Of a stretch of 64,000 bases of DNA, positions 1 through 64,000 are shown piece by piece (positions within the stretch are counted from its first letter, which is position 1; each line of letters begins with the position of its first letter). The position numbers were made by a program, and so were the translations under genes. Source of the DNA: an uncultured Anaeromyxobacter sp. (GTDB lineage: Bacteria; Myxococcota; Myxococcia; Myxococcales; Anaeromyxobacteraceae). The stretch is taken from positions 62,001 to 126,000 of the forward strand of contig CAIOAK010000015.1 of NCBI GenBank assembly GCA_903855945.1, given 5' to 3'. The notes below the pieces were generated by a model that did no database searches, was not told the origin of the DNA, and saw nothing but the letters and a program-made list of their open reading frames with translations.

Positions 1-41
1 TCTTCCGCACCGCCCTGAAACCCCAGGCGAAGGTGGACTGA
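1..41 (+). CDS. C-terminal tail of an upstream gene (partial)
   Basis: The third frame is open from base 3 to a TGA at 39-41 and would end a protein in FRTALKPQAKVD. Only these twelve residues are visible, so no function can be assigned. The reading is favoured because the following gene runs the same way and starts about 60 bases later, the usual spacing here. The fragment could equally be non-coding. Confidence 0.3.
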   Translation, partial: FRTALKPQAKVD

Positions 42-101
42 CCCCCCGATCGGGATCCGTCGCACCGAAATTCCCGGCGCCTCCATCCGTTGCACCTTTC
101 G

Positions 102-3100
102 ATGGAAGCCGTACCATCTGGGGGCTTGCCTCCCGCCGAACATCCGCCGGGTGGGGGTCCGCCGCCGACCCCACCACGTCCCAGCTCGATGTCCGCCCTG
201 CTCGAGGAGCTGGCGGAGGCGCCGGAGGTCCAGCCCGGAACCGGCATCGGCCCCGGAACGGTCCTGGGCGGGCGCTTCGAGGTCCTCCGCGAACTGGGGC
301 GAGGCGGCTTCGGCCTGGTCTTCGAGGCCCGCGATCGGGAGCTGGGCAGGCTGGTGGCCGTGAAGGTGGTCCGGCCCCGGCGCGGGGCCGACCCGGGGAT
401 GCTGCGGGCCGAGGCCGAGGCGGTGGCCGCGCTCCACCACCCCAACATCGTGACGGTCCACGACCTGGGAAGCGCCGGCGGGGAGGGCTGGCTCGTCCTC
501 GAGCTGCTGCACGGCGAGACGCTGGAGGAGCGGCTGCGCCGCGGCCCGCTCCCCGGCGCGGAGGCCATCCGGGTGGCGGTCGAGGTCGCACGCGGTCTGG
601 CCCACGCTCACCGTGCGGGCGTGCTCCACCGGGACTTGAAGCCCTCCAACGTCTTCCTCTGCGACGACGGGGCGGTGAAGATCCTCGACTTCGGGCTCTC
701 CCGCGTCTTCGGCTCGGGCAGCGGTCCGGAGGGGGGGACGCCGGCCTACATGGCGCCGGAGCAGTGGCGCCGCGAGGAGGGGGACGAGCGGACCGACGTC
801 TTCGCGCTGGGCGTCCTCGTCCACGAGATGCTCACCGGGCAGCGTCCGTTCGCCGTGGAGTCGGGGCGCAGCACGGCACTCGACGCCGCGCCGCCGCCCT
901 CGATCCCGTCGGGAGCCGCGCCGCGCGCGGTGCGCACGCTCGTGCGCCGCTCGCTCTCGCGCGAGCCGGGCGATCGCCCCCGGGACGGGGCTGCGGTGCT
1001 GGAGGGGCTGCTCGCGGGGCGCTCGGCCGGCGACGCCGGGAGGCGAAGGCGCCGGATCGCCATCGGGGGCGGGCTGCTCGTGATCGCGGTCGTCGCGGCC
1101 GCCGCCGCCTGGCGCACCTTCCACGTCCCGGACCTGGCGCCGGGGCAGCGCATCCCGGTGGCGGTGGCCGACTTCCAGAACGGCACCTCCGACCCCGAGC
1201 TGAACGGGCTCTCCGAGATGCTCACCACCTCCCTCGAGCAATCGAAGCGGCTCACGGTGCTCACCCGCTCCCGGCTCGCCGACCTGATCCGCCAGACCGG
1301 GAAGGAGGTCCCGGAGCGCATCGACGAGTCGCTCGCCCGGGAGGTGGGGCGGCTGGCGGGCGTGAAGGCGCTGCTCCTCGCCACGGTGCACCGGTTCGAC
1401 GACCTCTACGCCATCGAGATGCGGGCGCTCGATCCGGCCCGGAACGAGTACCTCTTCACGCTGAAGGCCGAGGCCCGCGGCAAGGCGAGCATCCCGGGGA
1501 TGATCGACCGGCTCTCCGGCCAGACCCGGGAGCGTCTCCGCGAGCGCCCCGCCGACCTGCAGGGCGGGCGCGCCGTGGCCGACGTGACGACCGCCAGCCT
1601 GGCCGCCTACGAGCACTACTTCCGCGCCCGGCAGGCGATGGACGCCTGGCAGCCCGAGACGGCGAAGCAGGAGCTCGAGGCCGCGCTCCGGATCGATCCG
1701 CAGTTCGCGCTGGCCCACTACCAGCGGGCGGTCCTCGACGCCTGGACTCCGGTCTGGCTCAAGGCGAGCAACGCCGGCGACGAGACCAGCCTGCGGACGA
1801 TGCAGGAGCACCTCCTCACCGCGATGAAGTTCGCCGACAGGCTCCCCGAGAAGGAGCGGCTGGCGCTCCTCGGCTGGAAGGCCACCGTGGACAAGCGCCC
1901 GGCCGAGGAGTTGCGCCTCCGGGACCAGGCCGCCGAGGCCTACCCGCAGGACAAGGAGGCGGTCTTCTGGGCGGGCGACGTGCGCTTCCACCAGGGGGAC
2001 CGGGCCACCGCGGTCCCGTTCTTCGAGCGGGCCGTGAAGCTCGACCCCGATTACGCGCTCGCCCTCGATCATCTCGCATGGTCCTACGATGCGCTCGGCC
2101 TCGCCGAGCCGGAGCTCACCGCCGCCCGGCGGTGGCGCGAGGTGTCCCACTCGGCCGACGCGGAGCGCTGGGTGGGGCGCGCGCTCCTGTCCCTCGGCCG
2201 GCGGGACGAGGCCGAGGCCGAGTTCAGGAAGGCCTTCGCGATCGACGGAAGGCAATGGCCGTCGTCCGACCTGGGCTCCTGGCTCGCCTTCCAGGGGCGC
2301 GCCCGCGAGGCCGAGGCGGTGGCCCGGGAGGGGATCGGCGCCGCCGGGAAGGCGTCCGCCGCGGGGGACGACCTGGGACGGGCGTCGGACATGGGCGGGC
2401 ACCTTCGACTCCTGGTGAACTCCCTGGGGCAGCAGGGGCGCCTGCGCGAGGCCCAGGCGACGGTGGACGGCCTCCGCGCCGCGGGGGCGCCGGCACCGGA
2501 CGCGGCCATGGCGCGCCTCTCGTTCGGTACGGCCATCCGTTCCCGGGAGCAGGTGCTCGCAGCCGCCGCGGAGTCGGAGCAGGCCGGCCTGCTCAAGTCC
2601 GCCCGGGTGCTGCTCCCCGTCGCCAGCTCGCTCGCGATGGTCGGGGAAGTTCCGGGCGCCCGCGCGATGGCGGAGCGGGCGCGGGCCGCTCCCGACTGGG
2701 GGGAGACCGAGCCGGTCCAGCGGCAGGCCTACGACACCCTCCTCGCCTGGCGGGAGGGGCGGCTGGCGGACGCGGAGGCCGGACTCCGGGCCATCTCGGA
2801 GAACCCCCACGTCTCGCAGCGCTACAGCGGCCTCCACCACCTGGGGGCCTTCCTCGTCGGCCAGGGAAGGCACGCCGAGGGGGTGGCCTCGCTCGAGCAG
2901 GCCCGCGCGGTCGGCTGGTTCCGGGGGACGGGAGACGGGCATCCCTGGCTCCACCCGGAAGGGCTCCTGCTCCTCGCCTCCGCCTACGAGAAGCTGGGGG
3001 ACCTGCCGAAGGCGACCGAGCGGGTGGACGAGCTCCTCCGGATCCTCGACCGGGCCGACCCCGGCCTCCCCCGCCTCGTCGAGGCCCGGGCCCTGAAGAA

Positions 3101-3134
3101 GCGGCTCTCCTCCGGTCAGGCCACGCAGCGGTAG
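102..3134 (+). CDS. Membrane Ser/Thr protein kinase with TPR sensor region
   Basis: About 1010 residues. A Hanks-type kinase domain spans roughly residues 55-305: a glycine-rich loop (GRGGFG), the lysine in VAVKVV, the catalytic HRDLKPSN near 175, DFG near 195 and an APE near 216. One membrane segment follows at about 319-340. After it comes a region (about 350-480) resembling the CsgG/FlgO/TolB-N type of envelope domain (IPVAVADFQNGT), and then TPR-like helical repeats to the end. The expected topology is a cytoplasmic kinase with an extracytoplasmic sensor. Start choice is uncertain: a TTG at 90, the ATG at 102 and an ATG at 189 share the frame and none has a clear ribosome site. I use 102. 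The 3' end overlaps the convergent glycosyltransferase by 19 bases. The kinase call is secure; the ligand is unknown. Confidence 0.9.
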   Translation: MEAVPSGGLPPAEHPPGGGPPPTPPRPSSMSALLEELAEAPEVQPGTGIGPGTVLGGRFEVLRELGRGGFGLVFEARDRELGRLVAVKVVRPRRGADPGMLRAEAEAVAALHHPNIVTVHDLGSAGGEGWLVLELLHGETLEERLRRGPLPGAEAIRVAVEVARGLAHAHRAGVLHRDLKPSNVFLCDDGAVKILDFGLSRVFGSGSGPEGGTPAYMAPEQWRREEGDERTDVFALGVLVHEMLTGQRPFAVESGRSTALDAAPPPSIPSGAAPRAVRTLVRRSLSREPGDRPRDGAAVLEGLLAGRSAGDAGRRRRRIAIGGGLLVIAVVAAAAAWRTFHVPDLAPGQRIPVAVADFQNGTSDPELNGLSEMLTTSLEQSKRLTVLTRSRLADLIRQTGKEVPERIDESLAREVGRLAGVKALLLATVHRFDDLYAIEMRALDPARNEYLFTLKAEARGKASIPGMIDRLSGQTRERLRERPADLQGGRAVADVTTASLAAYEHYFRARQAMDAWQPETAKQELEAALRIDPQFALAHYQRAVLDAWTPVWLKASNAGDETSLRTMQEHLLTAMKFADRLPEKERLALLGWKATVDKRPAEELRLRDQAAEAYPQDKEAVFWAGDVRFHQGDRATAVPFFERAVKLDPDYALALDHLAWSYDALGLAEPELTAARRWREVSHSADAERWVGRALLSLGRRDEAEAEFRKAFAIDGRQWPSSDLGSWLAFQGRAREAEAVAREGIGAAGKASAAGDDLGRASDMGGHLRLLVNSLGQQGRLREAQATVDGLRAAGAPAPDAAMARLSFGTAIRSREQVLAAAAESEQAGLLKSARVLLPVASSLAMVGEVPGARAMAERARAAPDWGETEPVQRQAYDTLLAWREGRLADAEAGLRAISENPHVSQRYSGLHHLGAFLVGQGRHAEGVASLEQARAVGWFRGTGDGHPWLHPEGLLLLASAYEKLGDLPKATERVDELLRILDRADPGLPRLVEARALKKRLSSGQATQR

Positions 3135-4120
3135 TCGCGGATCTCCTCGAACCCCTGCCGGCCGAGCTCCGCCCGGATGAGCTCCCTCGCCCCCGCCGCG
3201 CCCACCGCCACGAGGAGCGGCAGCCCACGCGCGCGCGCCGCCTCCTCGAAGGAGACGACCGGCGCGCCCTGCACGGTCCGCCCGATCTTGCGCCGATCGA
3301 CCTCCAGGAAGAGGGCCACGTGGACGCCGTGCACCGCGAGCGCGCGGGAGAAGGCCCGGCCGGTCTCGCCCGCCCCCCACACCGCCACCTCGCGCCGACC
3401 GGCGAGCGGGCCCTCGGCGAGCCAGGCCGCCTTGAGCGCCAGGTGGCGGGAGAGGGCGTAGCGCGCGTCGGTGCGGGTGAGCCTCCCCGGCGACTCCCTC
3501 CAGTCGAGCAGGACCTCCGGGACGTTCGTGAGCGCTCGCCCGGCCGCGGCGAGGCGCAGCCAGAGATCGTAGTCCTCCGGGAAGTCCCCGTCGCGCCAGC
3601 CGCCGACCTGCGCGAGCGCCTCCCGCCGGATGGCGGAGGCCGGGTGGACGAGGGGCGCCTCCACGAGCAGGTCTCGCGCGACGAGCTCCGGCGTCACGAG
3701 CCCGTTCAGCCAGGCCGCGTACCGGGCCATCCCGCCTGCCACCCTGCGGCGTGGGAAGAGGCGAACCCGCGACCCCACCGCTGCGAGCGACGGGTCGGCG
3801 TCGAGGGCCGCGAGCTGTCGCTCGATGCGGCGCGGCCAGGCCACGTCGTCGGCGTCCATCCGGACGACCACCTCGGCATCGCAGAGGGCGAGCCCCCGCT
3901 CGAGCGCCCCGACGATCCCCTCCCCGGAACCGCGGACCGGCCGGACGCGACGGTCGCGCGACGCGAGCGCCTCGAGAACGCCCAGGGTCCCGTCGCGGGA
4001 CCCGTCGTCCACGGCCACCAGCACGAGGTCCCGGAACGACTGGCGGAGGATGGAGACGGCGGCCGCGCGCACGGTCGCCTCGGCGTCGCGGGCCGGCAGG
4101 AGGACGGCGACCCGGGGCAC
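3116..4120 (-). CDS. Family 2 glycosyltransferase with C-terminal Rossmann-like domain
   Basis: 334 residues from a GTG at 4120. The start is favoured by a GAGGGG ribosome site that overlaps the stop of the upstream aroQ, which suggests translational coupling. The N-terminal 200 residues are a GT-A fold: VAVLLPARD opening, DDGSRDGT near 40, and the metal/nucleotide motif MDADD near 88. From about residue 245 a second domain begins with VWGAGETGRAF, a dinucleotide- or SAM-binding type loop, and ends in an alternating hydrophobic pattern typical of Rossmann folds. The acceptor sugar or lipid cannot be told. It is the last gene of the aromatic cluster, although a role in that pathway is not obvious. 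Its tail overlaps the convergent kinase gene. Confidence 0.85.
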   Translation of the reverse strand: MPRVAVLLPARDAEATVRAAAVSILRQSFRDLVLVAVDDGSRDGTLGVLEALASRDRRVRPVRGSGEGIVGALERGLALCDAEVVVRMDADDVAWPRRIERQLAALDADPSLAAVGSRVRLFPRRRVAGGMARYAAWLNGLVTPELVARDLLVEAPLVHPASAIRREALAQVGGWRDGDFPEDYDLWLRLAAAGRALTNVPEVLLDWRESPGRLTRTDARYALSRHLALKAAWLAEGPLAGRREVAVWGAGETGRAFSRALAVHGVHVALFLEVDRRKIGRTVQGAPVVSFEEAARARGLPLLVAVGAAGARELIRAELGRQGFEEIRDYRCVA

Positions 4121-4128
4121 GCGCCCCG

Positions 4129-4665
4129 CTACCCCTCGTAGTCGCCGCCGACGGGGGGCGGGACCTGGGCCAGGCCGGGCTCGTCGGGGTCGAGGAGGAG
4201 CGGTTCGGCGTCGGCGTCGTACTCGCCCAGGACCGGATCGGTCACCTGCCCGCAGAGCCAGACCGCCGCGTAGTAGTAGCCGGACGTGCCGAGCCCGACG
4301 ATCTGCCCCCGGGTGGCGGGTGCGACGAGGTCCTGGCGGCGCCACTCCTCGCGGGCGTGGACGTTCGAGATGTGCACCTCGATCACCGGGAAGGAGATCG
4401 ACTTCAGGCAGTCGTGGAGCGCGTAGCTCGTGTGGCTGAGGGCTCCGGGGTTCACGATGAGCCCCTTCGCGTCCTTCCGGTGCTCCTGGATGAAGTCGAG
4501 GATGGCCCCCTCGTGGTTCGACTGGAAGGCCTTCACCTGGCGACCGTAGGCCGCACAGGCCTCGGTCACCATCCGCTCCACGTCCCGCAGCGAGGTGTCG
4601 CCGTAGACGTCCGGCTCCCGCTCGCCGAGCAGGTTCAGGTTGGGTCCGTTGACGAGAAGGATCAT
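4129..4665 (-). CDS. aroQ: Type II 3-dehydroquinate dehydratase
   Basis: 178 residues. It converts 3-dehydroquinate to 3-dehydroshikimate, step 3 of the shikimate pathway, by the dodecameric type II route. Visible family motifs are NGPNLNLLGEREP at the N-terminus with the catalytic tyrosine in VYGDTSL, FQSNHEG, INPGALSHTS-like (VNPGALSHTS), and the active-site histidine in EVHISNVHAREEW. Type II enzymes usually run to about 145-150 residues. Here about 30 extra residues (acidic and proline-rich, ending PPVGGDYEG) follow the fold. The ATG at 4665 overlaps the aroB stop (ATGA), so the two are translationally coupled. Confidence 0.97.
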   Translation of the reverse strand: MILLVNGPNLNLLGEREPDVYGDTSLRDVERMVTEACAAYGRQVKAFQSNHEGAILDFIQEHRKDAKGLIVNPGALSHTSYALHDCLKSISFPVIEVHISNVHAREEWRRQDLVAPATRGQIVGLGTSGYYYAAVWLCGQVTDPVLGEYDADAEPLLLDPDEPGLAQVPPPVGGDYEG

Positions 4666-5738
4666 CCCTGCCTCCCGATCTCCCGAGCCGCATCCCTCAC
4701 GGCCGCAGGGTCGGCGACGACGTCCCACTCTACCGCCCAGCCGCCCCCCCGGCGAATCGGCAGCACCCAGAGGAGGCCGGCGGCGGAGCGCTTCTTGTCG
4801 TGGGCCGTGAGCCGGAGCGCCTTCCGTGCGACGGAAGGGGAGACGCGGACGGGCAACCCGGCCCCGGTCAACGCAGCCTCCACCCGCTCGACCTCCCCGT
4901 CCCCCACCCGCCCCATCCGGCGCGCCAGGCGGAAGGCGTAGGCCATGCCGATCGCGACCGATTCACCGTGAGTGAAACGCCGGAATCCGCCGGCCGCCTC
5001 GACGCCGTGGCCGAAGGTGTGGCCGAGGTTGAGGAGCTTGCGCTCCGCCTTCTCCCTCGGATCGCGCTCGACCACCTCGAGCTTCACCGCCGCGCAGTCG
5101 GCGAGGGTGCGCGCGCCCGCGCGCCCGGCGCGGGCCTCGGCGGCGAGCCGGGGCAGCAGCTCCGGGCGGAGGAAGCCGTACTTCAGCACCTCCCCCAGCC
5201 CGCTCCGCATCTCCCGGGGCGGCAGGGTCGCGAGCCAGGCCGGATCGGCGAGGACCCCCACCGGCGGGTGGAAGGCGCCCACCGCGTTCTTGGCCTCGGG
5301 CAGGTTGACCGCCGTCTTGCCCCCGAGCGCGGCGTCCACCATGGCGAGCACCGTGGTGGGGACGGCCAGCCAGTCGATTCCCCGCATGAAGACCGACGCG
5401 AGGAACCCACCTGCGTCGGTGACGGCCCCGCCGCCCACGGCCACCACCAGGCTGCGGCGGGTGAGCCCGGCCCGCAGGAGGCGCGAGGCGGACCTCTCCA
5501 GGACGGCGAGGGTCTTCCCGCGCTCCCCGTCGGGCAGGATCAGCGTCGCCGCGAGCGGAGCGGAGCGGGCGAGCGAGGCGGCCAGGCGACGCCCCGGGTC
5601 GGTGCGGATCACCCGGGCGCAGGTGACGAGCGCCACGCTGTCTCGACCCTCGGTGAATCCGGCGAGGCGCGGAAGCGCGGGCCCCACGGCGACCGGGTAG
5701 GTCTGCCCCTGCTGGCGTGCCTCGAGGAGGGTGCTCAC
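4662..5738 (-). CDS. aroB: 3-dehydroquinate synthase
   Basis: 358 residues, GTG start at 5738 overlapping the aroK stop (GTGA). The NAD-dependent, metal-dependent enzyme cyclises DAHP to 3-dehydroquinate, the second shikimate step. Seen are the glycine-rich VGGGAVTDAGGF segment near 90-100 and the metal-ligand regions GEVLKYG, LNLGHTFGHG (about residue 239) and FTHGESVAIGM (about residue 256). A copy of the dispersed TTCAC-N5-GTGAA palindrome lies exactly in the FTHGE codons, which are unusual for this genome (CGT, ACT, GGT, GAA). No DAHP synthase is present in the window, so step 1 must be encoded elsewhere. Confidence 0.97.
   Translation of the reverse strand: MSTLLEARQQGQTYPVAVGPALPRLAGFTEGRDSVALVTCARVIRTDPGRRLAASLARSAPLAATLILPDGERGKTLAVLERSASRLLRAGLTRRSLVVAVGGGAVTDAGGFLASVFMRGIDWLAVPTTVLAMVDAALGGKTAVNLPEAKNAVGAFHPPVGVLADPAWLATLPPREMRSGLGEVLKYGFLRPELLPRLAAEARAGRAGARTLADCAAVKLEVVERDPREKAERKLLNLGHTFGHGVEAAGGFRRFTHGESVAIGMAYAFRLARRMGRVGDGEVERVEAALTGAGLPVRVSPSVARKALRLTAHDKKRSAAGLLWVLPIRRGGGWAVEWDVVADPAAVRDAAREIGRQG
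4962..4976. repeat. Dispersed palindrome copy, exact (in aroB)
   Basis: TTCAC-CGTGA-GTGAA. Exact match to the core TTCAC-N5-GTGAA. Confidence 0.8.
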
Positions 5739-6235
5739 GGCGATACCCCCAGCATCGCGGCCAGGCGCCGCGCCACGGCCTCCGCGGAGAACCCGTCCAC
5801 CGGGACGGTCCACCGGGCTCGCCGGTAGAGGGGCAGGCGGGTCCGGAGGAGCTCCCCCCATCGCCCGGCCAGCGGACGCCCCTCCCCCTCCCCCAGCCGG
5901 CGCACGGCCTCGACCGGGGAGACGTCGAGGAAGATCACCGGCCCGAGCCGGAGCAGGTGCTCCGCGTTCCCCGCATCGCAGAAGGCTCCGCCGCCGAGCG
6001 CCACCACCACCGGTCCGCGGACGGCGCGGACCGCCTCCCGCTCCATCGCGCGGAAGGCCGGCTCGCCCCGCTCCTCGAAGATGCGGGCCACGGGCATCCC
6101 GGCGCGCCGCTCCACCTCCCGGTCGGTGTCCACGAGCGCGCGCCCCAGGAGGCGCGCGAGCTCCCGGGCCACCGTCGACTTCCCGGAGCCCATCATGCCG
6201 GTGAGCGAGACCGTCTCAGCGGATCCGAGCCCCAT
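5735..6235 (-). CDS. aroK: Shikimate kinase
   Basis: 166 residues, a normal length for the family. It phosphorylates shikimate at the 3-hydroxyl using ATP. The P-loop GMMGSGKST is at residues 12-20, followed by the DTD shikimate-binding motif, the arginine in [13 protein letters not shown], the GGGAF loop and the lid arginine in GRPLAGRW. The ATG at 6235 lies inside the end of aroC (20-base overlap), and its stop overlaps the aroB start, so expression is probably tightly coupled along the cluster. It could be named aroL; sequence alone does not separate the two names. Confidence 0.96.
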
Positions 6236-7361
6236 AGGCCTCCACCGCCTTCTCGACGTCGATCATCGCATCGCCGCCGAACTTCTCCAGGAAGGCCACG
6301 GCGAGCTCCCAGCAGACCACCGCCTCGCCCACCACCGAGGCGGCCGGCACGGCGCACACGTCGCTGCGCTCGTAACGGGCGAGCGCCGGCTCGCGGGTGT
6401 CGAGATCGACCGTGGCGAGCGGCGTGGTCATGGTGGGGATGGGCTTCATGAAGGCCCGCACGCAGAGCGGCTCGCCGTTCGTCATGCCCCCCTCGATGCC
6501 CCCGGCCCGGTTGGTGGCCCGGTGGAAGCCGCGGCCGGCGGTGTGCTGGATGGCGTCGTGGAAGCGGTCTCCGGGGAGGTCCACCCGGGTGCCCTCGCCC
6601 AGCTCCACGGCCCGGATGGCGGGGATGGCGCAGAGGGCGCCGGCGAGCCGGCCGTCGAGCCGCCGGTCGGGGTGAGCGTAGGTCCCGAGGCCGGGAGGGA
6701 GCCCCGTGGCCCAGATCTCGAAGGTCCCGCCGATGGAGCCGCCGCGGGCCTTCTCCCGATCGACGATGGCCCGCCAGGCCGCCGCCAGATCTGCGTCGGC
6801 GGTGCGGACGTCGGAGGCCTCGATGGCGGAGAGCTCCGCCGCGGTGGGCGGCCCCTCGCCGCGCACCGATCGCTCGCCGATGGCGGTGACCCGCGACGCG
6901 ACCTGGATGCCGAAGCGGGCGAGCAGTTGACGGGCCAGCGCACCGAGGGCGACGGTGGTCGCGGTGGACCGGGCACTCGCCCGCTCCAGCGCGTCGCGCG
7001 CGTCGTCGAAGCCGTACTTCTGCACGCCGGGCAGGTCGGCGTGCCCGGGGCGGGGACGGGTGAAGCGGGGGCCGCCGCGCGCGGCCGGCGACATGAGGTT
7101 CTTCCAGTTCTCGTGGTCCCGGTTCCAGACCACGAGCGCGATGGGCGTCCCGAGCGTCACGCCCCCCCGGATGCCGGAGAGGAACTGGGCCCGGTCGGTC
7201 TCGATCTGCATCCGGCCCCCGCGCCCGTAGCCCTTCTGCCGCCGGGCCAGCTCGGCGTCGACACGCTCCAGGTCGAGGGAGAGGCCGGCCGGGAACCCCT
7301 CGGCGATGGCGCAGAGCCCGGGTCCGTGGGATTCACCTGCAGTGAGATAGCGAAGCCCCAT
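6216..7361 (-). CDS. aroC: Chorismate synthase
   Basis: 381 residues. It catalyses the FMN-dependent trans-1,4 elimination of phosphate from EPSP to give chorismate, the last shared step. The signature GESHGPG lies at residues 9-15, and the family segments around RPGHADL and FMKPIPTM are present. It starts at the ATG at 7361, two bases after the aroE stop. Near the 5' end, at 7332-7346, the codons of LTAGES form a copy of the dispersed palindrome (ACT, GCA, GGT, GAA instead of the usual GC-ending codons). Confidence 0.97.
7332..7346. repeat. Dispersed palindrome copy, one mismatch (in aroC)
   Basis: TTCAC-CTGCA-GTGAG; last base differs. Confidence 0.7.
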
Positions 7362-7363
7362 GT

Positions 7364-8203
7364 CTACCGCCCTCCGTGCCGCTCGATGGCGCGGGCCATC
7401 ACGTCCTCGGGCGCGGTCCGCCCCAGCCAGATCCGGAAGGCGAGCGCCCCCTGGCGCACGAGCACCTGCTCGCCGGTCACGAGGCGCGCCCCGTTCTCGC
7501 GGGCGGACCGGGCGAAGGCGGTCTCGCCATACACGTAGTCGAGCGCCACCTGACCGGAGCGCCAGGCCAGCGCCGGGAGCTCGCCGGAGTGGCTTCCGAG
7601 CCCCACCGTGGTGGCGTTCACGATGGCGTCCGCCTGGATGGCCTCGGGCGCGATCGCCTCCCAGTCCACCGTCCGGATGGCCCCCTCGGGCAGGTCGAGG
7701 GCGCGGGTCATCTGGCGGGCCAGCTCGTCGCCGGCCCCGGCGCGCCGCGCGGCGAGACGGACGTTCGCCCCCATGGCCAGGAGCGCCCAGACCGCGGCCC
7801 GGGCGGCCCCTCCGGCCCCCAGCACGAGCGCACGGGAACGCGGGCCGATGCCGGCGTCGGTGAGCAGCCCACGGACCGCCGGGGCGTCGGTGTTGAATCC
7901 GGCCCAGCCGCGGGCGTGCCGGGCCAGCACGTTCACCGCCCCGACCTGGGCGGCCACGTCGTCGAGCTGGACGCAGAGCGGGACCACCGCCTCCTTGTGC
8001 GGCACGGTGACGTTCAGACCTCCGAAGCCGAGCGCGCGGGCGCCCTGGACCGCCGCCTCGAGTTCGGCGGCGGCGACCGGCAGGGCCACGTAGGTCCCGT
8101 CGAAGCCGACCGCGGCGAAGGCGGCGTTCTGCATCGCCGGCGAGAGGCTGTGCTCCACCGGCGATCCGATGACGGCGAAGACCGTGGTCCGCCCCGAGGT
8201 CAT
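7364..8203 (-). CDS. aroE: Shikimate dehydrogenase
   Basis: 279 residues. NADPH-dependent reduction of 3-dehydroshikimate to shikimate. The substrate-binding SLSPAMQN motif is near residues 17-24 and the catalytic lysine lies in NVTVPHKE near 66. A Rossmann GAGGAARAA is near 130 and NATTVGL follows further on. The ATG at 8203 overlaps the aroA stop by four bases (ATGA). Length and motifs are ordinary. The placement between aroA and aroC keeps all shikimate enzymes on one transcript. Confidence 0.97.
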
Positions 8204-9489
8204 GCGCGCTCCGAGAGACGTTCGAGGATGGGGAAGAAGGACGGGAAGCTGGTGTCGACGCAGGCCACGTCGTCGAGCACCGTCTCCCCGCCGGGGGCCA
8301 GCAGCTGGGCGATGGCCATGCTCATGGCCACCCGGTGGTCCATGCGGGTGCGGACCGTCACGCCGCAGAGCGGCGTGGGCCCCTCGATGGCGCAACCGTC
8401 CTCGAAGAGCTCGATGCGCGCCCCGGCCGCCGCGAGCGCCTCCCCCATCACGGCCAGCCGGTCCGACTCCTTCACCCGGAGCTCCCGCGCGTCGCGGATG
8501 AGCGTTCGCCCGACGGCCTGCGTGGCGAGCACCATGATCACCGGGAGCTCGTCGATGAGGCGCGGCACGAGCGCCCCCTCGATGGTGACCCCCTCGAGCG
8601 GCCCCCCGTGCACGGTGACGTCGGCCCGCGGCTCCCCGGCGCTCTCCCGCTCGTTCGCCACCACGACGTCGGCGCCCATGGCCCGGAGCACGTCGAGCAG
8701 ACCGGTGCGGCTGGGGTTGGTCCCCAGCCCGCGGGCGGTGACCTCCGACCCGGGGATGGCCGCCGCTCCGCAGAGGAAGAAGGCCGCGGAGGAGATGTCC
8801 CCGGGAACGTCCACCTCACCGCCGTGCAGCCGGGACGGCCGGATGGAGACCCGCAGCCCGTCCACCCGGAGGTCGGCCCCCATGCGGCGCAGCATCCGCT
8901 CGGTGTGATCGCGGGAGAGGGCGGGCTCCTCGACCACCGTCTCGCCGTCCGCGGAGAGCCCCGCGAGCAGGATGGCCGACTTCACCTGGGCGCTCGCCAC
9001 GGCGAGGACGTGGTGGGTGGCCCGCAGCGGTCGCCCCTGGATGACGAGGGGTGGGAGCCGGTCGCCGTCGCGGGCGTGGAGCACGGCCCCCATGGCCCGG
9101 AGCGGATCCACCACCCGGCGCACCGGACGGCGGCGGAGCGACGCGTCGCCGGTGAGCACCGAGAGCCCCGGCACCCCCGCCAGCACGCCGGCCAGCAGCC
9201 GCAGGCTCGTTCCCGAGTTGCCGCAGTCGATCACGTCCTCCGGCTCGGAGAGGCGGGCAGGCGGCGTCACCACCACCTCGCTCCCCTCCTCCCGCACCCG
9301 CGCGCCGAGCCGCTCCACAGCCTTCCAGGTGGAGTGGACGTCCTCGGCGCGGAGCAGCCCGCGCACACGGGTCTCCCCCTCGGCCAGCGCCGCGAAGAGC
9401 AGCGACCGGTGGGAGACCGACTTGTCCCCGGGCACCTCGAAGGCGCCCCGGAGCGGGCCCCGGCGGCGACACGTGAAAGGTCCCTTCAA
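8200..9489 (-). CDS. aroA: 5-enolpyruvylshikimate-3-phosphate synthase
   Basis: 429 residues. It transfers enolpyruvate from PEP to shikimate 3-phosphate. Visible motifs are PGDKSVSHR near the start, GNSGTSLRL near 93 and the active-site VKESDRL near 340. The GNSGTS sequence (Ser where many class I enzymes have Ala) resembles the class of EPSPS found in Gram-positive bacteria. Lower glyphosate sensitivity would be an inference only. The start is a TTG at 9489 that overlaps the tyrA stop (TTGA). A GGGAG ribosome site about 9 bases upstream supports this unusual start codon. Confidence 0.96.
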
Positions 9490-10337
9490 AAGAGCGTCTC
9501 CCGGGCCGCGCGGGCCTCCTCGAGCGCCTGCCGCGCCGCACCCGGCGACTCGGCGATGGCGGCCAGGATGCGGGACAGGTGGCGCTCCAGCCGCTCGGCC
9601 GCCTCCGGGACGTGGGCGTTGCGGCGCGCCACCTCCCCCTGGATGTCGAAGGCGAAGCCGGCGAGCCGGGTCATGTCGTTCATCCCCGGGCCGGCGAGGA
9701 GCCGGGCGAGCGGCCCCGCCTCCTTCGCGGCGAGCGAGAGCGCGCTCGCGACGAGGTAGGGCAGGTGGGAGACGAGCGCCACGGCCGCGTCGTGCTCGGC
9801 CGCGGTGCAGGGGGCGACCCGTGCGCCGAGCGCCTCGTGGAGGGCCGTCACGCGGGCCACGGCCTCCGCCGGGGCGCCGTCGGTGCAGACCGCCACCGTC
9901 CCCCCCTTCCAGCGATCGGCCCGGGCTCCCTCGTATCCACCGCGCCCCCCGAACATGGGGTGCGCACCCACGAAGGGGATGCGTGGGTCTCCGTCCCTGC
10001 GCGCCACCTCGACCACCTTCTCCTTCGCGCCGCCCACGTCGGTGAGCACCGCGCCGTCCGGCAGGGCGTGGGACACCGGCCCGACGAGCGCCTCGATGGC
10101 CGCCACCGGGGTGCAGAGCAGGACGAGATCCCGGTCGGCGAGCCAGGGACCGGGGGTCTCGTGCATGGCGTCGGCGACGCCGTCGGCGATCGCCCGGTCC
10201 CGCACGTCGCCCCGCGACTCGGCCGCGGCGATGTGGATCCCCGGATCGAGCGCGCGGATCCCCCGCGCCAGCGAGGCGCCCATGAGACCGAGCCCGACGA
10301 TGCCCACCCTGCGGGGCAGCCTGGGATCACCCGGCAC
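9486..10337 (-). CDS. tyrA: Prephenate (or arogenate) dehydrogenase
   Basis: 283 residues from a GTG at 10337. It oxidatively decarboxylates prephenate toward tyrosine using a nicotinamide cofactor. A Rossmann motif [14 protein letters not shown] lies at residues 11-24 and the active-site region GAHPMFGG is present. There is no ACT domain at the C-terminus and no fused chorismate mutase; a free mutase is encoded just upstream. Substrate preference (prephenate or arogenate) and cofactor preference cannot be read reliably. It sits three bases after the aroH stop and overlaps the aroA start. Confidence 0.93.
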
Positions 10338-10340
10338 CGA

Positions 10341-10724
10341 TCAACGCCCGCCGGGCAGCGGCGAGCCCTCCGGATCGGCCAGGTCGGGACGGAGCGCCCG
10401 CGCCCCGCGCAGGTAGACGTGGCGCACCGGGCGGTCGAGCGTCTCCACGTGGAGCAGGACCCGGATGATGCGGGGGAGCGACCCGGGGACCGGGATCTCC
10501 TGCGAGCAGATCATGGGGACCTGATGCCAGCCGTTCCGGACCCGGGCGGCCCGGGCCGGGAAGTCGGCGTCCAGGTCGCGCGTCACCGTGAAGATGGCCC
10601 AGCCGATGTCCTCCGGGCGGATCTGGTTCCGCTCGCAGAGGGCGTGGCACATCTCGGCCACGGCCTCCTCCATGGCCTGGACGGTGTTCTCCTGTATCTG
10701 GGTCGCGCCCCGGATCCCGCGCAT
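10341..10724 (-). CDS. aroH: Chorismate mutase, AroH type
   Basis: 127 residues, the size of the Bacillus-type trimeric chorismate mutase. It rearranges chorismate to prephenate. Family features are MRGIRGATQIQENT at the start (active-site Arg in RGAT), the AMEEAVAEM helix and the later MICSQEIPVPGSLPRIIRVLLH segment. This AroH fold differs from the AroQ helical mutases usual in enterobacteria. It is the first gene of the aromatic block and begins 12 bases after the paaK stop, without an obvious ribosome site. That suggests transcription enters from the upstream paaK/liv block or from a promoter inside paaK. Confidence 0.95.
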   Translation of the reverse strand: MRGIRGATQIQENTVQAMEEAVAEMCHALCERNQIRPEDIGWAIFTVTRDLDADFPARAARVRNGWHQVPMICSQEIPVPGSLPRIIRVLLHVETLDRPVRHVYLRGARALRPDLADPEGSPLPGGR

Positions 10725-10736
10725 GGGCCGGAGAGC

Positions 10737-11999
10737 TTACTTCCAGACGCGCCGGTCGTCGATCCGCTTCGCGCCCGCGGGGATGGTTCCGGAGGGTGCG
10801 GCCCGGACGTCGGCCTTCAGCTTGATCTCGTCCCGCAGCGCCTCGGTGAGCCGGCCGGCGAGCGCCCCGCCCGCGTCGGGCGCGGAGAGCTCCACCACGT
10901 ACTCGAGCCGATCGACGTGCCCCTCGCGGGTCACCACCGCCTGCCAGGCGGCCACCTCGGCGAAGCGCTTCATCACGCCGTCGATCTGCCCGGCGCGGAT
11001 GAAGAGCCCCTTCACCTTGACGCCGTCGCCGACGCGGCCGAGCAGCCCCTGCAGCTTCGGGGTGGTGCGGCCGCAGGCGCAGCGCTCCTCGGGCCCGAGC
11101 ACCGAGAGGTCGCCGGTGCCGAACCGGAGCAGCGGGTAGGCCACGTCGAAGAGCGTGCCCACCACCTCGCCGGGCTGGCCGGGGGCGGCCGGCTTCCCGG
11201 TCTCGAGGTCGAGCACCTCGACGATGGCCTCGGGGTGCGCGTGCCAGCCCCCCTTCTCCGGACACTCGTAGGCCAGGCAGCCCAGGTCGGCGGTTCCGTA
11301 GCCCTGCAGCACCCGGACCCCGAACCCCTCCTGGAGCTCCTGGCGCAGCGTCTCGGGGAGCATCTCGGCGAGGACGAAGGCCGCCTCGAAGGAGAGCGGC
11401 GTGCCGAGCTCCCGCGCCTTGGTGAGCAGGGCGTGCAGGAAGCTGGGGAGCCCCAGGTAGGCGCTGGCGCGCAGGTGGGACGCCACCTTCACCTGCAGCT
11501 CGGTCTGCCCCACGCCGGCCGGGATCACCGCGCAGCCCAGCGCGCGGGCGCCGGCGTCGAGCATGAAGCCGAGCGGGGTGAGGTGGTAGGAGGCGGCGTT
11601 GTGGGCCACGTCGCCGGCGCGGAAGCCGGCGGAGGCGAGCGCGTGGCGGAACCGCCAGAAGTCCTCGTGGGCGCCCTGCGGGTCGTAGATGGGGCCGGGC
11701 GACATGAAGATGCGCGCCAGTTGCCCCGGCTCGACCGCGGTGAAGCCGGCGAAGGGCGGCTCCTCGGCCTGGGCGCCGGGCAGCGTGTCCTTCCGGGTCA
11801 CCGGGATGCGGACCAGGTCGTCGAGCCCGTGGATCGACCCGGCGTCGAGCCCGGCCGACTCCAGCGTGCGCCGGGCGCGCGGGGCGCGGGCGAAGGCGTG
11901 GGCCACGGTGCGCCGGAGCCGCTCGCCCAGCGCGACGCGGCGGACCTCGGGTGACTCGCACTCCGTGGAGGGGTCGAAGACGCGGCTCGGGCGGAGCAT
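10737..11999 (-). CDS. paaK: Phenylacetate-CoA ligase family protein
   Basis: 420 residues, adenylate-forming enzyme of the PaaK group, which activates aryl acids (typically phenylacetate) to CoA thioesters through an acyl-AMP. Length and the YGTADLGCLAYECPEKG region near 236 (the motif that contacts the acyl adenylate) fit the family, as does the C-terminal domain VKVKGLFIRAGQID. The ATG at 11999 is preferred to one at 12005 because a GGTGG ribosome site lies seven bases before it. It follows the livF gene of an importer that also carries an acyl-CoA ligase, a grouping common in environmental deltaproteobacteria. True substrate unknown; benzoate-type acids are possible. Confidence 0.85.
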   Translation of the reverse strand: MLRPSRVFDPSTECESPEVRRVALGERLRRTVAHAFARAPRARRTLESAGLDAGSIHGLDDLVRIPVTRKDTLPGAQAEEPPFAGFTAVEPGQLARIFMSPGPIYDPQGAHEDFWRFRHALASAGFRAGDVAHNAASYHLTPLGFMLDAGARALGCAVIPAGVGQTELQVKVASHLRASAYLGLPSFLHALLTKARELGTPLSFEAAFVLAEMLPETLRQELQEGFGVRVLQGYGTADLGCLAYECPEKGGWHAHPEAIVEVLDLETGKPAAPGQPGEVVGTLFDVAYPLLRFGTGDLSVLGPEERCACGRTTPKLQGLLGRVGDGVKVKGLFIRAGQIDGVMKRFAEVAAWQAVVTREGHVDRLEYVVELSAPDAGGALAGRLTEALRDEIKLKADVRAAPSGTIPAGAKRIDDRRVWK

Positions 12000-12047
12000 G
12001 GTCATGCCACCTTTCCGTGGACGGGGCGGATCCGCGGACCCGCTCCT

Positions 12048-12067
12048 GCGCGGCCTGAAGGCCGCGC
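12048..12067. terminator. Perfect 9-bp inverted repeat after livF
   Basis: GCGCGGCCT-GA-AGGCCGCGC, touching the livF stop codon; paaK starts 49 bases later. No T-run. May be a processing or pausing hairpin or a REP-like element. Confidence 0.55.
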
Positions 12068-12861
12068 TATGAGAGCCAGCGCTTGCGGCGCTTGTAGAAC
12101 TTGAGGTTCTTGTAGCTCTTCTTCCCGCTCTCGCCACCGCCGCCCAGGTAGAACTCCTTCACGTCCTCGTTGGAGCGCAGCTTGTCGGGGTCGCCGTCGA
12201 GCACCACCCGGCCGTTCTCCATGATGTAGCCGTAGTCGGCGATGGAGAGCGCCAGGTTGGCGTTCTGCTCCACGAGCAGGATGGTGGTCTTCCGCTCCTC
12301 GTTGATGCGCTTGATGATCCGGAAGATCTCGGCCACCAGCAGCGGCGCGAGGCCCAGCGAGGGCTCGTCGAGCATCATGAGCTTGGGACGCGCCATGAGG
12401 GCGCGGCTGATGGCGAGCATCTGCTGCTCGCCGCCGGAGAGGTAGCCGGCCAGCTTCTTCCGCCGTTCCCGGAGGCGCGGGAAGAACTCGTAGCAGGCCT
12501 CCTTGTCGGCGCGGAGGCCGGCCCGGTCGTTCCGGGTGTAGCCCCCCATGTCGATGTTCTCCTCGACGGTGAGGTCCTCGAAGACCCGGCGACCCTCCAT
12601 GACCTGGAAGATGCCGCGGCGGACCACGATCTCGGGGGGAAGCTCGTGCACCGGCTGCCCCTCGAAGAAGATGCCGCCGTCGGTGACCTCGCCCTCCTCG
12701 CTGTGGAGCAGGCCGGAGATGGCCTTGAGGGTGGTGGACTTCCCGGCGCCGTTCGAGCCGAGCAGCGCCACGATCTTCCCCTCCGGCACCTGCAGGGAGA
12801 GCCCCTTCAGGACCAGGATCACGTCGTCGTAGATGACCTCGACGTTCTTCAGCTCGAGCAT
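12067..12861 (-). CDS. livF: ABC transporter ATPase, LivF type
   Basis: 264 residues. Second ATPase of a branched-chain amino acid type (HAAT) importer. Walker A is GSNGAGKST near 35-43, the signature is LSGGEQQML and Walker B is LMMLDEPSLGLAP. LivF proteins usually stop near 235 residues. This one carries about 25 extra residues: a GGGGESG linker followed by a strongly basic tail (KKSYKNLKFYKRRKRW). The stop codon overlaps the base of a perfect 9-bp-stem hairpin (12048-12067). It lies downstream of livK in a livG-acsl-livH-livM-livK-livF order. Confidence 0.93.
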   Translation of the reverse strand: MLELKNVEVIYDDVILVLKGLSLQVPEGKIVALLGSNGAGKSTTLKAISGLLHSEEGEVTDGGIFFEGQPVHELPPEIVVRRGIFQVMEGRRVFEDLTVEENIDMGGYTRNDRAGLRADKEACYEFFPRLRERRKKLAGYLSGGEQQMLAISRALMARPKLMMLDEPSLGLAPLLVAEIFRIIKRINEERKTTILLVEQNANLALSIADYGYIMENGRVVLDGDPDKLRSNEDVKEFYLGGGGESGKKSYKNLKFYKRRKRWLS

Positions 12862-12921
12862 CCGCAGGGCTCCCAGCCAGGAGGGAGGCGGGCGGGACCC
12901 GATGGCCCCGCCCGCCCTGGT

Positions 12922-12936
12922 TTCACTTATAGTCTA
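12922..12936. repeat. Dispersed palindrome copy, two mismatches (livK stop)
   Basis: TTCAC-TTATA-GTCTA; covers the livK stop codon. Followed by CAGACCG, as is the copy at 60636. Confidence 0.5.
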
Positions 12937-14133
12937 CAGACCGAACCACTCCTTGGTGCGCGGCATGATGTAGTCGCCGATCTTCACGAGCTTGCCGTTC
13001 TGGATCTGGTAGATGCTCGTGGTCATGGTGGGGCGGTGGTCGGCGGGGGTGTAGGTCACCGACTGGGAGAGGCCGCCGGTGGAGAAGTCGGCCAGCTTCT
13101 CGACGGCCGCCTTCACGCCCGGCCCGTTCATCTGGCCGGCCTTGTCGGCGCCCCGGAGCCCCTCCGTCCACACCAGGCAGCTGGCCCAGCCGCGGACGTA
13201 CATGGCGTCGTGCTTGTCGGTGGGGTGGTACTTCTGGTGCGCCGCCTCGAGCATCTTCATGCCCGGGACCGGGGTGCCGAAGGGGACGTGGGGGACGACG
13301 CCGGTCACGCCCTCGGCGAGGGGGCCGGCCACGGCCACCAGCGACTCGGAGAAGCCGTAGGGGTTCGAGCCGAACTTCACGGTGAGGCCGAGCTTCTTGG
13401 CGTCGCGGAGCACGAGCGACACGCCGGTGGTGGTGACGTTGATGTAGGCGTACTCCACCCCCTTCTGCTTCATGGTCAGCAGCTGGCTGGTGGCGTCCTG
13501 GAAGTTGGGCGGCAGCACCGCCTCGTCCACCACGTCCACGCCGATCTCGGCGGCGTACTTCCTGCCCGCGGCGAGGGGGGCCTTGCCGTAGGCGTTGTCG
13601 CCGAACATGAAGGCCACCTTGGCCTTCCCCTTGCCGCCGCCCTTCCCGTAGTCCTGCTTCACCCAGTCGAGCCAGCTGCGGAGCTGCTCGGAGTAGGTGG
13701 GGGCCACGAAGAAGTTGTAGGGGAACTTCGACGGGTCGGAGAGCGGCGCCGCGAAGGAGCCGGAGAAGTAGGGGATCTTGTCCTGGCCCACGAAGTCCTT
13801 CAGGGCCTCCGTGTCGCCGGTGCCCCAGCCCTGGATCATCACGACCTTGTCGTCGTTGACGAACTTCTTGTAGAGGGCGCGGGCCTGGTCGATCTTGTAG
13901 CCGTAGTCGGCGCCGAGGAGCTTGATCTTCTTGCCGCCGATCCCGCCGGCGTCGTTGGTCACGGCCACGCAGTCCTGCACGCCCTGGGCGAAGGGCTTGC
14001 CCACGTCCGAGGTGACGCCGGTGAGGTCGAAGATGCCGCCGACCTTGATCTCCTGCTGGGCCGAGGCCCAGGACGGGACGAGCGCCGCAAGGGCTGCGGC
14101 GAGGATGCCTGCCAGGCTCTTCTGCACGTTCAT
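12934..14133 (-). CDS. livK: ABC transporter substrate-binding protein, LivK type
   Basis: 399 residues. Periplasmic type 1 ligand-binding protein of the HAAT importer family. A signal peptide (MNVQKSLAGILAAALAALVPSWASA) precedes QQEIKVGGIFDLTG, the usual entry to the first lobe. The ATG at 14133 has a strong AGGAGGA ribosome site. The family binds branched-chain or aromatic amino acids, short amides or aromatic acids. The neighbouring CoA ligases suggest an organic acid, but that is inference. Degenerate copies of the dispersed palindrome lie on both sides: one between livM and the start (14146-14160), one covering the stop codon (12922-12936). Confidence 0.93.
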   Translation of the reverse strand: MNVQKSLAGILAAALAALVPSWASAQQEIKVGGIFDLTGVTSDVGKPFAQGVQDCVAVTNDAGGIGGKKIKLLGADYGYKIDQARALYKKFVNDDKVVMIQGWGTGDTEALKDFVGQDKIPYFSGSFAAPLSDPSKFPYNFFVAPTYSEQLRSWLDWVKQDYGKGGGKGKAKVAFMFGDNAYGKAPLAAGRKYAAEIGVDVVDEAVLPPNFQDATSQLLTMKQKGVEYAYINVTTTGVSLVLRDAKKLGLTVKFGSNPYGFSESLVAVAGPLAEGVTGVVPHVPFGTPVPGMKMLEAAHQKYHPTDKHDAMYVRGWASCLVWTEGLRGADKAGQMNGPGVKAAVEKLADFSTGGLSQSVTYTPADHRPTMTTSIYQIQNGKLVKIGDYIMPRTKEWFGL

Positions 14134-14145
14134 GATTCCTCCTGT

Positions 14146-14160
14146 TTCACTGTCGGTCAA
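14146..14160. repeat. Dispersed palindrome copy, one mismatch (upstream of livK)
   Basis: TTCAC-TGTCG-GTCAA, 12 bases before the livK start, between livM and livK. Confidence 0.65.
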
Positions 14161-14187
14161 CTACGCGGGGGGCTCGCTGCGGGGCTG

Positions 14188-15231
14188 CTAGTACGAGAAC
14201 GGGTACAGCTTCCAGTAGGCCTTGATGTGGTTCCACCGGGCGGCCATGCCGTCCGGCTCGAAGATCAGGAAGAGGACCACCACCAGGCCGAACACGCCGG
14301 TCTTGATGGGGGCGACGATGACCATCAGGGAGGGCCAGTAGGAACCCAGCGCGTCGGTGGCGAGCCGGAGCATCTCCGGGAGCAGGGTGATGAAGATGGC
14401 GCCGAAGATGGAGCCCAGGATCGAGCCCAGGCCGCCGATGATCACCATGCCCAGGTAGTCGATGGCCAGCGTGATGGGGAAGTTCTCCGGGCTGATGAGC
14501 CGGGCCTGGTAGGCGAGCAGCGAGCCGGCCACCCCGATGATGAAGGAGGACACCGCGAAGGAGAGCAGCTTGTAGCGGAAGACGTCCACGCCCATGACCT
14601 CGGCGGAGATGTCCTGGTCTCGGATGGCGACGAAGGCCTTGCCCACCTTGGTGCGGAAGAGGTTCTTGGTGAAGAAGAGCAGCCCCACCATCACCGGGAG
14701 GATGAGGTAGTACATGCTCCGGTCGTCGGAGAGGGCCAGCCCGGCGAAGTGCGCCGGCGGAACGGAGATGCCGTTCACGCCACCGGTCATCGCGTCCCAG
14801 TGGGTGACGATGAACTCCACGATGTAGTGGGCCGCCAGCGTGGCCACCGCCAGGTACAGCCCCTTGAGCCGCAGCGAGGGGATGCCGAAGACCAGCCCCA
14901 CCAGCGCCGTGAGCAGCCCGGAGAGGGGGATCACCACCACGAAGGGCAAGCCCGCCTTGCCGGCCATGGCCGCGGTCGCGAAGCCGCCCACGGCCAGGAA
15001 GGCGGCGGTCCCGAGGGAGATGAGGCCGGTGTAGCCGGTGACGACGTTCAGCCCGGTGGCGGCGATGATGGCGATGAAGATGCGGCTCAGGACGTCGAGC
15101 CAGTAGGTGCTGGCGAACCCGGGCAGCACGAGCAGGAAGACGAGCAGGCCGGCGAGCAGCACCCGCGGCAGCGGGGACTCGAAGAGCGACATGTCCTCGG
15201 CGTAGCTCTGGCGGAAATCCCCACAGCGCAT
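14188..15231 (-). CDS. livM: ABC transporter permease, LivM type
   Basis: 347 residues, polytopic inner-membrane permease. The HAAT permease motif region GYTGLISLGTAAFLAVGG is present near residues 55-75, followed by alternating hydrophobic segments and the conserved cytoplasmic loop IPSLRLKGLYLAVATLA. The ATG at 15231 is preferred because an AGGAGG ribosome site overlaps the livH stop 7 bases upstream. The C-terminus reads on after the last helix into a short hydrophilic tail. Acts with LivH to form the channel. Confidence 0.93.
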   Translation of the reverse strand: MRCGDFRQSYAEDMSLFESPLPRVLLAGLLVFLLVLPGFASTYWLDVLSRIFIAIIAATGLNVVTGYTGLISLGTAAFLAVGGFATAAMAGKAGLPFVVVIPLSGLLTALVGLVFGIPSLRLKGLYLAVATLAAHYIVEFIVTHWDAMTGGVNGISVPPAHFAGLALSDDRSMYYLILPVMVGLLFFTKNLFRTKVGKAFVAIRDQDISAEVMGVDVFRYKLLSFAVSSFIIGVAGSLLAYQARLISPENFPITLAIDYLGMVIIGGLGSILGSIFGAIFITLLPEMLRLATDALGSYWPSLMVIVAPIKTGVFGLVVVLFLIFEPDGMAARWNHIKAYWKLYPFSY

Positions 15232-15241
15232 CCGTGTCCTC

Positions 15242-16129
15242 CTAGACCCGCTCGATCTTGATCTTGCCGAAGAGGCCGTACGGCTTGATGGTGAGGATGA
15301 GAACCAGCACGACGAAGGGCGCGACCTCCTTGGCCCCGCCCCCCACCAGCGGGTCGAGGTATCCACCCGCCAGGTTCTCGAGGATGCCCATGATCGGGCC
15401 GCCCACGATGGCCCCGGCGATGGAGTCGAGCCCGCCCAGGATCACCACCGGGATGACCTTGAGCCCGAAGAAGGCCATGGCCCCGTCGAGGCCGCCGCGC
15501 ACGCCGGCGAGCAGCACGCCGCCGATGGCCGAGACCACCGCGGCGATCGACCAGGCGAGCGCGAAGATGCGCTTCACCGAGATGCCCATGGAGAGGGACA
15601 CCTGCTGCGAGAAGGCGGTGGCGCGCATGGCCACCCCCGAGCGGGTGTACTTGAAGAAGAGCGTGAAGAGGATGAGCAGCACCGCCACGCTGAGAAGGCT
15701 GTAGAGGTACCCCTGCGAGACGGGCAGGGGCCCGATGCGCACCGGCTCGGCCGGGAAGATGTTCGGGAAGGGCTGGAGCTCGGTGCCCCAGATGCCCTGC
15801 ACGATGGCCTTGAGCAGCGAGGAGAGCCCCAGCGTCACCATGATGAGGGAGATGACCGGCTCCCCGATCATGGGGCGCAGGATGAGCCGCTCGGTGAGGA
15901 TGCCCATGAGCGCGGAGAAGACGAGCGTGAGCAGGAAGGCCCAGAAGAAGGGCACCTGGTACTGCACGGTGAGCGTCAGGCAGATGTAGGCGCCCAGCAC
16001 CAGGAACTCGCCCTGGGCGAAGTTGAGCACGCTGGTGGACTTGTAGATGACGACGAAGCCCAGCCCGACGAGGGAGTAGATGCTCCCCACCACCACCCCG
16101 TTGAGCAGGAGCTGGAGGAAGAACTCCAT
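15242..16129 (-). CDS. livH: ABC transporter permease, LivH type
   Basis: 295 residues. Partner permease of LivM. Typical opening LLLNGVVVGSIYSLVGLGFVVIYKSTSVLNFAQGEF with the LNFAQGE motif near 36-42, then about eight membrane helices and GGLDSIAGAIVGG near the C-terminal third. The ATG at 16129 shares a base with the stop of the acyl-CoA ligase gene (TGATG). A GGAAAGG site lies about 8 bases before it, so translation is coupled. Length is normal. Confidence 0.94.
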   Translation of the reverse strand: MEFFLQLLLNGVVVGSIYSLVGLGFVVIYKSTSVLNFAQGEFLVLGAYICLTLTVQYQVPFFWAFLLTLVFSALMGILTERLILRPMIGEPVISLIMVTLGLSSLLKAIVQGIWGTELQPFPNIFPAEPVRIGPLPVSQGYLYSLLSVAVLLILFTLFFKYTRSGVAMRATAFSQQVSLSMGISVKRIFALAWSIAAVVSAIGGVLLAGVRGGLDGAMAFFGLKVIPVVILGGLDSIAGAIVGGPIMGILENLAGGYLDPLVGGGAKEVAPFVVLVLILTIKPYGLFGKIKIERV

Positions 16130-18066
16130 CAGGCTGCCTTTCCGGTGCTCTGGGCCAGGATGCGCACGAGCAGCGTGGTCTGGATGCGGGTGGTCTTGCC
16201 GTCCTGGAACTTGATGGTGGTGTCGATGTCCACCGCCTCCCGGTCGCCGTAGAGCGCGTCGATGACCACCTTGTAGCGCTCCTCCACGAAGCCGCGCCGC
16301 ACCTTGCGCGTGCGGGTCAGCTCCTCGTCGTCGGCGTCCAGCTCCTTGTAGAGGAGGACGAACTTGCGGATGCTGGCGGCCGCCGGGAGCGTCTCGTTGA
16401 CCTGGTCGACCTCCTTGTGCACGAGGTCGTAGACCTGGGGCTTGGCCGAGAGGTCGGTGTAGGTGGTGTAGGAGATCTTGTTCTTCTCCGCCCACTTCCC
16501 CACCACGCCCATGTCGATGTTGAGCATGGCGGTGAGGTACGGGCGCCCCTTGCCCACCACCACCGCCTCCTTCACGAAGGGGGAGAACTTGAGCCGGTTC
16601 TCGATGAACTGGGGCGAGTACTGGGTGCCGTCGGCCAGCTGCATCACGTCCTTGATGCGGTCGATGACCACGAGCTGGCCGTCCTCGGCGAGGTAGCCGG
16701 CGTCGCCGGAGTGGAGCCAGCCGTCGGAGACGGTCGAGGCGGTGGCCTCGTCGTTCTTGTAGTACCCGAGGAAGACCGCGTCGCTGCGGGAGAGGATCTC
16801 CCCCTTGTCGGAGATCTTCACCTCGGTGCCGGGGATGGGCACCCCCACGGTGTGGAACTGGATGTCGTCGCTGCGGTGGATGCAGGAGATGCCGCTGATC
16901 TCGGTCTGCCCGTAGATCTGCTTGAGCGGCACGTCCATGGCGTGGAAGAAGCGGAAGACATCGGGGCCGAGTGCGGCGCCACCGGTGGACGCGCTGCGCA
17001 GGCGGCTGAAGCCGAGCCGGTCCTTCAGCGCCCGGAAGAGCGCCCAGTACCCCAGCTTGTGGAGGAGGGCCAGCCCGGTCGGCACCGGCTTCTTCTGGAA
17101 CCGGAGGTCGGCCACCTTCTGCCCCACCGGCATCCAGCGCTCGTACATGAAGCGCTTGAACGGGGTGGTGTCCATGATCTTCACCTGCACCGTGGAGGTG
17201 AGGTTCTCCCAGATGCGGGGCGGCGCGAACATCACGTTCGGCCCGATCTCCCGGATGTCCTCCATCACCGTCTCGGGCTGCTCGGGGAAGTTCACCGTGA
17301 AGCCCACCGCGAGCGCGGTGGAGAGCGACATCATCTGCTCGCCTATCCAGGCCAGCGGGAGGAAGGAGACGAACTCGTCGTCGGGCAGCTTGGGATCGAC
17401 GGAGCTCAGCGAGAGGGACATCGACAACAGATTCCGGAAGGAGAGCATCGCCCCCTTGGGAAACCCGGTGGTGCCCGAGGTGTAGCAGATGATGGCCACG
17501 TCGGAGACCTTGCCGCGCCGGACGCTCTCCTCCCAGGATTCGGGCCGGTGGGCCAGGTACTCCCGCCCCTTCTCCTCCACCCCCTCGAAGGAGAGGAGCT
17601 TCGGATGGTCGTAGTTCCGCAGACCGCGGGGATCGGTGAAGATCACGGCGCGGACCTTGGGCAGCTTCTCGAGCATGTCGAGGATCTTGTCGACCTGCTC
17701 CTGGTCCTCGGCGACCACGAAGGTGGCGTCGCAGTGGTCGATGACGAACGCCACCTCGTTGAGGTTGGAGTCCTGGTAGAGCCCCACCGACGCGCCGCCG
17801 GCGCCCTGGGCGGCCACCTCGGCCCAGACCCACTCCGGGCGGTTGTCCCCGATGATGGCCACCTTGTCGCCGGGCTGCATCCCCAGCGAGACGAGCCCCA
17901 TGGAGAAGTCCCGGACGTGGTCGTGATATTCACGCCAAGTGAATGGCTGCCAGATCCCGAACTCCTTCTCCCGCATGGCCACCCTGTCGGGGTGAAGCCC
18001 GGCGTTGCGGACGAGGAGCTTGGGGAAGGTGTCGTTTCCCAGGAGGGTGTCGAGGATGTCGGCCAC
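16129..18066 (-). CDS. Long-chain acyl-CoA synthetase (AMP-forming)
   Basis: 645 residues, ANL superfamily, size of long-chain fatty acid CoA ligases. Motifs: P-loop-like CYTSGTTGFPKGAML near 195, YGQTEISG near 388 and SDGWLHSGDAGYL near 450. The C-terminal subdomain carries VIDRIKDVMQLADG and a KVRR segment near the end in place of the classic final lysine motif. GTG start at 18066 with GGGGGAG eight bases upstream. Its location between livG and livH implies that the imported compound is thioesterified after uptake. A perfect TTCAC-N5-GTGAA palindrome sits in the codons for FTWREY (17929-17943), using CCA, ACT, CGT, GAA and TAT codons. Confidence 0.92.
   Translation of the reverse strand: MADILDTLLGNDTFPKLLVRNAGLHPDRVAMREKEFGIWQPFTWREYHDHVRDFSMGLVSLGMQPGDKVAIIGDNRPEWVWAEVAAQGAGGASVGLYQDSNLNEVAFVIDHCDATFVVAEDQEQVDKILDMLEKLPKVRAVIFTDPRGLRNYDHPKLLSFEGVEEKGREYLAHRPESWEESVRRGKVSDVAIICYTSGTTGFPKGAMLSFRNLLSMSLSLSSVDPKLPDDEFVSFLPLAWIGEQMMSLSTALAVGFTVNFPEQPETVMEDIREIGPNVMFAPPRIWENLTSTVQVKIMDTTPFKRFMYERWMPVGQKVADLRFQKKPVPTGLALLHKLGYWALFRALKDRLGFSRLRSASTGGAALGPDVFRFFHAMDVPLKQIYGQTEISGISCIHRSDDIQFHTVGVPIPGTEVKISDKGEILSRSDAVFLGYYKNDEATASTVSDGWLHSGDAGYLAEDGQLVVIDRIKDVMQLADGTQYSPQFIENRLKFSPFVKEAVVVGKGRPYLTAMLNIDMGVVGKWAEKNKISYTTYTDLSAKPQVYDLVHKEVDQVNETLPAAASIRKFVLLYKELDADDEELTRTRKVRRGFVEERYKVVIDALYGDREAVDIDTTIKFQDGKTTRIQTTLLVRILAQSTGKAA
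17929..17943. repeat. Dispersed palindrome copy, exact (in acyl-CoA synthetase gene)
   Basis: TTCAC-GCCAA-GTGAA, exact core, flanked by A and T. Confidence 0.8.
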
Positions 18067-18082
18067 GTGCGAGCTCCCCCGG

Positions 18083-18847
18083 TTACTGCGCTTGCCCCAG
18101 GTAGGCTTCCTGGACCGCCCGGTCGCCCTGCACCTCCTGGGGCGTACCGTCGGCGATCTTCTCGCCGAAGGAGAGCACCGTGACCCGGTGCGACACGTCC
18201 ATCACCACCCCCATGTCGTGCTCGATCATGATCATGGTGGTCCCGCGGTCCTCGTTGATGTCGAGGATGAAGCGGGCCATGTCCTCCTTCTCCTCGGCGT
18301 TCATTCCGGCCATGGGCTCGTCGAGCAAGAGCAGCTTCGGCTCGAGCGCCAGGGCCCGCGCCAGCTCGACCCGCTTCTGCAGGCCGTACGCGAGCGTCCC
18401 GACCACCTTCTTGCGGATGTGCTGGATCTCCAGGAAGTCGATGATGTCCTCGACCACCTCGCGGTTGGCGATCTCCTCCCTGCGGGCCGGTCCGTAGTAG
18501 ATGCCGCCGGCGAGGAGCCCCTCCTTCTGGTGGGTGTGCCGACCGATGAGGAGGTTGTCGAGGACGGTCATCCCCCGGAAGAGCGCGATGTTCTGGAAGG
18601 TGCGGGCGACGCCCATCCGGGTCCGGGAGGCCGGCGAGAGCCGGGTCACGTCCTTCCCCTCGAACTCGACCGAGCCTCGCTGGGGACGGTAGACCCCGCT
18701 GATGCAGTTGAGGAGGCTCGTCTTCCCGGCGCCGTTCGGGCCGATGACGGCGTGCAGGGCGCCGCGGCGGACCTCGAAGCTGACGTCGGAGAGGGCGGTC
18801 ACCCCCCGGAAGTGAAGTATCAGGTTGTTCACGCGCAGGAGCGGCAT
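18083..18847 (-). CDS. livG: ABC transporter ATPase, LivG type
   Basis: 254 residues, the first ATPase of the HAAT importer. Walker A GPNGAGKTS near residue 33, the HTHQKEGLL-containing helical insertion typical of LivG, and an atypical signature (YGLQKRVELARAL, where LSGGQ is replaced by LAYGLQ as in many LivG). Walker B is LLLLDEPMAGM. The ATG at 18847 has an AAGGGAG ribosome site. It is the promoter-proximal gene of the long minus-strand run. The 90 bases upstream hold inverted repeats but no convincing promoter. Confidence 0.94.
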   Translation of the reverse strand: MPLLRVNNLILHFRGVTALSDVSFEVRRGALHAVIGPNGAGKTSLLNCISGVYRPQRGSVEFEGKDVTRLSPASRTRMGVARTFQNIALFRGMTVLDNLLIGRHTHQKEGLLAGGIYYGPARREEIANREVVEDIIDFLEIQHIRKKVVGTLAYGLQKRVELARALALEPKLLLLDEPMAGMNAEEKEDMARFILDINEDRGTTMIMIEHDMGVVMDVSHRVTVLSFGEKIADGTPQEVQGDRAVQEAYLGQAQ

Positions 18848-18876
18848 GAACTCCCTTGATCCCAGAATCGACCCCC

Positions 18877-18889
18877 CGGCTTCAAGCCG
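18877..18889. repeat. Short inverted repeat upstream of livG
   Basis: CGGCTT-C-AAGCCG in the 90-base gap between livG and the HIT gene; similar in style to the hairpins at 12048 and 63299. Confidence 0.4.
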
Positions 18890-18937
18890 CACCGCGGCAT
18901 GAATCTAGGGCTGGAAATCCTTGACTTCTCTCAAGTT

Positions 18938-19282
18938 CTATCCAGGCGGCCAGAACATCGGCCTTCCTCCCATGCAGTGCATGTGCACGTGGAAGACCAG
19001 CTGACCGCCCTCCCGGTTCACGTTCACGATGCTGCGCCAGCCCGGCTCGGCGATGCCCCGGTCCCGGGCGATGGTCGCCGACACCCGCGCCATCTTTCCC
19101 ATGAGTGCGTCGTCCCCGGGCGCGAGGTCGTTCAGCGTGGGGATGTGGCGACGGGGGACCACGAGCACGTGGACCGGGGCCTGCGGGTTGATGTCCTCGA
19201 AGGCGATGACGTCGTCGTCCTCGAAGAGGAGCTTCGCCGGGATCTCGTTGCGCACGATCTTGCAGAACAGACAGTCGGCCAC
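18938..19282 (-). CDS. HIT family nucleotide-binding hydrolase
   Basis: 114 residues. Histidine triad protein of the HINT branch, which hydrolyses purine nucleoside phosphoramidates. Seen: CLFCKIVRNEIPAKLLFEDD at the N-terminus and the catalytic triad as HVHMH near residue 98-102, followed by GGRPMFWPPG (HINT proteins usually end GGRxMxWPPG). GTG start at 19282 with a GAGGTGA ribosome site. It is a stand-alone gene between livG and dtd; physiological substrate unknown. Confidence 0.95.
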   Translation of the reverse strand: MADCLFCKIVRNEIPAKLLFEDDDVIAFEDINPQAPVHVLVVPRRHIPTLNDLAPGDDALMGKMARVSATIARDRGIAEPGWRSIVNVNREGGQLVFHVHMHCMGGRPMFWPPG

Positions 19283-19343
19283 GGTTCACCTCGAAGGGGG
19301 CGATCCGCGAGGGACCGCCCGGTCGAGGGAGGATACCCCGGCG

Positions 19344-19790
19344 CTACTCGCCCCGCGAGTCGAGGATCAGGGTGACCGGACCGTCGTTCACGAGCTCCAC
19401 CTCCATGTGGGCCCGGAAGACGCCGGTCGCCACCGGGAGCCCGCGCGCGCGGAGCATCCCGGCCACCTCCTCGTAGCGGGCGTTCGCCTCCTCGGGCGGG
19501 GCGGCCCCGGTGAAGCCGGGACGGTTCCCCTTGCGGGCGTCGCCGAGCAGGGTGAACTGGCTGACGAGGAGGACCGCCCCTCCCACGTCCCTCACCGACA
19601 GGTTCATCTTGCCGGCCGGGTCCTCGAAGATGCGGAGCTGGGCCAGCTTGTCGGCGGTCCAGCGGACGTCGTCGGCCGAGTCCCCCGCCGCGACGCCGAG
19701 GAGCACGGCCAGCCCGTGCCCCACCTCCCCCACCACCCGCCCGTCCACGCGGACCACGGCGCGGGTCACGCGCTGCACCACCGATCGCAT
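19344..19790 (-). CDS. dtd: D-aminoacyl-tRNA deacylase
   Basis: 148 residues, the normal DTD length. It removes D-amino acids (and glycine from tRNA-Ala) from mis-charged tRNA. Both family motifs are visible: SQFTLLGD near residue 80 and a GPVT motif (here NDGPVTLIL) near the C-terminus; together they form the chiral-proofreading site across the dimer. The start of [11 protein letters not shown] is typical. Divergent from astA, with 44 bases between the two starts. Confidence 0.96.
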
Positions 19791-19834
19791 CCGACCTTCA
19801 TGACACGAGGGGCGCCACGTGCCAATCTCGGTCC

Positions 19835-20866
19835 GTGCTGCTCCTCCGCGACGTCCGGCGATCCGACCTTCCTCGGCTGCGCGCGCTGGCCCGGGTGCTC
19901 AACTCGGTGAACCTCCCCGCCGACGAGCGGGCGCTCTCGGGCATCGTCGACCGCTCGGTCCGGAGCTTCGCCGGGCGCATCGCCGACCCGCTCCGCCGGA
20001 GCTACGTCTTCGTGCTCGAGGACCCGCGGACCGGGCGCGTGCTCGGCACGTCCATGGTGATCGCCCAGCACGGCACCCGCGAGTCCCCCTGCACCTTCCT
20101 CGACGTGACCGAGCGGGAGAGCTACTCGTCCACCCTCGACCGCCACTTCCGCCACCGGGTCCTCTCCATCGGCTTCCACTTCGACGGCCCCACCGAGGTC
20201 GGCGGGCTGGTGGTGGACCCGCGGCGGCGGCGCGGACCGGACCGGCCGGGCAAGCAGCTCTCGCACGTGCGGTTCCTCCTCATGGCCATGCATCCGGAGC
20301 GGTTCCGCGACACCGTGCTCGCCGAGCTCATGCCGCCGCTCGCCCGGAACGGGAGGAGCCTCTTCTGGGAGAGCTTCGGCCGCCGCTTCACCGGCCTCGA
20401 CTACCAGGACGCCGACAAGCGGAGCCGGCAGGGCAAGGAGTTCATCCAGCAGCTCTTCCCGGCCGGGGAGTTCTACGCCACGCTGCTGCCGCTCCGCGTC
20501 CAGCGGATGCTCGGGAAGGTGGGGCGATCCACCGAGGGTGCGCGGCGGATGCTGGAGCGGATCGGGTTCCGCGGCGTCGATCGCATCGACCCCTTCGACG
20601 GCGGGCCGCACTACGAGGCGAAGCTGGCCGAGGTGACGCTCGTCCGCCAGCACCGGCGGGCCCGGCTCCTCGCCGATCCGCTCGTCCCCGGCCGGCGCGA
20701 CGCCGAGTTCCTGGTCGGGCTGGCCCGAAAGAGGGGGGCGAACCGTTTCCGGGCGGTGCGGACGGCGGCGCGGCTCGATTCCTCCGGGGTTCGGCTGCCC
20801 GGGGAGGCCCGGCGGTTGCTCGGCGTGGCGCCGGGGGACGAGATCGACCTCGTCCCGTTCGACTGA
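19835..20866 (+). CDS. astA: Arginine N-succinyltransferase family protein
   Basis: 343 residues from a GTG at 19835. AstA-type acyltransferase; the classic enzyme succinylates arginine as the first step of the AST degradation pathway. The N-terminus ([14 protein letters not shown]) and the GNAT-like central part fit, as does [28 protein letters not shown]. The [18 protein letters not shown] segment is also typical of the family. No other ast genes are nearby, and myxobacteria keep isolated AstA homologues, so the substrate may be ornithine or another amine. Divergent from dtd; 45-base shared promoter region. Confidence 0.88.
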
Positions 20867-20936
20867 CCCAACCGGGACGGGCGCCGCCTTCCCCGTGCGC
20901 CTATCGAGCGCGGGTTCTCTCTCCCGGAGGTTCCCC

Positions 20937-21443
20937 GTGCGCAACCCGATGAAGTGGTTCCCCGCGATCGTCCTCGCCGTCGCCCTGGCCGTTCCCCTCG
21001 CCGCGGTGCCCCAGTCGGCGCCGATCCCCTACGGAGCTCCCATCACGACCGAGGCCGCCAGGAAGGTGGCCGCGGGCGCTCTCGCCGAGGCGAAGAAGAA
21101 CGGATGGAACGTCGCCGTCTCGGTGGTGGACTCGGGCGGCGTCCTCGCCTACTTCGAGAAGAGCGAGAACACCCAGTACGGCAGCGTCGAGGCCTCGCTG
21201 GAGAAGGCGCGCACCTCCTCGGCCTTCCGGCGCCCCAGCAAGGCCTTCGAGGACGTCGTGCTCGGGGGCAAGGTGAACTACACGAAGCTCCCCGGCGCGA
21301 CCCCGCTCGAGGGCGGGCTCCCGATCGTCGTGGACGGCAAGATCGTGGGCGCCGTCGGCATCTCGGGCGCGACGTCGGCCCAGGACGGCCAGTGCGCCAA
21401 GGCCGGGGTGGACGCGCTCGCTGCGAAGCAGGGAGGGACCTGA
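20937..21443 (+). CDS. GlcG/HbpS-like secreted protein
   Basis: 168 residues. Starts at the GTG at 20937 six bases after GGAGG; an in-frame ATG at 20949 is the alternative. A signal peptide (WFPAIVLAVALAVPLAAVPQ) leads into a GlcG/HbpS domain: ALAEAKKNGWNVAVSVVDSGG, LAYFEKSENTQYGSVE, and a C-terminal GGLPIVVDGKIVGAVGISG. The family includes heme-binding HbpS and genes of glycolate operons; most members are uncharacterised. No redox or heme partner adjoins it. Probably periplasmic. Function left open. Confidence 0.85.
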   Translation: MRNPMKWFPAIVLAVALAVPLAAVPQSAPIPYGAPITTEAARKVAAGALAEAKKNGWNVAVSVVDSGGVLAYFEKSENTQYGSVEASLEKARTSSAFRRPSKAFEDVVLGGKVNYTKLPGATPLEGGLPIVVDGKIVGAVGISGATSAQDGQCAKAGVDALAAKQGGT

Positions 21444-21557
21444 CGTCGCGGCGGGCGGGCGGTGGGGTCGAGCACCTCCACCCAGGGAAACCGATGGAAG
21501 TCGGTGTCGAGCGTGGTCTTCATGGATGGAAAACCATACGAAAGGGACGGAAATCCG

Positions 21558-21920
21558 TCACGGCTTCGACTTCTTCCGGGCCCGCTTCGCCGCCGCCGCG
21601 CGGCGCGCCGAGGCGAGCGCCAGCTTCCCCCAGGGCTCCATCTCCTCGGGCGACTCGTGGGCCTCGTCCGGCGGGCGGAAGTAGCTCGTCTCCGTCGTGC
21701 GCCCGCCGCCCGTGTAGACCCAGCGGCGGCAGCCCGCCTCCTCGAAGCGGGGCCGTGACTCCGCGTCGGTCTTCAGGAAGAGCTCGTCGTCGTCCACCAG
21801 GCCGATCATGAGGTCGCCGCAGTAGACGCCGTGCCCGCCGAACATGGCGCGGGCGCGGACGGGGCCGACCCGGGAGAGCAGCTCGACGGCGAAGGCGACG
21901 AAACCGGGGGATTCGGGCAC
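21558..21920 (-). CDS. TfoX N-terminal domain protein
   Basis: 120 residues from a GTG at 21920 with GAGGAGG five bases upstream. The TfoX/Sxy N-terminal fold is recognisable: LLSRVGPVRARAMFGGHGVYCGDLMIGLVDDDELFLKTDAESR, then a variable YTGGGRTTETSYFRPPDE segment. A basic tail (KRARKKSKP) ends the protein. Enterobacterial TfoX/Sxy proteins act in competence regulation, but single-domain homologues in this phylum have no known role. Divergent from the MFS gene, with only about 36 bases between the starts. Confidence 0.85.
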   Translation of the reverse strand: MPESPGFVAFAVELLSRVGPVRARAMFGGHGVYCGDLMIGLVDDDELFLKTDAESRPRFEEAGCRRWVYTGGGRTTETSYFRPPDEAHESPEEMEPWGKLALASARRAAAAKRARKKSKP

Positions 21921-21950
21921 GGGAACCTCCTCGACGGGGCCGGAGGCGCT

Positions 21951-21956
21951 TATAAC
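21951..21956 (+). promoter_or_regulatory. -10-like TATAAC at the MFS gene start
   Basis: TATAAC lies between the divergent tfoX-like and MFS genes, directly before GTG 21957 and six bases before GTG 21963. Confidence 0.45.
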
Positions 21957-23207
21957 GTGGGCGTGGTCGCCCGCCCCTCCCGCGACGTCGCGCTGCTCTT
22001 CACCACCCGCAGCCTGCGCCTCTTCGCCTACGGCTTCCTCGCCGTCGTGCTCGTGCTCTACCTCTCCGAGGCCGGGCTCTCGGAGGGGCGCATCGGCCTG
22101 CTCCTCTCGCTCACGCTCCTCGGCGACACGGTGCTCTCGCTCTGGATCACCACCCGCGCCGACCGGATCGGACGGCGGCGGATGCTGCTCCTCGGCGCCG
22201 GGATGATGGTGGCTGCGGGCCTGCTCTTCGCGGCCACCACCTCGTTCTGGGTGCTTCTCGTCGCCGCCACCATCGGGATCATCAGCCCGGCCGGCAACGA
22301 GGTGGGGCCGTTCCTGGCCATCGAGCAGGCCGCCCTCGCCCAGACGCTCCCCGCGAAGGAGCGGACCCGGGTCTTCTCCTGGTACGCGCTGGCCGGGTCC
22401 TTCGCCACCGCCCTGGGGTCCCTCTGCGGCGGCCTCCTCTCCCAGGGATTGCAGGGGCGCGGGTTCTCGCCCCTCCACGCCAACCGTGCCGTGGTGCTGG
22501 GGTACGCGGTGCTGGGCGCGGCGCTCCTGCTCCTCTTCACGCGGCTCGGGCCCTCGGTGGAGGCGCCTCCGACGGGTCGCGTCCACCACCGCCCCAGCTT
22601 CCTCGAGCCCGGCCTCGGCCTGCGCGGCTCGCGCAAGGTGGTGCTCCGGCTCTCCTCCCTCTTCGCCCTCGACGCCTTCGCGGGCGGGTTCGTGGTGCAG
22701 AGCTTCGTCGCCTGGTGGTTCCACGTGCGCTTCGGCGCCGACGAGGGCACGCTGGGGGCCATCTTCTTCGGGGCCAACGTGCTGGCGGGGATCTCGGCGC
22801 TCTCGGCGGGGTGGCTGGCGGGGCGCATCGGGCTCGTGAACACCATGGTGTTCACCCACCTGCCCTCCAACCTGCTCCTCCTCCTCGTGCCCTTCATGCC
22901 GACGCTCCCGCTCGCCATCGGCGTGCTCCTGCTCCGCTTCTCCATCTCCCAGATGGACGTCCCCACGCGCCAGTCCTACACGATGGCCGTGGTGGCACCC
23001 GACGAACGCTCCGCAGCGGCCGGGGTCACGGGGATCGCGCGCACCATCGGCTCGTCGATCGCCCCGCTTGCCGCCGGACCCCTCTTCGCGGTGCCGGCGC
23101 TGGCGAGCGTGCCGTTCCTCCTCGCCGGTGGGCTCAAGATCGTCTACGACCTCCTGCTGTGGCGCGACTTCCGGCGCGTGAAACCGGAGGAGGAGAGAGG
23201 CCCATGA
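21957..23207 (+). CDS. MFS transporter
   Basis: 416 residues, about 12 membrane helices. The loop-2 motif is present as TTRADRIGRRRMLLLG, and the second-half counterpart as WLAGRIGLVN. It resembles multidrug or sugar-efflux MFS proteins of the YfcJ/SotB breadth; no substrate can be set. Two GTG starts are in frame: 21957 (GGAGG ten bases upstream) and 21963. The second would be exactly leaderless relative to a TATAAC at 21951-21956. At 22836-22855 the codons of VNTMVFT form a 20-bp perfect palindrome, probably by chance of codon choice. Confidence 0.88.
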   Translation: MGVVARPSRDVALLFTTRSLRLFAYGFLAVVLVLYLSEAGLSEGRIGLLLSLTLLGDTVLSLWITTRADRIGRRRMLLLGAGMMVAAGLLFAATTSFWVLLVAATIGIISPAGNEVGPFLAIEQAALAQTLPAKERTRVFSWYALAGSFATALGSLCGGLLSQGLQGRGFSPLHANRAVVLGYAVLGAALLLLFTRLGPSVEAPPTGRVHHRPSFLEPGLGLRGSRKVVLRLSSLFALDAFAGGFVVQSFVAWWFHVRFGADEGTLGAIFFGANVLAGISALSAGWLAGRIGLVNTMVFTHLPSNLLLLLVPFMPTLPLAIGVLLLRFSISQMDVPTRQSYTMAVVAPDERSAAAGVTGIARTIGSSIAPLAAGPLFAVPALASVPFLLAGGLKIVYDLLLWRDFRRVKPEEERGP

Positions 23208-23253
23208 CCGTTCTCGCACTCGCGCGGGCGGTGGTGAAGGGGCGGTAGCCGGC

Positions 23254-24072
23254 CTACCCCTCCACGAGCACCGTGCCCACGCTCCCCGGCTCCTCCACCG
23301 CGCGGCGGAGGTCGCCGGGCGCGAGGCGCCCCACGATGACCACCGACCGCGCGCCGTCCTTCAGCACCTCGAAGGACTCCTCCAGCTTCGGGATCATCCC
23401 GCCGGAGATGGCGCCGCTTTCTACACCCTGAGTGAATTCACTGTGAGTGATCCTGGGGATGCGGCTCCCGGGGTCCTTCACGTCGCGGAGCACCCCAGGG
23501 GCGGAGGTGACGAGCACGAGCGCGTCGGCCCGCAGGGCCCCGGCGAGCTGGCTGGCCACGGTGTCGCCGTTGATGTTGAGCGGCTGCCCTTCCCGGTCGC
23601 AGCCCAGGCAGGCGAGCACCGGGACGTAGCCGCGGGCCCAGAGGTCGCCGAGGAGCGGGAGGTTGAAGCCCACCACGTCCCCCACGAGGCCGAGGTCGAT
23701 GGGGTCGGGGCCGGCCCCGGTCATGACGCGCGGCGGGCGGCGGCGAGCAACGATGACGTGGCCGCTCGCCCCGTGCAGCCCCACGCCGAGGACCCCGGCG
23801 GCGAGGAGGCGCGCGCAGACGTCCACGTTCACCTTGCCGGCCACCGCGTACTTCATGACCTCCAGCGTCTCCGGATCGGTGAAGCGCTTGCCGGCCACCA
23901 TCCGGGTCTCGAGCCCCATCACCTTCTGGAGCGCGGTGGCCTGCGGGCCGCCGCCGTGGACGATGCTCACCCGGTGCCCGTCCTCGAGCAGGGCGCGGAT
24001 GTCCCGGGCCACGGCGTCCATCTCCGGGGTTCCGGCGATCTCGCCGCCGATCTTCACGACGATGGTCTTCAC
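23254..24072 (-). CDS. argB: Acetylglutamate kinase
   Basis: 272 residues. Amino acid kinase family; phosphorylates N-acetylglutamate in arginine synthesis. Motifs: VVKIGGE at the N-terminus, VHGGGPQATALQK near 38-50, the NINGDTVASQLAGAL segment and GGMIPKLEES near the C-terminus. GTG start at 24072 with AGGAG six bases away. It lies in one direction with argC, separated by a VOC protein gene. Two abutting copies of the dispersed palindrome (23422-23451) fall in the codons for ITHSEFTQG, where ACT, AGT, GAA, GGT and GTA replace the usual GC-ending codons. A LysZ-type (aminoadipate) activity is a less likely alternative. Confidence 0.92.
   Translation of the reverse strand: MKTIVVKIGGEIAGTPEMDAVARDIRALLEDGHRVSIVHGGGPQATALQKVMGLETRMVAGKRFTDPETLEVMKYAVAGKVNVDVCARLLAAGVLGVGLHGASGHVIVARRRPPRVMTGAGPDPIDLGLVGDVVGFNLPLLGDLWARGYVPVLACLGCDREGQPLNINGDTVASQLAGALRADALVLVTSAPGVLRDVKDPGSRIPRITHSEFTQGVESGAISGGMIPKLEESFEVLKDGARSVVIVGRLAPGDLRRAVEEPGSVGTVLVEG
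23422..23451. repeat. Two abutting palindrome copies in argB
   Basis: TACAC-CCTGA-GTGAA (23422-23436) is joined without a gap to TTCAC-TGTGA-GTGAT (23437-23451), each with one mismatch. The junction reads AGTGAATTCACT. Confidence 0.8.
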
Positions 24073-24081
24073 GGGTCTCTC

Positions 24082-25512
24082 CTAGTGGCGGGGGGCGGGT
24101 GCGGTGCCGCGGGTTGCCGGAGCCGACCCGCCGCGAGGCGCGGGCGCGGTGCCGCGGGTTGCCGGGGCGCCGCCGCGCGTTCCCGGGCCGGGCGCGGGGG
24201 GGCGGTAGCCCGGAGCGGGCGGGCGCGGTCCGCCGGGCGCCATGCCGGGAGGGGCCCGGTACCCGGGGTAGTAGCCTCGATTGTAGCCGCCGCGCCACGC
24301 ACCGTAGCCGGGCGCGACGTAGCCGGGGCCCCAGTATGGAGGGGCTCCCCACCAGGGGGCGCCCACCCATCCCGGCGGCATGCCCCAGCCCGGGCCCCAG
24401 TACGGACCCCACGCCGGCGGTGCGATCCAGACGTTGGCGTACGGCGCCGGGGCGGCGACGATCACCTCGGTGTTCCCGGGGAGGTAGGGCGGAGCGGCCG
24501 ATGCGGCGGCCTGCGCGGCCGCCTCCTCCTGGGACATCCGCTGGGCCGCATCGATGCCGTAGGGGTCGGGGTTCGCGGCGGGGGGCGGAGGAGGCGGCGG
24601 GGGCTGCGACTGGGCCACCTCCTCGTCCTGCTGCTCGGGGCGCTGCTCGAGGATGAACGCGGCACCCCCCGGATCGGCGACCACCGCGAACTGGGGCCCC
24701 TTCGTGCCGGGCTTGCGGAGCACCGTGCCCCCGAGTTCCGCCACCCGGACGAGCGCGCCGGGGAGGTCCTTCACGACCACGTACGGGAGCCACTGCGAGG
24801 GAACCTTCTCGAAGGGCATGCGCGACGCACGAGCCCGCGGGCGCCCGCCCGACGCGTAGATCCAGGTGGCCTGCTTGCCCGACCCCACCTGCCAGGCCTC
24901 GTAGCCCACGACCTTCTTGTAGAAGGCGGCCTCGCCCATGAGGTCGTCGGTCCAGAGCTCGGCCCACATCCAGCCGGGGGGCGGCGCGTCGGCGTCCACG
25001 GGATCGCCGCCCGCGGCGGTGATGAGGACGAACTGGGCGCCGCGCGGGTCGGCCACCGCGGCGTAGCGTCCCCTTCGCCCCAGGCTGCCCGGCCCCTCGA
25101 GCACCCGCCCTCCCGCGGCCTGGGCCGTCGCGGCGGCGCGGGCCACGTCGGAGACAGAGATGAGCGGCATCCAGCGGGACTGCGGCGCCGGTGCGCCGCT
25201 CCGGGGCGCAGGCATGGGGATGAGCCCGGCCACCGGGACGTTCCCGTCCCGCGCGATGGAGTAGGTGCCGCGCTCCTCGAAGGTCCAGCCCAGCACCCCG
25301 GCGTAGAAGGGGCGCGCCCGGGCCGGATCGAGGGAGAGGAGATCGAACCAGATCACCTTGCCGGGCAGCCTCTGCCCGGTGGGGCGGGCGGAGACGGGCG
25401 GGAGGTCGAGCCGGGGCGCGGCGGAGGAAGGGGGCGTGGACTGCGCAGCGGCCGGACCTGCGAGGGACGCGGCGGCGAGGAGGGCGAAGAGCTTCGACGG
25501 GTGGAGCGACAT
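24082..25512 (-). CDS. Secreted two-domain VOC (glyoxalase-like) protein with Pro/Gly/Trp-rich tail
   Basis: 476 residues. A signal peptide (MSLHPSKLFALLAAASLAGPAAAQ) is followed by two vicinal-oxygen-chelate domains. The first opens WFDLLSLDPARARPFYAGVLGW (about residues 55-170) and the second WAELWTDDLMGEAAFYKKVVGYE (about 185-285). The metal-ligand histidines of true glyoxalases are not evident. After a run of ten prolines comes a low-complexity tail rich in Trp, Tyr, Gly and Pro (GPYWGPGWGMPPGW) ending in a 15-residue repeat unit containing ATRGTAPAPR, seen as a 45-base DNA repeat at 24103 and 24148. It sits 8 bases from argC and 9 from argB, an odd partner for arginine genes. Function unknown. 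Confidence 0.85.
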   Translation of the reverse strand: MSLHPSKLFALLAAASLAGPAAAQSTPPSSAAPRLDLPPVSARPTGQRLPGKVIWFDLLSLDPARARPFYAGVLGWTFEERGTYSIARDGNVPVAGLIPMPAPRSGAPAPQSRWMPLISVSDVARAAATAQAAGGRVLEGPGSLGRRGRYAAVADPRGAQFVLITAAGGDPVDADAPPPGWMWAELWTDDLMGEAAFYKKVVGYEAWQVGSGKQATWIYASGGRPRARASRMPFEKVPSQWLPYVVVKDLPGALVRVAELGGTVLRKPGTKGPQFAVVADPGGAAFILEQRPEQQDEEVAQSQPPPPPPPPAANPDPYGIDAAQRMSQEEAAAQAAASAAPPYLPGNTEVIVAAPAPYANVWIAPPAWGPYWGPGWGMPPGWVGAPWWGAPPYWGPGYVAPGYGAWRGGYNRGYYPGYRAPPGMAPGGPRPPAPGYRPPAPGPGTRGGAPATRGTAPAPRGGSAPATRGTAPAPRH

Positions 25513-25520
25513 GGTCGGTC

Positions 25521-26585
25521 TCACGGAGGCCAGGGGCCCGGGTCCTCGAGGGAAGCGCGCTCGTCGAGGCCGAGCGCGAGGTTCATGTCCTGGATGGCCT
25601 GCCCGGCGCCGCCCTTCACCAGGTTGTCGATGGCCGAGATCACGGTGACCGTCCGGCGGCCGCGCCAGACCGGGCCGGCCGCCACGCCCACCTCGGCGAA
25701 GTTGGAGCCGGACACCGCCGCCACCTCGGGCAGCCGACGCGCCGGGACGCGGACGAACGGCTCCCCGGCGTAGGCCGTGCGGAAGAGCGCGTCGAGCCGC
25801 TCGCCGGTCCACTCCTCCGGGAGCTCGACGAAGGCGGTGGCGAGGATCCCGCGCACGAGCGGCGCCGAGACCGGGACGAAGCGGAGCTGCAGGTCGCGCG
25901 CGCCGGCCGAGGTGAGCGACTCCTCCACCTCCGGGACGTGCTGGTGCCAGAGGGGCCGGTAGGCGCGCAGGTTCCCGGCGCGGACCGGGTGGTGGGTGGT
26001 GGCCTGCGGCGCCACGCCGGAGCCCGAGCTGCCGGTGATCCCCTGCACGTGGATCGGTCCCTCGAGCAGGCCGGCCCGGGCGAGCGGGAGGAGCCCGAGC
26101 TGGATGGCGGTCGCGAAGCAGCCCGGCGCGGAGACGAGGCGTGCGCCCCGGATGGCCTCGCGGTTCAGCTCGGGCAGGCCGTAGACGAAGCTCCCCAGCA
26201 TCTCGGGGTGCGGGTGCGGCTGCCCGTAGGATCGGGCGTAGGAGGCGGCGTCTCGCAGCCGGAAGTCGCCCGACATGTCGATGACCCGCACCGAGGGCAG
26301 GGCCACGATCTCCGGGACCTTCGCGGCGGTGACCTTGTGCGGGAGCGCGAGCAGGACGACGTCCATGCCCTCCGCGGCGGCGGCCGGCGAGAGGTCCTCG
26401 AAGAGGATCGCGCTGCGCCCCTCGAGCGACGGGTGGGCCGCCGAGAGGGGCTCCCCCACGAAGTCCACCGACGCGACCCGGCAGAGCTCGACGTCCGGGT
26501 GAAGGAGGAGCCGGCGGATCATCTCGGCGCCGCCGTAGCCGGAGCCGCCGATCACCGCGGCCCGGAACCGCTTGCTTCCTGCCAT
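25521..26585 (-). CDS. argC: N-acetyl-gamma-glutamyl-phosphate reductase
   Basis: 354 residues. Reduces N-acetylglutamyl phosphate with NADPH in arginine synthesis. Rossmann GGSGYGGAEMIRRLL at the N-terminus, the VIDMSGDFRLRD segment, and the catalytic cysteine in SAPGCFATAIQLG near 150. HHPVRAGNLRAYRPLWHQHVPEVEE is typical of the type 1 enzymes. The ATG at 26585 has no clear ribosome site. It is divergent from the M20 peptidase gene, whose start lies 44-60 bases away. Confidence 0.95.
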   Translation of the reverse strand: MAGSKRFRAAVIGGSGYGGAEMIRRLLLHPDVELCRVASVDFVGEPLSAAHPSLEGRSAILFEDLSPAAAAEGMDVVLLALPHKVTAAKVPEIVALPSVRVIDMSGDFRLRDAASYARSYGQPHPHPEMLGSFVYGLPELNREAIRGARLVSAPGCFATAIQLGLLPLARAGLLEGPIHVQGITGSSGSGVAPQATTHHPVRAGNLRAYRPLWHQHVPEVEESLTSAGARDLQLRFVPVSAPLVRGILATAFVELPEEWTGERLDALFRTAYAGEPFVRVPARRLPEVAAVSGSNFAEVGVAAGPVWRGRRTVTVISAIDNLVKGGAGQAIQDMNLALGLDERASLEDPGPWPP

Positions 26586-26643
26586 GCGAAAACCATATAC
26601 CGGCTCGGCCGCGCTGGCACGCGCGCCGATGGAGGCCGACGAC

Positions 26644-27792
26644 GTGGACCTGCCGCTCCCTACCGCCCTGGCATGGCTCTCCGGGCAGCTCCCCGCGATG
26701 GAAGCGCTGTTGCGACGCCTCGTCGAGCAGAACTCCTCCACGCGCAACGTCGCGGGCGTGAACGCGGTGGCGTCGATGGTGGAGGCGGAGCTCGCCGCGA
26801 GCGGGGTGGCGGTGGAGCGCGTCCCGGGTGGCGCCTTCGGGGACACGCTCCTCTTCGCCTCCCCGGCGCCCGGCCCGTTCACCTTCCTCATCGGCCACTC
26901 CGACACCGTCTTCCCGCCCGGCACCTTCGAGGGGTACCGCTCGGAGGGAGGTCGCGCGATGGGACCGGGCGTCCTCGACATGAAGGGAGGCCTGGTCCTC
27001 GGGATCTTCGCGCTCCGGGCGCTCCGGGAGGGCGGGTTGCTCGCGCGGATCCCGGTGCGCGGCATCGTGGTGGGGGACGAGGAGGTGGGATCGCCGGCGT
27101 CGCACGGCGTGACGGTGGAGCGCTCCCGCGGTGCCGCCGCGGCGCTGGGTCTCGAGTCGGGGAGGACGGGGGACCTCATCGTCACCCGGCGCAAGGGGAT
27201 CGCGTCGCTCGACGTCCGGGCCGAGGGGGTGGCGGCGCACGCCGGCGGCGACCACGAGAAGGGGCGGAACGCGGTGTGGGCGCTCGCGCGCCTCGTCGAT
27301 CGGATCCAGGGGCTCACCGACTACGGCCGCGGCGTGACCGTGAGCGTGGGACGGTTCGAGGGGGGCACGACGCGCAACACGGTCCCCGCGGCGGCCCGCT
27401 GCGAGGTGGACGTCCGGTTCGTCGCACCGGAGGACGGCGAGGCGGTGCTCCGGGACATCGCGGAGGCGGTCCGCGCGTCGGCGATCCCCGGGACGCGCAT
27501 CGAGGTGACGCGCCCGGGCAACCGGCCGGCACTCGTGCGCACCGAGGCGTCGGCGGCGCTCGCGGCCGAGTACGGGGAGTGCCAGCGCGAGGCGGGGCTG
27601 GCGGCCGGCGAGGCGCCGCTCTCCGGCGGCGGCTCGGATGCGTCGATCACGGGCGCGGCGGGGGTTCCCTCCATCGACGGGCTCGGCCCGCGCGGCGCCG
27701 GATTCCACACGCACGACGAGTACATCGAGCTCGCGTCCCTCGTGCCGAAGGCCGGGGCGCTGGTGCGGTTCCTGGCCCGGCGGGCGACGTAG
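26644..27792 (+). CDS. M20 family metallopeptidase (carboxypeptidase G2 type)
   Basis: 382 residues from a GTG at 26644, chosen because GGAGG lies eight bases before it; in-frame ATGs at 26584 and 26629 lack this. Zinc-dependent amidohydrolase fold with ligands in GHSDTVFPPG, GVLDMKGG, VGDEEVGSP and a C-terminal FHTHDEY, and a dimerisation domain insert (VAAHAGGDHEKGRNA). Length and motifs fit the CPG2/glutamate carboxypeptidase group. Its divergence from argC invites an ArgE-like deacylase role (the window has no other argE), but the closest motif match is CPG2. Probably cytoplasmic: no signal peptide. Confidence 0.85.
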   Translation: MDLPLPTALAWLSGQLPAMEALLRRLVEQNSSTRNVAGVNAVASMVEAELAASGVAVERVPGGAFGDTLLFASPAPGPFTFLIGHSDTVFPPGTFEGYRSEGGRAMGPGVLDMKGGLVLGIFALRALREGGLLARIPVRGIVVGDEEVGSPASHGVTVERSRGAAAALGLESGRTGDLIVTRRKGIASLDVRAEGVAAHAGGDHEKGRNAVWALARLVDRIQGLTDYGRGVTVSVGRFEGGTTRNTVPAAARCEVDVRFVAPEDGEAVLRDIAEAVRASAIPGTRIEVTRPGNRPALVRTEASAALAAEYGECQREAGLAAGEAPLSGGGSDASITGAAGVPSIDGLGPRGAGFHTHDEYIELASLVPKAGALVRFLARRAT

Positions 27793-27796
27793 CCGC

Positions 27797-27817
27797 GATC
27801 ACGGTACGCGCGTGATC
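27797..27817. terminator. Inverted repeat between convergent genes
   Basis: GATCACG-N7-CGTGATC between the M20 peptidase stop and the convergent transglutaminase-like stop (which it overlaps). Position fits a bidirectional terminator; no T-run. Confidence 0.5.
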
Positions 27818-28767
27818 CCCGCCTTGCCCCAGCAGGCGAGGACCTTCCGGCCGGCCTCGGCGCGAGCGTCCTCGTCCCCGGGGGCGAAGCGCGCCACCGC
27901 GAAGCGGGGCGCCTGGGCGGGGAGCTGCCGGAAGCTCGGGTCGACGGCGATCCACCGGCGGGCGGCCGCCACCTCCACCCATTCGTGCCAGACGAACCGG
28001 GCCCCGTCCCAGGCCACGCCGACGACGAGCCGCCCCTCGAGACCGTCCTCCCGTGCCCGGCGGAGGTAGGCGGCCGACCGCTCCTGGCAGTTCCCGCGCT
28101 CCGGGAAATCGCGGGTCAGCCCCACCACCGGGATCTCGGGATCCTCCGGCTCCGGCGGGAGGCCGCAGAAGCGGATGGCGCGCTCCACCTCGGCGTTCGG
28201 GGGCGCTGGAACCGTGCCGCCGAAGGCCGCCGGCGCCCGCGCCGGTACCGTGGCGGCGGGGTCGGCTACGAAGCGCGTGCCCTGAGCGGGGAGCAGCACC
28301 TCGTCGGGCAGTCCGTCCCCCGCTGCGCGGAAGCGGACACGCTCCCCCAGGACCTCCCCGTCGAGCCAGGTGCCCCGTCGGATCGCGCAGGCCCCGCCGC
28401 GGCGACCGGTCTCGACGTCCTCGACCGGCACGCAGCGCCTTTCCCCCTCGGCGGCGCCGGCGAGCAAGGTCTCGGCGAGGATCGAGGCCACCCCGTCGCC
28501 GGCCCCCTTCCGGCGGCGCCCCGCCGTTTCCGCCTCGAGCAGGTTCCCGGCGCGGTCGGTGGACGCGGAGACGGTCCGCCGAGCGACGCCACCCCCGCCG
28601 GCGTCGGGCACGCGAAGCGCGGTCTCGAAGCGCGCCGAGCAGCTGGCCCGATCGCAGCGGACCGCGAGACGGGCCGTTCCGACGGGCTCCCCGCCGATCT
28701 CGACGCGGTAGTCCTTCGTGGCCGCGTCGGGCAGCGCCACGAGGAGGAGCAGGAGCAGTTCCTTCAC
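27799..28767 (-). CDS. Secreted transglutaminase-like domain protein
   Basis: 322 residues, GTG start at 28767 overlapping the dedA stop (GTGA). A short hydrophobic leader (KELLLLLLVALPDA) suggests export. The C-terminal part holds a transglutaminase-like Cys-His-Asp arrangement: GNCQERSAAYLRRAREDG (Cys), FVWHEWVEV (His) and WIAVDPSF (Asp). The N-terminal 170 residues (KDYRVEIGGEPVGTARLAV) look like a beta-rich domain found before such cores in predicted cysteine proteases. No partner is apparent. Converges with the M20 gene across a short hairpin. Confidence 0.82.
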   Translation of the reverse strand: MKELLLLLLVALPDAATKDYRVEIGGEPVGTARLAVRCDRASCSARFETALRVPDAGGGGVARRTVSASTDRAGNLLEAETAGRRRKGAGDGVASILAETLLAGAAEGERRCVPVEDVETGRRGGACAIRRGTWLDGEVLGERVRFRAAGDGLPDEVLLPAQGTRFVADPAATVPARAPAAFGGTVPAPPNAEVERAIRFCGLPPEPEDPEIPVVGLTRDFPERGNCQERSAAYLRRAREDGLEGRLVVGVAWDGARFVWHEWVEVAAARRWIAVDPSFRQLPAQAPRFAVARFAPGDEDARAEAGRKVLACWGKAGITRVP

Positions 28768-29396
28768 TTCCCCTTGCCCTTCGCCCGCCGGACCAGGAAG
28801 CGGACGAGGAAGATGGCGGCCACGACCACCATGGCCACCCACGCCATGGTGGTGTAGCGCTCGAGCAGGCCGACCAGGTCGTCGAGGTTCCGGGCCAGGA
28901 AGGCGCCGGCGAGGAGCAGGAGCGCGTTCCAGGCCGCGGCCGAGATGCCGCCCCAGAGGAGCACCTTCCCGACCGGAAGCCGGGCCGCGCCCGCCCCGAC
29001 GAAGAGGAAGGCGCGGATGCCGGGCAAGAACCGGTTCGCGAGCAGGAACCACTCCCCGTACCGGGCGTAGCCGGCCTCCACCTGTCGCACGTGCTCGAGC
29101 GTGATCGGGCCGCGCCGCGCCGCGCCGCGCTCCAGCGCAGCGCCCAGCGCGACCCCCACCCGGTAGTCGATCCAGGCCCCCAGCACCGCTCCGGAGGTGG
29201 TCGCCGCGAAGGCGACCGGCCAGGAGATGGTCCCGTTCACCGCGTACCAGGCCCCCAGCACCACGAGCGTGTCGCCGGGGAACGGCGGGAAGACGTACTC
29301 GATCAGGCTGCCGAGGAAGAGGATGGCCGGCGCCGCCGGCCCGGTCCGTGCGAGCGCATCGGTGAGGGTCGCCACGATGCGCTCGAGCGTGCTCAC
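28764..29396 (-). CDS. DedA family membrane protein
   Basis: 210 residues. DedA/VTT-domain inner-membrane protein; members are linked to undecaprenyl-phosphate or phosphatidylethanolamine flipping. Family features: SLIEYVFPPFPGDTLVVLGAW with the re-entrant E..FPxxPG motif near 30-45, and the FLPGIRAFLFVGAGAARL arginine motif near 120. A basic tail (RRAKGKGK) ends the protein. GTG start at 29396 with GAGGG almost adjacent, so ribosome binding looks weak. The gene runs into the transglutaminase-like gene. Confidence 0.9.
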   Translation of the reverse strand: MSTLERIVATLTDALARTGPAAPAILFLGSLIEYVFPPFPGDTLVVLGAWYAVNGTISWPVAFAATTSGAVLGAWIDYRVGVALGAALERGAARRGPITLEHVRQVEAGYARYGEWFLLANRFLPGIRAFLFVGAGAARLPVGKVLLWGGISAAAWNALLLLAGAFLARNLDDLVGLLERYTTMAWVAMVVVAAIFLVRFLVRRAKGKGK

Positions 29397-29446
29397 GCCC
29401 TCATGGTAGACCGGCGCAGGGCTCCCTGCTAATCATCCGGCCTCCG

Positions 29447-30619
29447 ATGTCGCCGTCCGGCAGAGATCGCCTCCGCAGAGCCGCCCCGTACCTCGTCGCC
29501 ACCGCCTGGATGGCGCTCGGCTGGGCGTTCCTGGCCCGGGGGCTCGACCACCCCGCGGTGGCCTACCGCCCCTGGGCGTTCGCGAACCACGCCTACTCGG
29601 ACCTGCTCGCCATGACCGGCGACCGGTACCTGAACGGCGGTCGGCCGCTGCCCTACCTGGAGGACCGGATCGAGTATCCGGTGCTGCTCGGCGCGGCACT
29701 CTGGGCCCCCTCGTTCCTCCCGGGTGGGCAGGCGGCCCACTTCGGGGCGAGCGTGGGGCTGCTCTGGCTCTGCCTGATGGCGTCCGTCGCGCTGCTCCGC
29801 CGGCTCCCGGGCGCGAGCCCGTGGTGGCTCGCCGGCACGCCCGCCATCGCCTACTTCGGCGCGCTGAACTGGGACCTCCTCCCCATCGCGCTGCTCCTCG
29901 CCGCCGTCCTGGCCGCGGAGCGCGACCGCCCGGCCGCCGCCGGCGCGTGGGCGGCGCTCGGGGTCTCGGCCAAGCTCTGGCCGGTGGCGCTCCTCCCCGC
30001 CGCCATCGGGGAGATGGCCGGGCAGCGCCGCACCGGTTCCCTGGCACGGGCCGGCGCGACCTTCCTCCTGGTTTTACTCACAGTGAATCTTCCGGTGGCG
30101 CTCGCCGCGCCCGCGAACTGGTCCTGGTTCTGGAGCTTCAACGGCGGCCGGTCCGCCGAGAACTCGGTCTGGGAGGTCCTGCGCCTCTCGGACCCGGCGC
30201 TGCTCAACGCCCTCTCGGGCGCCTTCGTCGCCATCGCATCTCTCGCCGCCGCCCTCCTGGCCTGGCGCGCGGCACCGCAGCAGCGGGCGCGGGCCGTCCG
30301 GCTCGGGACGGCGCTCGTGCTCGTCACCTGGGTGGCGACCAACAAGGTCTGGAGCCCGCAGTACGCCCTCTACGCCTTCGCGGCCGGGGCGCTCGTGGCC
30401 GCGCCGAGGTGGCTCTTCGTCGCGCTCGTGGCCATCTCGATCGTGGACTACCACCTGGCCTTCGAGGTCCGCTCCGGGCGGAACCTCCTCTGGTTCTTCG
30501 ACGGCTGGTACTACGCGGAGGAGGGGGTCCGAACCGGCGTCTACGCGGCCTTCGCCGCCTGGACCGCGATCGAGCTCGCGGCCACCGGACGCGGCGAGGC
30601 GATGGAGGTGGCGACGTGA
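29447..30619 (+). CDS. Polytopic glycosyltransferase, GT87/DUF2029-like
   Basis: 390 residues with about ten predicted membrane helices. The early luminal segment YLEDRIEYPVLLGA, with its acidic residues, and NWDLLPIALLLAA resemble GT-C mannosyltransferases of the GT87 group, which use polyprenyl-phosphate sugars. ATG at 29447 without a ribosome site. Its TGA overlaps the GTG start of the next gene, so the two membrane proteins are made together. A one-mismatch copy of the dispersed palindrome lies in the codons of VLLTVNL (30073-30087) and uses TTA leucine, which is otherwise hardly used here. Sugar and acceptor unknown. Confidence 0.75.
   Translation: MSPSGRDRLRRAAPYLVATAWMALGWAFLARGLDHPAVAYRPWAFANHAYSDLLAMTGDRYLNGGRPLPYLEDRIEYPVLLGAALWAPSFLPGGQAAHFGASVGLLWLCLMASVALLRRLPGASPWWLAGTPAIAYFGALNWDLLPIALLLAAVLAAERDRPAAAGAWAALGVSAKLWPVALLPAAIGEMAGQRRTGSLARAGATFLLVLLTVNLPVALAAPANWSWFWSFNGGRSAENSVWEVLRLSDPALLNALSGAFVAIASLAAALLAWRAAPQQRARAVRLGTALVLVTWVATNKVWSPQYALYAFAAGALVAAPRWLFVALVAISIVDYHLAFEVRSGRNLLWFFDGWYYAEEGVRTGVYAAFAAWTAIELAATGRGEAMEVAT
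30073..30087. repeat. Dispersed palindrome copy, one mismatch (in GT87-like gene)
   Basis: TTTAC-TCACA-GTGAA; includes a TTA leucine codon. Confidence 0.7.
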
Positions 30620-32880
30620 AGGATCCCGTCCCGACGAACGGATCGAACCGGGCCTGGTGGGGGGTCTTCGCCGCGGTGCCGGTCCTCGTCGTCGCCTTCC
30701 ACTGGATCGCGGCGCGGCCGGGGATGGCCTTCTCCGGCTCCGACCTGCGCTACTTCTTCTACGGGGTCCGGGAGACCGTCCAGGCGGCGCTGCGCCACGG
30801 CGAGCTCCCGCTCTGGCAGCGCGGGTTCTTCCTGGGCTACCCCCTCGTCGCCGATCCGCAGGCGGCGGTCTTCGCCCCGACCACCTGGCTCACCCTCCCC
30901 TGGAACGCACCCCGGTCGCTCACCCTCGCGACGCTCCTCCACTTCACCATCGCCGGCTGGGGCATGGCGGCGTGGATGCGGCTGCGCGGCCTGAAGCCGG
31001 CGTCGGGACTGCTCGCCGCGGTCCTCTTCGCGCTCGGGGCCAAGCAGACGGTCCACGTCGTCCACTGGACCTTCGCCGCCACCACCGCCTTCTGGCCCTG
31101 GATGCTCGCCGGGCTGGAGGGCTTCGCGGTGCAGCGCCGGTCCCGCTGGCTTCTCGTCGCCGCCGTGGCGACGGCGCTCGCCTGGCTGGGCGGTTCGCCC
31201 CAGATGGCCCACCTCGGGACGATCGTGGCGGGGCTCTACGCGCTGCGCGTGGCCATCGACCTCTGGCCCCAGCGGAGGGGCGACGCCGCCTGGGCCGTCG
31301 TCATCATCCCGGCGGGCTTCGTGCTCGCCGCGGTCCTCGTCCTGCCCACGCTCGAGCTCTCCCGCCTCGGAGCCCGGGCGGTGGCGGTGGACTACTCCTT
31401 CGTCACGAGCTGGCGCTGGCCGGACGCCTGGGGGCTCGCCCTCTACGTCCTGCCGCGCGCCTACGGGGACGGGCGCTGGGGGCTCAACCTCTGGGAGGCC
31501 ACCGGCTTCGTGGGCATCCCGGCGCTGGCGCTCGCGGTGGCCGCGCCGGCCAGGCGCCGCGGCATCCTCCTCTTCGCGGTGCTGGCGCTGCTCGGCCCGT
31601 GGCTCGCGCTGGGCGAGAAGGCGCCGCTCGGGCTCCACTGGCTGCTCTACAAGGTGCTGCCCGGGTACGGCGGCTTCCGCGTCCCCACCCGGGGGCTGCT
31701 CGTCACCGCCTTCGCGGTCGCGCTGCTCGCCGCCGAGGGGCTCGAGGCCCTGCGCCGCAGCCCCACCCGCGGCCGCATGCTCCGGAGCGCGGGGGTGCTC
31801 GCGGCGGCCGCCCTCCTCGCGCTCATCCTCCCCCGGCTCCCCGGATTCCCCTTCGACCCTGTGGCCACCCGTCGCACCGCCTGGTTCGCGCTGCTCGTCT
31901 CCGGGCTCGGCGCGCTGTGGCTGGCGGTGGTCTGGAAGGGGCTGCGCGGCGCACTCGCCGGCGGCGCCATCGTGGCGCTCGCCTTCTACGAGCCCTGGTA
32001 CCTCTTCTCCCGCTTCAACGACGTGTCCCTCTCGAAGGACGAGGTGCCGGCGCTGAACGACTTCCAGCCCTTCGTCCCGCGCTCCCCCGACCCGCGCCGG
32101 GTCGGCGTGCTCGCGAAGTGGGGGGCCACGATCAACTCCCCGCTGCGGAACGGCTGGGAGGGGACGATGGGCTACGGCCCGATGTCCATCCAGCGGGTGC
32201 GCGAACTGCTCGAGGCCACCCGCCTCGGCAGCGTCTTCCGGCTCGCCGCCTCGAACGGCGACGCCACCTTCCCCGGCGCCGATCCCTCCTCTCGACTCTG
32301 GCCGCTGCTCGCCACACCCATCGTCATCTCCGACCGTCCACAGCCCGGGCTCCAGGAATTCTTCGTGGGGAAGCGGGAATGGGAGAACCGGATGGTGGGC
32401 TTCCGCGCCCCCGCGCTGCCGCGGGTCTTCTGGACCGGCGCCTGGGAGGTGGCCCCCGATTCCGCCGTCACCGGGCCGCTCCTGCGCGCCGCCCAGGGAA
32501 CCCTGGCGGTCCTCCCCGAGCCGCCGCCGCTCCCGCCGGCCGTGACGAGCGGAGGGCCCGTGGGACCGGTGGCGGCCGACTCGATCCAGGTGGAGGGGGC
32601 GGCCCTCCAGGCAACCGTCACCGCGCCGGCCGACGGACTGGTGGTCGTGCTCGACCCCTTCTATCCGGGCTGGACCGCGACGGTCGATGGACGGCCGGCC
32701 CCGCTGCTCCGAGCCGACTTCGCCTTCCAGGCGGTGCCGGTCACGGCGGGGCGTCACGAGATCCGGCTCACCTACCGGAACCGCTGGGTGGGGATCGGCG
32801 CGGCGGTCTCGCTGGGATCGCTCGTGCTCCTCTGCGCCGCGCTCGCGCTGCGGAGCCGCGCGGTCCGACGCGAGGCCTGA
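30616..32880 (+). CDS. YfhO-like membrane protein
   Basis: 754 residues from a GTG at 30616 overlapping the previous stop. About 12-13 membrane helices occupy the first 480 residues. SGSDLRYFFYGVRETVQAALRHGELPLWQ is typical of the large YfhO group (YfhO acts in lipoteichoic acid glycosylation in Firmicutes; GT-C related). The C-terminal extracytoplasmic domain carries the family hallmark VVLDPFYPGWTATVDGRPAP near 690. Together with the preceding GT87-like protein it probably modifies a surface polymer; this is inferred from family and pairing. Confidence 0.82.
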   Translation: MKDPVPTNGSNRAWWGVFAAVPVLVVAFHWIAARPGMAFSGSDLRYFFYGVRETVQAALRHGELPLWQRGFFLGYPLVADPQAAVFAPTTWLTLPWNAPRSLTLATLLHFTIAGWGMAAWMRLRGLKPASGLLAAVLFALGAKQTVHVVHWTFAATTAFWPWMLAGLEGFAVQRRSRWLLVAAVATALAWLGGSPQMAHLGTIVAGLYALRVAIDLWPQRRGDAAWAVVIIPAGFVLAAVLVLPTLELSRLGARAVAVDYSFVTSWRWPDAWGLALYVLPRAYGDGRWGLNLWEATGFVGIPALALAVAAPARRRGILLFAVLALLGPWLALGEKAPLGLHWLLYKVLPGYGGFRVPTRGLLVTAFAVALLAAEGLEALRRSPTRGRMLRSAGVLAAAALLALILPRLPGFPFDPVATRRTAWFALLVSGLGALWLAVVWKGLRGALAGGAIVALAFYEPWYLFSRFNDVSLSKDEVPALNDFQPFVPRSPDPRRVGVLAKWGATINSPLRNGWEGTMGYGPMSIQRVRELLEATRLGSVFRLAASNGDATFPGADPSSRLWPLLATPIVISDRPQPGLQEFFVGKREWENRMVGFRAPALPRVFWTGAWEVAPDSAVTGPLLRAAQGTLAVLPEPPPLPPAVTSGGPVGPVAADSIQVEGAALQATVTAPADGLVVVLDPFYPGWTATVDGRPAPLLRADFAFQAVPVTAGRHEIRLTYRNRWVGIGAAVSLGSLVLLCAALALRSRAVRREA

Positions 32881-32882
32881 CC

Positions 32883-33611
32883 CTACCTCCGTCGCGGCGA
32901 TGCGAGGAGCAGGTGGACGTTCTCCCGCTCCCAGGCCTGGGAGCGGGCGTGGTCGGGGAAGGTGCGCTCCTGGCGCCGGAACTCGCGCCCGTGGATGGTC
33001 CGGCGCCCTCCCCGCTCCGCCGGCGGAACCACCTGGTGGAGCATCTCGTGGAAGACCACCGACGCGACGTAGAACTCCGGGACCTCCTCGCGGTCGAGCG
33101 CCGGGTGGATGCGGATGGCGCGGGCCGCGTGCAGGTAGACCCCGGTGCGGATGGACCTGCGCCCCGGCAGCGCGCCGCTGCGCCCCCAGCCGATGCGCAC
33201 CTCGACCGTCCCCTCGAAGTGCTCCGCGTTGAGCCGGTCGAGGATCGCCTGGAGGTCGTGGACCCGCCCGCGCGCCTGCATGCGGCCGGTGCGCGGCGGG
33301 GCGATGCGGTCCCGGTGATCGCGGACCCAGGCGTCGATGGTGCGGGACGCGGTGCGGCGCCCGTCGCCACGCCCCGGCCGGACGAATCCCGCCAGCGCCT
33401 CCACCACCTCGGGCGGGCAGCCGAGGAAGAGGTGGTGGACGCGGAACTGGATGCGCCCCCGCTCCCGTCGGAAGGAGACCATGGTGTGGCGGTTGTCGTG
33501 CACCACGAGCCGCACCGGCTCCCCGAGCCGGGCGGCCACCGCGTCGGCGAGCCGCTCGGCCTCCGCCACGCGGTCGGGCCGGGGGGCCTCGCGGGCGTCG
33601 AAGGCACTCAC
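32883..33611 (-). CDS. SprT-like zinc metallopeptidase domain protein
   Basis: 242 residues, GTG at 33611 overlapping the RqcH/NFACT stop (GTGA). The C-terminal half resembles SprT/WssA-type zincins: LQAILDRLNAEHFEGTVEVRIGWGR, then the active site VVFHEMLHQ near 190 and a basic region. A following HGREFRRQERTFPDHARSQAWERENV segment may hold a further ligand. SprT-like proteins in eukaryotes cleave DNA-protein crosslinks; bacterial roles are unclear. Its coupling with a ribosome rescue gene is suggestive but no more than that. Confidence 0.8.
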   Translation of the reverse strand: MSAFDAREAPRPDRVAEAERLADAVAARLGEPVRLVVHDNRHTMVSFRRERGRIQFRVHHLFLGCPPEVVEALAGFVRPGRGDGRRTASRTIDAWVRDHRDRIAPPRTGRMQARGRVHDLQAILDRLNAEHFEGTVEVRIGWGRSGALPGRRSIRTGVYLHAARAIRIHPALDREEVPEFYVASVVFHEMLHQVVPPAERGGRRTIHGREFRRQERTFPDHARSQAWERENVHLLLASPRRR

Positions 33612-35077
33612 GTCCCTCCCCCCTCCTCCTCCTGGAGGAGCCGCTCCACCCGGGACGGCTCGACCCGCAGCGCCATCCCCTTCTCCTGGCTGTAGGTCAC
33701 CGCCCCCGGGGCCGTACCCTTCACCTTCCGTACATGGCGGGCCCGGGTGTAGACCACCTCCGGCGCCGCCTCGCCCCGGGCGTCGCTGAAGTGGGCGGCG
33801 AGGTGGGCCGCGTCGAGCAGGCTCTCCGTGTCGGGGGCCCCTCCCTTCGGAAGGCGCAGGACCACGTGGGCTCCGGTGCGCCCCCGGGCGTGGAGCCACA
33901 GGTCGTTGCCCTTCGCGACCCGGACGGTGAGCTGGTCGTTCTCGGCGGCACCGCGCCCCACCAGGATGGGCAGCCCCGCGAGCGAGCGGAAGGACCGATA
34001 GGGCAGCGCCGGCTCCCGGTCGCGCCGACCCTTCCTCCCGGGCACCGGCTGCGGCCGGGGCCCGCCGCCCAGCCGTCGCGCCTCCCGCTCGAGCCTCGCC
34101 AGCGCCGCGAGCGGGGCGTCGTCCAGCTCGGCGCGGAGCGCCTCCAGGGCCGTGAGAAGAGCCCGGACCTCGACCGTGCGGGCCTCGACCCGGGCCGCGC
34201 TCTCGGCGATGCGCCGGTAGCGCCGGTAGAAGCGCTCCATGTTGGCGCGGGGGGTGAGCGCCGGGTCGATCGCGATCGCCACCGGGCGAGGGCCGTCCTC
34301 GGTCCACTCGGTGACCGTCACCTCCCGCGCGCCCCGCGGGACCTCGTGCAGCACCGGCTTCAGGAGGTCTGCCGCGCGCCGGTCGGCCTCGGCCGCGGGG
34401 ACCCGCGCCGCCTCGTCGGCGAGCCTCGTGAGCGCGCGCCGCGACCGGGCGACCGCCGCCCGGAGCGGCTCCCGCAGGCGCCGTCGCGCCGCCGCGAGCG
34501 CTCGCTCCTCCTCCAGCGTCCGGTAGGCCGCCTCCACCGTCGCCGAGATCGGGAAGGCGGTGCCCGTGGCAGGCGGGAAGCGCGCCGGGCCGCCCTCCCC
34601 CTCCCGCGACTCGGGGGGGACCCAGGGCTGGCCGGGCCGGAGATCGCGCTGGGGCGACAGGTTCCTGCCGGTGAGCGCCCGGATCCGCCCCGCATCGTCG
34701 ACGAGCAGTAGATTTCCCTCCCGGCCGGCCATCTCGACCACCAGGGAGATGGGGCCCGCGGCCCGATCGAAGCGGAGCATCACCACCCGGTCGCCGGTCG
34801 TCACCTCGAGGGCGGTGAGCCGCGCGCCCAGGAGCTCGCGCCTCCACGGCGCCTGGAACGGGAGCGGGTCGGCGAGCGGAGCGGGTCGGCGGGTGGCGAC
34901 GTGGATGCGGGCGAGGTCGGGCTCGCCGGAGAGGAGCAGCGTGATCTCGCCGCCCGGCCCGCGCAGGTCCAGGGTCAGGACGCGCTCGGCGTGACCCCGC
35001 ACCCCATCGACCCGCGAACCTGCGAGCGGCGCGAGTTCCGCAACGAGCTGCCGGATCTCGCTTTCCCGCAGGGACAT
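33608..35077 (-). CDS. rqcH: NFACT family protein, RqcH-like
   Basis: 489 residues. NFACT-N (fibronectin-binding-protein-A-like) domain over about the first 170 residues, helical/coiled middle, then the NFACT-R (DUF814) domain: NDLWLHARGRTGAHVVLRLPKG near 410. Bacterial RqcH binds obstructed 50S subunits and adds alanine tails for degradation. The protein is shorter than the 560-570 residues of Bacillus RqcH. ATG at 35077; 80 bases upstream on the same strand is the stop of the 25-aa basic peptide gene, with a strong hairpin between them. Confidence 0.85.
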   Translation of the reverse strand: MSLRESEIRQLVAELAPLAGSRVDGVRGHAERVLTLDLRGPGGEITLLLSGEPDLARIHVATRRPAPLADPLPFQAPWRRELLGARLTALEVTTGDRVVMLRFDRAAGPISLVVEMAGREGNLLLVDDAGRIRALTGRNLSPQRDLRPGQPWVPPESREGEGGPARFPPATGTAFPISATVEAAYRTLEEERALAAARRRLREPLRAAVARSRRALTRLADEAARVPAAEADRRAADLLKPVLHEVPRGAREVTVTEWTEDGPRPVAIAIDPALTPRANMERFYRRYRRIAESAARVEARTVEVRALLTALEALRAELDDAPLAALARLEREARRLGGGPRPQPVPGRKGRRDREPALPYRSFRSLAGLPILVGRGAAENDQLTVRVAKGNDLWLHARGRTGAHVVLRLPKGGAPDTESLLDAAHLAAHFSDARGEAAPEVVYTRARHVRKVKGTAPGAVTYSQEKGMALRVEPSRVERLLQEEEGGGT

Positions 35078-35092
35078 GGACCCCCGAAACGG

Positions 35093-35118
35093 CTGCGGCC
35101 GCCCGGAGGCGGCCGCAG
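35093..35118 (-). terminator. Perfect 11-bp stem-loop between the basic peptide gene and rqcH
   Basis: Arms CTGCGGCCGCC and GGCGGCCGCAG with a CGGA loop. It follows the peptide gene stop by about 40 bases and precedes the rqcH start. There is no T-run on either side, so it would be a U-less terminator, an RNA-stabilising end or a partial attenuator that sets lower rqcH expression. Confidence 0.6.
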
Positions 35119-35156
35119 GACCTGGGCGCGAGTTGCCTCGCGCCACAAAGGCATCA

Positions 35157-35234
35157 CTACTTCTTCTTTGCGGCAGCCTTCTTGGCGGGCTTCTTTGCGG
35201 CGGCCTTCTTGGCGGGCTTCTTCTTCGCAGCCAT
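35157..35234 (-). CDS. 25-residue Lys/Ala/Pro-rich basic peptide (histone H1-tail-like)
   Basis: The minus strand encodes MAAKKKPAKKAAAKKPAKKA and then AAKKK before a TAG: only Met, Ala, Lys and Pro, with a repeated KKPAKKAAA unit. A near-perfect ribosome site (GGGAGGTAA, five bases before the ATG at 35234) and a strong stem-loop downstream argue for real, strong translation. Composition matches the C-terminal tails of H1-like and AlgP-type nucleoid proteins, so nucleic-acid binding is a reasonable inference. A free 25-mer of this kind is unusual. It lies about 205-220 bases from an exact copy of the dispersed palindrome, with a weaker copy beside that one. Confidence 0.8.
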   Translation of the reverse strand: MAAKKKPAKKAAAKKPAKKAAAKKK

Positions 35235-35514
35235 GTGTTACCTCCCTGACGATTGGTCAACCACCTACCACGCACGACGAAGACGAGAGGGAGATTAGCG
35301 AACGCGGATCGACGTTGCAAGGTGACGGCCACGCTTTTTTCGCGTCGCCGCCGCTCCCCTCTCCCTCCGTGTACCCGTCTGGATCGTGCCGCCCGCCGGG
35401 TTTCGGAGCCTTCCGGCTCTCCCGCGTCGCCCTCCGTTGTCTACCGTGAGTGAGTATTCACTTTCAGTGAACTATCGGAAACCCGCCACAGCAGCCCGAT
35501 TCCCGTCTTTTCGA
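35235..35514. other. 280-base intergenic region with an exact palindrome copy and a putative promoter
   Basis: Largest non-coding stretch in the window. It separates the 3' end of the phosphomannomutase gene from the basic peptide gene. It contains a TTGACC hexamer 21 bases before the peptide ribosome site (read on the minus strand), an AT-richer GCTAATCTCC segment, a T6 run (35335-35340), and an exact TTCAC-N5-GTGAA (35457-35471) beside a degenerate copy (35440-35454). No ORF of note. Confidence 0.7.
35440..35471. repeat. Exact palindrome with degenerate neighbour, intergenic
   Basis: Exact TTCAC-TTTCA-GTGAA at 35457-35471; two bases to its left a weak copy TCTAC-CGTGA-GTGAG (35440-35454). 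Confidence 0.75.
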
Positions 35515-36885
35515 TCAGGCGACCAGGCCGCGCTTCAGCTCGTCCACCTTGTCGGTGACGAGCGCCTGGATCTCGGCGAGTCGCTCGGGGGTCCGGGCCT
35601 CGAAGCGGAGGACGAGGAGCGGCTGGGTGTTGGAGGCTCGCACGAGCCCCCAGCCGTCCGGGAAGATCACCCGGACGCCATCCACCGTCACCGCCTCGTA
35701 CCGGGACGCGAACCACTCCTGGGCCCGGCGCACCAGCTCGAACTTCATCTCCTCCGGGCAGTCGTAGCGGATCTCGGGCGTGGAGAAGGTCCTCGGCACG
35801 TCGGAGAGGAGCGTGGACAGCGGCCGGTCGGTGCGGGACACGATCTCGAGGAGCCGCCCGGACGAGTAGATGCCGTCGTCGAACCCGAACCACCGGTGGG
35901 CGAAGAAGATGTGGCCGCTCATCTCGCCGGCCAGCAGCGCCCCCTCCTCCTTCATCTTGGCCTTGATGAGGCTGTGGCCGGCCTTCCACATGATCCCGCG
36001 ACCGCCCCGGGCCGCGATGTCGTCGTAGAGCGTCTTCGAGCACTTCACCTCGCCCACGATGGCCGCCCCGGGGTTCTCGGCGAGCAGCGCCCGGGAGAAG
36101 AGGATCATGAGCTGGTCCCCCCAGAGCACGTTCCCCTTCTCGTCCACCGCCCCCACCCGGTCGGCGTCGCCGTCGTAGGCCACGCCCAGGTCGGCACCGG
36201 TCTCGCGCACCTTCGCCTTCAGCTGCTCGAGGTTGTGCTCCACGGTGGGGTCGGGGTGGTGGTTCGGGAAGCGCCCGTCCATCTCCAGGAAGAGCGGGAC
36301 CACCTCGACGCCCAGCGCCTCGAAGATGGGCACCGCCACCACGCCGCCGGTCCCGTTGCCGGCGTCCACCACCACCTTGAGCCGCCGCGCGCCGAGCTTC
36401 AGATTTCCCCGGACGTAGGCCTGGTAGGGCGTGACGATGTCGTGGGTGTCCACCGTGCCCGCCCCGGTGGCGAAGCGCCCCTCGACGATGCGCCGGTGGA
36501 GCGCCTGGATCCCCTCCCCGTGGAGCGTGCTCTTGCCGACGCCCACCTTGAGGCCGTTGTACTCGGGCGGGTTGTGGGAGCCGGTGATCATCACCAGGCC
36601 GTCCACCGGCAGGGTGGCCGCGGCGAAGTAGGTGAGCGGCGTCGGGACCACCCCCAGGTCGGTGACGTCCACCCCCGTCGAGGTGAGCCCGGCGATCATC
36701 GCCTTCGCGAAGCGCGGGCCGCTCTCCCGGCAGTCGCGTCCCACCACCACGCGCCGCCCGCCCTTCTCGCGCACCTCGGTGCCCAGCGCGCAGCCCACCA
36801 GGCGCACCGCCTCCTCGGTGAGGTCCTGGTCCACCAGCCCGCGGATGTCGTACTCGCGGAAGATCTGCCTCGAGATGCTCGCCAT
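35515..36885 (-). CDS. Phosphomannomutase/phosphoglucomutase
   Basis: 456 residues, AlgC/ManB-type alpha-D-phosphohexomutase. It interconverts hexose 6- and 1-phosphates for GDP-mannose or UDP-glucose supply. Motifs: REYDIRGLV at the start, the phosphoserine loop MITGSHNPPEYNG near 100 (Ser in GSHNP), metal-binding DGDADR near 240, GEMSGH near 325 and the phosphate-binding RASNTQP near 420. ATG at 36885 with GGAGGAG. It follows manC on the same strand 30 bases away, so the pair probably makes GDP-mannose. Confidence 0.94.
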   Translation of the reverse strand: MASISRQIFREYDIRGLVDQDLTEEAVRLVGCALGTEVREKGGRRVVVGRDCRESGPRFAKAMIAGLTSTGVDVTDLGVVPTPLTYFAAATLPVDGLVMITGSHNPPEYNGLKVGVGKSTLHGEGIQALHRRIVEGRFATGAGTVDTHDIVTPYQAYVRGNLKLGARRLKVVVDAGNGTGGVVAVPIFEALGVEVVPLFLEMDGRFPNHHPDPTVEHNLEQLKAKVRETGADLGVAYDGDADRVGAVDEKGNVLWGDQLMILFSRALLAENPGAAIVGEVKCSKTLYDDIAARGGRGIMWKAGHSLIKAKMKEEGALLAGEMSGHIFFAHRWFGFDDGIYSSGRLLEIVSRTDRPLSTLLSDVPRTFSTPEIRYDCPEEMKFELVRRAQEWFASRYEAVTVDGVRVIFPDGWGLVRASNTQPLLVLRFEARTPERLAEIQALVTDKVDELKRGLVA

Positions 36886-36915
36886 GTCGTCTCCTCCCCT
36901 GCGCCTGCCCGTCGC

Positions 36916-38004
36916 CTACAGCAGCCCCTCGCGCCCGCGCCGCCTCAGCTCCTCGACCGCCTTGCGCACGTCCTGGGCCTTCTCCTTGCGCACCACGAGC
37001 ACCGCGTCGCCGGCGTCCACCACCACGAGCCCGTCCACCCCCACCACCGCCACCGGCCGCTTCCCGTGCCCCAGCACCACGTTGTCGTGGCCGTCGATGA
37101 CGATCGCGTCCCCCTGGACCACGTTGCCCAGGTCGTCGAGCTCCCGCACCTCCGACAGCGCCGCGAAGCTCCCCACGTCGCTCCACCCGAACTCGGCCGG
37201 CACCACCGCGATGCGCTGGCTCTTCTCCATCACCCCGTAGTCGATGGAGATGGAGGGCGCCGCCGGGAATACCCGCGCGAGCGTCCGCCCGTAGGCCGGG
37301 GTCCCGATCGACTTCTCGATGACCGCGAGCTGCTCGCCGAGCACCGGCATGGCCCGCCGGATCTCCTCCAGGATCACGTCGGCCCGGAAGAGGAAGATCC
37401 CCGAGTTCCAGAGGTAGCCCCCCTCGGCCAGGTAGCGGGACGCGGTGACCACGTCCGGCTTCTCCACGAAGCGCTCCACCCGCGCCGGGTGGAAGGCCTT
37501 CTTCCCCTTCCCGAGCGCCTTCAGCTTCGCCCCCACCTTCAGGTAGCCGTACCCGGTCTCGGGGCGGTCCGGCTTGATTCCGATCGTCGCCACGGCCCCC
37601 TCGAAGGCGAGCTTCGCCCCGGCCGCGAGCGCCTCCCGCAGGGCCTCGGGGCGGGCCACGTGGTGGTCCGCCGGCAGCATCACCATGACCCCCTTCGGGT
37701 CGCGCCGCTTCACGTGCAGCGCGGCCAGGCCCACGCAGGGTGCGGTGTTCCGCGGGCAGGGCTCGACGAGCAGGTTCTCCCGGGGCAGCTTGCGCAGGAT
37801 GCGGCGCGCCGCGGCCGCGTGGTTCGGGCCGCAGACCACGAAGGTGTCCTGGATGCGCGCCAGCGGCGGCAGCCGGTCCACGGTCGCCGCCAGCATCGGC
37901 TCGTCCCCGTCGAGGGGCAGGAACTGCTTGGGGCGGTTCTTCCGGGAGAGCGGCCAGAACCGCGTCCCGCTGCCGCCCGCCATCACCACCGGGTAGATCT
38001 TCAT
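36916..38004 (-). CDS. manC: Mannose-1-phosphate guanylyltransferase
   Basis: 362 residues. Makes GDP-mannose from mannose 1-phosphate and GTP. Nucleotidyltransferase signature AGGSGTRFWPLSR at residues 9-21 and the VEKPD motif near 180. It lacks the C-terminal cupin isomerase domain of the bifunctional 470-residue ManC proteins. The ATG at 38004 is chosen over one at 38016 because GGAG lies seven bases before it and it overlaps the Nudix stop (ATGA). Works with the neighbouring phosphomannomutase. Confidence 0.93.
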   Translation of the reverse strand: MKIYPVVMAGGSGTRFWPLSRKNRPKQFLPLDGDEPMLAATVDRLPPLARIQDTFVVCGPNHAAAARRILRKLPRENLLVEPCPRNTAPCVGLAALHVKRRDPKGVMVMLPADHHVARPEALREALAAGAKLAFEGAVATIGIKPDRPETGYGYLKVGAKLKALGKGKKAFHPARVERFVEKPDVVTASRYLAEGGYLWNSGIFLFRADVILEEIRRAMPVLGEQLAVIEKSIGTPAYGRTLARVFPAAPSISIDYGVMEKSQRIAVVPAEFGWSDVGSFAALSEVRELDDLGNVVQGDAIVIDGHDNVVLGHGKRPVAVVGVDGLVVVDAGDAVLVVRKEKAQDVRKAVEELRRRGREGLL

Positions 38005-38597
38005 GCGGCTCTCCATGCGGTCAGGAGTTCGTGGAGGATGAGGGCGCTCGCTCCCCAGACCACCTCTCCCTGGACCTCGAAGGTGTGGACCACGTGCACG
38101 CTTCCGAACGCCTCCCGGGTGCCCGTCCGGTGGACCCCCGGCGCGAGGAGGTCCGCCACCGAGAACTCGACCATCCCCGCGACCTCGGACGGCTGGGCCA
38201 CGTAAGGATATGCGTATGGCACGATCCCCACCCAGGGCGTCAAGCGGAACCCGGAGAGCACCGCGAGCGCCTCGCTGAGCCGACCCAGGACCTCCACGTC
38301 GGAGGGCAGGAGCCCGACCTCCTCGTGCGCCTCGCGCAGCGCCGCCGCGCGGGAGTCGGCATCGCCCGGATCGACCCGGCCGCCGGGCCAGGAGATCTGC
38401 CCCGGGTGGATCCGCAGATCGGCGCGGCGTCGGGTCATGACGACGTGCGGCTCCCCGGCGTCGAAGAAGACCGGCACGAGCACGGCCGCCTCGCCGAGCC
38501 GGCCGGGCGAGTCTCGGTACCCCGCCTCGAGCGCCGAGACGTCCAGGACGGAGAAGGGGCGCCCGGCCACCGCGCGCCGGAGCCGGTCGGCGCTCAT
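38001..38597 (-). CDS. Nudix hydrolase, CoA pyrophosphatase type
   Basis: 198 residues. The Nudix box GRVDPGDADSRAAALREAHEEVGL is complete (about residues 73-96), preceded by RRADLRIHPGQISWPGG, the extra motif that marks CoA/short acyl-CoA pyrophosphatases. Start ATG at 38597 overlaps the uppP stop; stop overlaps manC start, so all three are translationally linked. An AT-rich patch with rare codons (CCA, GCA, TAT, CCT for PYAYPY, about 38203-38224) stands out from the surrounding sequence but does not match the palindrome. Confidence 0.9.
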   Translation of the reverse strand: MSADRLRRAVAGRPFSVLDVSALEAGYRDSPGRLGEAAVLVPVFFDAGEPHVVMTRRRADLRIHPGQISWPGGRVDPGDADSRAAALREAHEEVGLLPSDVEVLGRLSEALAVLSGFRLTPWVGIVPYAYPYVAQPSEVAGMVEFSVADLLAPGVHRTGTREAFGSVHVVHTFEVQGEVVWGASALILHELLTAWRAA

Positions 38598-39472
38598 CGC
38601 GGGCGGGCGGTGGCGGACGGCGGCGGCGCATGCGCCTCGTCCGCGGCGGGCAGCACCCCCTGCCAGAGGAGCACCGCGACGAGCGCACCCATGACGACGC
38701 GCCAGACGACGAAGAGGTAGGTGGTCCGGGTCCGGAGGTAGCGGAGCAGCCAGCCGATGACGAGGTAGCCGGCCGCTGCCGCCACGACGGTGCCGACGAT
38801 CGTGGCGTTCCGCCAGGAGGGCTCACCGCGCAGCACCGGCAGCGCCTTGACCAGCTTGTAGACCCCCGCCCCCAGGATGATGGGCACCGAGAGGAGGAAG
38901 CTGAACCGGGCCGCCGCTTCCCGGGAGAAGCCGAGGAGCATTCCGGTGGTGATGGTGCTGCCGGACCGGGAGGTTCCGGGCACGAGTGCCAGCGCCTGCC
39001 CCACCCCGATGGCGAGCGCCGAGCGGGCGGTGACGTCGGAGATCTCGCGCCGGTGGGTGGCAAAGCGCTCCGCCGCGGCCATGACGAGCCCCCAGAAGAC
39101 GAGCGAGAAGGCGATGACCCCGTTGCCGAGCGCCTCGATCCGGTGCTCGAGGAGCTTGCCCAGCACCGCCGCCGGCAGGGTCCCGAGCGCGATGTACCAG
39201 GCGAGCCGGGCGTCGGCCGTGCCCATCGGGCGCCCCGTGCGGATCCCCGTGAACCAGGCCGCGGCGAGACGGCGGAGGTCGTCGCGGAAGTAGACGAGCA
39301 CCGCCAGCGTGGTGCCGGTCTGGATGATGGTCACGAAGGCGCGGAAGCGCGCGTCGCCGAGACTCTCCCCGAGAAGCTCCCCCGCGAGCAGCAGGTGGGC
39401 GGTCGAGCTGACCGGGAGGAACTCGGTGACGGCCTGGACCAGTCCGAGGAGGACCGCGGCGAGGGTTCCCAT
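38594..39472 (-). CDS. uppP: Undecaprenyl-diphosphatase
   Basis: 292 residues, BacA/UppP family integral membrane enzyme that recycles undecaprenyl diphosphate carrier lipid for peptidoglycan and polysaccharide synthesis. Both active-site motifs are present: EFLPVSSTAH at residues 17-26 and PGTSRSGSTI near 165-174. About eight membrane helices. C-terminal tail is Pro/Ala-rich. Sits between metK and the sugar-nucleotide genes, consistent with an envelope-precursor group. Confidence 0.96.
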   Translation of the reverse strand: MGTLAAVLLGLVQAVTEFLPVSSTAHLLLAGELLGESLGDARFRAFVTIIQTGTTLAVLVYFRDDLRRLAAAWFTGIRTGRPMGTADARLAWYIALGTLPAAVLGKLLEHRIEALGNGVIAFSLVFWGLVMAAAERFATHRREISDVTARSALAIGVGQALALVPGTSRSGSTITTGMLLGFSREAAARFSFLLSVPIILGAGVYKLVKALPVLRGEPSWRNATIVGTVVAAAAGYLVIGWLLRYLRTRTTYLFVVWRVVMGALVAVLLWQGVLPAADEAHAPPPSATARPR

Positions 39473-39499
39473 GCGGCTCCCCGGTCCCGGGCGTGACGG

Positions 39500-40657
39500 C
39501 TACCGGCGCCGCGCGCGACCGCCGGCGGCGGCCTGGAGCGCGCCCTTCTTGTCGGTGCGCTCCCAGGTGAAGGCCTTCTCCTCCCGGCCGAAGTGGCCGT
39601 AGGACGCGGTCGCCTGGTAGATGGGGCGGAGCAGGTCGAGCCCCTCGATGATCTGGCGGGGCGTGAGGCCGAACACCTCGCGGACGGCGCGGGAGATGGC
39701 CTCCTCGGGCACCGTGCCGGTGCCGAAGGTGTCGACCATCACCGAGACCGGCTCGGCCACGCCGATGGCGTAGGCCACCTGCACCTCGCAGCGGGTGGCG
39801 AGCCCCGCGGCCACCACGTTCTTGGCGATGTATCGCCCCATGTAGGCTGCCGAGCGATCGACCTTGGAGGGATCCTTGCCGCTGAACGCGCCGCCGCCGT
39901 GGCGACCCATGCCGCCGTAGGTGTCGACGATGATCTTGCGGCCGGTGACGCCGGTGTCGCCCATGGGGCCGCCGATGACGAATCGGCCGGTGGGGTTGAT
40001 GAAGATCTTGGTCTTCCGGTCGACGAGCTTCTTCGGCAGCGCGCGGTCGATGACCTCGGCGCGGATGGCGGCGTGCAGCTTCTTGTTGGAGATGTCGTCG
40101 GAGTGCTGCGTGGAGACCACCACCGTGTCGATGCGGGAGACCTTGCCGTCCCGGTACTCCACCGACACCTGGGCCTTGCCGTCGGGGCGCAGGAAGTCGA
40201 GGCCGCGCCGGCGGGCGCGGGCCAGCTCGTGCGTGAGGTGGTGGGCGTACTGGATGGGCGCCGGCATCAGCTCGGGCGTCTCGTCGCAGGCATACCCGAA
40301 CATCATCCCCTGGTCGCCGGCGCCGCCGGTGTCTACCCCCTGGCCGATGTCGGGCGACTGCTGGTCCACCGCCACGAGGACCGCGCAGGTGTGGCCGTCG
40401 AAGCCCATGTCCCCGTGCGTGTACCCGATGCGCTTCACCGTCTCCCGGGCCAGCCGCTGGTAGTCGAGGTGCGCCTTCGTGGTGATCTCGCCGGCGATCA
40501 TCACGTAGCCGGTCTTGAGCAGCGTCTCGCAGGCCACGCGGCCCCGGGGGTCGCTCTCGAGGACGGCGTCCAGGACGGCGTCGGAGATCTGGTCGGCCAT
40601 CTTGTCCGGATGGCCCTCGGTCACCGACTCGGAGGTGAAGAGGTAGTCTTTTTGCAT
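39500..40657 (-). CDS. metK: S-adenosylmethionine synthetase
   Basis: 385 residues. Makes SAM from methionine and ATP. Signature motifs [12 protein letters not shown] near 16-27, [12 protein letters not shown] near 115 and the P-loop-like [16 protein letters not shown] near 260. ATG at 40657 with GGGGAG four bases upstream. A TTGACA/TACCTT promoter with 18-base spacing lies upstream. The region between ptsI and metK can fold into alternative hairpins. No SAM riboswitch class could be recognised by eye. Confidence 0.97.
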
Positions 40658-40683
40658 GGTTCTCCCCGGGGAAAAGGGAGGCG

Positions 40684-40713
40684 AAGGTATGTCCGCTGGA
40701 ACGGACGTGTCAA
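40684..40713 (-). promoter_or_regulatory. Putative metK promoter
   Basis: On the minus strand TTGACA (plus 40708-40713) is followed after 18 bases by TACCTT (plus 40684-40689), about 26 bases before the metK ATG. The -35 is a perfect consensus; the -10 keeps only the first, second and last bases. The -35 lies in the loop of an inverted repeat. Confidence 0.55.
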
Positions 40714-40716
40714 GCG

Positions 40717-40734
40717 TCCGTTCGGGCGAACGGA
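40717..40734 (-). terminator. Hairpin after ptsI (possible terminator or antiterminator partner)
   Basis: TCCGTTCG and CGAACGGA arms around a two-base GG/CC centre, 10 bases after the ptsI stop on the minus strand. One arm can instead pair with AACGGACG at 40700-40707, so two hairpins compete. No T-run follows. Confidence 0.5.
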
Positions 40735-40743
40735 TGGGGGGCC

Positions 40744-42516
40744 TCAGCCGCTCACCGGACCGACCCGCGCGCCCCCCTCGAGCAACCCGGGGAAGCGGCG
40801 CGCCATCTCGGCGCGGACCTCCCGCTCGATGTCGTCGGCGGTGTTGAGATCCAGGATCCGGTCGAGCAGCTCGCGCCCCTCCCGGGCGGAGGCGCCGCGG
40901 ATCACCCGCTTCACCTCCGGGATGGAGGGACCGTTCATGGAGAGCTCGTCGAGCCCCAGCCCGAGGAGCACGAGCGTGTAGAGCGGCTCGCCGGCCATCT
41001 CCCCGCACATCGACACGCTGATGCCGGCAGCCCGGGCGGCCTCGGCGACCGACTTCAGCATGCGCAGCACCGCGAGGTGCAGCGGCCGGTAGAGGTAGGC
41101 GACGTCCATGTTCTGGCGGTCGACGCCGATGGCGTACTGGATGAGGTCGTTCGTCCCGATGGAGAGGAAGTCCACCTCCCGGGCGATCCGGTCGGCCACC
41201 ACCGCGGCGCTGGGCAGCTCCACCATGACGCCCACCGGCGGCATGCGGGCCGGCAGCCCCTGCGCCACCACCTGCTCGAAGGCCTCCGCGAGCGCCCACT
41301 TGGCCGCCCGCACCTCGGCCACCCCGCTCACCATGGGGAACATGATGCGCAGGTTGCCGTGGGCCGCGGCCCGAACCGCGGCGCGCAGCTGCGCGTAGAA
41401 GAGGTCGGGGTGTCGCAGGCAGTAGCGCACCGCGCGGAGCCCCAGCGCCGGATTCTCCGAGTGGTCCTTCTGACCCGAGGGCAGCTTGTCCCCGCCCAGG
41501 TCGAAGGTGCGCACCGTCACCGGCCGCCCCCCCATGGCGTCGAGCAGCGCCCGGTAGTCGCGGTAGTGATCCTCCTCGGTGGGAAGCTCGCTCCGCCCCA
41601 TGAAGAGGAACTCGGTGCGGTAGAGCCCCACCCCCTCGCCTCCGTGGGAGAGCAGCCCCGGGACCTCCTCCCCGAACTCGATGTTGCCGACCATCCGCAG
41701 GCGAACGCCGTCCACCGTCTCGGCCGGGAGGTCCTTCAGGCGCGTGAGCTCGGCCTCCCGCTCCATCTGCCGGACCCGCGCGGCCTCGTACTCGGCCCGC
41801 TCCGCCGCCGACGGGTTCAGCACCACGAGCCCGTGGCTGCCGTCCACCACGAGCCAGTCGCCCCGCTCGGCCGACGTGGACGCCTTCCCGGTCCCCACCA
41901 CGGCGGGGATCTCCAGCGCGCGCGCCACGATGGCGGTGTGGCTCGTGACGCCGCCGGCGTCGGTGACGAGCGCGGCCACCCGTCGATCGTGGAAGAAGAG
42001 GGCCGTGTCGGCCGGGGAGAGGTCGCGGGCCACGACGATCGAGCCGGGCGGCGGCATCTCGGCGGCGTCGCTGCCCTGCCCCATCAGGTTCTTCACGATG
42101 CGCTCGCCCACGTAGTCCACGTCGGATCGGCGCTCGCGGAAGAACTCGTCGTCCGCGTCGAAGGCCCCCTTGATCTTGCGGACGGCCCGCTTCACCGCCC
42201 ACTCCACGTTCACCCGCTCGACGCGGACCAGGCGCCGGACCTCGTCCACGAGCGACGGGTCGCGGAGCATGGCCCGGTGCACGTCGATGATGGCGAGGTG
42301 CTCGGCACCGTCGGAGGCCTGGAACTTGGCGCGCACCCCGTCGAGCTGCTGCACGGAGAGGTCGATGGCCACGTCCAGACGGTCGAGCTCGGTCTCCACC
42401 TCCTGTTCGGTCACCTTGCGGCGCGGGGTGCGCAGGCGGCGCCGGTCCACCGTCCAGCAGCGTCCCACCGCGATGCCGGGGGAGGCGGGAAGGCCCTGGA
42501 GCGTGGTGGAGGCCAT
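40744..42516 (-). CDS. ptsI: PTS enzyme I (phosphoenolpyruvate-protein phosphotransferase)
   Basis: 590 residues. Autophosphorylates from PEP and passes phosphate to HPr. N-terminal [13 protein letters not shown], the active-site histidine in [12 protein letters not shown] near 190, [12 protein letters not shown] near 295, and the PEP-binding [14 protein letters not shown] and MCGEMAGEP motifs near 440-500. ATG at 42516, two bases from the HPr stop. It is the last gene of the hprK-rapZ-man PTS operon and is followed by a hairpin. Confidence 0.97.
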
Positions 42517-42518
42517 GG

Positions 42519-42791
42519 TCAACGCTCCCCGAACCCCGACTCGAACACCTTGCCGATCGCCGCCATCGCCTGCTCGGCGTCGTCGCCTTCGCAGATCACC
42601 AGGACCGAGGCGCCCCGGGCGGCCGCCAGCGTGAGCACGCCCATGATGCTCTTCGCGTTGATCTGCAGGCCGTCCTTCTCGAACTGGATCTCGCAGCGGA
42701 ACCGGTTGGAGGCCTGCACCACCATGGCCGCGGGGCGCGCGTGGAGCCCCAGCGAGTTCACGATGACGAAGGAGCGTTCCAGTCGACCCAT
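42519..42791 (-). CDS. ptsH: HPr phosphocarrier protein
   Basis: 90 residues. Both regulatory sites are present: the EI-dependent histidine in LGLHARPA (near residue 17) and the HPr-kinase serine in NAKSIMGV (near 48). That matches the hprK gene in the same operon. Normal length with a short extra C-terminus (GFGER). ATG at 42791, three bases after the IID stop. Confidence 0.97.
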
Positions 42792-42794
42792 CGC

Positions 42795-43556
42795 CTACCT
42801 CCCTCCCCGGACGACCTGCGCGAGCGCCCCGACCGCCGTCCCCAGCGAGAGCGCGGCGTAGGTGGTGGGGAGCAGCCGCGCCCGGTACCCGAGCGCCACG
42901 ACTCCGGCCGCCGCCGAGACGAGGAGAAGCGCCCCGGCGCCGATCCCGATCCGGCCCGCGGCGGAGAGCGCCCCGATCCCGGCGATCACCCCGCAGAGCA
43001 CCGAGCCGGCGTCGCGCAACCGCGCCGCCCAGGCCGGCAGGGAGAGGGCGGCGAGCCGCGTGAGCACCTCGTCCCCGGAGCGGTAGCCGGCCCGGAAGAG
43101 GGTCCAGCGCAGCCAGAGGTGGAGCACGTTGTAGACGAGGAGGGACGCCACGAGCGCCGGCCATCCCAGCGCGAGCGTCCCCAGCGCCGCGAGCGCGCCG
43201 AAGAACGGGCGCAGGCCGGCCCAGAAGAAGCCGTCCCCCACCGCAGCCAGCGGTCCCTGCAGCACCTGCTTGTAGGCGAGCGGCCCGGCAACCGGCTCCT
43301 GGCCGGCGGCCACCCGCTCCTCGTGGTGGATGGCGCCGCCCACGATGGCGCTGGCCGTGTAGGGGTGGCAGCTGAAGGCCCCCAGGTGGCGCCGCAGCGC
43401 CGCGCTCCGCAGCGCCGGATCGGAATAGAGCCGTCGCAGCGCCGGGTCGATGGCGTAGGCGAATCCCAGGTTCTGCATGCCGCGCCGGTTCCAGGCGGCC
43501 TGCAGGAAGAGGCAGCGCCAGAACACGCGGCGCAGGGTGGCTTCGGGTACGCTCAC
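42795..43556 (-). CDS. PTS mannose-family IID component
   Basis: 253 residues, GTG at 43556 overlapping the IIC stop (GTGA). Mannose-family IID membrane protein: FWRCLFLQAAWNRRGMQNLGFAYAIDPAL at the N-terminus, FSCHPYTASAIVGGAIHHEE, and PLAAVGDGFFWAGLRPFFGALA typical of the central region; membrane helices occupy the C-terminal half. With IIC it should form a membrane domain, so this PTS may transport and not only regulate. Confidence 0.9.
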   Translation of the reverse strand: MSVPEATLRRVFWRCLFLQAAWNRRGMQNLGFAYAIDPALRRLYSDPALRSAALRRHLGAFSCHPYTASAIVGGAIHHEERVAAGQEPVAGPLAYKQVLQGPLAAVGDGFFWAGLRPFFGALAALGTLALGWPALVASLLVYNVLHLWLRWTLFRAGYRSGDEVLTRLAALSLPAWAARLRDAGSVLCGVIAGIGALSAAGRIGIGAGALLLVSAAAGVVALGYRARLLPTTYAALSLGTAVGALAQVVRGGR

Positions 43557-44248
43557 CGAGCCCCTCCCACGATCCATCCCACCGCGACGGTGACCGCCGC
43601 GGCCCCGGCGAAGAGCCCGATGCCCCGCGCGCTCCGGAAGGCGCGCGCCCCCGCGGCTGCGGCGAGCCCCACCAGCGCGGTCCAGCCCCAGCCCAGCGGA
43701 ACGGACGCGGAGGGGAGGTCGCGAAGGATGGCGGGGATGACCCAGGCCGCCAGGGCGGCGACCGCCGGCGCGAGGAGCGCGGAGACCAGGAAGGGCGGCA
43801 GGAGGCCGACGAGGTTCTCCCGCACCGCGGCGTTCGGGGACCCGCGCGCGATCAGGGCCTCGGCCCGCGCGGCGAGCCGCACGTTCCACTCCTCGATGGC
43901 CCGATCGGTGGTTCGACCCAGGGCGGCGAGCGCGCCCGCCATCGCCACCGCCAGCACGGCCACCGCGGGCGTCACGCCGGTCCCGAGCAGCCGGCCGGCG
44001 AGGATCGCCCCCCCGGCGATGGCGGCGGTCCCCAGCGCCTCGTTGGGCGGGAGCGCGGCGCCCATGTTCATGGCGCCGAGCCAGAGCAACTCCAGCGGCG
44101 GACCGAGGAGCAGGCCGCCCCGGAGATCCCCGAGCGCCAGCCCGAGGATGGGCGCGAGCGCCACCGGGCGGGAGAGCATGGCCTGCAGGAAGCCCCTGCG
44201 CTCCACCGCCGCGAGCCCGGCGACCACGGCGACGACGAGGTAGTCCAC
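43553..44248 (-). CDS. PTS mannose-family IIC component
   Basis: 231 residues from a GTG at 44248. Polytopic IIC (ManY-like): DYLVVAVVAGLAAVERRGFLQAMLSRPVALAPILGLALGD and the conserved LLLGPPLELLWLGAMNMGAALPPNE segment. The length is slightly below the 250-270 usual. Co-translated with IID. Its sugar cannot be predicted. Confidence 0.9.
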   Translation of the reverse strand: MDYLVVAVVAGLAAVERRGFLQAMLSRPVALAPILGLALGDLRGGLLLGPPLELLWLGAMNMGAALPPNEALGTAAIAGGAILAGRLLGTGVTPAVAVLAVAMAGALAALGRTTDRAIEEWNVRLAARAEALIARGSPNAAVRENLVGLLPPFLVSALLAPAVAALAAWVIPAILRDLPSASVPLGWGWTALVGLAAAAGARAFRSARGIGLFAGAAAVTVAVGWIVGGAR

Positions 44249-44263
44249 GTGGGCGCGATCCTA

Positions 44264-44755
44264 TCAGCCCTCGCCCCAGCGGCGCTCGATCTCGGCGAGG
44301 TCCACGGCGTCGTCGAGCGGAACGGCACGGGCCTCGACCCGGAAGCCGGCCGCGGCGAGCCGTCGGAGCCCCTCCACCTCGGGGCCGGAGAGGAAGACCG
44401 ACGGGGTGATGGGGCGCCGCTCCGCGGAGTGGTGGAGGTTGCCGAGGTTCAGGACCGGGGTGCGCGCGGGCGTGAGCCCTCCCGCGAGTGCCCGCTCCGC
44501 CGCGGCGACGCTGCGGAGCACGACGAGGATGCGCTGCGGGGAGGCGGCGAGCGCCCCCCAGTCGACGTCGCCCACGGGGGAGACGTCGGCCTCCGTCCCG
44601 GGGGGGAGCGCCAGCGTCATGGCGGCGCGGGCCAGCGGGCTGGCCGCCGCCTCGTCGTCCGCCACCACCACCCGGCGCGCCTCGAGGTGCGGAACCCAGC
44701 CCACGAGCACCTGGCCGTGGACGAGCCGCTCGTCGATGCGCGCCAGCGCGATCAC
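44264..44755 (-). CDS. PTS mannose-family IIB component
   Basis: 163 residues, GTG at 44755 overlapping the IIA stop. IIB passes phosphate from IIA to the sugar. The phosphorylated histidine lies in ARIDERLVHGQVLVGW near residue 14, and NLGNLHHS near 100 is typical. Normal length. Cytoplasmic. Confidence 0.93.
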   Translation of the reverse strand: MIALARIDERLVHGQVLVGWVPHLEARRVVVADDEAAASPLARAAMTLALPPGTEADVSPVGDVDWGALAASPQRILVVLRSVAAAERALAGGLTPARTPVLNLGNLHHSAERRPITPSVFLSGPEVEGLRRLAAAGFRVEARAVPLDDAVDLAEIERRWGEG

Positions 44756-45192
44756 GCCGAGCTTCCCGCAGCGGGCGGCGGCGCCCCGGCCACCCGGCCG
44801 CGGAGCATGTCGCTCGCCAGCACCACGTTCTTCTGGCCGTAGGCGCTGAGGAGGCGGGCCACGTCGGCGAGGCGCGCCTCCGGCGTCCGGCAGGTGGAGA
44901 GCTTGAGCAGCACGGGGAGGTTGAACCCGGCGATCACCTCGACCCGGTCGGAGAGGAACCCGAGCGCCAGGTTGGCCGGGGTCCCCCCGAGCATGTCGGT
45001 GAGGACCAGCACGCCGTCCCCCTCGTCCATCTCCCCGATGGCCGAGGCGAGGGAGGCGCGGGCCGCGTCGAGGGGCAGGGCCGACGAGATCGAGACCGCC
45101 CGCGTGCGCGGGAGCGGACCCAGGATGCCCTGCGCGCAGGCCAGGGCCTCCTCGGCCAGCCGCCCGTGCGTCGCGATCACCACGCCGATCAT
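44752..45192 (-). CDS. PTS mannose-family IIA component
   Basis: 146 residues. The phosphorylated histidine is in VVIATHGRLAEEAL (residue 9), and LVLTDMLGGTPANLAL near 65-80 is the second conserved region. The ATG at 45192 lies 6 bases after the rapZ stop, and its ribosome site (AAGGAG) is inside a one-mismatch copy of the dispersed palindrome (45198-45212), so that copy could be coincidental. Confidence 0.94.
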   Translation of the reverse strand: MIGVVIATHGRLAEEALACAQGILGPLPRTRAVSISSALPLDAARASLASAIGEMDEGDGVLVLTDMLGGTPANLALGFLSDRVEVIAGFNLPVLLKLSTCRTPEARLADVARLLSAYGQKNVVLASDMLRGRVAGAPPPAAGSSA

Positions 45193-45197
45193 CGGTA

Positions 45198-45212
45198 TTC
45201 ACTCCTTGTCAA
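45198..45212. repeat. Dispersed palindrome copy, one mismatch (rapZ/IIA junction)
   Basis: TTCAC-TCCTT-GTCAA. Overlaps the rapZ stop and the ribosome site of IIA, which may explain the match. Confidence 0.45.
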
Positions 45213-46094
45213 CGTCGCGATGCCAGACCCGCACCGGGATCCCGCGCTTGCCGAGGCGGGAGGCCAGCTCGGTGGAGATGGCCACGGAGCGATGCCGGCC
45301 GCCGGTGCAGCCGATGGCGAGCGTCAGGTAGGTCTTCCCCTCGGCGCGGTAGCGGGGGATGAGGAAGCTGGCCAGATCCTCGGCCTTGTCGAGGAAGGCC
45401 TTCGCGTCGGGCTGGCCGAGGACGAAGTCGCGGACGCGCGGCTCGGTTCCCGGGAAGGGCTTCAGGTCGGGCACGAAGTACGGGTTGGGGAGGAAGCGGA
45501 CGTCGAGGACCATGTCGGCGTGGGCCGGGATGCCGGTGCGGAAGCCGAAGGAGACGAGCGTCACCCCCATGGCCTCGGAGGCGGTCCCGATGAACCGGTT
45601 GTGCACGAGCCGCTTCAGCTCGTGGACGTTCAGGCGGGTGGTGTCGACCACCTCGTCGGCCACGGCCCGGAGCCCGGCCAGCGCCTTGCGCTCGGCGGCG
45701 ATGCCCTCGGGCACGCTGCCCGAATCTCCCGCCAGCGGGTGGCGCCGCCGCGTCTCCGAGTAGCGCCGGATGAGCGACTCGTCGGAGGAGTCGAAGAAGA
45801 GGACGGTGACGTCGGCCCCCTTGCGGCGCAGCTCCTCCAGGATGCGGGGGGCGTCGGCCAGGAAGCGCTGCTCGCGCGCGTCCACCACGAGCCCGATGCG
45901 GGAGACCTCGCCGGCGGTGTGGCCGGAGAGCTCCATGAGCTTCTCCAGGAAGACGATGGGGAAGTTGTCGACGCAGTAGAAGCCGCCGTCCTCGAGGGCG
46001 CGGAGCGCGGTCGTCTTGCCCGATCCGGAGACGCCGGTGAGCACCACCACCTGGGTGTCGGCGGCGCCGCGGGTCTCGTCGGGGAGGGGGGCGT

Positions 46095-46098
<4 letters not shown>
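45199..46098 (-). CDS. rapZ: RapZ-like nucleotide-binding protein
   Basis: 299 residues. YvcJ/RapZ family: P-loop [16 protein letters not shown] near 23-38, [12 protein letters not shown], and the C-terminal metabolite-binding domain with [12 protein letters not shown] near 265. In enterobacteria RapZ controls GlmS through small RNAs; elsewhere the family is linked to cell-wall precursor and PTS regulation. ATG at 46098 overlaps the hprK stop. Placement between hprK and the PTS genes is a recurrent arrangement in deltaproteobacteria and their relatives. Confidence 0.94.
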
Positions 46099-47060
<962 letters not shown>

Positions 47061-47068
47061 CCGCGCGG

Positions 47069-47074
47069 AGTCTA
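47069..47074 (-). promoter_or_regulatory. -10-like hexamer close to the hprK start
   Basis: TAGACT on the minus strand ends 8 bases before the ATG, so transcription would begin at or next to the start codon. No -35 is clear. Confidence 0.4.
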
Positions 47075-47165
47075 GCGCGCACCCCTCGCGGCGTCGACCG
47101 GAGGGGGGAGACAGGAACCTTTCCTTGGCGGGGTGCGTCCAGAACCCTTAGAACCGTCGCGCGGG

Positions 47166-48140
47166 ATGAACGCGCGCATCCTCTACCACGGCAACTGCTT
47201 CGACGGCTGCGCATCGGCCGCCTTCCTGGGGCAATTCCTGCGGGCCCGGTCGGGGTCGGATCTCGGCGCCATCGAGCACGTCCCCCTGCAGCACCAGGCG
47301 GGAAATCCGATCCCGACGGAGATCCTCTCCGCCGATCTGAACGCCGTGGTCGACTTCCGGTACAGCAGCTCGCCCCGGCTCGACTGGTGGTTCGACCACC
47401 ACCGGAGCGCCTTCCAGCCGGCTTCCGACCGGGCCCACTTCGAGGCCGACCGGTCCGGACAGCGCTTCTGGGACCCCACCGCTCCCTCCTGCACCGGCTT
47501 CATCGCGCGGGTGACGCGGGAGCGGTTCGGGTTCGAGGCCCCCGACCTGGCCGACCTCGTACGCTGGGCCGACGTCATCGATGCGGCGGCGTTCCCCTCG
47601 GCCGAGATGGCGGTCCGGCTCGAGGAGCCGGCGCTGCGGATCATGACCTTCCTCGAGGCCACCCGCGACCCGGAGGCCCCGGGCCGGCTCATCGAGGCGC
47701 TCCGCTCCCGCGCCCTCGCAGAGGTGGCGGCCGAGCCGTGGGTGGCGGGGCCGGTGGCGCCGGTGCTGGAACGCCACTTCCGCTCCATCGACGCCATCCG
47801 GACCGCGGCCCGCCTGGAGGGGAACGTGGTGTTCCTCGACCTGGCGGCGGCGGGGCTCGCGGCCGGCAACAAGTTCGTCCTCTACTCCCTCTTCCCGGAG
47901 GCGAACTACACAGTGACCGTGTCGCACGACGCCCAGCGCGCCAAGATCTCGGTGGGCTCGAATCCCTGGGCGCGGCCCGCCCGGGCCCACGACATCTCCC
48001 GCATCTGCGAGGGGTACGGCGGCGGGGGCCACCCGGTGGTGGGAGCCGTCTCGCTGCCCCCGGACCGGCTCGAGGATGCACGGCGCATCGCTCGGGAGAT
48101 CGTCACCACGCTGCAGGCCTCCCCGGGAGGCGCGGCGTGA
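47166..48140 (+). CDS. DHH/DHHA1-type phosphoesterase family protein
   Basis: 324 residues. Opening [16 protein letters not shown] (aspartate in the DG motif), the DHH-like [10 protein letters not shown] near 80 and a C-terminal [16 protein letters not shown] typical of DHHA1 substrate domains. The family cleaves oligonucleotides or cyclic dinucleotides, but this subgroup is not characterised to my knowledge. ATG at 47166; a TAGAAC hexamer at 47149-47154 may be its -10. Divergent from hprK. Confidence 0.85.
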
Positions 48141-48187
48141 TCCCGGCCCCGCCCCGGCACCCCTAGCCTCCCAACCCAGAGCCCTCC

Positions 48188-48622
48188 ATGTACCTCCTCA
48201 TCGTCGCGGCTCACTCCCTCCTCCGATGGCTGGTCCTCGCCCTGGCCGCCTGGGCCACCCTGTCGGCGATCGGGGGAGCCCGGGACCGGCGCGCCTTCAC
48301 CCGCCGTGCCCGGCTGCCCGGCGTGGCGCTCAGCGCGGTGGCCGACATCCAGCTCCTCCTCGGCCTCTCGCTCTGGCTCGTCCTCTCCCCGCACGCGGTC
48401 ACGTCGGCGGGGCGCTCGGGCTACTGGACCTTCTTCCACCCGCTCTGCGGCCTCACGGTGGTGGCGCTCGTCCACGTGGGCAGCGTCCGGATCCGGCGGA
48501 AGCTGGACGACGCGGCGCGCTGGCGCACGGCCATCCGGTTCTACGGTGCGGCGGTGGCGGTGGCGCTCGTGGCCATCCCCTGGCCCTTCCTGGGTACCGG
48601 GCGTCCGCTGCTCCCCTTCTGA
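48188..48622 (+). CDS. Small conserved membrane protein, four helices
   Basis: 144 residues with four predicted membrane helices. The opening (LLIVAAHSLLRWLVLALAAWATLSAI), the middle ADIQLLLGLSLWLV and the end VALVAIPWPFLGTGRP match a small family of uncharacterised membrane proteins I recall from Bacteroidetes and Acidobacteria. Histidines in the first and third helices (AAHSLLRW, FFHPLCG, VHVGS) could bind heme or metal, but this is speculation. No ribosome site is obvious. Confidence 0.7.
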   Translation: MYLLIVAAHSLLRWLVLALAAWATLSAIGGARDRRAFTRRARLPGVALSAVADIQLLLGLSLWLVLSPHAVTSAGRSGYWTFFHPLCGLTVVALVHVGSVRIRRKLDDAARWRTAIRFYGAAVAVALVAIPWPFLGTGRPLLPF

Positions 48623-48634
48623 AGCGGGACCCCG

Positions 48635-49876
48635 CTACCCCTTGCCCCCGCGCTTCGGCCACTGGATGGCCGGTCGGAGCGTCTCCGGCGCTCGCTCCAC
48701 GAGCGTGGCGGGGCGGACCGACGCCTCTCCGTAGCGGTCGGCGAGCGCGTCGAGCGCGGCGTTCAAGGCATCCCGCTTCGCGTTCGCCCCGACCCGGCCC
48801 GGCGGCGAGGCGCCGGGCGTCCCGAGGAGGTCGAGCTGGGCGGGAGGCTCCTCCTCCGCGGAGAATCCGGAGACGGTCACGCCGGTGAGCCGGACGGCGC
48901 GCTCGGGGCTGGCCCGCGCCAGATCGGCCCGGATCGAACGGTAGATCTCCCCGGCATCGTCGGTGGCGCGGGGCAACGTCGTGCGCCGGGTGACCATCGT
49001 GAAGTCACCGTACTTCACCTTCAGCGTGACGACGCGGCCGCGCAGGCCCGCCTCGCGGAGGCGGCGCGCCACCCGGACGCTCTGGTCGAGGAGGGTGGGC
49101 AGGAGCGCCTCCTCGCCGGACAGGTCCCGCTCGAACGTGTCCTCGGCCCCGATCGAATGGGCCTCCTCGTCCGGGACGACGGGGCGCGGGTCGTCGCCCG
49201 CGGCGAGCGCGCGCATGTGGGCCCCCTGCGAACCGAATCGTTCCACCAGCACCTGCTCGGGGAAGCGGGCCAGCTCGCCGATGGTGGTGACGCCGAGCAC
49301 CCGGAGCGCCTGCTCGGTCACCCGTCCGACGCCCCAGAGACGGGACACCGGGAGCGGTGCCAGGAAGGCGGCCGTCGTCCCCGGCGGCACGGCGACGAGC
49401 CCGTCGGGCTTGCCCAGGTCGGAGGCGATCTTCGCCGCCATCTTGCAGTCGGCCACCCCTGCCGAGACCGTGAGCCCGGTGCCCTCGCGAACCTCGGATT
49501 TCACCTTCCGTGCAATGGATTCCGGGTCCCCGTGGAGGGCGCGGCTCCGGGTCACGTCGAGGAAGGCCTCGTCGAGGGAGAGCGGCTCCACGAGCGGCGT
49601 GTAGCGACGGTAGACGGCGAAGACCGCGCGGGAGAGCTCGCTGTAACGGGGGAACCGGGGCGGGAGAAAGACGCCGTCGGGGCACCGGCGTCGGGCCTCG
49701 GCGGTGGGCATCGCCGACCGGACTCCGTACCGGCGCGCCTCGTAGCTGGCGGCGCACACCACCCCCCGGCCGGAGGTGCCCCCCACGATGACCGGCCTCC
49801 CCCGGAGCCCCGGATCGTCGAGCTGCTCGACCGCGGCGAAGAAGGCGTCGAGGTCGAGGTGGACGATCGCCCGCAC
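48635..49876 (-). CDS. dinB: DNA polymerase IV (Y-family)
   Basis: 413 residues, GTG start at 49876. Translesion polymerase. Motifs: HLDLDAFFAAVEQ (catalytic Asp) near 6-18, SYEARRYGVRSAM near 45, YSELSRAVF, and the catalytic pair in LSLDEAFLDVT near 100-110. Helix-hairpin-helix LWGVGRVTEQALRVLGV follows. The extreme C-terminus (PAIQWPKRGGKG) lacks an evident beta-clamp motif, although AQLDLLG near 360 resembles a QLxLF clamp-binding site. A palindrome copy sits at 49500-49514 in codons ATT, GCA and AAA. Divergent from the TetR gene across 132 bases; no LexA box was recognised. Confidence 0.95.
   Translation of the reverse strand: MRAIVHLDLDAFFAAVEQLDDPGLRGRPVIVGGTSGRGVVCAASYEARRYGVRSAMPTAEARRRCPDGVFLPPRFPRYSELSRAVFAVYRRYTPLVEPLSLDEAFLDVTRSRALHGDPESIARKVKSEVREGTGLTVSAGVADCKMAAKIASDLGKPDGLVAVPPGTTAAFLAPLPVSRLWGVGRVTEQALRVLGVTTIGELARFPEQVLVERFGSQGAHMRALAAGDDPRPVVPDEEAHSIGAEDTFERDLSGEEALLPTLLDQSVRVARRLREAGLRGRVVTLKVKYGDFTMVTRRTTLPRATDDAGEIYRSIRADLARASPERAVRLTGVTVSGFSAEEEPPAQLDLLGTPGASPPGRVGANAKRDALNAALDALADRYGEASVRPATLVERAPETLRPAIQWPKRGGKG
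49500..49514. repeat. Dispersed palindrome copy, one mismatch (in dinB)
   Basis: TTCAC-CTTCC-GTGCA. Confidence 0.6.
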
Positions 49877-50008
49877 AGGATCCTCTTATCATCGACCCCC
49901 CGCTTGGGTGGTATGGGCCCCTGAAAACGTTTTTTGTGGACCTATCCGGTCAAGTTGACTTATATCAATAATGTAGCATTCTGTGATCCCCTCATCGTGG
50001 AGAACGTC
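49877..50008. promoter_or_regulatory. AT-rich divergent promoter region between dinB and the TetR gene
   Basis: 132 bases, strikingly AT-rich against the surroundings. It holds a palindromic AAAACGTTTT-like core (49924-49933), the inverted repeat GTCAA-G-TTGAC and a TTGACTTATATCAATAATG segment with -35/-10-like elements toward the TetR gene. The inverted repeat is a candidate autoregulatory TetR operator. Confidence 0.55.
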
Positions 50009-50626
50009 ATGGACCTCCAAGCCATCCCCGCCACCGCCCCTGCGGGAGGAAAGATCGCCACCCGGCTCTGGGCCGCGGCTCGTACCGAGTTCGCCACGCG
50101 CGGATACCACGGAGCCCGGGTGCAGGGCATCGCCAAGCGGGCCGGCTGCAACGTCGCCCTCCTCTACCGTCACTGGGCGTCGAAGCGGGCCCTCTACGCC
50201 GAGATCCTGAAGTCGATCTGGCACGAGGGTGCGCAGGAGATCCTGACCCGACTCGAGACCACCGGGGGCGTCCACGGCGCCATCGCGGCCTACCTCGACC
50301 TCCGGATCGGCGACCCCGAGGCGAGCCAGATCGTGGTCCGGGAACTCCTCGACGGCGCTCCCTTCCTCAAGGAGATCGTGGCCGCCGACCCCTCCATCGT
50401 GAACCCGACGAAGCGGGTCGCGGAGGTGATGGCCCAGGGGAACGGACACGCGCTGCGCGCGGGCGTGGACCCGGAGATGGGCGCCCTGCTCGTGGCCGGA
50501 TTCGCGGCCCTCGTGGGCGCGGCCCACACGTCGACCGGGTTCTTCTTCGGCGAGTCCATCCCGGCCCAAGATGCCTGGAAGAGGACCGTCGGCGACATCC
50601 TCCTGCACGGCCTCCAGGCCGGGTAG
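50009..50626 (+). CDS. TetR/AcrR family regulator
   Basis: 205 residues from an ATG at 50009 (GTGGAG about eight bases upstream). N-terminal helix-turn-helix: RLWAAARTEFATRGYHGARVQGIAKRAGCNVALLYRHWASKRALYAEIL at about residues 20-68. The C-terminal ligand domain has no recognisable specificity. It may control itself and dinB through the shared AT-rich region, or the downstream oxidase. Nothing in the sequence fixes the target. Confidence 0.9.
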   Translation: MDLQAIPATAPAGGKIATRLWAAARTEFATRGYHGARVQGIAKRAGCNVALLYRHWASKRALYAEILKSIWHEGAQEILTRLETTGGVHGAIAAYLDLRIGDPEASQIVVRELLDGAPFLKEIVAADPSIVNPTKRVAEVMAQGNGHALRAGVDPEMGALLVAGFAALVGAAHTSTGFFFGESIPAQDAWKRTVGDILLHGLQAG

Positions 50627-50693
50627 CGCGGGGCGCGCCGACCGGCGCTCGCGAGACTTGGCCGCGCCGCCGCCCGGCGATACGGTGCGGACC

Positions 50694-51809
50694 ATGGAAA
50701 CGGACGTCGTCGTCGTCGGCGCGGGACTGCAGGGCTGCGGCGTGGCGCTGCGGCTCGCCCAGGCGGGCCGGCGCGTGCTCGTGCTGGAGCGGAGCATCCC
50801 CGGCGCGGAGGCCTCCAGCGCGGCCGGCGGGATCCTCTCACCGGGAGTGGAGGCCGAGCCGGGTCCATTTCACGATCTGTGCATGGCTTCCCTGGACCGC
50901 TGGACCGCCTTCGCCGCGGAGGTGGAGCGGCTCTCCGGAGCCTGGGTCGGGTACCGCGGCGGCGGCACGATGGAGATCTCGGTCGACGACCGCTTCACGC
51001 CGGTGCTGGCGGGGCGGGCGGCGGCGCTCGCGCGGGCCGGGCTCTCCGTCGAGGTCCTGGACGGCGACGCGGCGCGGCGGCTCGAGCCCGGCCTCTCCGG
51101 AGAGACCCGGGGCGCTCTCTGGTTCCCGGGCGAGGGCTCCGTCGATCCACGGCTCCTGGGGCGCGCGCTCCACGTGGCCGCCTCGCGCGCCGGAGCGAGC
51201 TTCCTCCGGGGGCAGGTCCGGGGTGTCGCCGTGGAGGGCGGACGGGTCGCCGGGGTGGACCACGAGACCGGGCGAATCCCGGCCGAGGCCGTGGTGCTGG
51301 CCGCGGGGGCGTGGTCGCTGCAGGTGGCCGGGAACGACCTGCCCGCGGGGGCGGTGCGACCGGTGCGCGGGCAGATCGCGGTCCTCGACACGCGCCCGCC
51401 CCTGCTCTCGCGGGTGATCTTCACCGACAAGGGCTATCTCGTGCCCCGGCCGGACGGGCGGATCCTCTGCGGCTCCACCATGGAGGAGGCCGGCTTCGAG
51501 AAGGCGGTGACCGCCGGGGGGCTGCTGCGACTGCTCGAGCTCGCGGTGGAGGCGGCGCCCGCGCTGGCCGGCGCGCCGGTCGTCGAGACCTGGTCCAACT
51601 TCCGGCCGGCCACGCCCGACGGACTGCCCATCCTCGGCCCGGGGCGCGTCCCGGGGCTCTTCTACGCCACGGGGCACTACCGCAACGGCGTGCTGCTCGC
51701 TCCGGTGACCGCCGACCTGGTGAGCGCGGCGGTGCTGGGCCGACCGGAACGGATCGACCTCTCCCCGTTCGGACCGGCGAGGCTCACCCCCCGGGGCGCG
51801 GCGCGGTGA
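50694..51809 (+). CDS. thiO: FAD-dependent glycine oxidase-like enzyme
   Basis: 371 residues. DAO-family flavoenzyme: dinucleotide motif VVVGAGLQGCGVALRLA at residues 6-22, ERSIPGAEASSAAGGILSP, GYLVPRPDGRILCGSTMEEAGFE near 245 and the closing NFRPATPDGLPILGP and GHYRNGVLLAP typical of ThiO, which makes iminoglycine for thiazole synthesis. No thi genes are nearby, so another secondary amine substrate is possible. ATG at 50694; a TACGGT hexamer ends seven bases earlier. Stop overlaps the next start (GTGA). A palindrome copy is in the codons for PFHDLC (50869-50883). Confidence 0.85.
   Translation: METDVVVVGAGLQGCGVALRLAQAGRRVLVLERSIPGAEASSAAGGILSPGVEAEPGPFHDLCMASLDRWTAFAAEVERLSGAWVGYRGGGTMEISVDDRFTPVLAGRAAALARAGLSVEVLDGDAARRLEPGLSGETRGALWFPGEGSVDPRLLGRALHVAASRAGASFLRGQVRGVAVEGGRVAGVDHETGRIPAEAVVLAAGAWSLQVAGNDLPAGAVRPVRGQIAVLDTRPPLLSRVIFTDKGYLVPRPDGRILCGSTMEEAGFEKAVTAGGLLRLLELAVEAAPALAGAPVVETWSNFRPATPDGLPILGPGRVPGLFYATGHYRNGVLLAPVTADLVSAAVLGRPERIDLSPFGPARLTPRGAAR
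50869..50883. repeat. Dispersed palindrome copy, one mismatch (in thiO)
   Basis: TTCAC-GATCT-GTGCA. Confidence 0.6.
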
Positions 51810-52936
51810 GGGGTTCGCTGCGATCCCTCCTGCTCGCCGCCTGCCTCGCGACGGGCGGGGAGGCGCGCGCGGCGTGTCTCCCCGATCGCACCGCCGCCAC
51901 CGCGACCGAGCTCGCCGATGCGGCGGCCCGCGCGCGGGAGGCCCGCAAGCCGGAGGTCGCGCTCGCCTGTGCCGACGAGGCGCTCGCCGCCGACCCGCTC
52001 ACCCGCGGGGGGCTGAAGGAGCGGGCGCGCGCGCTCGCTGCGCTGGACCGGGAGGCCGAGGCCCGTGCGGCCGTCGCCCGCCTCCTGGCCGTGGACCCGG
52101 ACGACCCCGGCGGCCTCCTCGTCGCCGCCGACCTCCACGTGACCCGGTTCGGCAGCCGGGAGTCGCTCGCCGCGGGGCGCGAGTTCGCCCTGCGCGGCGC
52201 CGCCCGCGCCGCGTCCGGCCCGCGGGCGGACCCGTCGCTCGCCTCGCACCTGCTCGTCGTGGCCGCCATGGCCGAGAACGACCTGGGGCGAAACCAGGAC
52301 GCGCTCGCCCACCTCGACGATGCGCTGGCCCGGGACCCGCGCGACCTCGACGCCCGGTACGAGCGAGGGGTTGCCCTCTTCGAGCTGTGCCGGTTCGGCC
52401 CGGCCCGGCGCGCCTTCGAGCACGTGCTTCGTCAGTCGCCCCGGGACGCCTGGGCCTTGCACCACCTCGGGCTGCTCGCGGAACGGGCCGGCGACGAGCG
52501 GCGCGCCCGCGAGCTCTTCTCCCGGGCCTCCCGCCTCGCACCCCGCGACCTGCCTCCCGCGGTCGAGATGTCACGACCCGACTTCGAGGCCGAGCTGCGC
52601 CGGGCCATCGCCGAGCTCCCCGCCGAGGAGCGGACCGCGCTCGTCGGGGTCCCGGTCGAGGTGGAGGAGATCCCGGCCTTCGGCGACCTCACCGCGGTGG
52701 ATCCCCCGCTCTCCCCCTCCATCCTGGGGCTCTTCCGGGGCCCGTCGCTCGGCGAGTCCTGCGAGGAGGGGGACGGGCCCGGTTGCCGGTCGATCGTCCT
52801 CTACCGGCGAAACCTGCTCCGCTTCGCCCGGGATCGCGCGGAGCTCGCCGAGCAGGTTCGGGTCACGCTGTTCCACGAGATCGGCCACCTCCACGGCGAG
52901 AGCGACGAGGACCTGCGGGCGCGCGGCCTCGAGTGA
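51806..52936 (+). CDS. Exported TPR protein with C-terminal zincin domain
   Basis: 376 residues, GTG at 51806 overlapping the thiO stop. A signal peptide (SLRSLLLAACLATGGEARAA) leads into about four TPR-like repeats (residues 35-245). The C-terminal 120 residues match the small metallopeptidase-like family with VRVTLFHEIGHLHGESDEDL, an HExxHxxG zinc site followed by acidic residues. That family usually occurs alone as proteins of about 120-130 residues; the TPR fusion and export are notable. Substrate unknown. Confidence 0.82.
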   Translation: MRGSLRSLLLAACLATGGEARAACLPDRTAATATELADAAARAREARKPEVALACADEALAADPLTRGGLKERARALAALDREAEARAAVARLLAVDPDDPGGLLVAADLHVTRFGSRESLAAGREFALRGAARAASGPRADPSLASHLLVVAAMAENDLGRNQDALAHLDDALARDPRDLDARYERGVALFELCRFGPARRAFEHVLRQSPRDAWALHHLGLLAERAGDERRARELFSRASRLAPRDLPPAVEMSRPDFEAELRRAIAELPAEERTALVGVPVEVEEIPAFGDLTAVDPPLSPSILGLFRGPSLGESCEEGDGPGCRSIVLYRRNLLRFARDRAELAEQVRVTLFHEIGHLHGESDEDLRARGLE

Positions 52937-52998
52937 TCCCGCCCGGCGCCCCGAACTTCCGTTGCCGCGCCGGCGGGCACGTGCCTATCCTCCCGGCC

Positions 52999-53232
52999 AT
53001 GTGGGACACAAACCCTTGGGCCCCCTGGGGGCTCATCCATGTCGTGCGCGACGGCATTGCGACCGTCACCGAGACCGGCCTCTGGTTTCTCCTCCGCCGC
53101 CATCCGGACGCGGTCGAGCCGGACGGGGACGGGTACTGGCTGTACCTGGATCAGCCCTACCGGGCCGAGCGGGTCGCCGACCGGGCCTTCTACCGTCTCG
53201 CGCCGGCCCCGTCGCGCCGCCGCGGCGGGTAG
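52999..53232 (+). CDS. Hypothetical 77-residue Trp-rich protein
   Basis: Starts MWDTNPWAPWGLIHVVRDGI and has a patterned sequence (ATVTETGLWFLLRRHPDAVE, YWLYLDQPYRAERVADRAFYRL) that looks like a small beta-rich fold. No ribosome site, but a TATCCT hexamer ends seven bases before the ATG, the same arrangement as at prs. No family recognised. It fills the gap between the TPR/zincin gene and the convergent glgA. Confidence 0.5.
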   Translation: MWDTNPWAPWGLIHVVRDGIATVTETGLWFLLRRHPDAVEPDGDGYWLYLDQPYRAERVADRAFYRLAPAPSRRRGG

Positions 53233-53262
53233 CGCGGAGGCATCGCCCGCGGCAGGCCGAAC

Positions 53263-54705
53263 TCAGTTCCCGGCCAGCCCGCGGAAGAGCGCCTCGTACC
53301 GCTCGGCGCTGCGCCCCCAGGAGAAGTCGAGCGCCATGCCGCGGGCCTGGATGCCTCGCCACGCCCGGACGTCGCGCCAGACGTCGAGCGCGCGCTGCAC
53401 CGCACCCACCAGCGCGCCCGGGTCGAGCGGCCCGAAGAGGAAGCCGGTACCCCGCTTCCATCCGTCGTAGTCCTCCACGGTATCGGCGAGGCCGCCCACG
53501 GCCCGGGCGATGGGGGGCGTGCCGTAGCGGAGGCTGTACATCTGGTTCAGCCCGCAGGGCTCGAAGCGGCTCGGCATGAGGAAGGTGTCGGCCCCGGCCT
53601 CGATCCGGTGGGCCAGCCCCTCGTCGAATCCGATGCGCGCCGCGAAGCGGTCGGGGCGCTGCCCGGAGACCCAGGAAAAGAAGTCCTGGAGATCCCGCTG
53701 GCCGCTGCCGAGCATCACGAACTGGGCGTCGAGGCGCAGGAGCGCCGGCAGGGCCGCCGCCACCAGGTCCATGCCCTTCTGGTCGGCGAGCCGACCCACC
53801 ATCCCGACGAGCGGGACGTGCGACTTCACCGGCAGTCCGAGCTCGGCCTGGAGGGCCGCCTTCACCCGGGCCTTCCCGCGCAGGTCCCGGGCGTCGAAGC
53901 GCGCCGGGAGGTGGGGGTCGCGCGACGGATCCCACTCCCGCTCGTCGATGCCGTTCAGGATGCCGAAGAGGTCGCCGCTGCGCGACCGCAGCACGGTGTC
54001 GAGGCCGTAGCCGCCCTCCACCGTGAGGATCTCCCGCGCGTAGTTCGGGGAGACGGTGGTGAGCGCGTCGGCGAAGGAGAGCCCCGCCTTCATGAAGTTG
54101 AGCTGGTCGTGGAACTCGAGCCCCCCGTCGAGGCGGAAGACGGACCAGGGCAGCCCGAGCCCGTCCATGAACTCCTTGGCGAACATCCCCTGGTAGGCCA
54201 GGTTGTGGATGGTGTAGACGCTCCGGCTCCCCTCGAGCCACGGATCGTCCCCGTGCTCCGCGCGCAGGAACCAGGGGCCGAGCGCCGACTGCCAGTCGTT
54301 GAAGTGGACCACCTCCGGGCGCATCCCGAGCGCCCGCGGGAGGTCGAGGGCCGCCCGGGCCAGGAACGCGAAGCGGGCCGGGTTGTCGGGGTAGTCCACC
54401 CCTCCCTCGCCGTACGGGGCACGACGGAATCCGTAGAAGAGGTCGTGCTCCAGGAAGTACACTTCGGGTGAACCAGGTCCGCCGCGGCGCATCCACAGGC
54501 CGCAGCGCTCGCCCCGGGCGTCCAGGGAGAGGGGCAACCATTCCAGCCCGTGCCGCGCCGGATCGATCGAACCGTACCGCGGCGTCACCACGACCACGCG
54601 GTGGCCGAGTTCGGCCAGCGCGGCCGGGAGCGACGCCGCCACGTCGCCCAGCCCCCCGGTCTTGGAGAAGGGCGCAACCTCGGAGGAGACGAAGAGGACG
54701 TTCAT
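53263..54705 (-). CDS. glgA: Glycogen synthase (ADP/UDP-glucose)
   Basis: 480 residues, GT5 family. Extends alpha-1,4-glucan from a nucleotide-glucose donor. KTGGLGDV donor loop at residues 15-22, FNDWQSA near 135, and the C-terminal EPCGLNQMYSLRYGTPPIAR near 375-395 with the catalytic glutamate. Length is usual. Located with galT and a GH57 glycosidase. A one-mismatch palindrome (54458-54472) sits in the GSPEVYF codons. Confidence 0.95.
   Translation of the reverse strand: MNVLFVSSEVAPFSKTGGLGDVAASLPAALAELGHRVVVVTPRYGSIDPARHGLEWLPLSLDARGERCGLWMRRGGPGSPEVYFLEHDLFYGFRRAPYGEGGVDYPDNPARFAFLARAALDLPRALGMRPEVVHFNDWQSALGPWFLRAEHGDDPWLEGSRSVYTIHNLAYQGMFAKEFMDGLGLPWSVFRLDGGLEFHDQLNFMKAGLSFADALTTVSPNYAREILTVEGGYGLDTVLRSRSGDLFGILNGIDEREWDPSRDPHLPARFDARDLRGKARVKAALQAELGLPVKSHVPLVGMVGRLADQKGMDLVAAALPALLRLDAQFVMLGSGQRDLQDFFSWVSGQRPDRFAARIGFDEGLAHRIEAGADTFLMPSRFEPCGLNQMYSLRYGTPPIARAVGGLADTVEDYDGWKRGTGFLFGPLDPGALVGAVQRALDVWRDVRAWRGIQARGMALDFSWGRSAERYEALFRGLAGN
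54458..54472. repeat. Dispersed palindrome copy, one mismatch (in glgA)
   Basis: TACAC-TTCGG-GTGAA; same left half as the first argB copy. Confidence 0.6.
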
Positions 54706-54719
54706 GGCGATGGCCGATC

Positions 54720-55715
54720 CTAGACCGCGACCTTGCGCAGGAACTCGGCCGCCTCCTCGGGCGGGACCGGGTTGATGTGGAAACCGCTTCCCCACTCGAA
54801 GCCGGCCACCTGCGTGAGGGCCGGGACCACCTCGATGTGCCAGTGGTAGGAGGGGCTCGTGGGGTCGCGCAGCGGATTCGTGTGGACCATGAAGTTGTAG
54901 GCGGGTCGCCCCAGGCCGCTCATGAGCTTGGCCAGCGTGACCCGCAGGGCCTGGGCGGCGAACCCGAGCCGCTCCTTGGGCTCGGCCTCGAAGTTGGACT
55001 CGTGCCTCCGCGGCACGATCCAGGTCTCGAAGGGGCTTCGCGGCGCCCAGGGCTCGAAGACCAGGAACTCCTCGTTCTCGTAGACCACGCGGGAGCGGTC
55101 CTTCCGCTCCTGCCCGACGATGTCGCAGTAGATGCAGCGTTCCCGGTGGTCGTGGTGGCGGCGCGCCCCGTCGATCTCGTCGGCCACCTGGCGCGGCGTC
55201 ACCGGGAGCGCGATGAGCTGGCTGTGGGTGTGCTCGAGGGTGGCGCCGGCGGCCGACCCGTGATTCTTGAAGAGCAGGATGTAGCGGAAGCGCTGGTCGT
55301 TCTTGAGATCCAGCACCCGGGCCTTGAAGGCGAAGAGGACCTCGGTGACCTCGGCATCGGAGAGCTCGGAGAGCTCCCGCGCGTGATCGGGGGTCTCGAT
55401 GACCACCTCGTGGGCTCCCACGCCGTTCATCTTGTCGTAGATGCCGACCGCCTCGCGCCCCAGGTCCCCCTCGATCATCAGGGCCGGGTAGCGGTTGGGG
55501 ACCACCCGCACCTTCCAGCCGCCCACGTTGGCGGGGGCGGCGGAGCGCCCCGACACGTAGACCTCGCCGGGGGTCTTGTCCTCGTTTCCGGGGCAGAAGG
55601 GGCAGAGCCCACCGGGTGGGTCCTCGGCCCGCCGGAACTGGTTGGGGCGGCGCGCGCGCTCGGTGGCGATGATCACCCAGCGCCCGACGATGGGGTCCCT
55701 CCGCAGTTCGGGCAT
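54720..55715 (-). CDS. galT: Galactose-1-phosphate uridylyltransferase
   Basis: 331 residues. HIT superfamily enzyme exchanging UMP between UDP-glucose and galactose 1-phosphate. The catalytic histidine motif is LEHTHSQLIALP near 165, zinc ligands are suggested by CPFCPGNE near 37-44, and HWHIEVVP near 280 is conserved. 14 bases upstream of glgA on the same strand. In such genomes GalT homologues may also act as nucleotide-sugar phosphorylases or ADP-glucose-type transferases. Confidence 0.93.
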   Translation of the reverse strand: MPELRRDPIVGRWVIIATERARRPNQFRRAEDPPGGLCPFCPGNEDKTPGEVYVSGRSAAPANVGGWKVRVVPNRYPALMIEGDLGREAVGIYDKMNGVGAHEVVIETPDHARELSELSDAEVTEVLFAFKARVLDLKNDQRFRYILLFKNHGSAAGATLEHTHSQLIALPVTPRQVADEIDGARRHHDHRERCIYCDIVGQERKDRSRVVYENEEFLVFEPWAPRSPFETWIVPRRHESNFEAEPKERLGFAAQALRVTLAKLMSGLGRPAYNFMVHTNPLRDPTSPSYHWHIEVVPALTQVAGFEWGSGFHINPVPPEEAAEFLRKVAV

Positions 55716-55763
55716 GGCGGGGAGTCTACCCCAGGCGCCGCGGCGGAGGGGGCTCGGGCGCCA

Positions 55764-56942
55764 TCAGGACTTCGCGGGCGTTCCGCCGCCCTTCCCCGGG
55801 ACCGCCAGCGTCGAGCCGACCACGGCGCCGACCACCATGAGCGCCGCACCGCCCAGGTAGGGCCCGGCCGGCCAGGAGGCGAAGGCCATGGTTCCGGCGA
55901 GCGGGCCGATGATGCGCCCGAGGGCCGATGCGGACTGGCCGATGCCGAGCGTGCCGCCCTGATCCTCGGCGCGGCTGAAACGGGAGAGGAGAGACATCAG
56001 GCTGGGCGTGGCGAGCCCGGAGCCGAGGGCGAGCGGCGCCGAGGCGAGGAGCAGCCCCGCGGTGCCGCTCGCGAAGGGGAGGGCCGCCAGCGCCACCCCC
56101 TGCAGCAGCGAGCCCACGACGAGCAGCCGCTTCTCCCCGAATCTCCGGGTGAGCGGCCCGATGAGCCCCCCCTGCACGAGCACCACGATCACGCCGATGT
56201 AGGCGAAGACCCAGCCCACCTGCCGCTCGTGGAGACCGAACCGCCGCTGGGCCAGGAAGGCGTAGGTGGCCTCCATGGCGCTGAAGGCCAGCGTCACCAC
56301 GAGGTAGATGAAGAGGACGCGCCGGATGCCCGGCTTGCGGAGCTCGTCGAGGAGCGCCTGGACGCGGCCGCGCGATCGGGCGGCGGCCACGTGCTGGGCC
56401 GGCTCCGGCAGGAGGATGGTGGCGGCGACGAGGTTCACGAGCGACAGCGCGGCGGCGGCCAGCCCGGGCGCGGCGAGCGACCAGCCCGCGAGCAATCCCC
56501 CCACCGCCGGCCCGAAGACGAAGCCCAGGCCGAAGGCCGCCCCGATCATCCCCATGCCCCGGGCGCGCCCCTCCGGGGGGGTCACGTCGGCCACGTAGGC
56601 CTGGGCGATGGCGATGTTGGCCGTGGCGGCCCCGGCGAAGAGGCGCGAGATGAGGAGGACGACGAAGGAGCCGGCCACCCCGTAGAGCAGGAAGGCCACC
56701 GCGGTCATGGCGATGGAGACGAGGAGCACCGGCCGGCGCCCGATCCGGTCGGAGAGGCGGCCCCAGAGCGGGGCGAAGACGAACTGCATGAGGGAGTAGC
56801 CGGTGCTGAGCCAGCCGGTGGCGGCCTCGGAGGCCCCCAGATGCTCGGCGTAGATCGGCATCACCGGGATGACCATCCCGAAGCCGAGCAGGTCCACGAA
56901 GACCACGAGGAAGAGGATGCCGAGGGAGGCCTGGCGTTTCAC
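55764..56942 (-). CDS. MFS multidrug-type transporter (TetA/TCR-like)
   Basis: 392 residues from a GTG at 56942, 12 membrane helices. FVDLLGFGMVIPVMPIYAEHLG and the loop-2 motif GRLSDRIGRRPVLL near 60-75 are typical of the DHA1 drug exporters related to TetA. The substrate cannot be read. It lies between GH57 and galT with short gaps, and may simply be inserted among the glycogen genes. Confidence 0.9.
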   Translation of the reverse strand: MKRQASLGILFLVVFVDLLGFGMVIPVMPIYAEHLGASEAATGWLSTGYSLMQFVFAPLWGRLSDRIGRRPVLLVSIAMTAVAFLLYGVAGSFVVLLISRLFAGAATANIAIAQAYVADVTPPEGRARGMGMIGAAFGLGFVFGPAVGGLLAGWSLAAPGLAAAALSLVNLVAATILLPEPAQHVAAARSRGRVQALLDELRKPGIRRVLFIYLVVTLAFSAMEATYAFLAQRRFGLHERQVGWVFAYIGVIVVLVQGGLIGPLTRRFGEKRLLVVGSLLQGVALAALPFASGTAGLLLASAPLALGSGLATPSLMSLLSRFSRAEDQGGTLGIGQSASALGRIIGPLAGTMAFASWPAGPYLGGAALMVVGAVVGSTLAVPGKGGGTPAKS

Positions 56943-56973
56943 GAGCGCTGTCCTTAACCGAGGTGGTCTGCGA

Positions 56974-59127
56974 TCACACGCGCCAGTGGACGCGCTCGAA
57001 GTCGGCCCCGGGCACCGAGAGGGGCAGGTAGCCGGACCCGGGAATGCGCTCCATCCCGTCCCCGCCGGAGAGCGCCTCCACCGACATCACGAGCTCGTCG
57101 CCGGGGCGGATCCCCAGCGGCTCGATGGGGAGCTCCAGCTCCACGATCTTCCCCTGCACCCCCCGCCCGACCTCCCCGCCCTCCCGCCGGCCGGGCCGGG
57201 AGACGCCGTCGGGTACCAGGTCGAAGTCGATGCGCACGGGTCCGAGCGGTCCGAGCAGGGTGACGCGCAGCCGGTCGGCGCGGGGGCCCTCGGGGTCCGG
57301 GTCGAGCCGCAGGTAGAGGCGGGTCTCGTCGAATCCCCAGTGGAGCGCCTGGAAGGTGGGTGCGCCGCCGAACATGGCGCCCCGCCCCCGCCCCGGTCGA
57401 TGGAGACCGGCGCCCTGCCACTCGAAGAAGTCGGGCTCGCGCCCGTCGATCACCGGGCGGATGAGCGCGGTGGGCTCGCGGAGCGCCTTGGCCTCCAGCG
57501 CGCCGCGCCCGGTGGGCTTGATGGGCTGCAGCGCCTCCGGCGGAGGGGCCAGGTCGAGCAGTTCGCAGGCCCGGAGCACATGGCCGCGGAAGAGGGCGTC
57601 GAACTCGGCCGCGTTCTCGGTGGAGAAGTCCTCCCCGTACCACCAGTACCAGTCGGAACCCTCGGCCGCGCGCAGGTGGGTGAGCGCCCGCTCCACCCGC
57701 TCCGGCGGGGCGCCGGCCGCTCGCGCCGCCTCGACCGCGGCCCGTGCCGTCCCGAGCGCCGTCCAGGCCAGCCGGTCCTCCCGGTGGCCGATCCAGATCC
57801 GGTAGGAGGCCTCGATCCAGGACCCGGAGTGGATGGCGGCGATCCGCGGCTCGGCGGCACCCGCCACCGCCTCGGACATCGTCACCGTCTCGATGCGGGA
57901 GTCGCTCTCGAGCGCCCGGTGGAGCGCTTCGAGGAAGTCGTGGCCGGAGTTCACGTAGCGTTCCCAGGGGTTCTCCCCGTCCAGGAAGACGCCCACCGTG
58001 GCCGGACCCTTTCCGCCCTCGCCCCGCCAGGCCTCCCCGGCGGACGCCACGCGCTCCACCAGGTCCGCGGCCGCGGCCGCGGCGGGCAGGCGCGCGTAGG
58101 TGAAGCCCACCAGGTCGGAGATGGGGCGGTCGCGGAAGAGCATCGCGATCTCCCGGTCGCCCGCGGCGACGCGCCAGGGGCGGTAGAGCGACAGCGCCCT
58201 GGGGCTGCCGGGGGCGAGCGAGCGGAGCAGCACCCCCTCGTCGGATGCGGCCCAGGCGACGCCCTCGGCGGCGAGCACCTCGAGCGCCTCGGGCGACACC
58301 GACCCCTCGGCGGGCCACATCCCCGCGGCGGCTCGGCCGAAGCGGCGACGGTGGAGGGCGAGGGCATCGGCCACCTGCCGGTGCGCGTCGCCGGGCCAGG
58401 CGAAGCGCGGCGGCAGCGCCACGCCGGGGAGCGCCCGGGCGGCGGCGTCGCTGTCGCAGACGAGCGGGAGGATGGGGTGGTAGTGCGGGGTGGTGGAGAG
58501 CTCCACCTGCCCCCGGTCGGCGAGGGCCTGCCACCGCGGCAGGACCCCGGCCATCACCCGGTGCTGCGCGCCGAGCAGGTAGGCCACGTCGTCGGCCCCG
58601 AAGTCGCGTCCGCGCGAGACGAGCGTTCGCAGCTCCGGGTCGTCGGCCAGCGCTCCGAACCCCATCCAGGCGAGGTTGAAGAGCACCTGCAGGTCGCGCA
58701 ATTCACTGACAGTGAATGTCGGCGCCACCTCGTCCAGGTCCACCCGGGCCAGATCGCGCCCCCGCTTCTCGAGCAGCTCCAGGTAGCGGGGGACCGGGCG
58801 CACCGAGCGGTCCCAGTCGATCATGAAGAAGGAGTGGAGCAGCCGCTTGCGCTCCCTCGGGGTGAGATCGGCCGGGTCGCGCGCCGAGATCTCGAGGAGC
58901 GTGTCGGCCGCCTCGCCGGCGACGTAGTCCTCGAGCTGGTCGAGCAGCACCGGGGTGAAGTTCACCGTGACCCGGACCGTGGGGTGGCGCTCCAGGATCC
59001 AGGCCATGTCGGCGTAGGCCCGGGTGGCATGGAGCCGGACCCAGGGCAGCACGTAGGCGCCCGTGGCCGGCTCCCGGTAGAGCGGCTGGTGCATGTGCCA
59101 CAGGATGGCGAGGCGGACCGGCTTCAT
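56974..59127 (-). CDS. Glycoside hydrolase family 57 protein
   Basis: 717 residues. GH57 glucanase/glucanotransferase-type: ILWHMHQPLY at residues 8-17, TPHYHPILPLV near 210, the nucleophile region MWPAEGSVSPE near 270 and FLDGENPWERY near 385. The C-terminal 170 residues (FFEWQGAGLHRP onwards) form a beta-rich domain like those appended to cytoplasmic GH57 amylases. No signal peptide, so intracellular glycogen or maltodextrin is the likely substrate. ATG at 59127 overlaps the upstream stop. An exact palindrome copy is in the FTVSEL codons (58702-58716), including TTG, ACA and AGT. Confidence 0.9.
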   Translation of the reverse strand: MKPVRLAILWHMHQPLYREPATGAYVLPWVRLHATRAYADMAWILERHPTVRVTVNFTPVLLDQLEDYVAGEAADTLLEISARDPADLTPRERKRLLHSFFMIDWDRSVRPVPRYLELLEKRGRDLARVDLDEVAPTFTVSELRDLQVLFNLAWMGFGALADDPELRTLVSRGRDFGADDVAYLLGAQHRVMAGVLPRWQALADRGQVELSTTPHYHPILPLVCDSDAAARALPGVALPPRFAWPGDAHRQVADALALHRRRFGRAAAGMWPAEGSVSPEALEVLAAEGVAWAASDEGVLLRSLAPGSPRALSLYRPWRVAAGDREIAMLFRDRPISDLVGFTYARLPAAAAAADLVERVASAGEAWRGEGGKGPATVGVFLDGENPWERYVNSGHDFLEALHRALESDSRIETVTMSEAVAGAAEPRIAAIHSGSWIEASYRIWIGHREDRLAWTALGTARAAVEAARAAGAPPERVERALTHLRAAEGSDWYWWYGEDFSTENAAEFDALFRGHVLRACELLDLAPPPEALQPIKPTGRGALEAKALREPTALIRPVIDGREPDFFEWQGAGLHRPGRGRGAMFGGAPTFQALHWGFDETRLYLRLDPDPEGPRADRLRVTLLGPLGPVRIDFDLVPDGVSRPGRREGGEVGRGVQGKIVELELPIEPLGIRPGDELVMSVEALSGGDGMERIPGSGYLPLSVPGADFERVHWRV
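58702..58716. repeat. Dispersed palindrome copy, exact (in GH57 gene)
   Basis: TTCAC-TGACA-GTGAA, exact, flanked by A and T: a 17-base palindrome apart from the centre. Confidence 0.8.
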
Positions 59128-59774
59128 GGCGGGAGGTGGAGTGCCGCGAGGTGGGCTTCGAGCTCGTCGACCCGGTTCTCCAGCCGCGCCCGCAGCGCGG
59201 CCTCCGCGAGTCCGGGTGCGCCTCGGAGCGCCGGAGCCGGAAGGGGCGGTCCGGCCACCACGGTGGTGGACCGGAGCCCGGACGGCCCGCTTCCGCAGAG
59301 GAGGAGGCGGGAGGCGGCGGCCGGGGCGCCGAGCCCGCTCCCGTCCCAGCTGATCTCGCCCGGCGCCGGGGATTCCGGGATCACGAGCCAGGCCGGCACG
59401 GGCAGGAGCACCGCCGTCTCCACCACCGGGAAGGCGTCGCGCAGGAGCGGCTCCACCCCCTCGTCGCCGGGACGCAGGGCCACCGCCAGGAGCCCGGCCG
59501 GCGCGAGGAGCGCCCGCAGCCGGGCGATCCGCTCCGGGGAGAGGGGCCCGCCGCCCGGGTGCACCACGATCCGCTCGAAGCCTGCCCCGGGGGTCGCCTC
59601 CGCCTCGGCCTCGGCGAGGACCGAGCCCTCGATCCCCCGCGCGGCCATCCATGCGCGGCTCGCGCCCCTCTCCGCGTTCCCACCGAGCACGAGCAGGCTC
59701 CGGCCGAGCAGGGCGGGCTCGAGGTGGCCCAGGCGGGCCAGCGCCTCGGCGGCGTCGGGGATGGGGTCGGTCAC
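59124..59774 (-). CDS. Protein of unknown function, methyltransferase-like core
   Basis: 216 residues, GTG at 59774. The order SLLVLGGNAERG, then RIVVHPGGGPLSPERIARLRALLAPAGLLAVAL, suggests a degenerate class I methyltransferase Rossmann core without a complete SAM loop. A C-terminal coiled coil (AALRARLENRVDELEAHLAAL) follows. It is sandwiched between an exported TM protein and GH57 and overlaps GH57 by four bases. I do not recognise a family. Confidence 0.6.
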   Translation of the reverse strand: MTDPIPDAAEALARLGHLEPALLGRSLLVLGGNAERGASRAWMAARGIEGSVLAEAEAEATPGAGFERIVVHPGGGPLSPERIARLRALLAPAGLLAVALRPGDEGVEPLLRDAFPVVETAVLLPVPAWLVIPESPAPGEISWDGSGLGAPAAASRLLLCGSGPSGLRSTTVVAGPPLPAPALRGAPGLAEAALRARLENRVDELEAHLAALHLPP

Positions 59775-59783
59775 GCGCCGAGT

Positions 59784-60497
59784 CTATCTCGTCGGCGCGG
59801 GGCCGGAGGGTCCCGGAGATCCCGGGGCGGGGATGGCGGGTCGCCATCGCTCGGAGGCGAACCGGGTCGCCTCCAGCATGAGCTGCCCCGCGGAGGCGGC
59901 GAGCGGCTCGACGGTCTTCTCGAGCGTCGCCGCCTCGACCGCCACCGGCCCCTGGGCCTCGGACGCGAGCTTGAGCCCTTCCATGGCCCGGCGCAGCGCG
60001 TTCGCCCCCTGGGTCAGGTTCTCCACCGCCTCCTGGAAGGCGGTCTCGGCGTGGAGGACGCGCAGCTGGTCCCTCTGCGCCGGAGACAGCCCGGCGAGGC
60101 GGGAGGCCCGGACGAGGTAGCCTCGGGCCCGCTCCATCCGCTCCGCCTGCTGGGAGCCGATGTCCTCGCGGGCCCAGCGGACGAGCAGGTCGAAGAGCGC
60201 CCGGTCGAGGTCGGCCCGGTCGTCGAAGGAGGCCTCGAGGGGCAAGGAGGTGCCCTGCGGCGGCACGACCGGGGCGTAGGTGCGGGCCGTCTCCGGCTCC
60301 GCCGACTGGAAGGCGGCCTTCCCGACGACGAAGAGCACCCCCTTCTTCACCACGACCCTCCCGTCCTCGGGGACGAGCCACCACTGGCGGGCGTTGCGCT
60401 CGGCGAGGAGCCACGCCACCGCCACGGCGAGCCCGACCGCGACGAGCACGGGCAGGACGGGGCGGCGGTGGCGCACAGCGCCCTTCGGATCGGCCAT
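59784..60497 (-). CDS. Single-pass membrane protein of unknown function
   Basis: 237 residues from an ATG at 60497. A membrane segment at about residues 13-31 (PVLPVLVAVGLAVAVAWLL) is followed by an extracytoplasmic helical domain with repeated QRDQLRVLHAETAFQEAVENLTQGANALRRAMEG-type helices and a Pro/Gly/Ser-rich end. Two bases separate it from the hpt stop. No family recognised. Confidence 0.65.
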   Translation of the reverse strand: MADPKGAVRHRRPVLPVLVAVGLAVAVAWLLAERNARQWWLVPEDGRVVVKKGVLFVVGKAAFQSAEPETARTYAPVVPPQGTSLPLEASFDDRADLDRALFDLLVRWAREDIGSQQAERMERARGYLVRASRLAGLSPAQRDQLRVLHAETAFQEAVENLTQGANALRRAMEGLKLASEAQGPVAVEAATLEKTVEPLAASAGQLMLEATRFASERWRPAIPAPGSPGPSGPAPTR

Positions 60498-60499
60498 GG

Positions 60500-61051
60500 C
60501 TACTCCTTCACCACGCCCACCCAGGGCAGGTTGCGCAGGCGGCCGTCCCGGTCGAGGCCGTAGCCCACCACGAACTCGTCGGCGATCTCGAAGCCCCGGT
60601 AGCGGACCGGCACCTCCACGCGCGCCCGCGATGGTTTCACTAATAGTGCACAGACCGCGACGCTGGCCGGCCCGCGCTCCCGGAATCGCTCGAGCAGCCA
60701 GCTCATGGTGAGCCCGGTGTCGACGATGTCCTCGACCAGGATCACGTGCTTGCCCTCGATGGGGCGCGTCAGGTCGGCGGTGAGCTCGATCCGGCCGGTG
60801 GTGCGGGTGCCCACGTAGGAGGAGAGCCCCACGAAGTCGAGCGTGAGCGGGAGGTCGATGGCCCGCATCAGGTCGGCGAGGAAGACGAGCGCCCCCTTCA
60901 GCACCCCCACGAGGACGAGGGGCTTGCCCTGGTAGTCGCGCGCGATCTCCCGGCCGATCTCCTCCACCCGCTGGCGCAGCTGCGCCTCGGGGATGAGGAC
61001 CTCGACCACGTCGGCGCCCTGGCGCCGGACGGCTCGCTCCACCTCGTGCAT
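60500..61051 (-). CDS. hpt: Hypoxanthine phosphoribosyltransferase
   Basis: 183 residues. Purine salvage enzyme making IMP (or GMP) from base and PRPP. VGVLKGALVFLADLMRAI near 48-65 and the PRPP-binding VILVEDIVDTGLTMSW near 101-116 are diagnostic. A one-mismatch palindrome (60636-60650) in the CALLVKPS codons uses TGT, GCA, CTA, TTA, AAA and CCA in a row, very unlike the rest of the gene. Divergent from ispE with 64 bases between starts. Confidence 0.95.
   Translation of the reverse strand: MHEVERAVRRQGADVVEVLIPEAQLRQRVEEIGREIARDYQGKPLVLVGVLKGALVFLADLMRAIDLPLTLDFVGLSSYVGTRTTGRIELTADLTRPIEGKHVILVEDIVDTGLTMSWLLERFRERGPASVAVCALLVKPSRARVEVPVRYRGFEIADEFVVGYGLDRDGRLRNLPWVGVVKE
60636..60650. repeat. 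Dispersed palindrome copy, one mismatch (in hpt)
   Basis: TTCAC-TAATA-GTGCA in a run of very rare codons. Confidence 0.7.
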
Positions 61052-61115
61052 GGGCGGGCAGCCTAGTCCCGGGGCGCGGCGGGCGGCAAGCGCCCTCCTG
61101 TGATAGGGACGAAGC

Positions 61116-62027
61116 GTGATCCGCCTGTCGTGCCCGGCCCACGCCAAGGTGAACCTGGTCCTCCGGGTGGGGAGCGCGCGGCCGGACGGCTTCCACGACA
61201 TCTCCTCCCTCTTCGCGCCGCTCGACCTCGCCGACGAGGTGCGGGTGACGGTGGGCTCCCGCGCGGGACCGGTGAGCTGCCGATGCCCGGGCTTCCCGGC
61301 CCTGGACGGGGCGGAGAACCTGGCGGCCCGGGCCGCCGTGGCGCTGCGGGAGCGGCTCGGACGTCGCGACCGGGTGGACCTCCTCATCCGGAAGCACATC
61401 CCGGTGGTGGCCGGCCTGGGCGGGGGCAGCTCCGACGCCGCGGCGGTGCTGCGCTGCCTGGCCCGGGCCTGGGGCCTGCGCGACCGGGCCCTGCTCGCCG
61501 AGGTGGCGCTCTCGATCGGGTCGGACGTCCCGTTCTTCCTCGGGAAGGGGCCCGCCTGGGGCACCGGACGCGGCGAGCGGCTGCGTCCCGCCCGGGTCGC
61601 CCCGCGCCATCTCGTGCTCCTCTACCCCCGGGATCCCGCGCTCTCCATCCGGGCCGGGGAGGCCTACCGCTGGCTCGACGAGGACCGGGGAGGCGTCCCG
61701 CCGCGTCGCGGCCGGCCGTCCGCTCGCCGGATGGAGAACGATCTCATGGCGCCCTGCGTCGCGAGGAGAGCCTCGCTCGGGACGCTCGTGGCCTGGCTTG
61801 AAGAGGCGGGTGCGGCGGCGGCTATAATGTCAGGAAGTGGGCCGACGGTCGTCGGATCCTATCGGGATGCCGGGTCGGCGAGGGATGCGGCCGGACGTCT
61901 CGAAGGGCGCAGGCTCGGGGGCGGCGGGGTCGAGGTCATCGTCGCGCGCACGCTGTCGCGGATGCGGGAGGTCTCTCCATGGAAATCACCGAGGTCCGCG
62001 TCTTCCCGGTCCAGGAGGAGAAGCTGA
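61116..62027 (+). CDS. ispE: 4-diphosphocytidyl-2-C-methyl-D-erythritol kinase
   Basis: 303 residues from a GTG at 61116. GHMP kinase of the MEP isoprenoid pathway. AHAKVNLVLRVGSARPDGFHDI at the N-terminus, the phosphate loop VVAGLGGGSSDAAAVLR near 98-114 and SGSGPTVVGSY near 240. The last 16 residues (SPWKSPRSASSRSRRRS) overlap spoVG in another frame and are unlike the family, so the end is a read-on tail. A TATAAT for spoVG lies inside this gene. Confidence 0.93.
   Translation: MIRLSCPAHAKVNLVLRVGSARPDGFHDISSLFAPLDLADEVRVTVGSRAGPVSCRCPGFPALDGAENLAARAAVALRERLGRRDRVDLLIRKHIPVVAGLGGGSSDAAAVLRCLARAWGLRDRALLAEVALSIGSDVPFFLGKGPAWGTGRGERLRPARVAPRHLVLLYPRDPALSIRAGEAYRWLDEDRGGVPPRRGRPSARRMENDLMAPCVARRASLGTLVAWLEEAGAAAAIMSGSGPTVVGSYRDAGSARDAAGRLEGRRLGGGGVEVIVARTLSRMREVSPWKSPRSASSRSRRRS
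61798..61828 (+). promoter_or_regulatory. Putative spoVG promoter inside ispE
   Basis: A perfect TATAAT at 61823-61828, rare in this sequence, is preceded after 19 bases by TTGAAG (61798-61803). It lies about 150 bases before the spoVG start. Confidence 0.6.
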
Positions 62028-62275
62028 AGGCCTACGTCACCATCACCCTCGACTCCTGCTTCGTCGTGCGCGGGCTGAAGGTGATCCAGGGGACGACCGG
62101 GCTCTTCGTCGCCATGCCGGCGAAGCGGAGGAAGGACGGGACCTTCAAGGACATCGCCCACCCGCTCAACGTGGAGACCCGGGAACGGATGGAGCGGGTC
62201 ATCCTGTCGGAGTACGACCGCGAGCTGGCCCGCGGCCCGGTGGCCCACGCGGCGAGCGCCGACAGCCTCGTTTGA
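61979..62275 (+). CDS. spoVG: SpoVG family RNA/DNA-binding regulator
   Basis: 98 residues. Small conserved protein: MEITEVRVFPVQEEKLKAYVTITLD, VVRGLKVIQGTTGLFVAMP and KDIAHPLN are diagnostic. SpoVG binds nucleic acids in several bacteria and affects sporulation, virulence or division depending on species; the target here is unknown. ATG at 61979 with a GGGAGG site nine bases upstream; overlaps the ispE end by 49 bases. Confidence 0.96.
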   Translation: MEITEVRVFPVQEEKLKAYVTITLDSCFVVRGLKVIQGTTGLFVAMPAKRRKDGTFKDIAHPLNVETRERMERVILSEYDRELARGPVAHAASADSLV

Positions 62276-62302
62276 GCCCTGTGCCCGGCGCGCGCGGCGC
62301 GG

Positions 62303-62308
62303 TATAAC
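62303..62308 (+). promoter_or_regulatory. -10-like TATAAC close to the prs start
   Basis: TATAAC ends nine bases before the prs ATG, so the transcript would have almost no leader; no ribosome site is visible. No good -35 at the right distance. Confidence 0.45.
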
Positions 62309-62317
62309 GCGCCGGTC

Positions 62318-63271
62318 ATGGGCAACCCCAACTTCTACAAGGTCTTCGCCGGCAACTCGAACCCGGCGCTGGCCAAGGCGGTGGTTCAGAACCTCGGCCG
62401 CGAGCTCTCCGCGGCCAGCGTCGGCTCCTTCTCGGACGGCGAGATCCAGGTGGAGATCGGGGAGAACGTGCGCGGCACCGACACGTTCATCATCCAGTCC
62501 ACGAGCCCCAACGCCAACCAGAACCTGATGGAGCTTCTCATCATGGCCGACGCGCTCAAGCGCTCGTCGGCCGGCTCCATCTGCGCGGTCATCCCGTACT
62601 ACGGGTATGCCCGGCAGGACCGCAAGGTGGCGCCGCGCGTCCCCATCACCGCGAAGCTCGTCGCCGACCTCATCGAGGCCGCCGGGGTCACCCGCGTGGT
62701 CTCCATGGACATGCACGCCGGGCAGATCCAGGGGTTCTTCAACATCCCCTTCGACCACCTCTACGCCGCGCCCGTCATGCTCGAGCACATGAAGCGGCAG
62801 TTCCCCGACCCCGAGAACCTGGTCATCGTCTCGCCCGACGCGGGCGGGGTGGAGCGCGCCCGGGCCTACTCGAAGCGGATGGGCTGCGCGCTCGGCATCG
62901 TGGACAAGCGGCGCACCAAGCCCAACGTGGCCGAGATCATGAACGTCATCGGCGACGTCTCCGGCAAGGTGGCCATCCTGCTCGACGACATGATCGACAC
63001 CGCCGGCACCCTCACCCAGGCCGCCGCCGCCATCCGGGAGAAGGGGGCCGTCCAGGTGTACGCCTACGCCACCCACGCGGTCCTCTCCGGGCCGGCGGTG
63101 GAGCGGATCACGAAGAGCCCGATCGAGTCGGTGCTCGTCACCGACTCCATCCCGCTGTCCGCCCAGGCCCAGGCCTGCCCCAAGATCCAGCAGGTCACCT
63201 CCGCCCGGCTGCTCGCCGAGGCGATCCGGCGGATCCAGAGCTCCGACTCGCTCTCCAGCCTCTTCGTCTGA
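62318..63271 (+). CDS. prs: Ribose-phosphate pyrophosphokinase
   Basis: 317 residues. Makes PRPP from ribose 5-phosphate and ATP. Seen: [36 protein letters not shown] near 92-101, [11 protein letters not shown] near 130, and the PRPP-loop [11 protein letters not shown] near 220. Supplies substrate for the nearby hpt. The ispE-spoVG-prs-rplY order is common in this lineage. Confidence 0.97.
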
Positions 63272-63280
63272 TCCAAGCCC

Positions 63281-63309
63281 TTGACGTGACCGGGGTTTGC
63301 GGCTAAAAG
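63281..63309 (+). promoter_or_regulatory. Putative rplY promoter
   Basis: TTGACG (63281-63286) and TAAAAG (63304-63309) with 17-base spacing, about 90 bases before the rplY start. The -10 lies inside a short GCGGCT..AGCCGC hairpin. Confidence 0.5.
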
Positions 63310-63333
63310 CCGCGCTCCATCCGTCTGCACCCA

Positions 63334-63381
63334 GGGCCGGGGTATTTCCACCACCGGCCCCTCGCGCGCCGAAGGGCGCGC
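63334..63381 (+). promoter_or_regulatory. Two stacked stem-loops in the rplY leader
   Basis: GGGCCGG/CCGGCCC arms (63334-63340 and 63354-63360) are followed at once by GCGCGCC-GAAG-GGCGCGC (63364-63381), 20 bases before the rplY ATG. The arrangement could be an autoregulatory r-protein leader or a prs terminator. Confidence 0.5.
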
Positions 63382-63400
63382 AGCCCGCTGGGAGGAATCC

Positions 63401-64000
63401 ATGGCCGATACTGCCTCCAACCTCGTCGCTGCCCAGTCCCGTACCGGGAAGGGCAAGGGCCCTGCGCGCCGCCTGCGCAACCAGGGGCTCATCCCCGCCG
63501 TCGTCTACGGGCTCCAGGCCCAGCCCACGCCCGTGTCGGTCGACCCGGCCGCGGTGATGAAGGCCATCGCCACCCCGCACAAGCGCAACACGCTCATCAC
63601 GCTGCAGCTGGAGAGCGGCGAGAAGCGGGTTCTCTTCAAGGACTACCAGGTCGATCCGGTCAGCCGCCGGCTCCTCCACGCCGACTTCCTCGAGGTGGCC
63701 CTCGACAAGCCGGTGCTCGTGAAGGTCCCGGTCGTCACCATCGGCAAGGCCGAGGGCGTGGCCGCGGGCGGCATCCTCTCCGTCTCCACCCACGAGGTGA
63801 CGGTGGAGGCCCTGCCCGACCGCATCCCGGTGCAGATCGAGGTGGACGTCACGCCCATCAAGATCGGCCACTCGCTCCACGTCTCGGAGCTGACGTCGCC
63901 CCCGGGCTCCAAGATCAAGTACGCCACCGACTACGTGATCGCCTACGTCGCCGTTCCCGAGAAGGAGGAGGAGGTCGTCGCTCCTGCCGCCGTCGCCGGG
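63401..64000 (+). CDS. rplY: Ribosomal protein L25/TL5/Ctc (partial, cut by window end)
   Basis: 200 codons are visible and the frame is open at the window edge. N-terminal L25 domain: QSRTGKGKGPARRLRNQGLIPAVVYG (about residues 12-37), YQVDPVSRRLLHADFLEV near 85, then the TL5-type C-terminal domain. The protein binds 5S rRNA. ATG at 63401 with GGAGG five bases before it. The Ala/Glu-rich end (PEKEEEVVAPAAVAG) is typical of long Ctc proteins. Confidence 0.95.
   Translation, partial: MADTASNLVAAQSRTGKGKGPARRLRNQGLIPAVVYGLQAQPTPVSVDPAAVMKAIATPHKRNTLITLQLESGEKRVLFKDYQVDPVSRRLLHADFLEVALDKPVLVKVPVVTIGKAEGVAAGGILSVSTHEVTVEALPDRIPVQIEVDVTPIKIGHSLHVSELTSPPGSKIKYATDYVIAYVAVPEKEEEVVAPAAVAG

Follow-up and report, generated by a model that had tools for sequence, protein, structure and literature searches.

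The locus considered here raises the question of what an exact palindrome does upstream of a gene for a histone-tail-like peptide, and whether it is a site of a nucleoid-type protein, an operator of that gene, or both. It lies in a 64,000-nucleotide stretch of contig CAIOAK010000015.1 from an uncultured Anaeromyxobacter sp., hereafter the window. The palindrome TTCACT-TTC-AGTGAA (TTCACTTTCAGTGAA, 35457-35471, no strand assigned) is a putative binding site with a profile score of 29.2, located between two minus-strand genes, 43 bp from the end of the phosphomannomutase/phosphoglucomutase gene (35515-36885, stop at 35515) and 223 bp upstream of the ATG of the peptide gene. A degenerate second copy, TCTACCGTGAGTGAG (CTCACTCACGGTAGA on the minus strand; 35440-35454, likewise without strand), lies 2 bp away, 17 bp start-to-start; it differs from the motif at 4 of the 12 fixed positions and, with a profile score of 10.6, is a weak site by itself. 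Both elements had been described in the initial annotation and were recovered from the sequence, with the nuance that the window holds a second exact TTCACTN3AGTGAA copy besides the intergenic one, at 58702, within a gene. A sigma70-type promoter is predicted on the minus strand at 35292-35320, comprising TTGCAA (35315-35320), a 17-bp spacer and TAATCT (35292-35297). A simple automatic consensus scan did not call it, and sequence comparison indicates that its layout, TTGACN - 17/18 - TAAYCT, recurs in orthologous loci. The predicted promoter is located ~137 bp from the palindrome on the gene side, thus any effect of the palindrome would act from upstream.

The peptide gene occupies 35157-35234 of the minus strand (ATG at 35234), with the Shine-Dalgarno sequence GGGAGGT (35240-35246, minus strand) directly before the ATG and conserved in orthologous loci. 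Its 25-aa lysine-rich product, MAAKKKPAKKAAAKKPAKKAAAKKK, consists of Met, Ala, Lys and Pro alone, as the annotation had stated, and searches of Pfam and NCBIfam gave nothing for it. The gene precedes an NFACT/RqcH-family gene (33608-35077, minus strand; PF05833 145.6 bits, PF05670 49 bits), which was its constant neighbour in an order-wide search. In the same-family genomes and in genomes of families f2, f3, f4, f7 and f8, the NFACT/RqcH gene is preceded by a lysine-rich ORF that starts with ATG, encodes 21-85 aa and carries a strong Shine-Dalgarno sequence; with a composition filter, no such ORF was found in f6 and part of f3. Judged by this conservation across families, the peptide gene is real and keeps its place upstream of NFACT/RqcH in most of the order. 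Other lysine/alanine-rich coding stretches with DNA-level likeness to the peptide gene occur in the genome (L004:4720-5030, L005:4410-4560). At three f7 loci (L191, L195, L199), the peptide gene has a divergent neighbour similar to the window gene 32883-33611, which by eye we take to be SprT-like (metalloprotease-like).

Since the genome is estimated to hold ~700 sites, one site near one gene says little, and the argument for a link rests on the relatives. A profile derived from this genome was used to find the highest-scoring site within 500-600 bp upstream of the peptide ATG. This site scores at least 11.4 and lies at -160 to -250 from the peptide start in 17 of 21 same-family genomes, several of these scores being modest (11-14) and the genomes not being independent of each other. 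Lower values were obtained for G011 (9.9), G007 (7.5) and two genomes of genus g3 (3.8, no site). For comparison, scores this high were reached by 0.8-1.4% of random 300-bp windows and 1-6% of windows upstream of genes in two other genera, and cdbA promoters of related genomes, used as a control, carry such a site in 1 of ~25 cases. In the f7 genomes G045, G047 and G057, where the exact palindrome is rare (3-4 per genome), one exact copy precedes the peptide gene by 134-157 bp; in G049, a copy with one mismatch takes its place, and the four sites together fall at 134-160 bp. The weak tandem partner is also present at orthologous places, 17 bp away in the same-genus G001 and 20-21 bp away in G022 and at the f7 upstream sites. 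In G030 (f8), TTCACAGCCTGTGAA lies at -277 from the peptide start and is 1 of 3 such looser palindromes in its genome. The peptide gene lacks such an upstream site in g3, in those f2, f3 and f4 genomes that were sampled, and in five genomes of f7 (G029, G035, G039, G051, G055); where the site is present, it recurs at a similar distance upstream of the orthologs, as would be expected of an operator. In other genera, another gene replaces the phosphoglucomutase/phosphomannomutase gene as the upstream neighbour while the site stays, which indicates that the site follows the peptide gene. On these comparisons, we regard the palindrome-peptide pairing as genuine and of long standing in the lineage, and the proposal to look for it in other Myxococcota thus gave a positive answer in 17 of 21 same-family genomes and in four genomes of a second family.

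The palindrome is also abundant far from the peptide gene. Allowing up to 2 mismatches, TTCACTN3AGTGAA has 13 matches in the window compared with 0.32 in shuffles, and in the whole genome (4.07 Mb, 213 contigs) the exact pattern occurs 64 times and its reversed control not once. With this count, the genome is the outlier among 195 genomes of the phylum, the runner-up having 12. Three other genomes of the genus have 0, 0 and 3 exact copies. The exact copies in G003 sit within unrelated genes. The looser TTCACN5GTGAA occurs 158 times here, 39, 15 and 72 times in same-genus genomes and 0-7 times in other genomes of the family. A profile scan of 750 kb, for the most part sampled in the surroundings of exact sites, gave 18.3 sites per 100 kb compared with 0.9 in a Markov control, which scaled to 4.07 Mb extrapolates to ~700 sites per genome. 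Other genomes of the genus have 10-23 profile sites per 100 kb where ~1 would be expected, in samples that include loci orthologous to the window and are thus not fully independent, and two other genera have 4.5 and 2.5. The counts of the looser pattern and of profile sites in congeners point to a motif of the genus as a whole that is most sharply defined in the present genome. Across relatives, ATCACN5GTGA is enriched over its reversed control, an excess that codon bias may affect and to which we gave no weight. The looser TTCACN5GTGAA is separately enriched in G024 (f2; 145 copies) and in the f7 genomes G045 (45), G051 (52) and G059 (26), with 0-1 in the control, and several congeners of these f7 genomes have almost none. 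In G057, an exact palindrome lies between a gene for an HTH regulator, presumably WYL-type by eye, and a cas3-like gene (L201:2460). Our literature search found no report of this motif or peptide, and the available part of a spaced-motif survey including A. dehalogenans (PMC5217627) shows no such motif.

The placement of the copies and the way they arose bear on their nature. Of the 144 profile sites in the 750-kb sample, 122 (~85%) lie wholly inside genes, 16 are clearly intergenic and 6 are at gene edges, the coding fraction being 0.92 according to a simple gene finder written for this analysis. The flanks of the copies are unrelated, with none in common. Seven sites could be aligned with congeners. 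Four of them are found throughout the genus, and at the other three, substitutions that spell the motif created or strongly sharpened the site here; the alignment at one of the seven, 12919, has length differences. At 23422-23451, two copies directly adjoin with a 15-bp step, and at least one of them was gained in this species. The position mostly in genes, the unrelated flanks and the gains by substitution are what selection for a binding site would produce, and fit neither a mobile repeat nor a promoter regulon. An insertion or repeat element was rejected as the source of the copies on the grounds of the flanks and the aligned gains (with the length differences at 12919). We likewise consider it highly unlikely that the palindromes are remnants of a repeat element or hairpin terminators instead of protein sites. 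Several exact copies in f4 (Myxococcaceae-type) do lie in longer intergenic, terminator-like inverted repeats, but the copies here are mostly in genes, three of the seven aligned sites arose or were sharpened by substitution, and the focal site has neither a longer stem nor a T run. An Rfam search gave no match. In the f4 genus g26, exact TTCACTN3AGTGAA is found upstream of dnaA in five genomes (L205, L206, L231, L232, L248), several of the copies forming part of a longer inverted repeat; the L205 and L248 loci stop at the contig end, and dnaA is inferred there from the common upstream gene. The f4 palindromes were set aside as a common regulon (dnaA, kinases), being largely intergenic and several of them inside longer inverted repeats. 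In the present genome, many copies are dispersed irrespective of genes, in the manner of matS, SBS and NBS sites, and these gene-blind palindromes have the look of sequence-specific sites of the nucleoid type and not of a promoter regulon. This distribution lends support to the earlier suggestion that the palindrome is a nucleoid-protein site.

We hypothesize that a dimeric protein, shared by at least some members of the order, binds the palindrome sequence-specifically. The older and conserved function of the site would be to serve as an operator upstream of the lysine-rich peptide gene preceding NFACT/RqcH, and in this genus, most strongly in this species, the site would have spread by point substitution to ~700 places, mostly in genes, which fits a nucleoid-organising role better than ordinary promoter control. 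We lean towards this combination of a conserved peptide operator and a spread within the genus as the explanation of the site, with somewhat better than even confidence. It assumes, from sequence similarity, that the conserved operator and the genome-wide sites are read by a single protein, which would then probably occupy many places on the chromosome and control the peptide as well. The reading in the initial annotation gains partial support: the motif with its enrichment, the conserved peptide gene, the conserved pairing and position, and the nucleoid-type distribution are observations, while the binding and the regulation with its sign are, like the protein itself, the promoter and the function of the peptide, what we infer from these patterns. 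Two unrelated proteins could also be involved, an ordinary regulator with a site at the peptide gene and a second protein reading the genus-wide palindromes, the sequences being merely alike here. The looser, RTCACN5GTGAA-like upstream site in the family outside the genus speaks for such a coincidence, as does the finding that half of the few strong sites in G006 and G013 are intergenic (10/19) compared with 22/144 here. We nevertheless find it rather doubtful, as the f7 upstream site has the exact TTCACTN3AGTGAA form and weak genome-wide enrichment is seen outside the genus too.

The peptide itself most likely binds nucleic acid non-specifically. A 42-aa relative gave sub-threshold H1-like matches, the one to Pfam HC2 (PF07382) reaching 16.1 bits against the curated cut-off of 40 and thus falling short of membership of this histone H1-like family; the 25-aa peptide had no match to it. 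Small basic peptides also bind ribosomes, and the constant neighbour of the peptide gene encodes the ribosome quality-control factor NFACT/RqcH. The peptide could therefore be a ribosome-associated and not a nucleoid factor, with the site taking part in translation-related control of both genes, a tentative reading that we would not favour. An 11-bp GC-rich, terminator- or attenuator-like hairpin (35093-35118, minus strand) separates the peptide and NFACT genes and is present in the same-family loci compared; it is strong, and the two genes may thus not form one transcript. This alternative concerns the function of the peptide and is compatible with the dimeric-protein explanation of the site. 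Going further, it is conceivable, though we hold it to be on the unlikely side, that a new sequence-specific nucleoid protein of this lineage reads ~700 palindromes per genome, the majority in genes, whose number and sharpness change fast among related genomes, and also controls the conserved histone-tail-like peptide. Such a two-part chromatin system would combine a sequence-specific with a non-specific component and would offer a natural case of recent genome-wide site expansion, from 0 to 64 exact copies among genomes of one genus, so that the rise of a chromosome-organising site could be traced by comparing living species. It would also tie this site to a conserved, hardly noticed lysine-rich peptide beside NFACT/RqcH.

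A search for the binding protein among the RHH genes of this genome gave none with a convincing palindrome nearby, and no autoregulated HTH gene beside intergenic palindromes was evident. An obvious candidate would be CdbA, the essential c-di-GMP-responsive nucleoid-associated protein of Myxococcus, whose ortholog is present here (E 3.1e-27 to PDB 6sbw) and in 37 of 41 relatives, including 31 of 31 near-complete ones. Its DNA-contacting strand, KRKQSLYF, does not change between M. xanthus and this genome, and relatives with the identical strand lack genome-wide palindromes, so the strand stays constant despite greatly varying palindrome abundance. The cdbA promoter of this genome carries no palindrome. 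As the strand is unchanged and the published site differs, CdbA is a poor candidate, and we judge it very unlikely that the palindrome is its site.

Among known systems, the ribbon-helix-helix protein CdbA of M. xanthus belongs to the same order and has hundreds of dispersed sites, many in genes (569 ChIP peaks; PMC7156744). The two differ in their sites: that published for CdbA is a direct repeat, rich in GC and with 4 bp between its halves (PMC7156744), and the one found here is the AT-containing inverted repeat TTCACT-N3-AGTGAA. With the CdbA strand conserved, a different protein is probably at work here. MatP/matS, SlmA/SBS and Noc/NBS use short palindromic sites dispersed over the chromosome. 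The present palindromes share this layout and differ in sequence. Lambda CI operators (TATCACCGCCGGTGATA) and similar phage-repressor-type sites have the TCAC-N5-GTGA half-site layout with weaker tandem partners, which the palindrome and its degenerate neighbour recall as a resemblance only. The peptide has Ala/Lys/Pro-rich composition in common with the repeats of Hc1/Hc2 and the Burkholderiales H1-like family, but is far shorter than these proteins.
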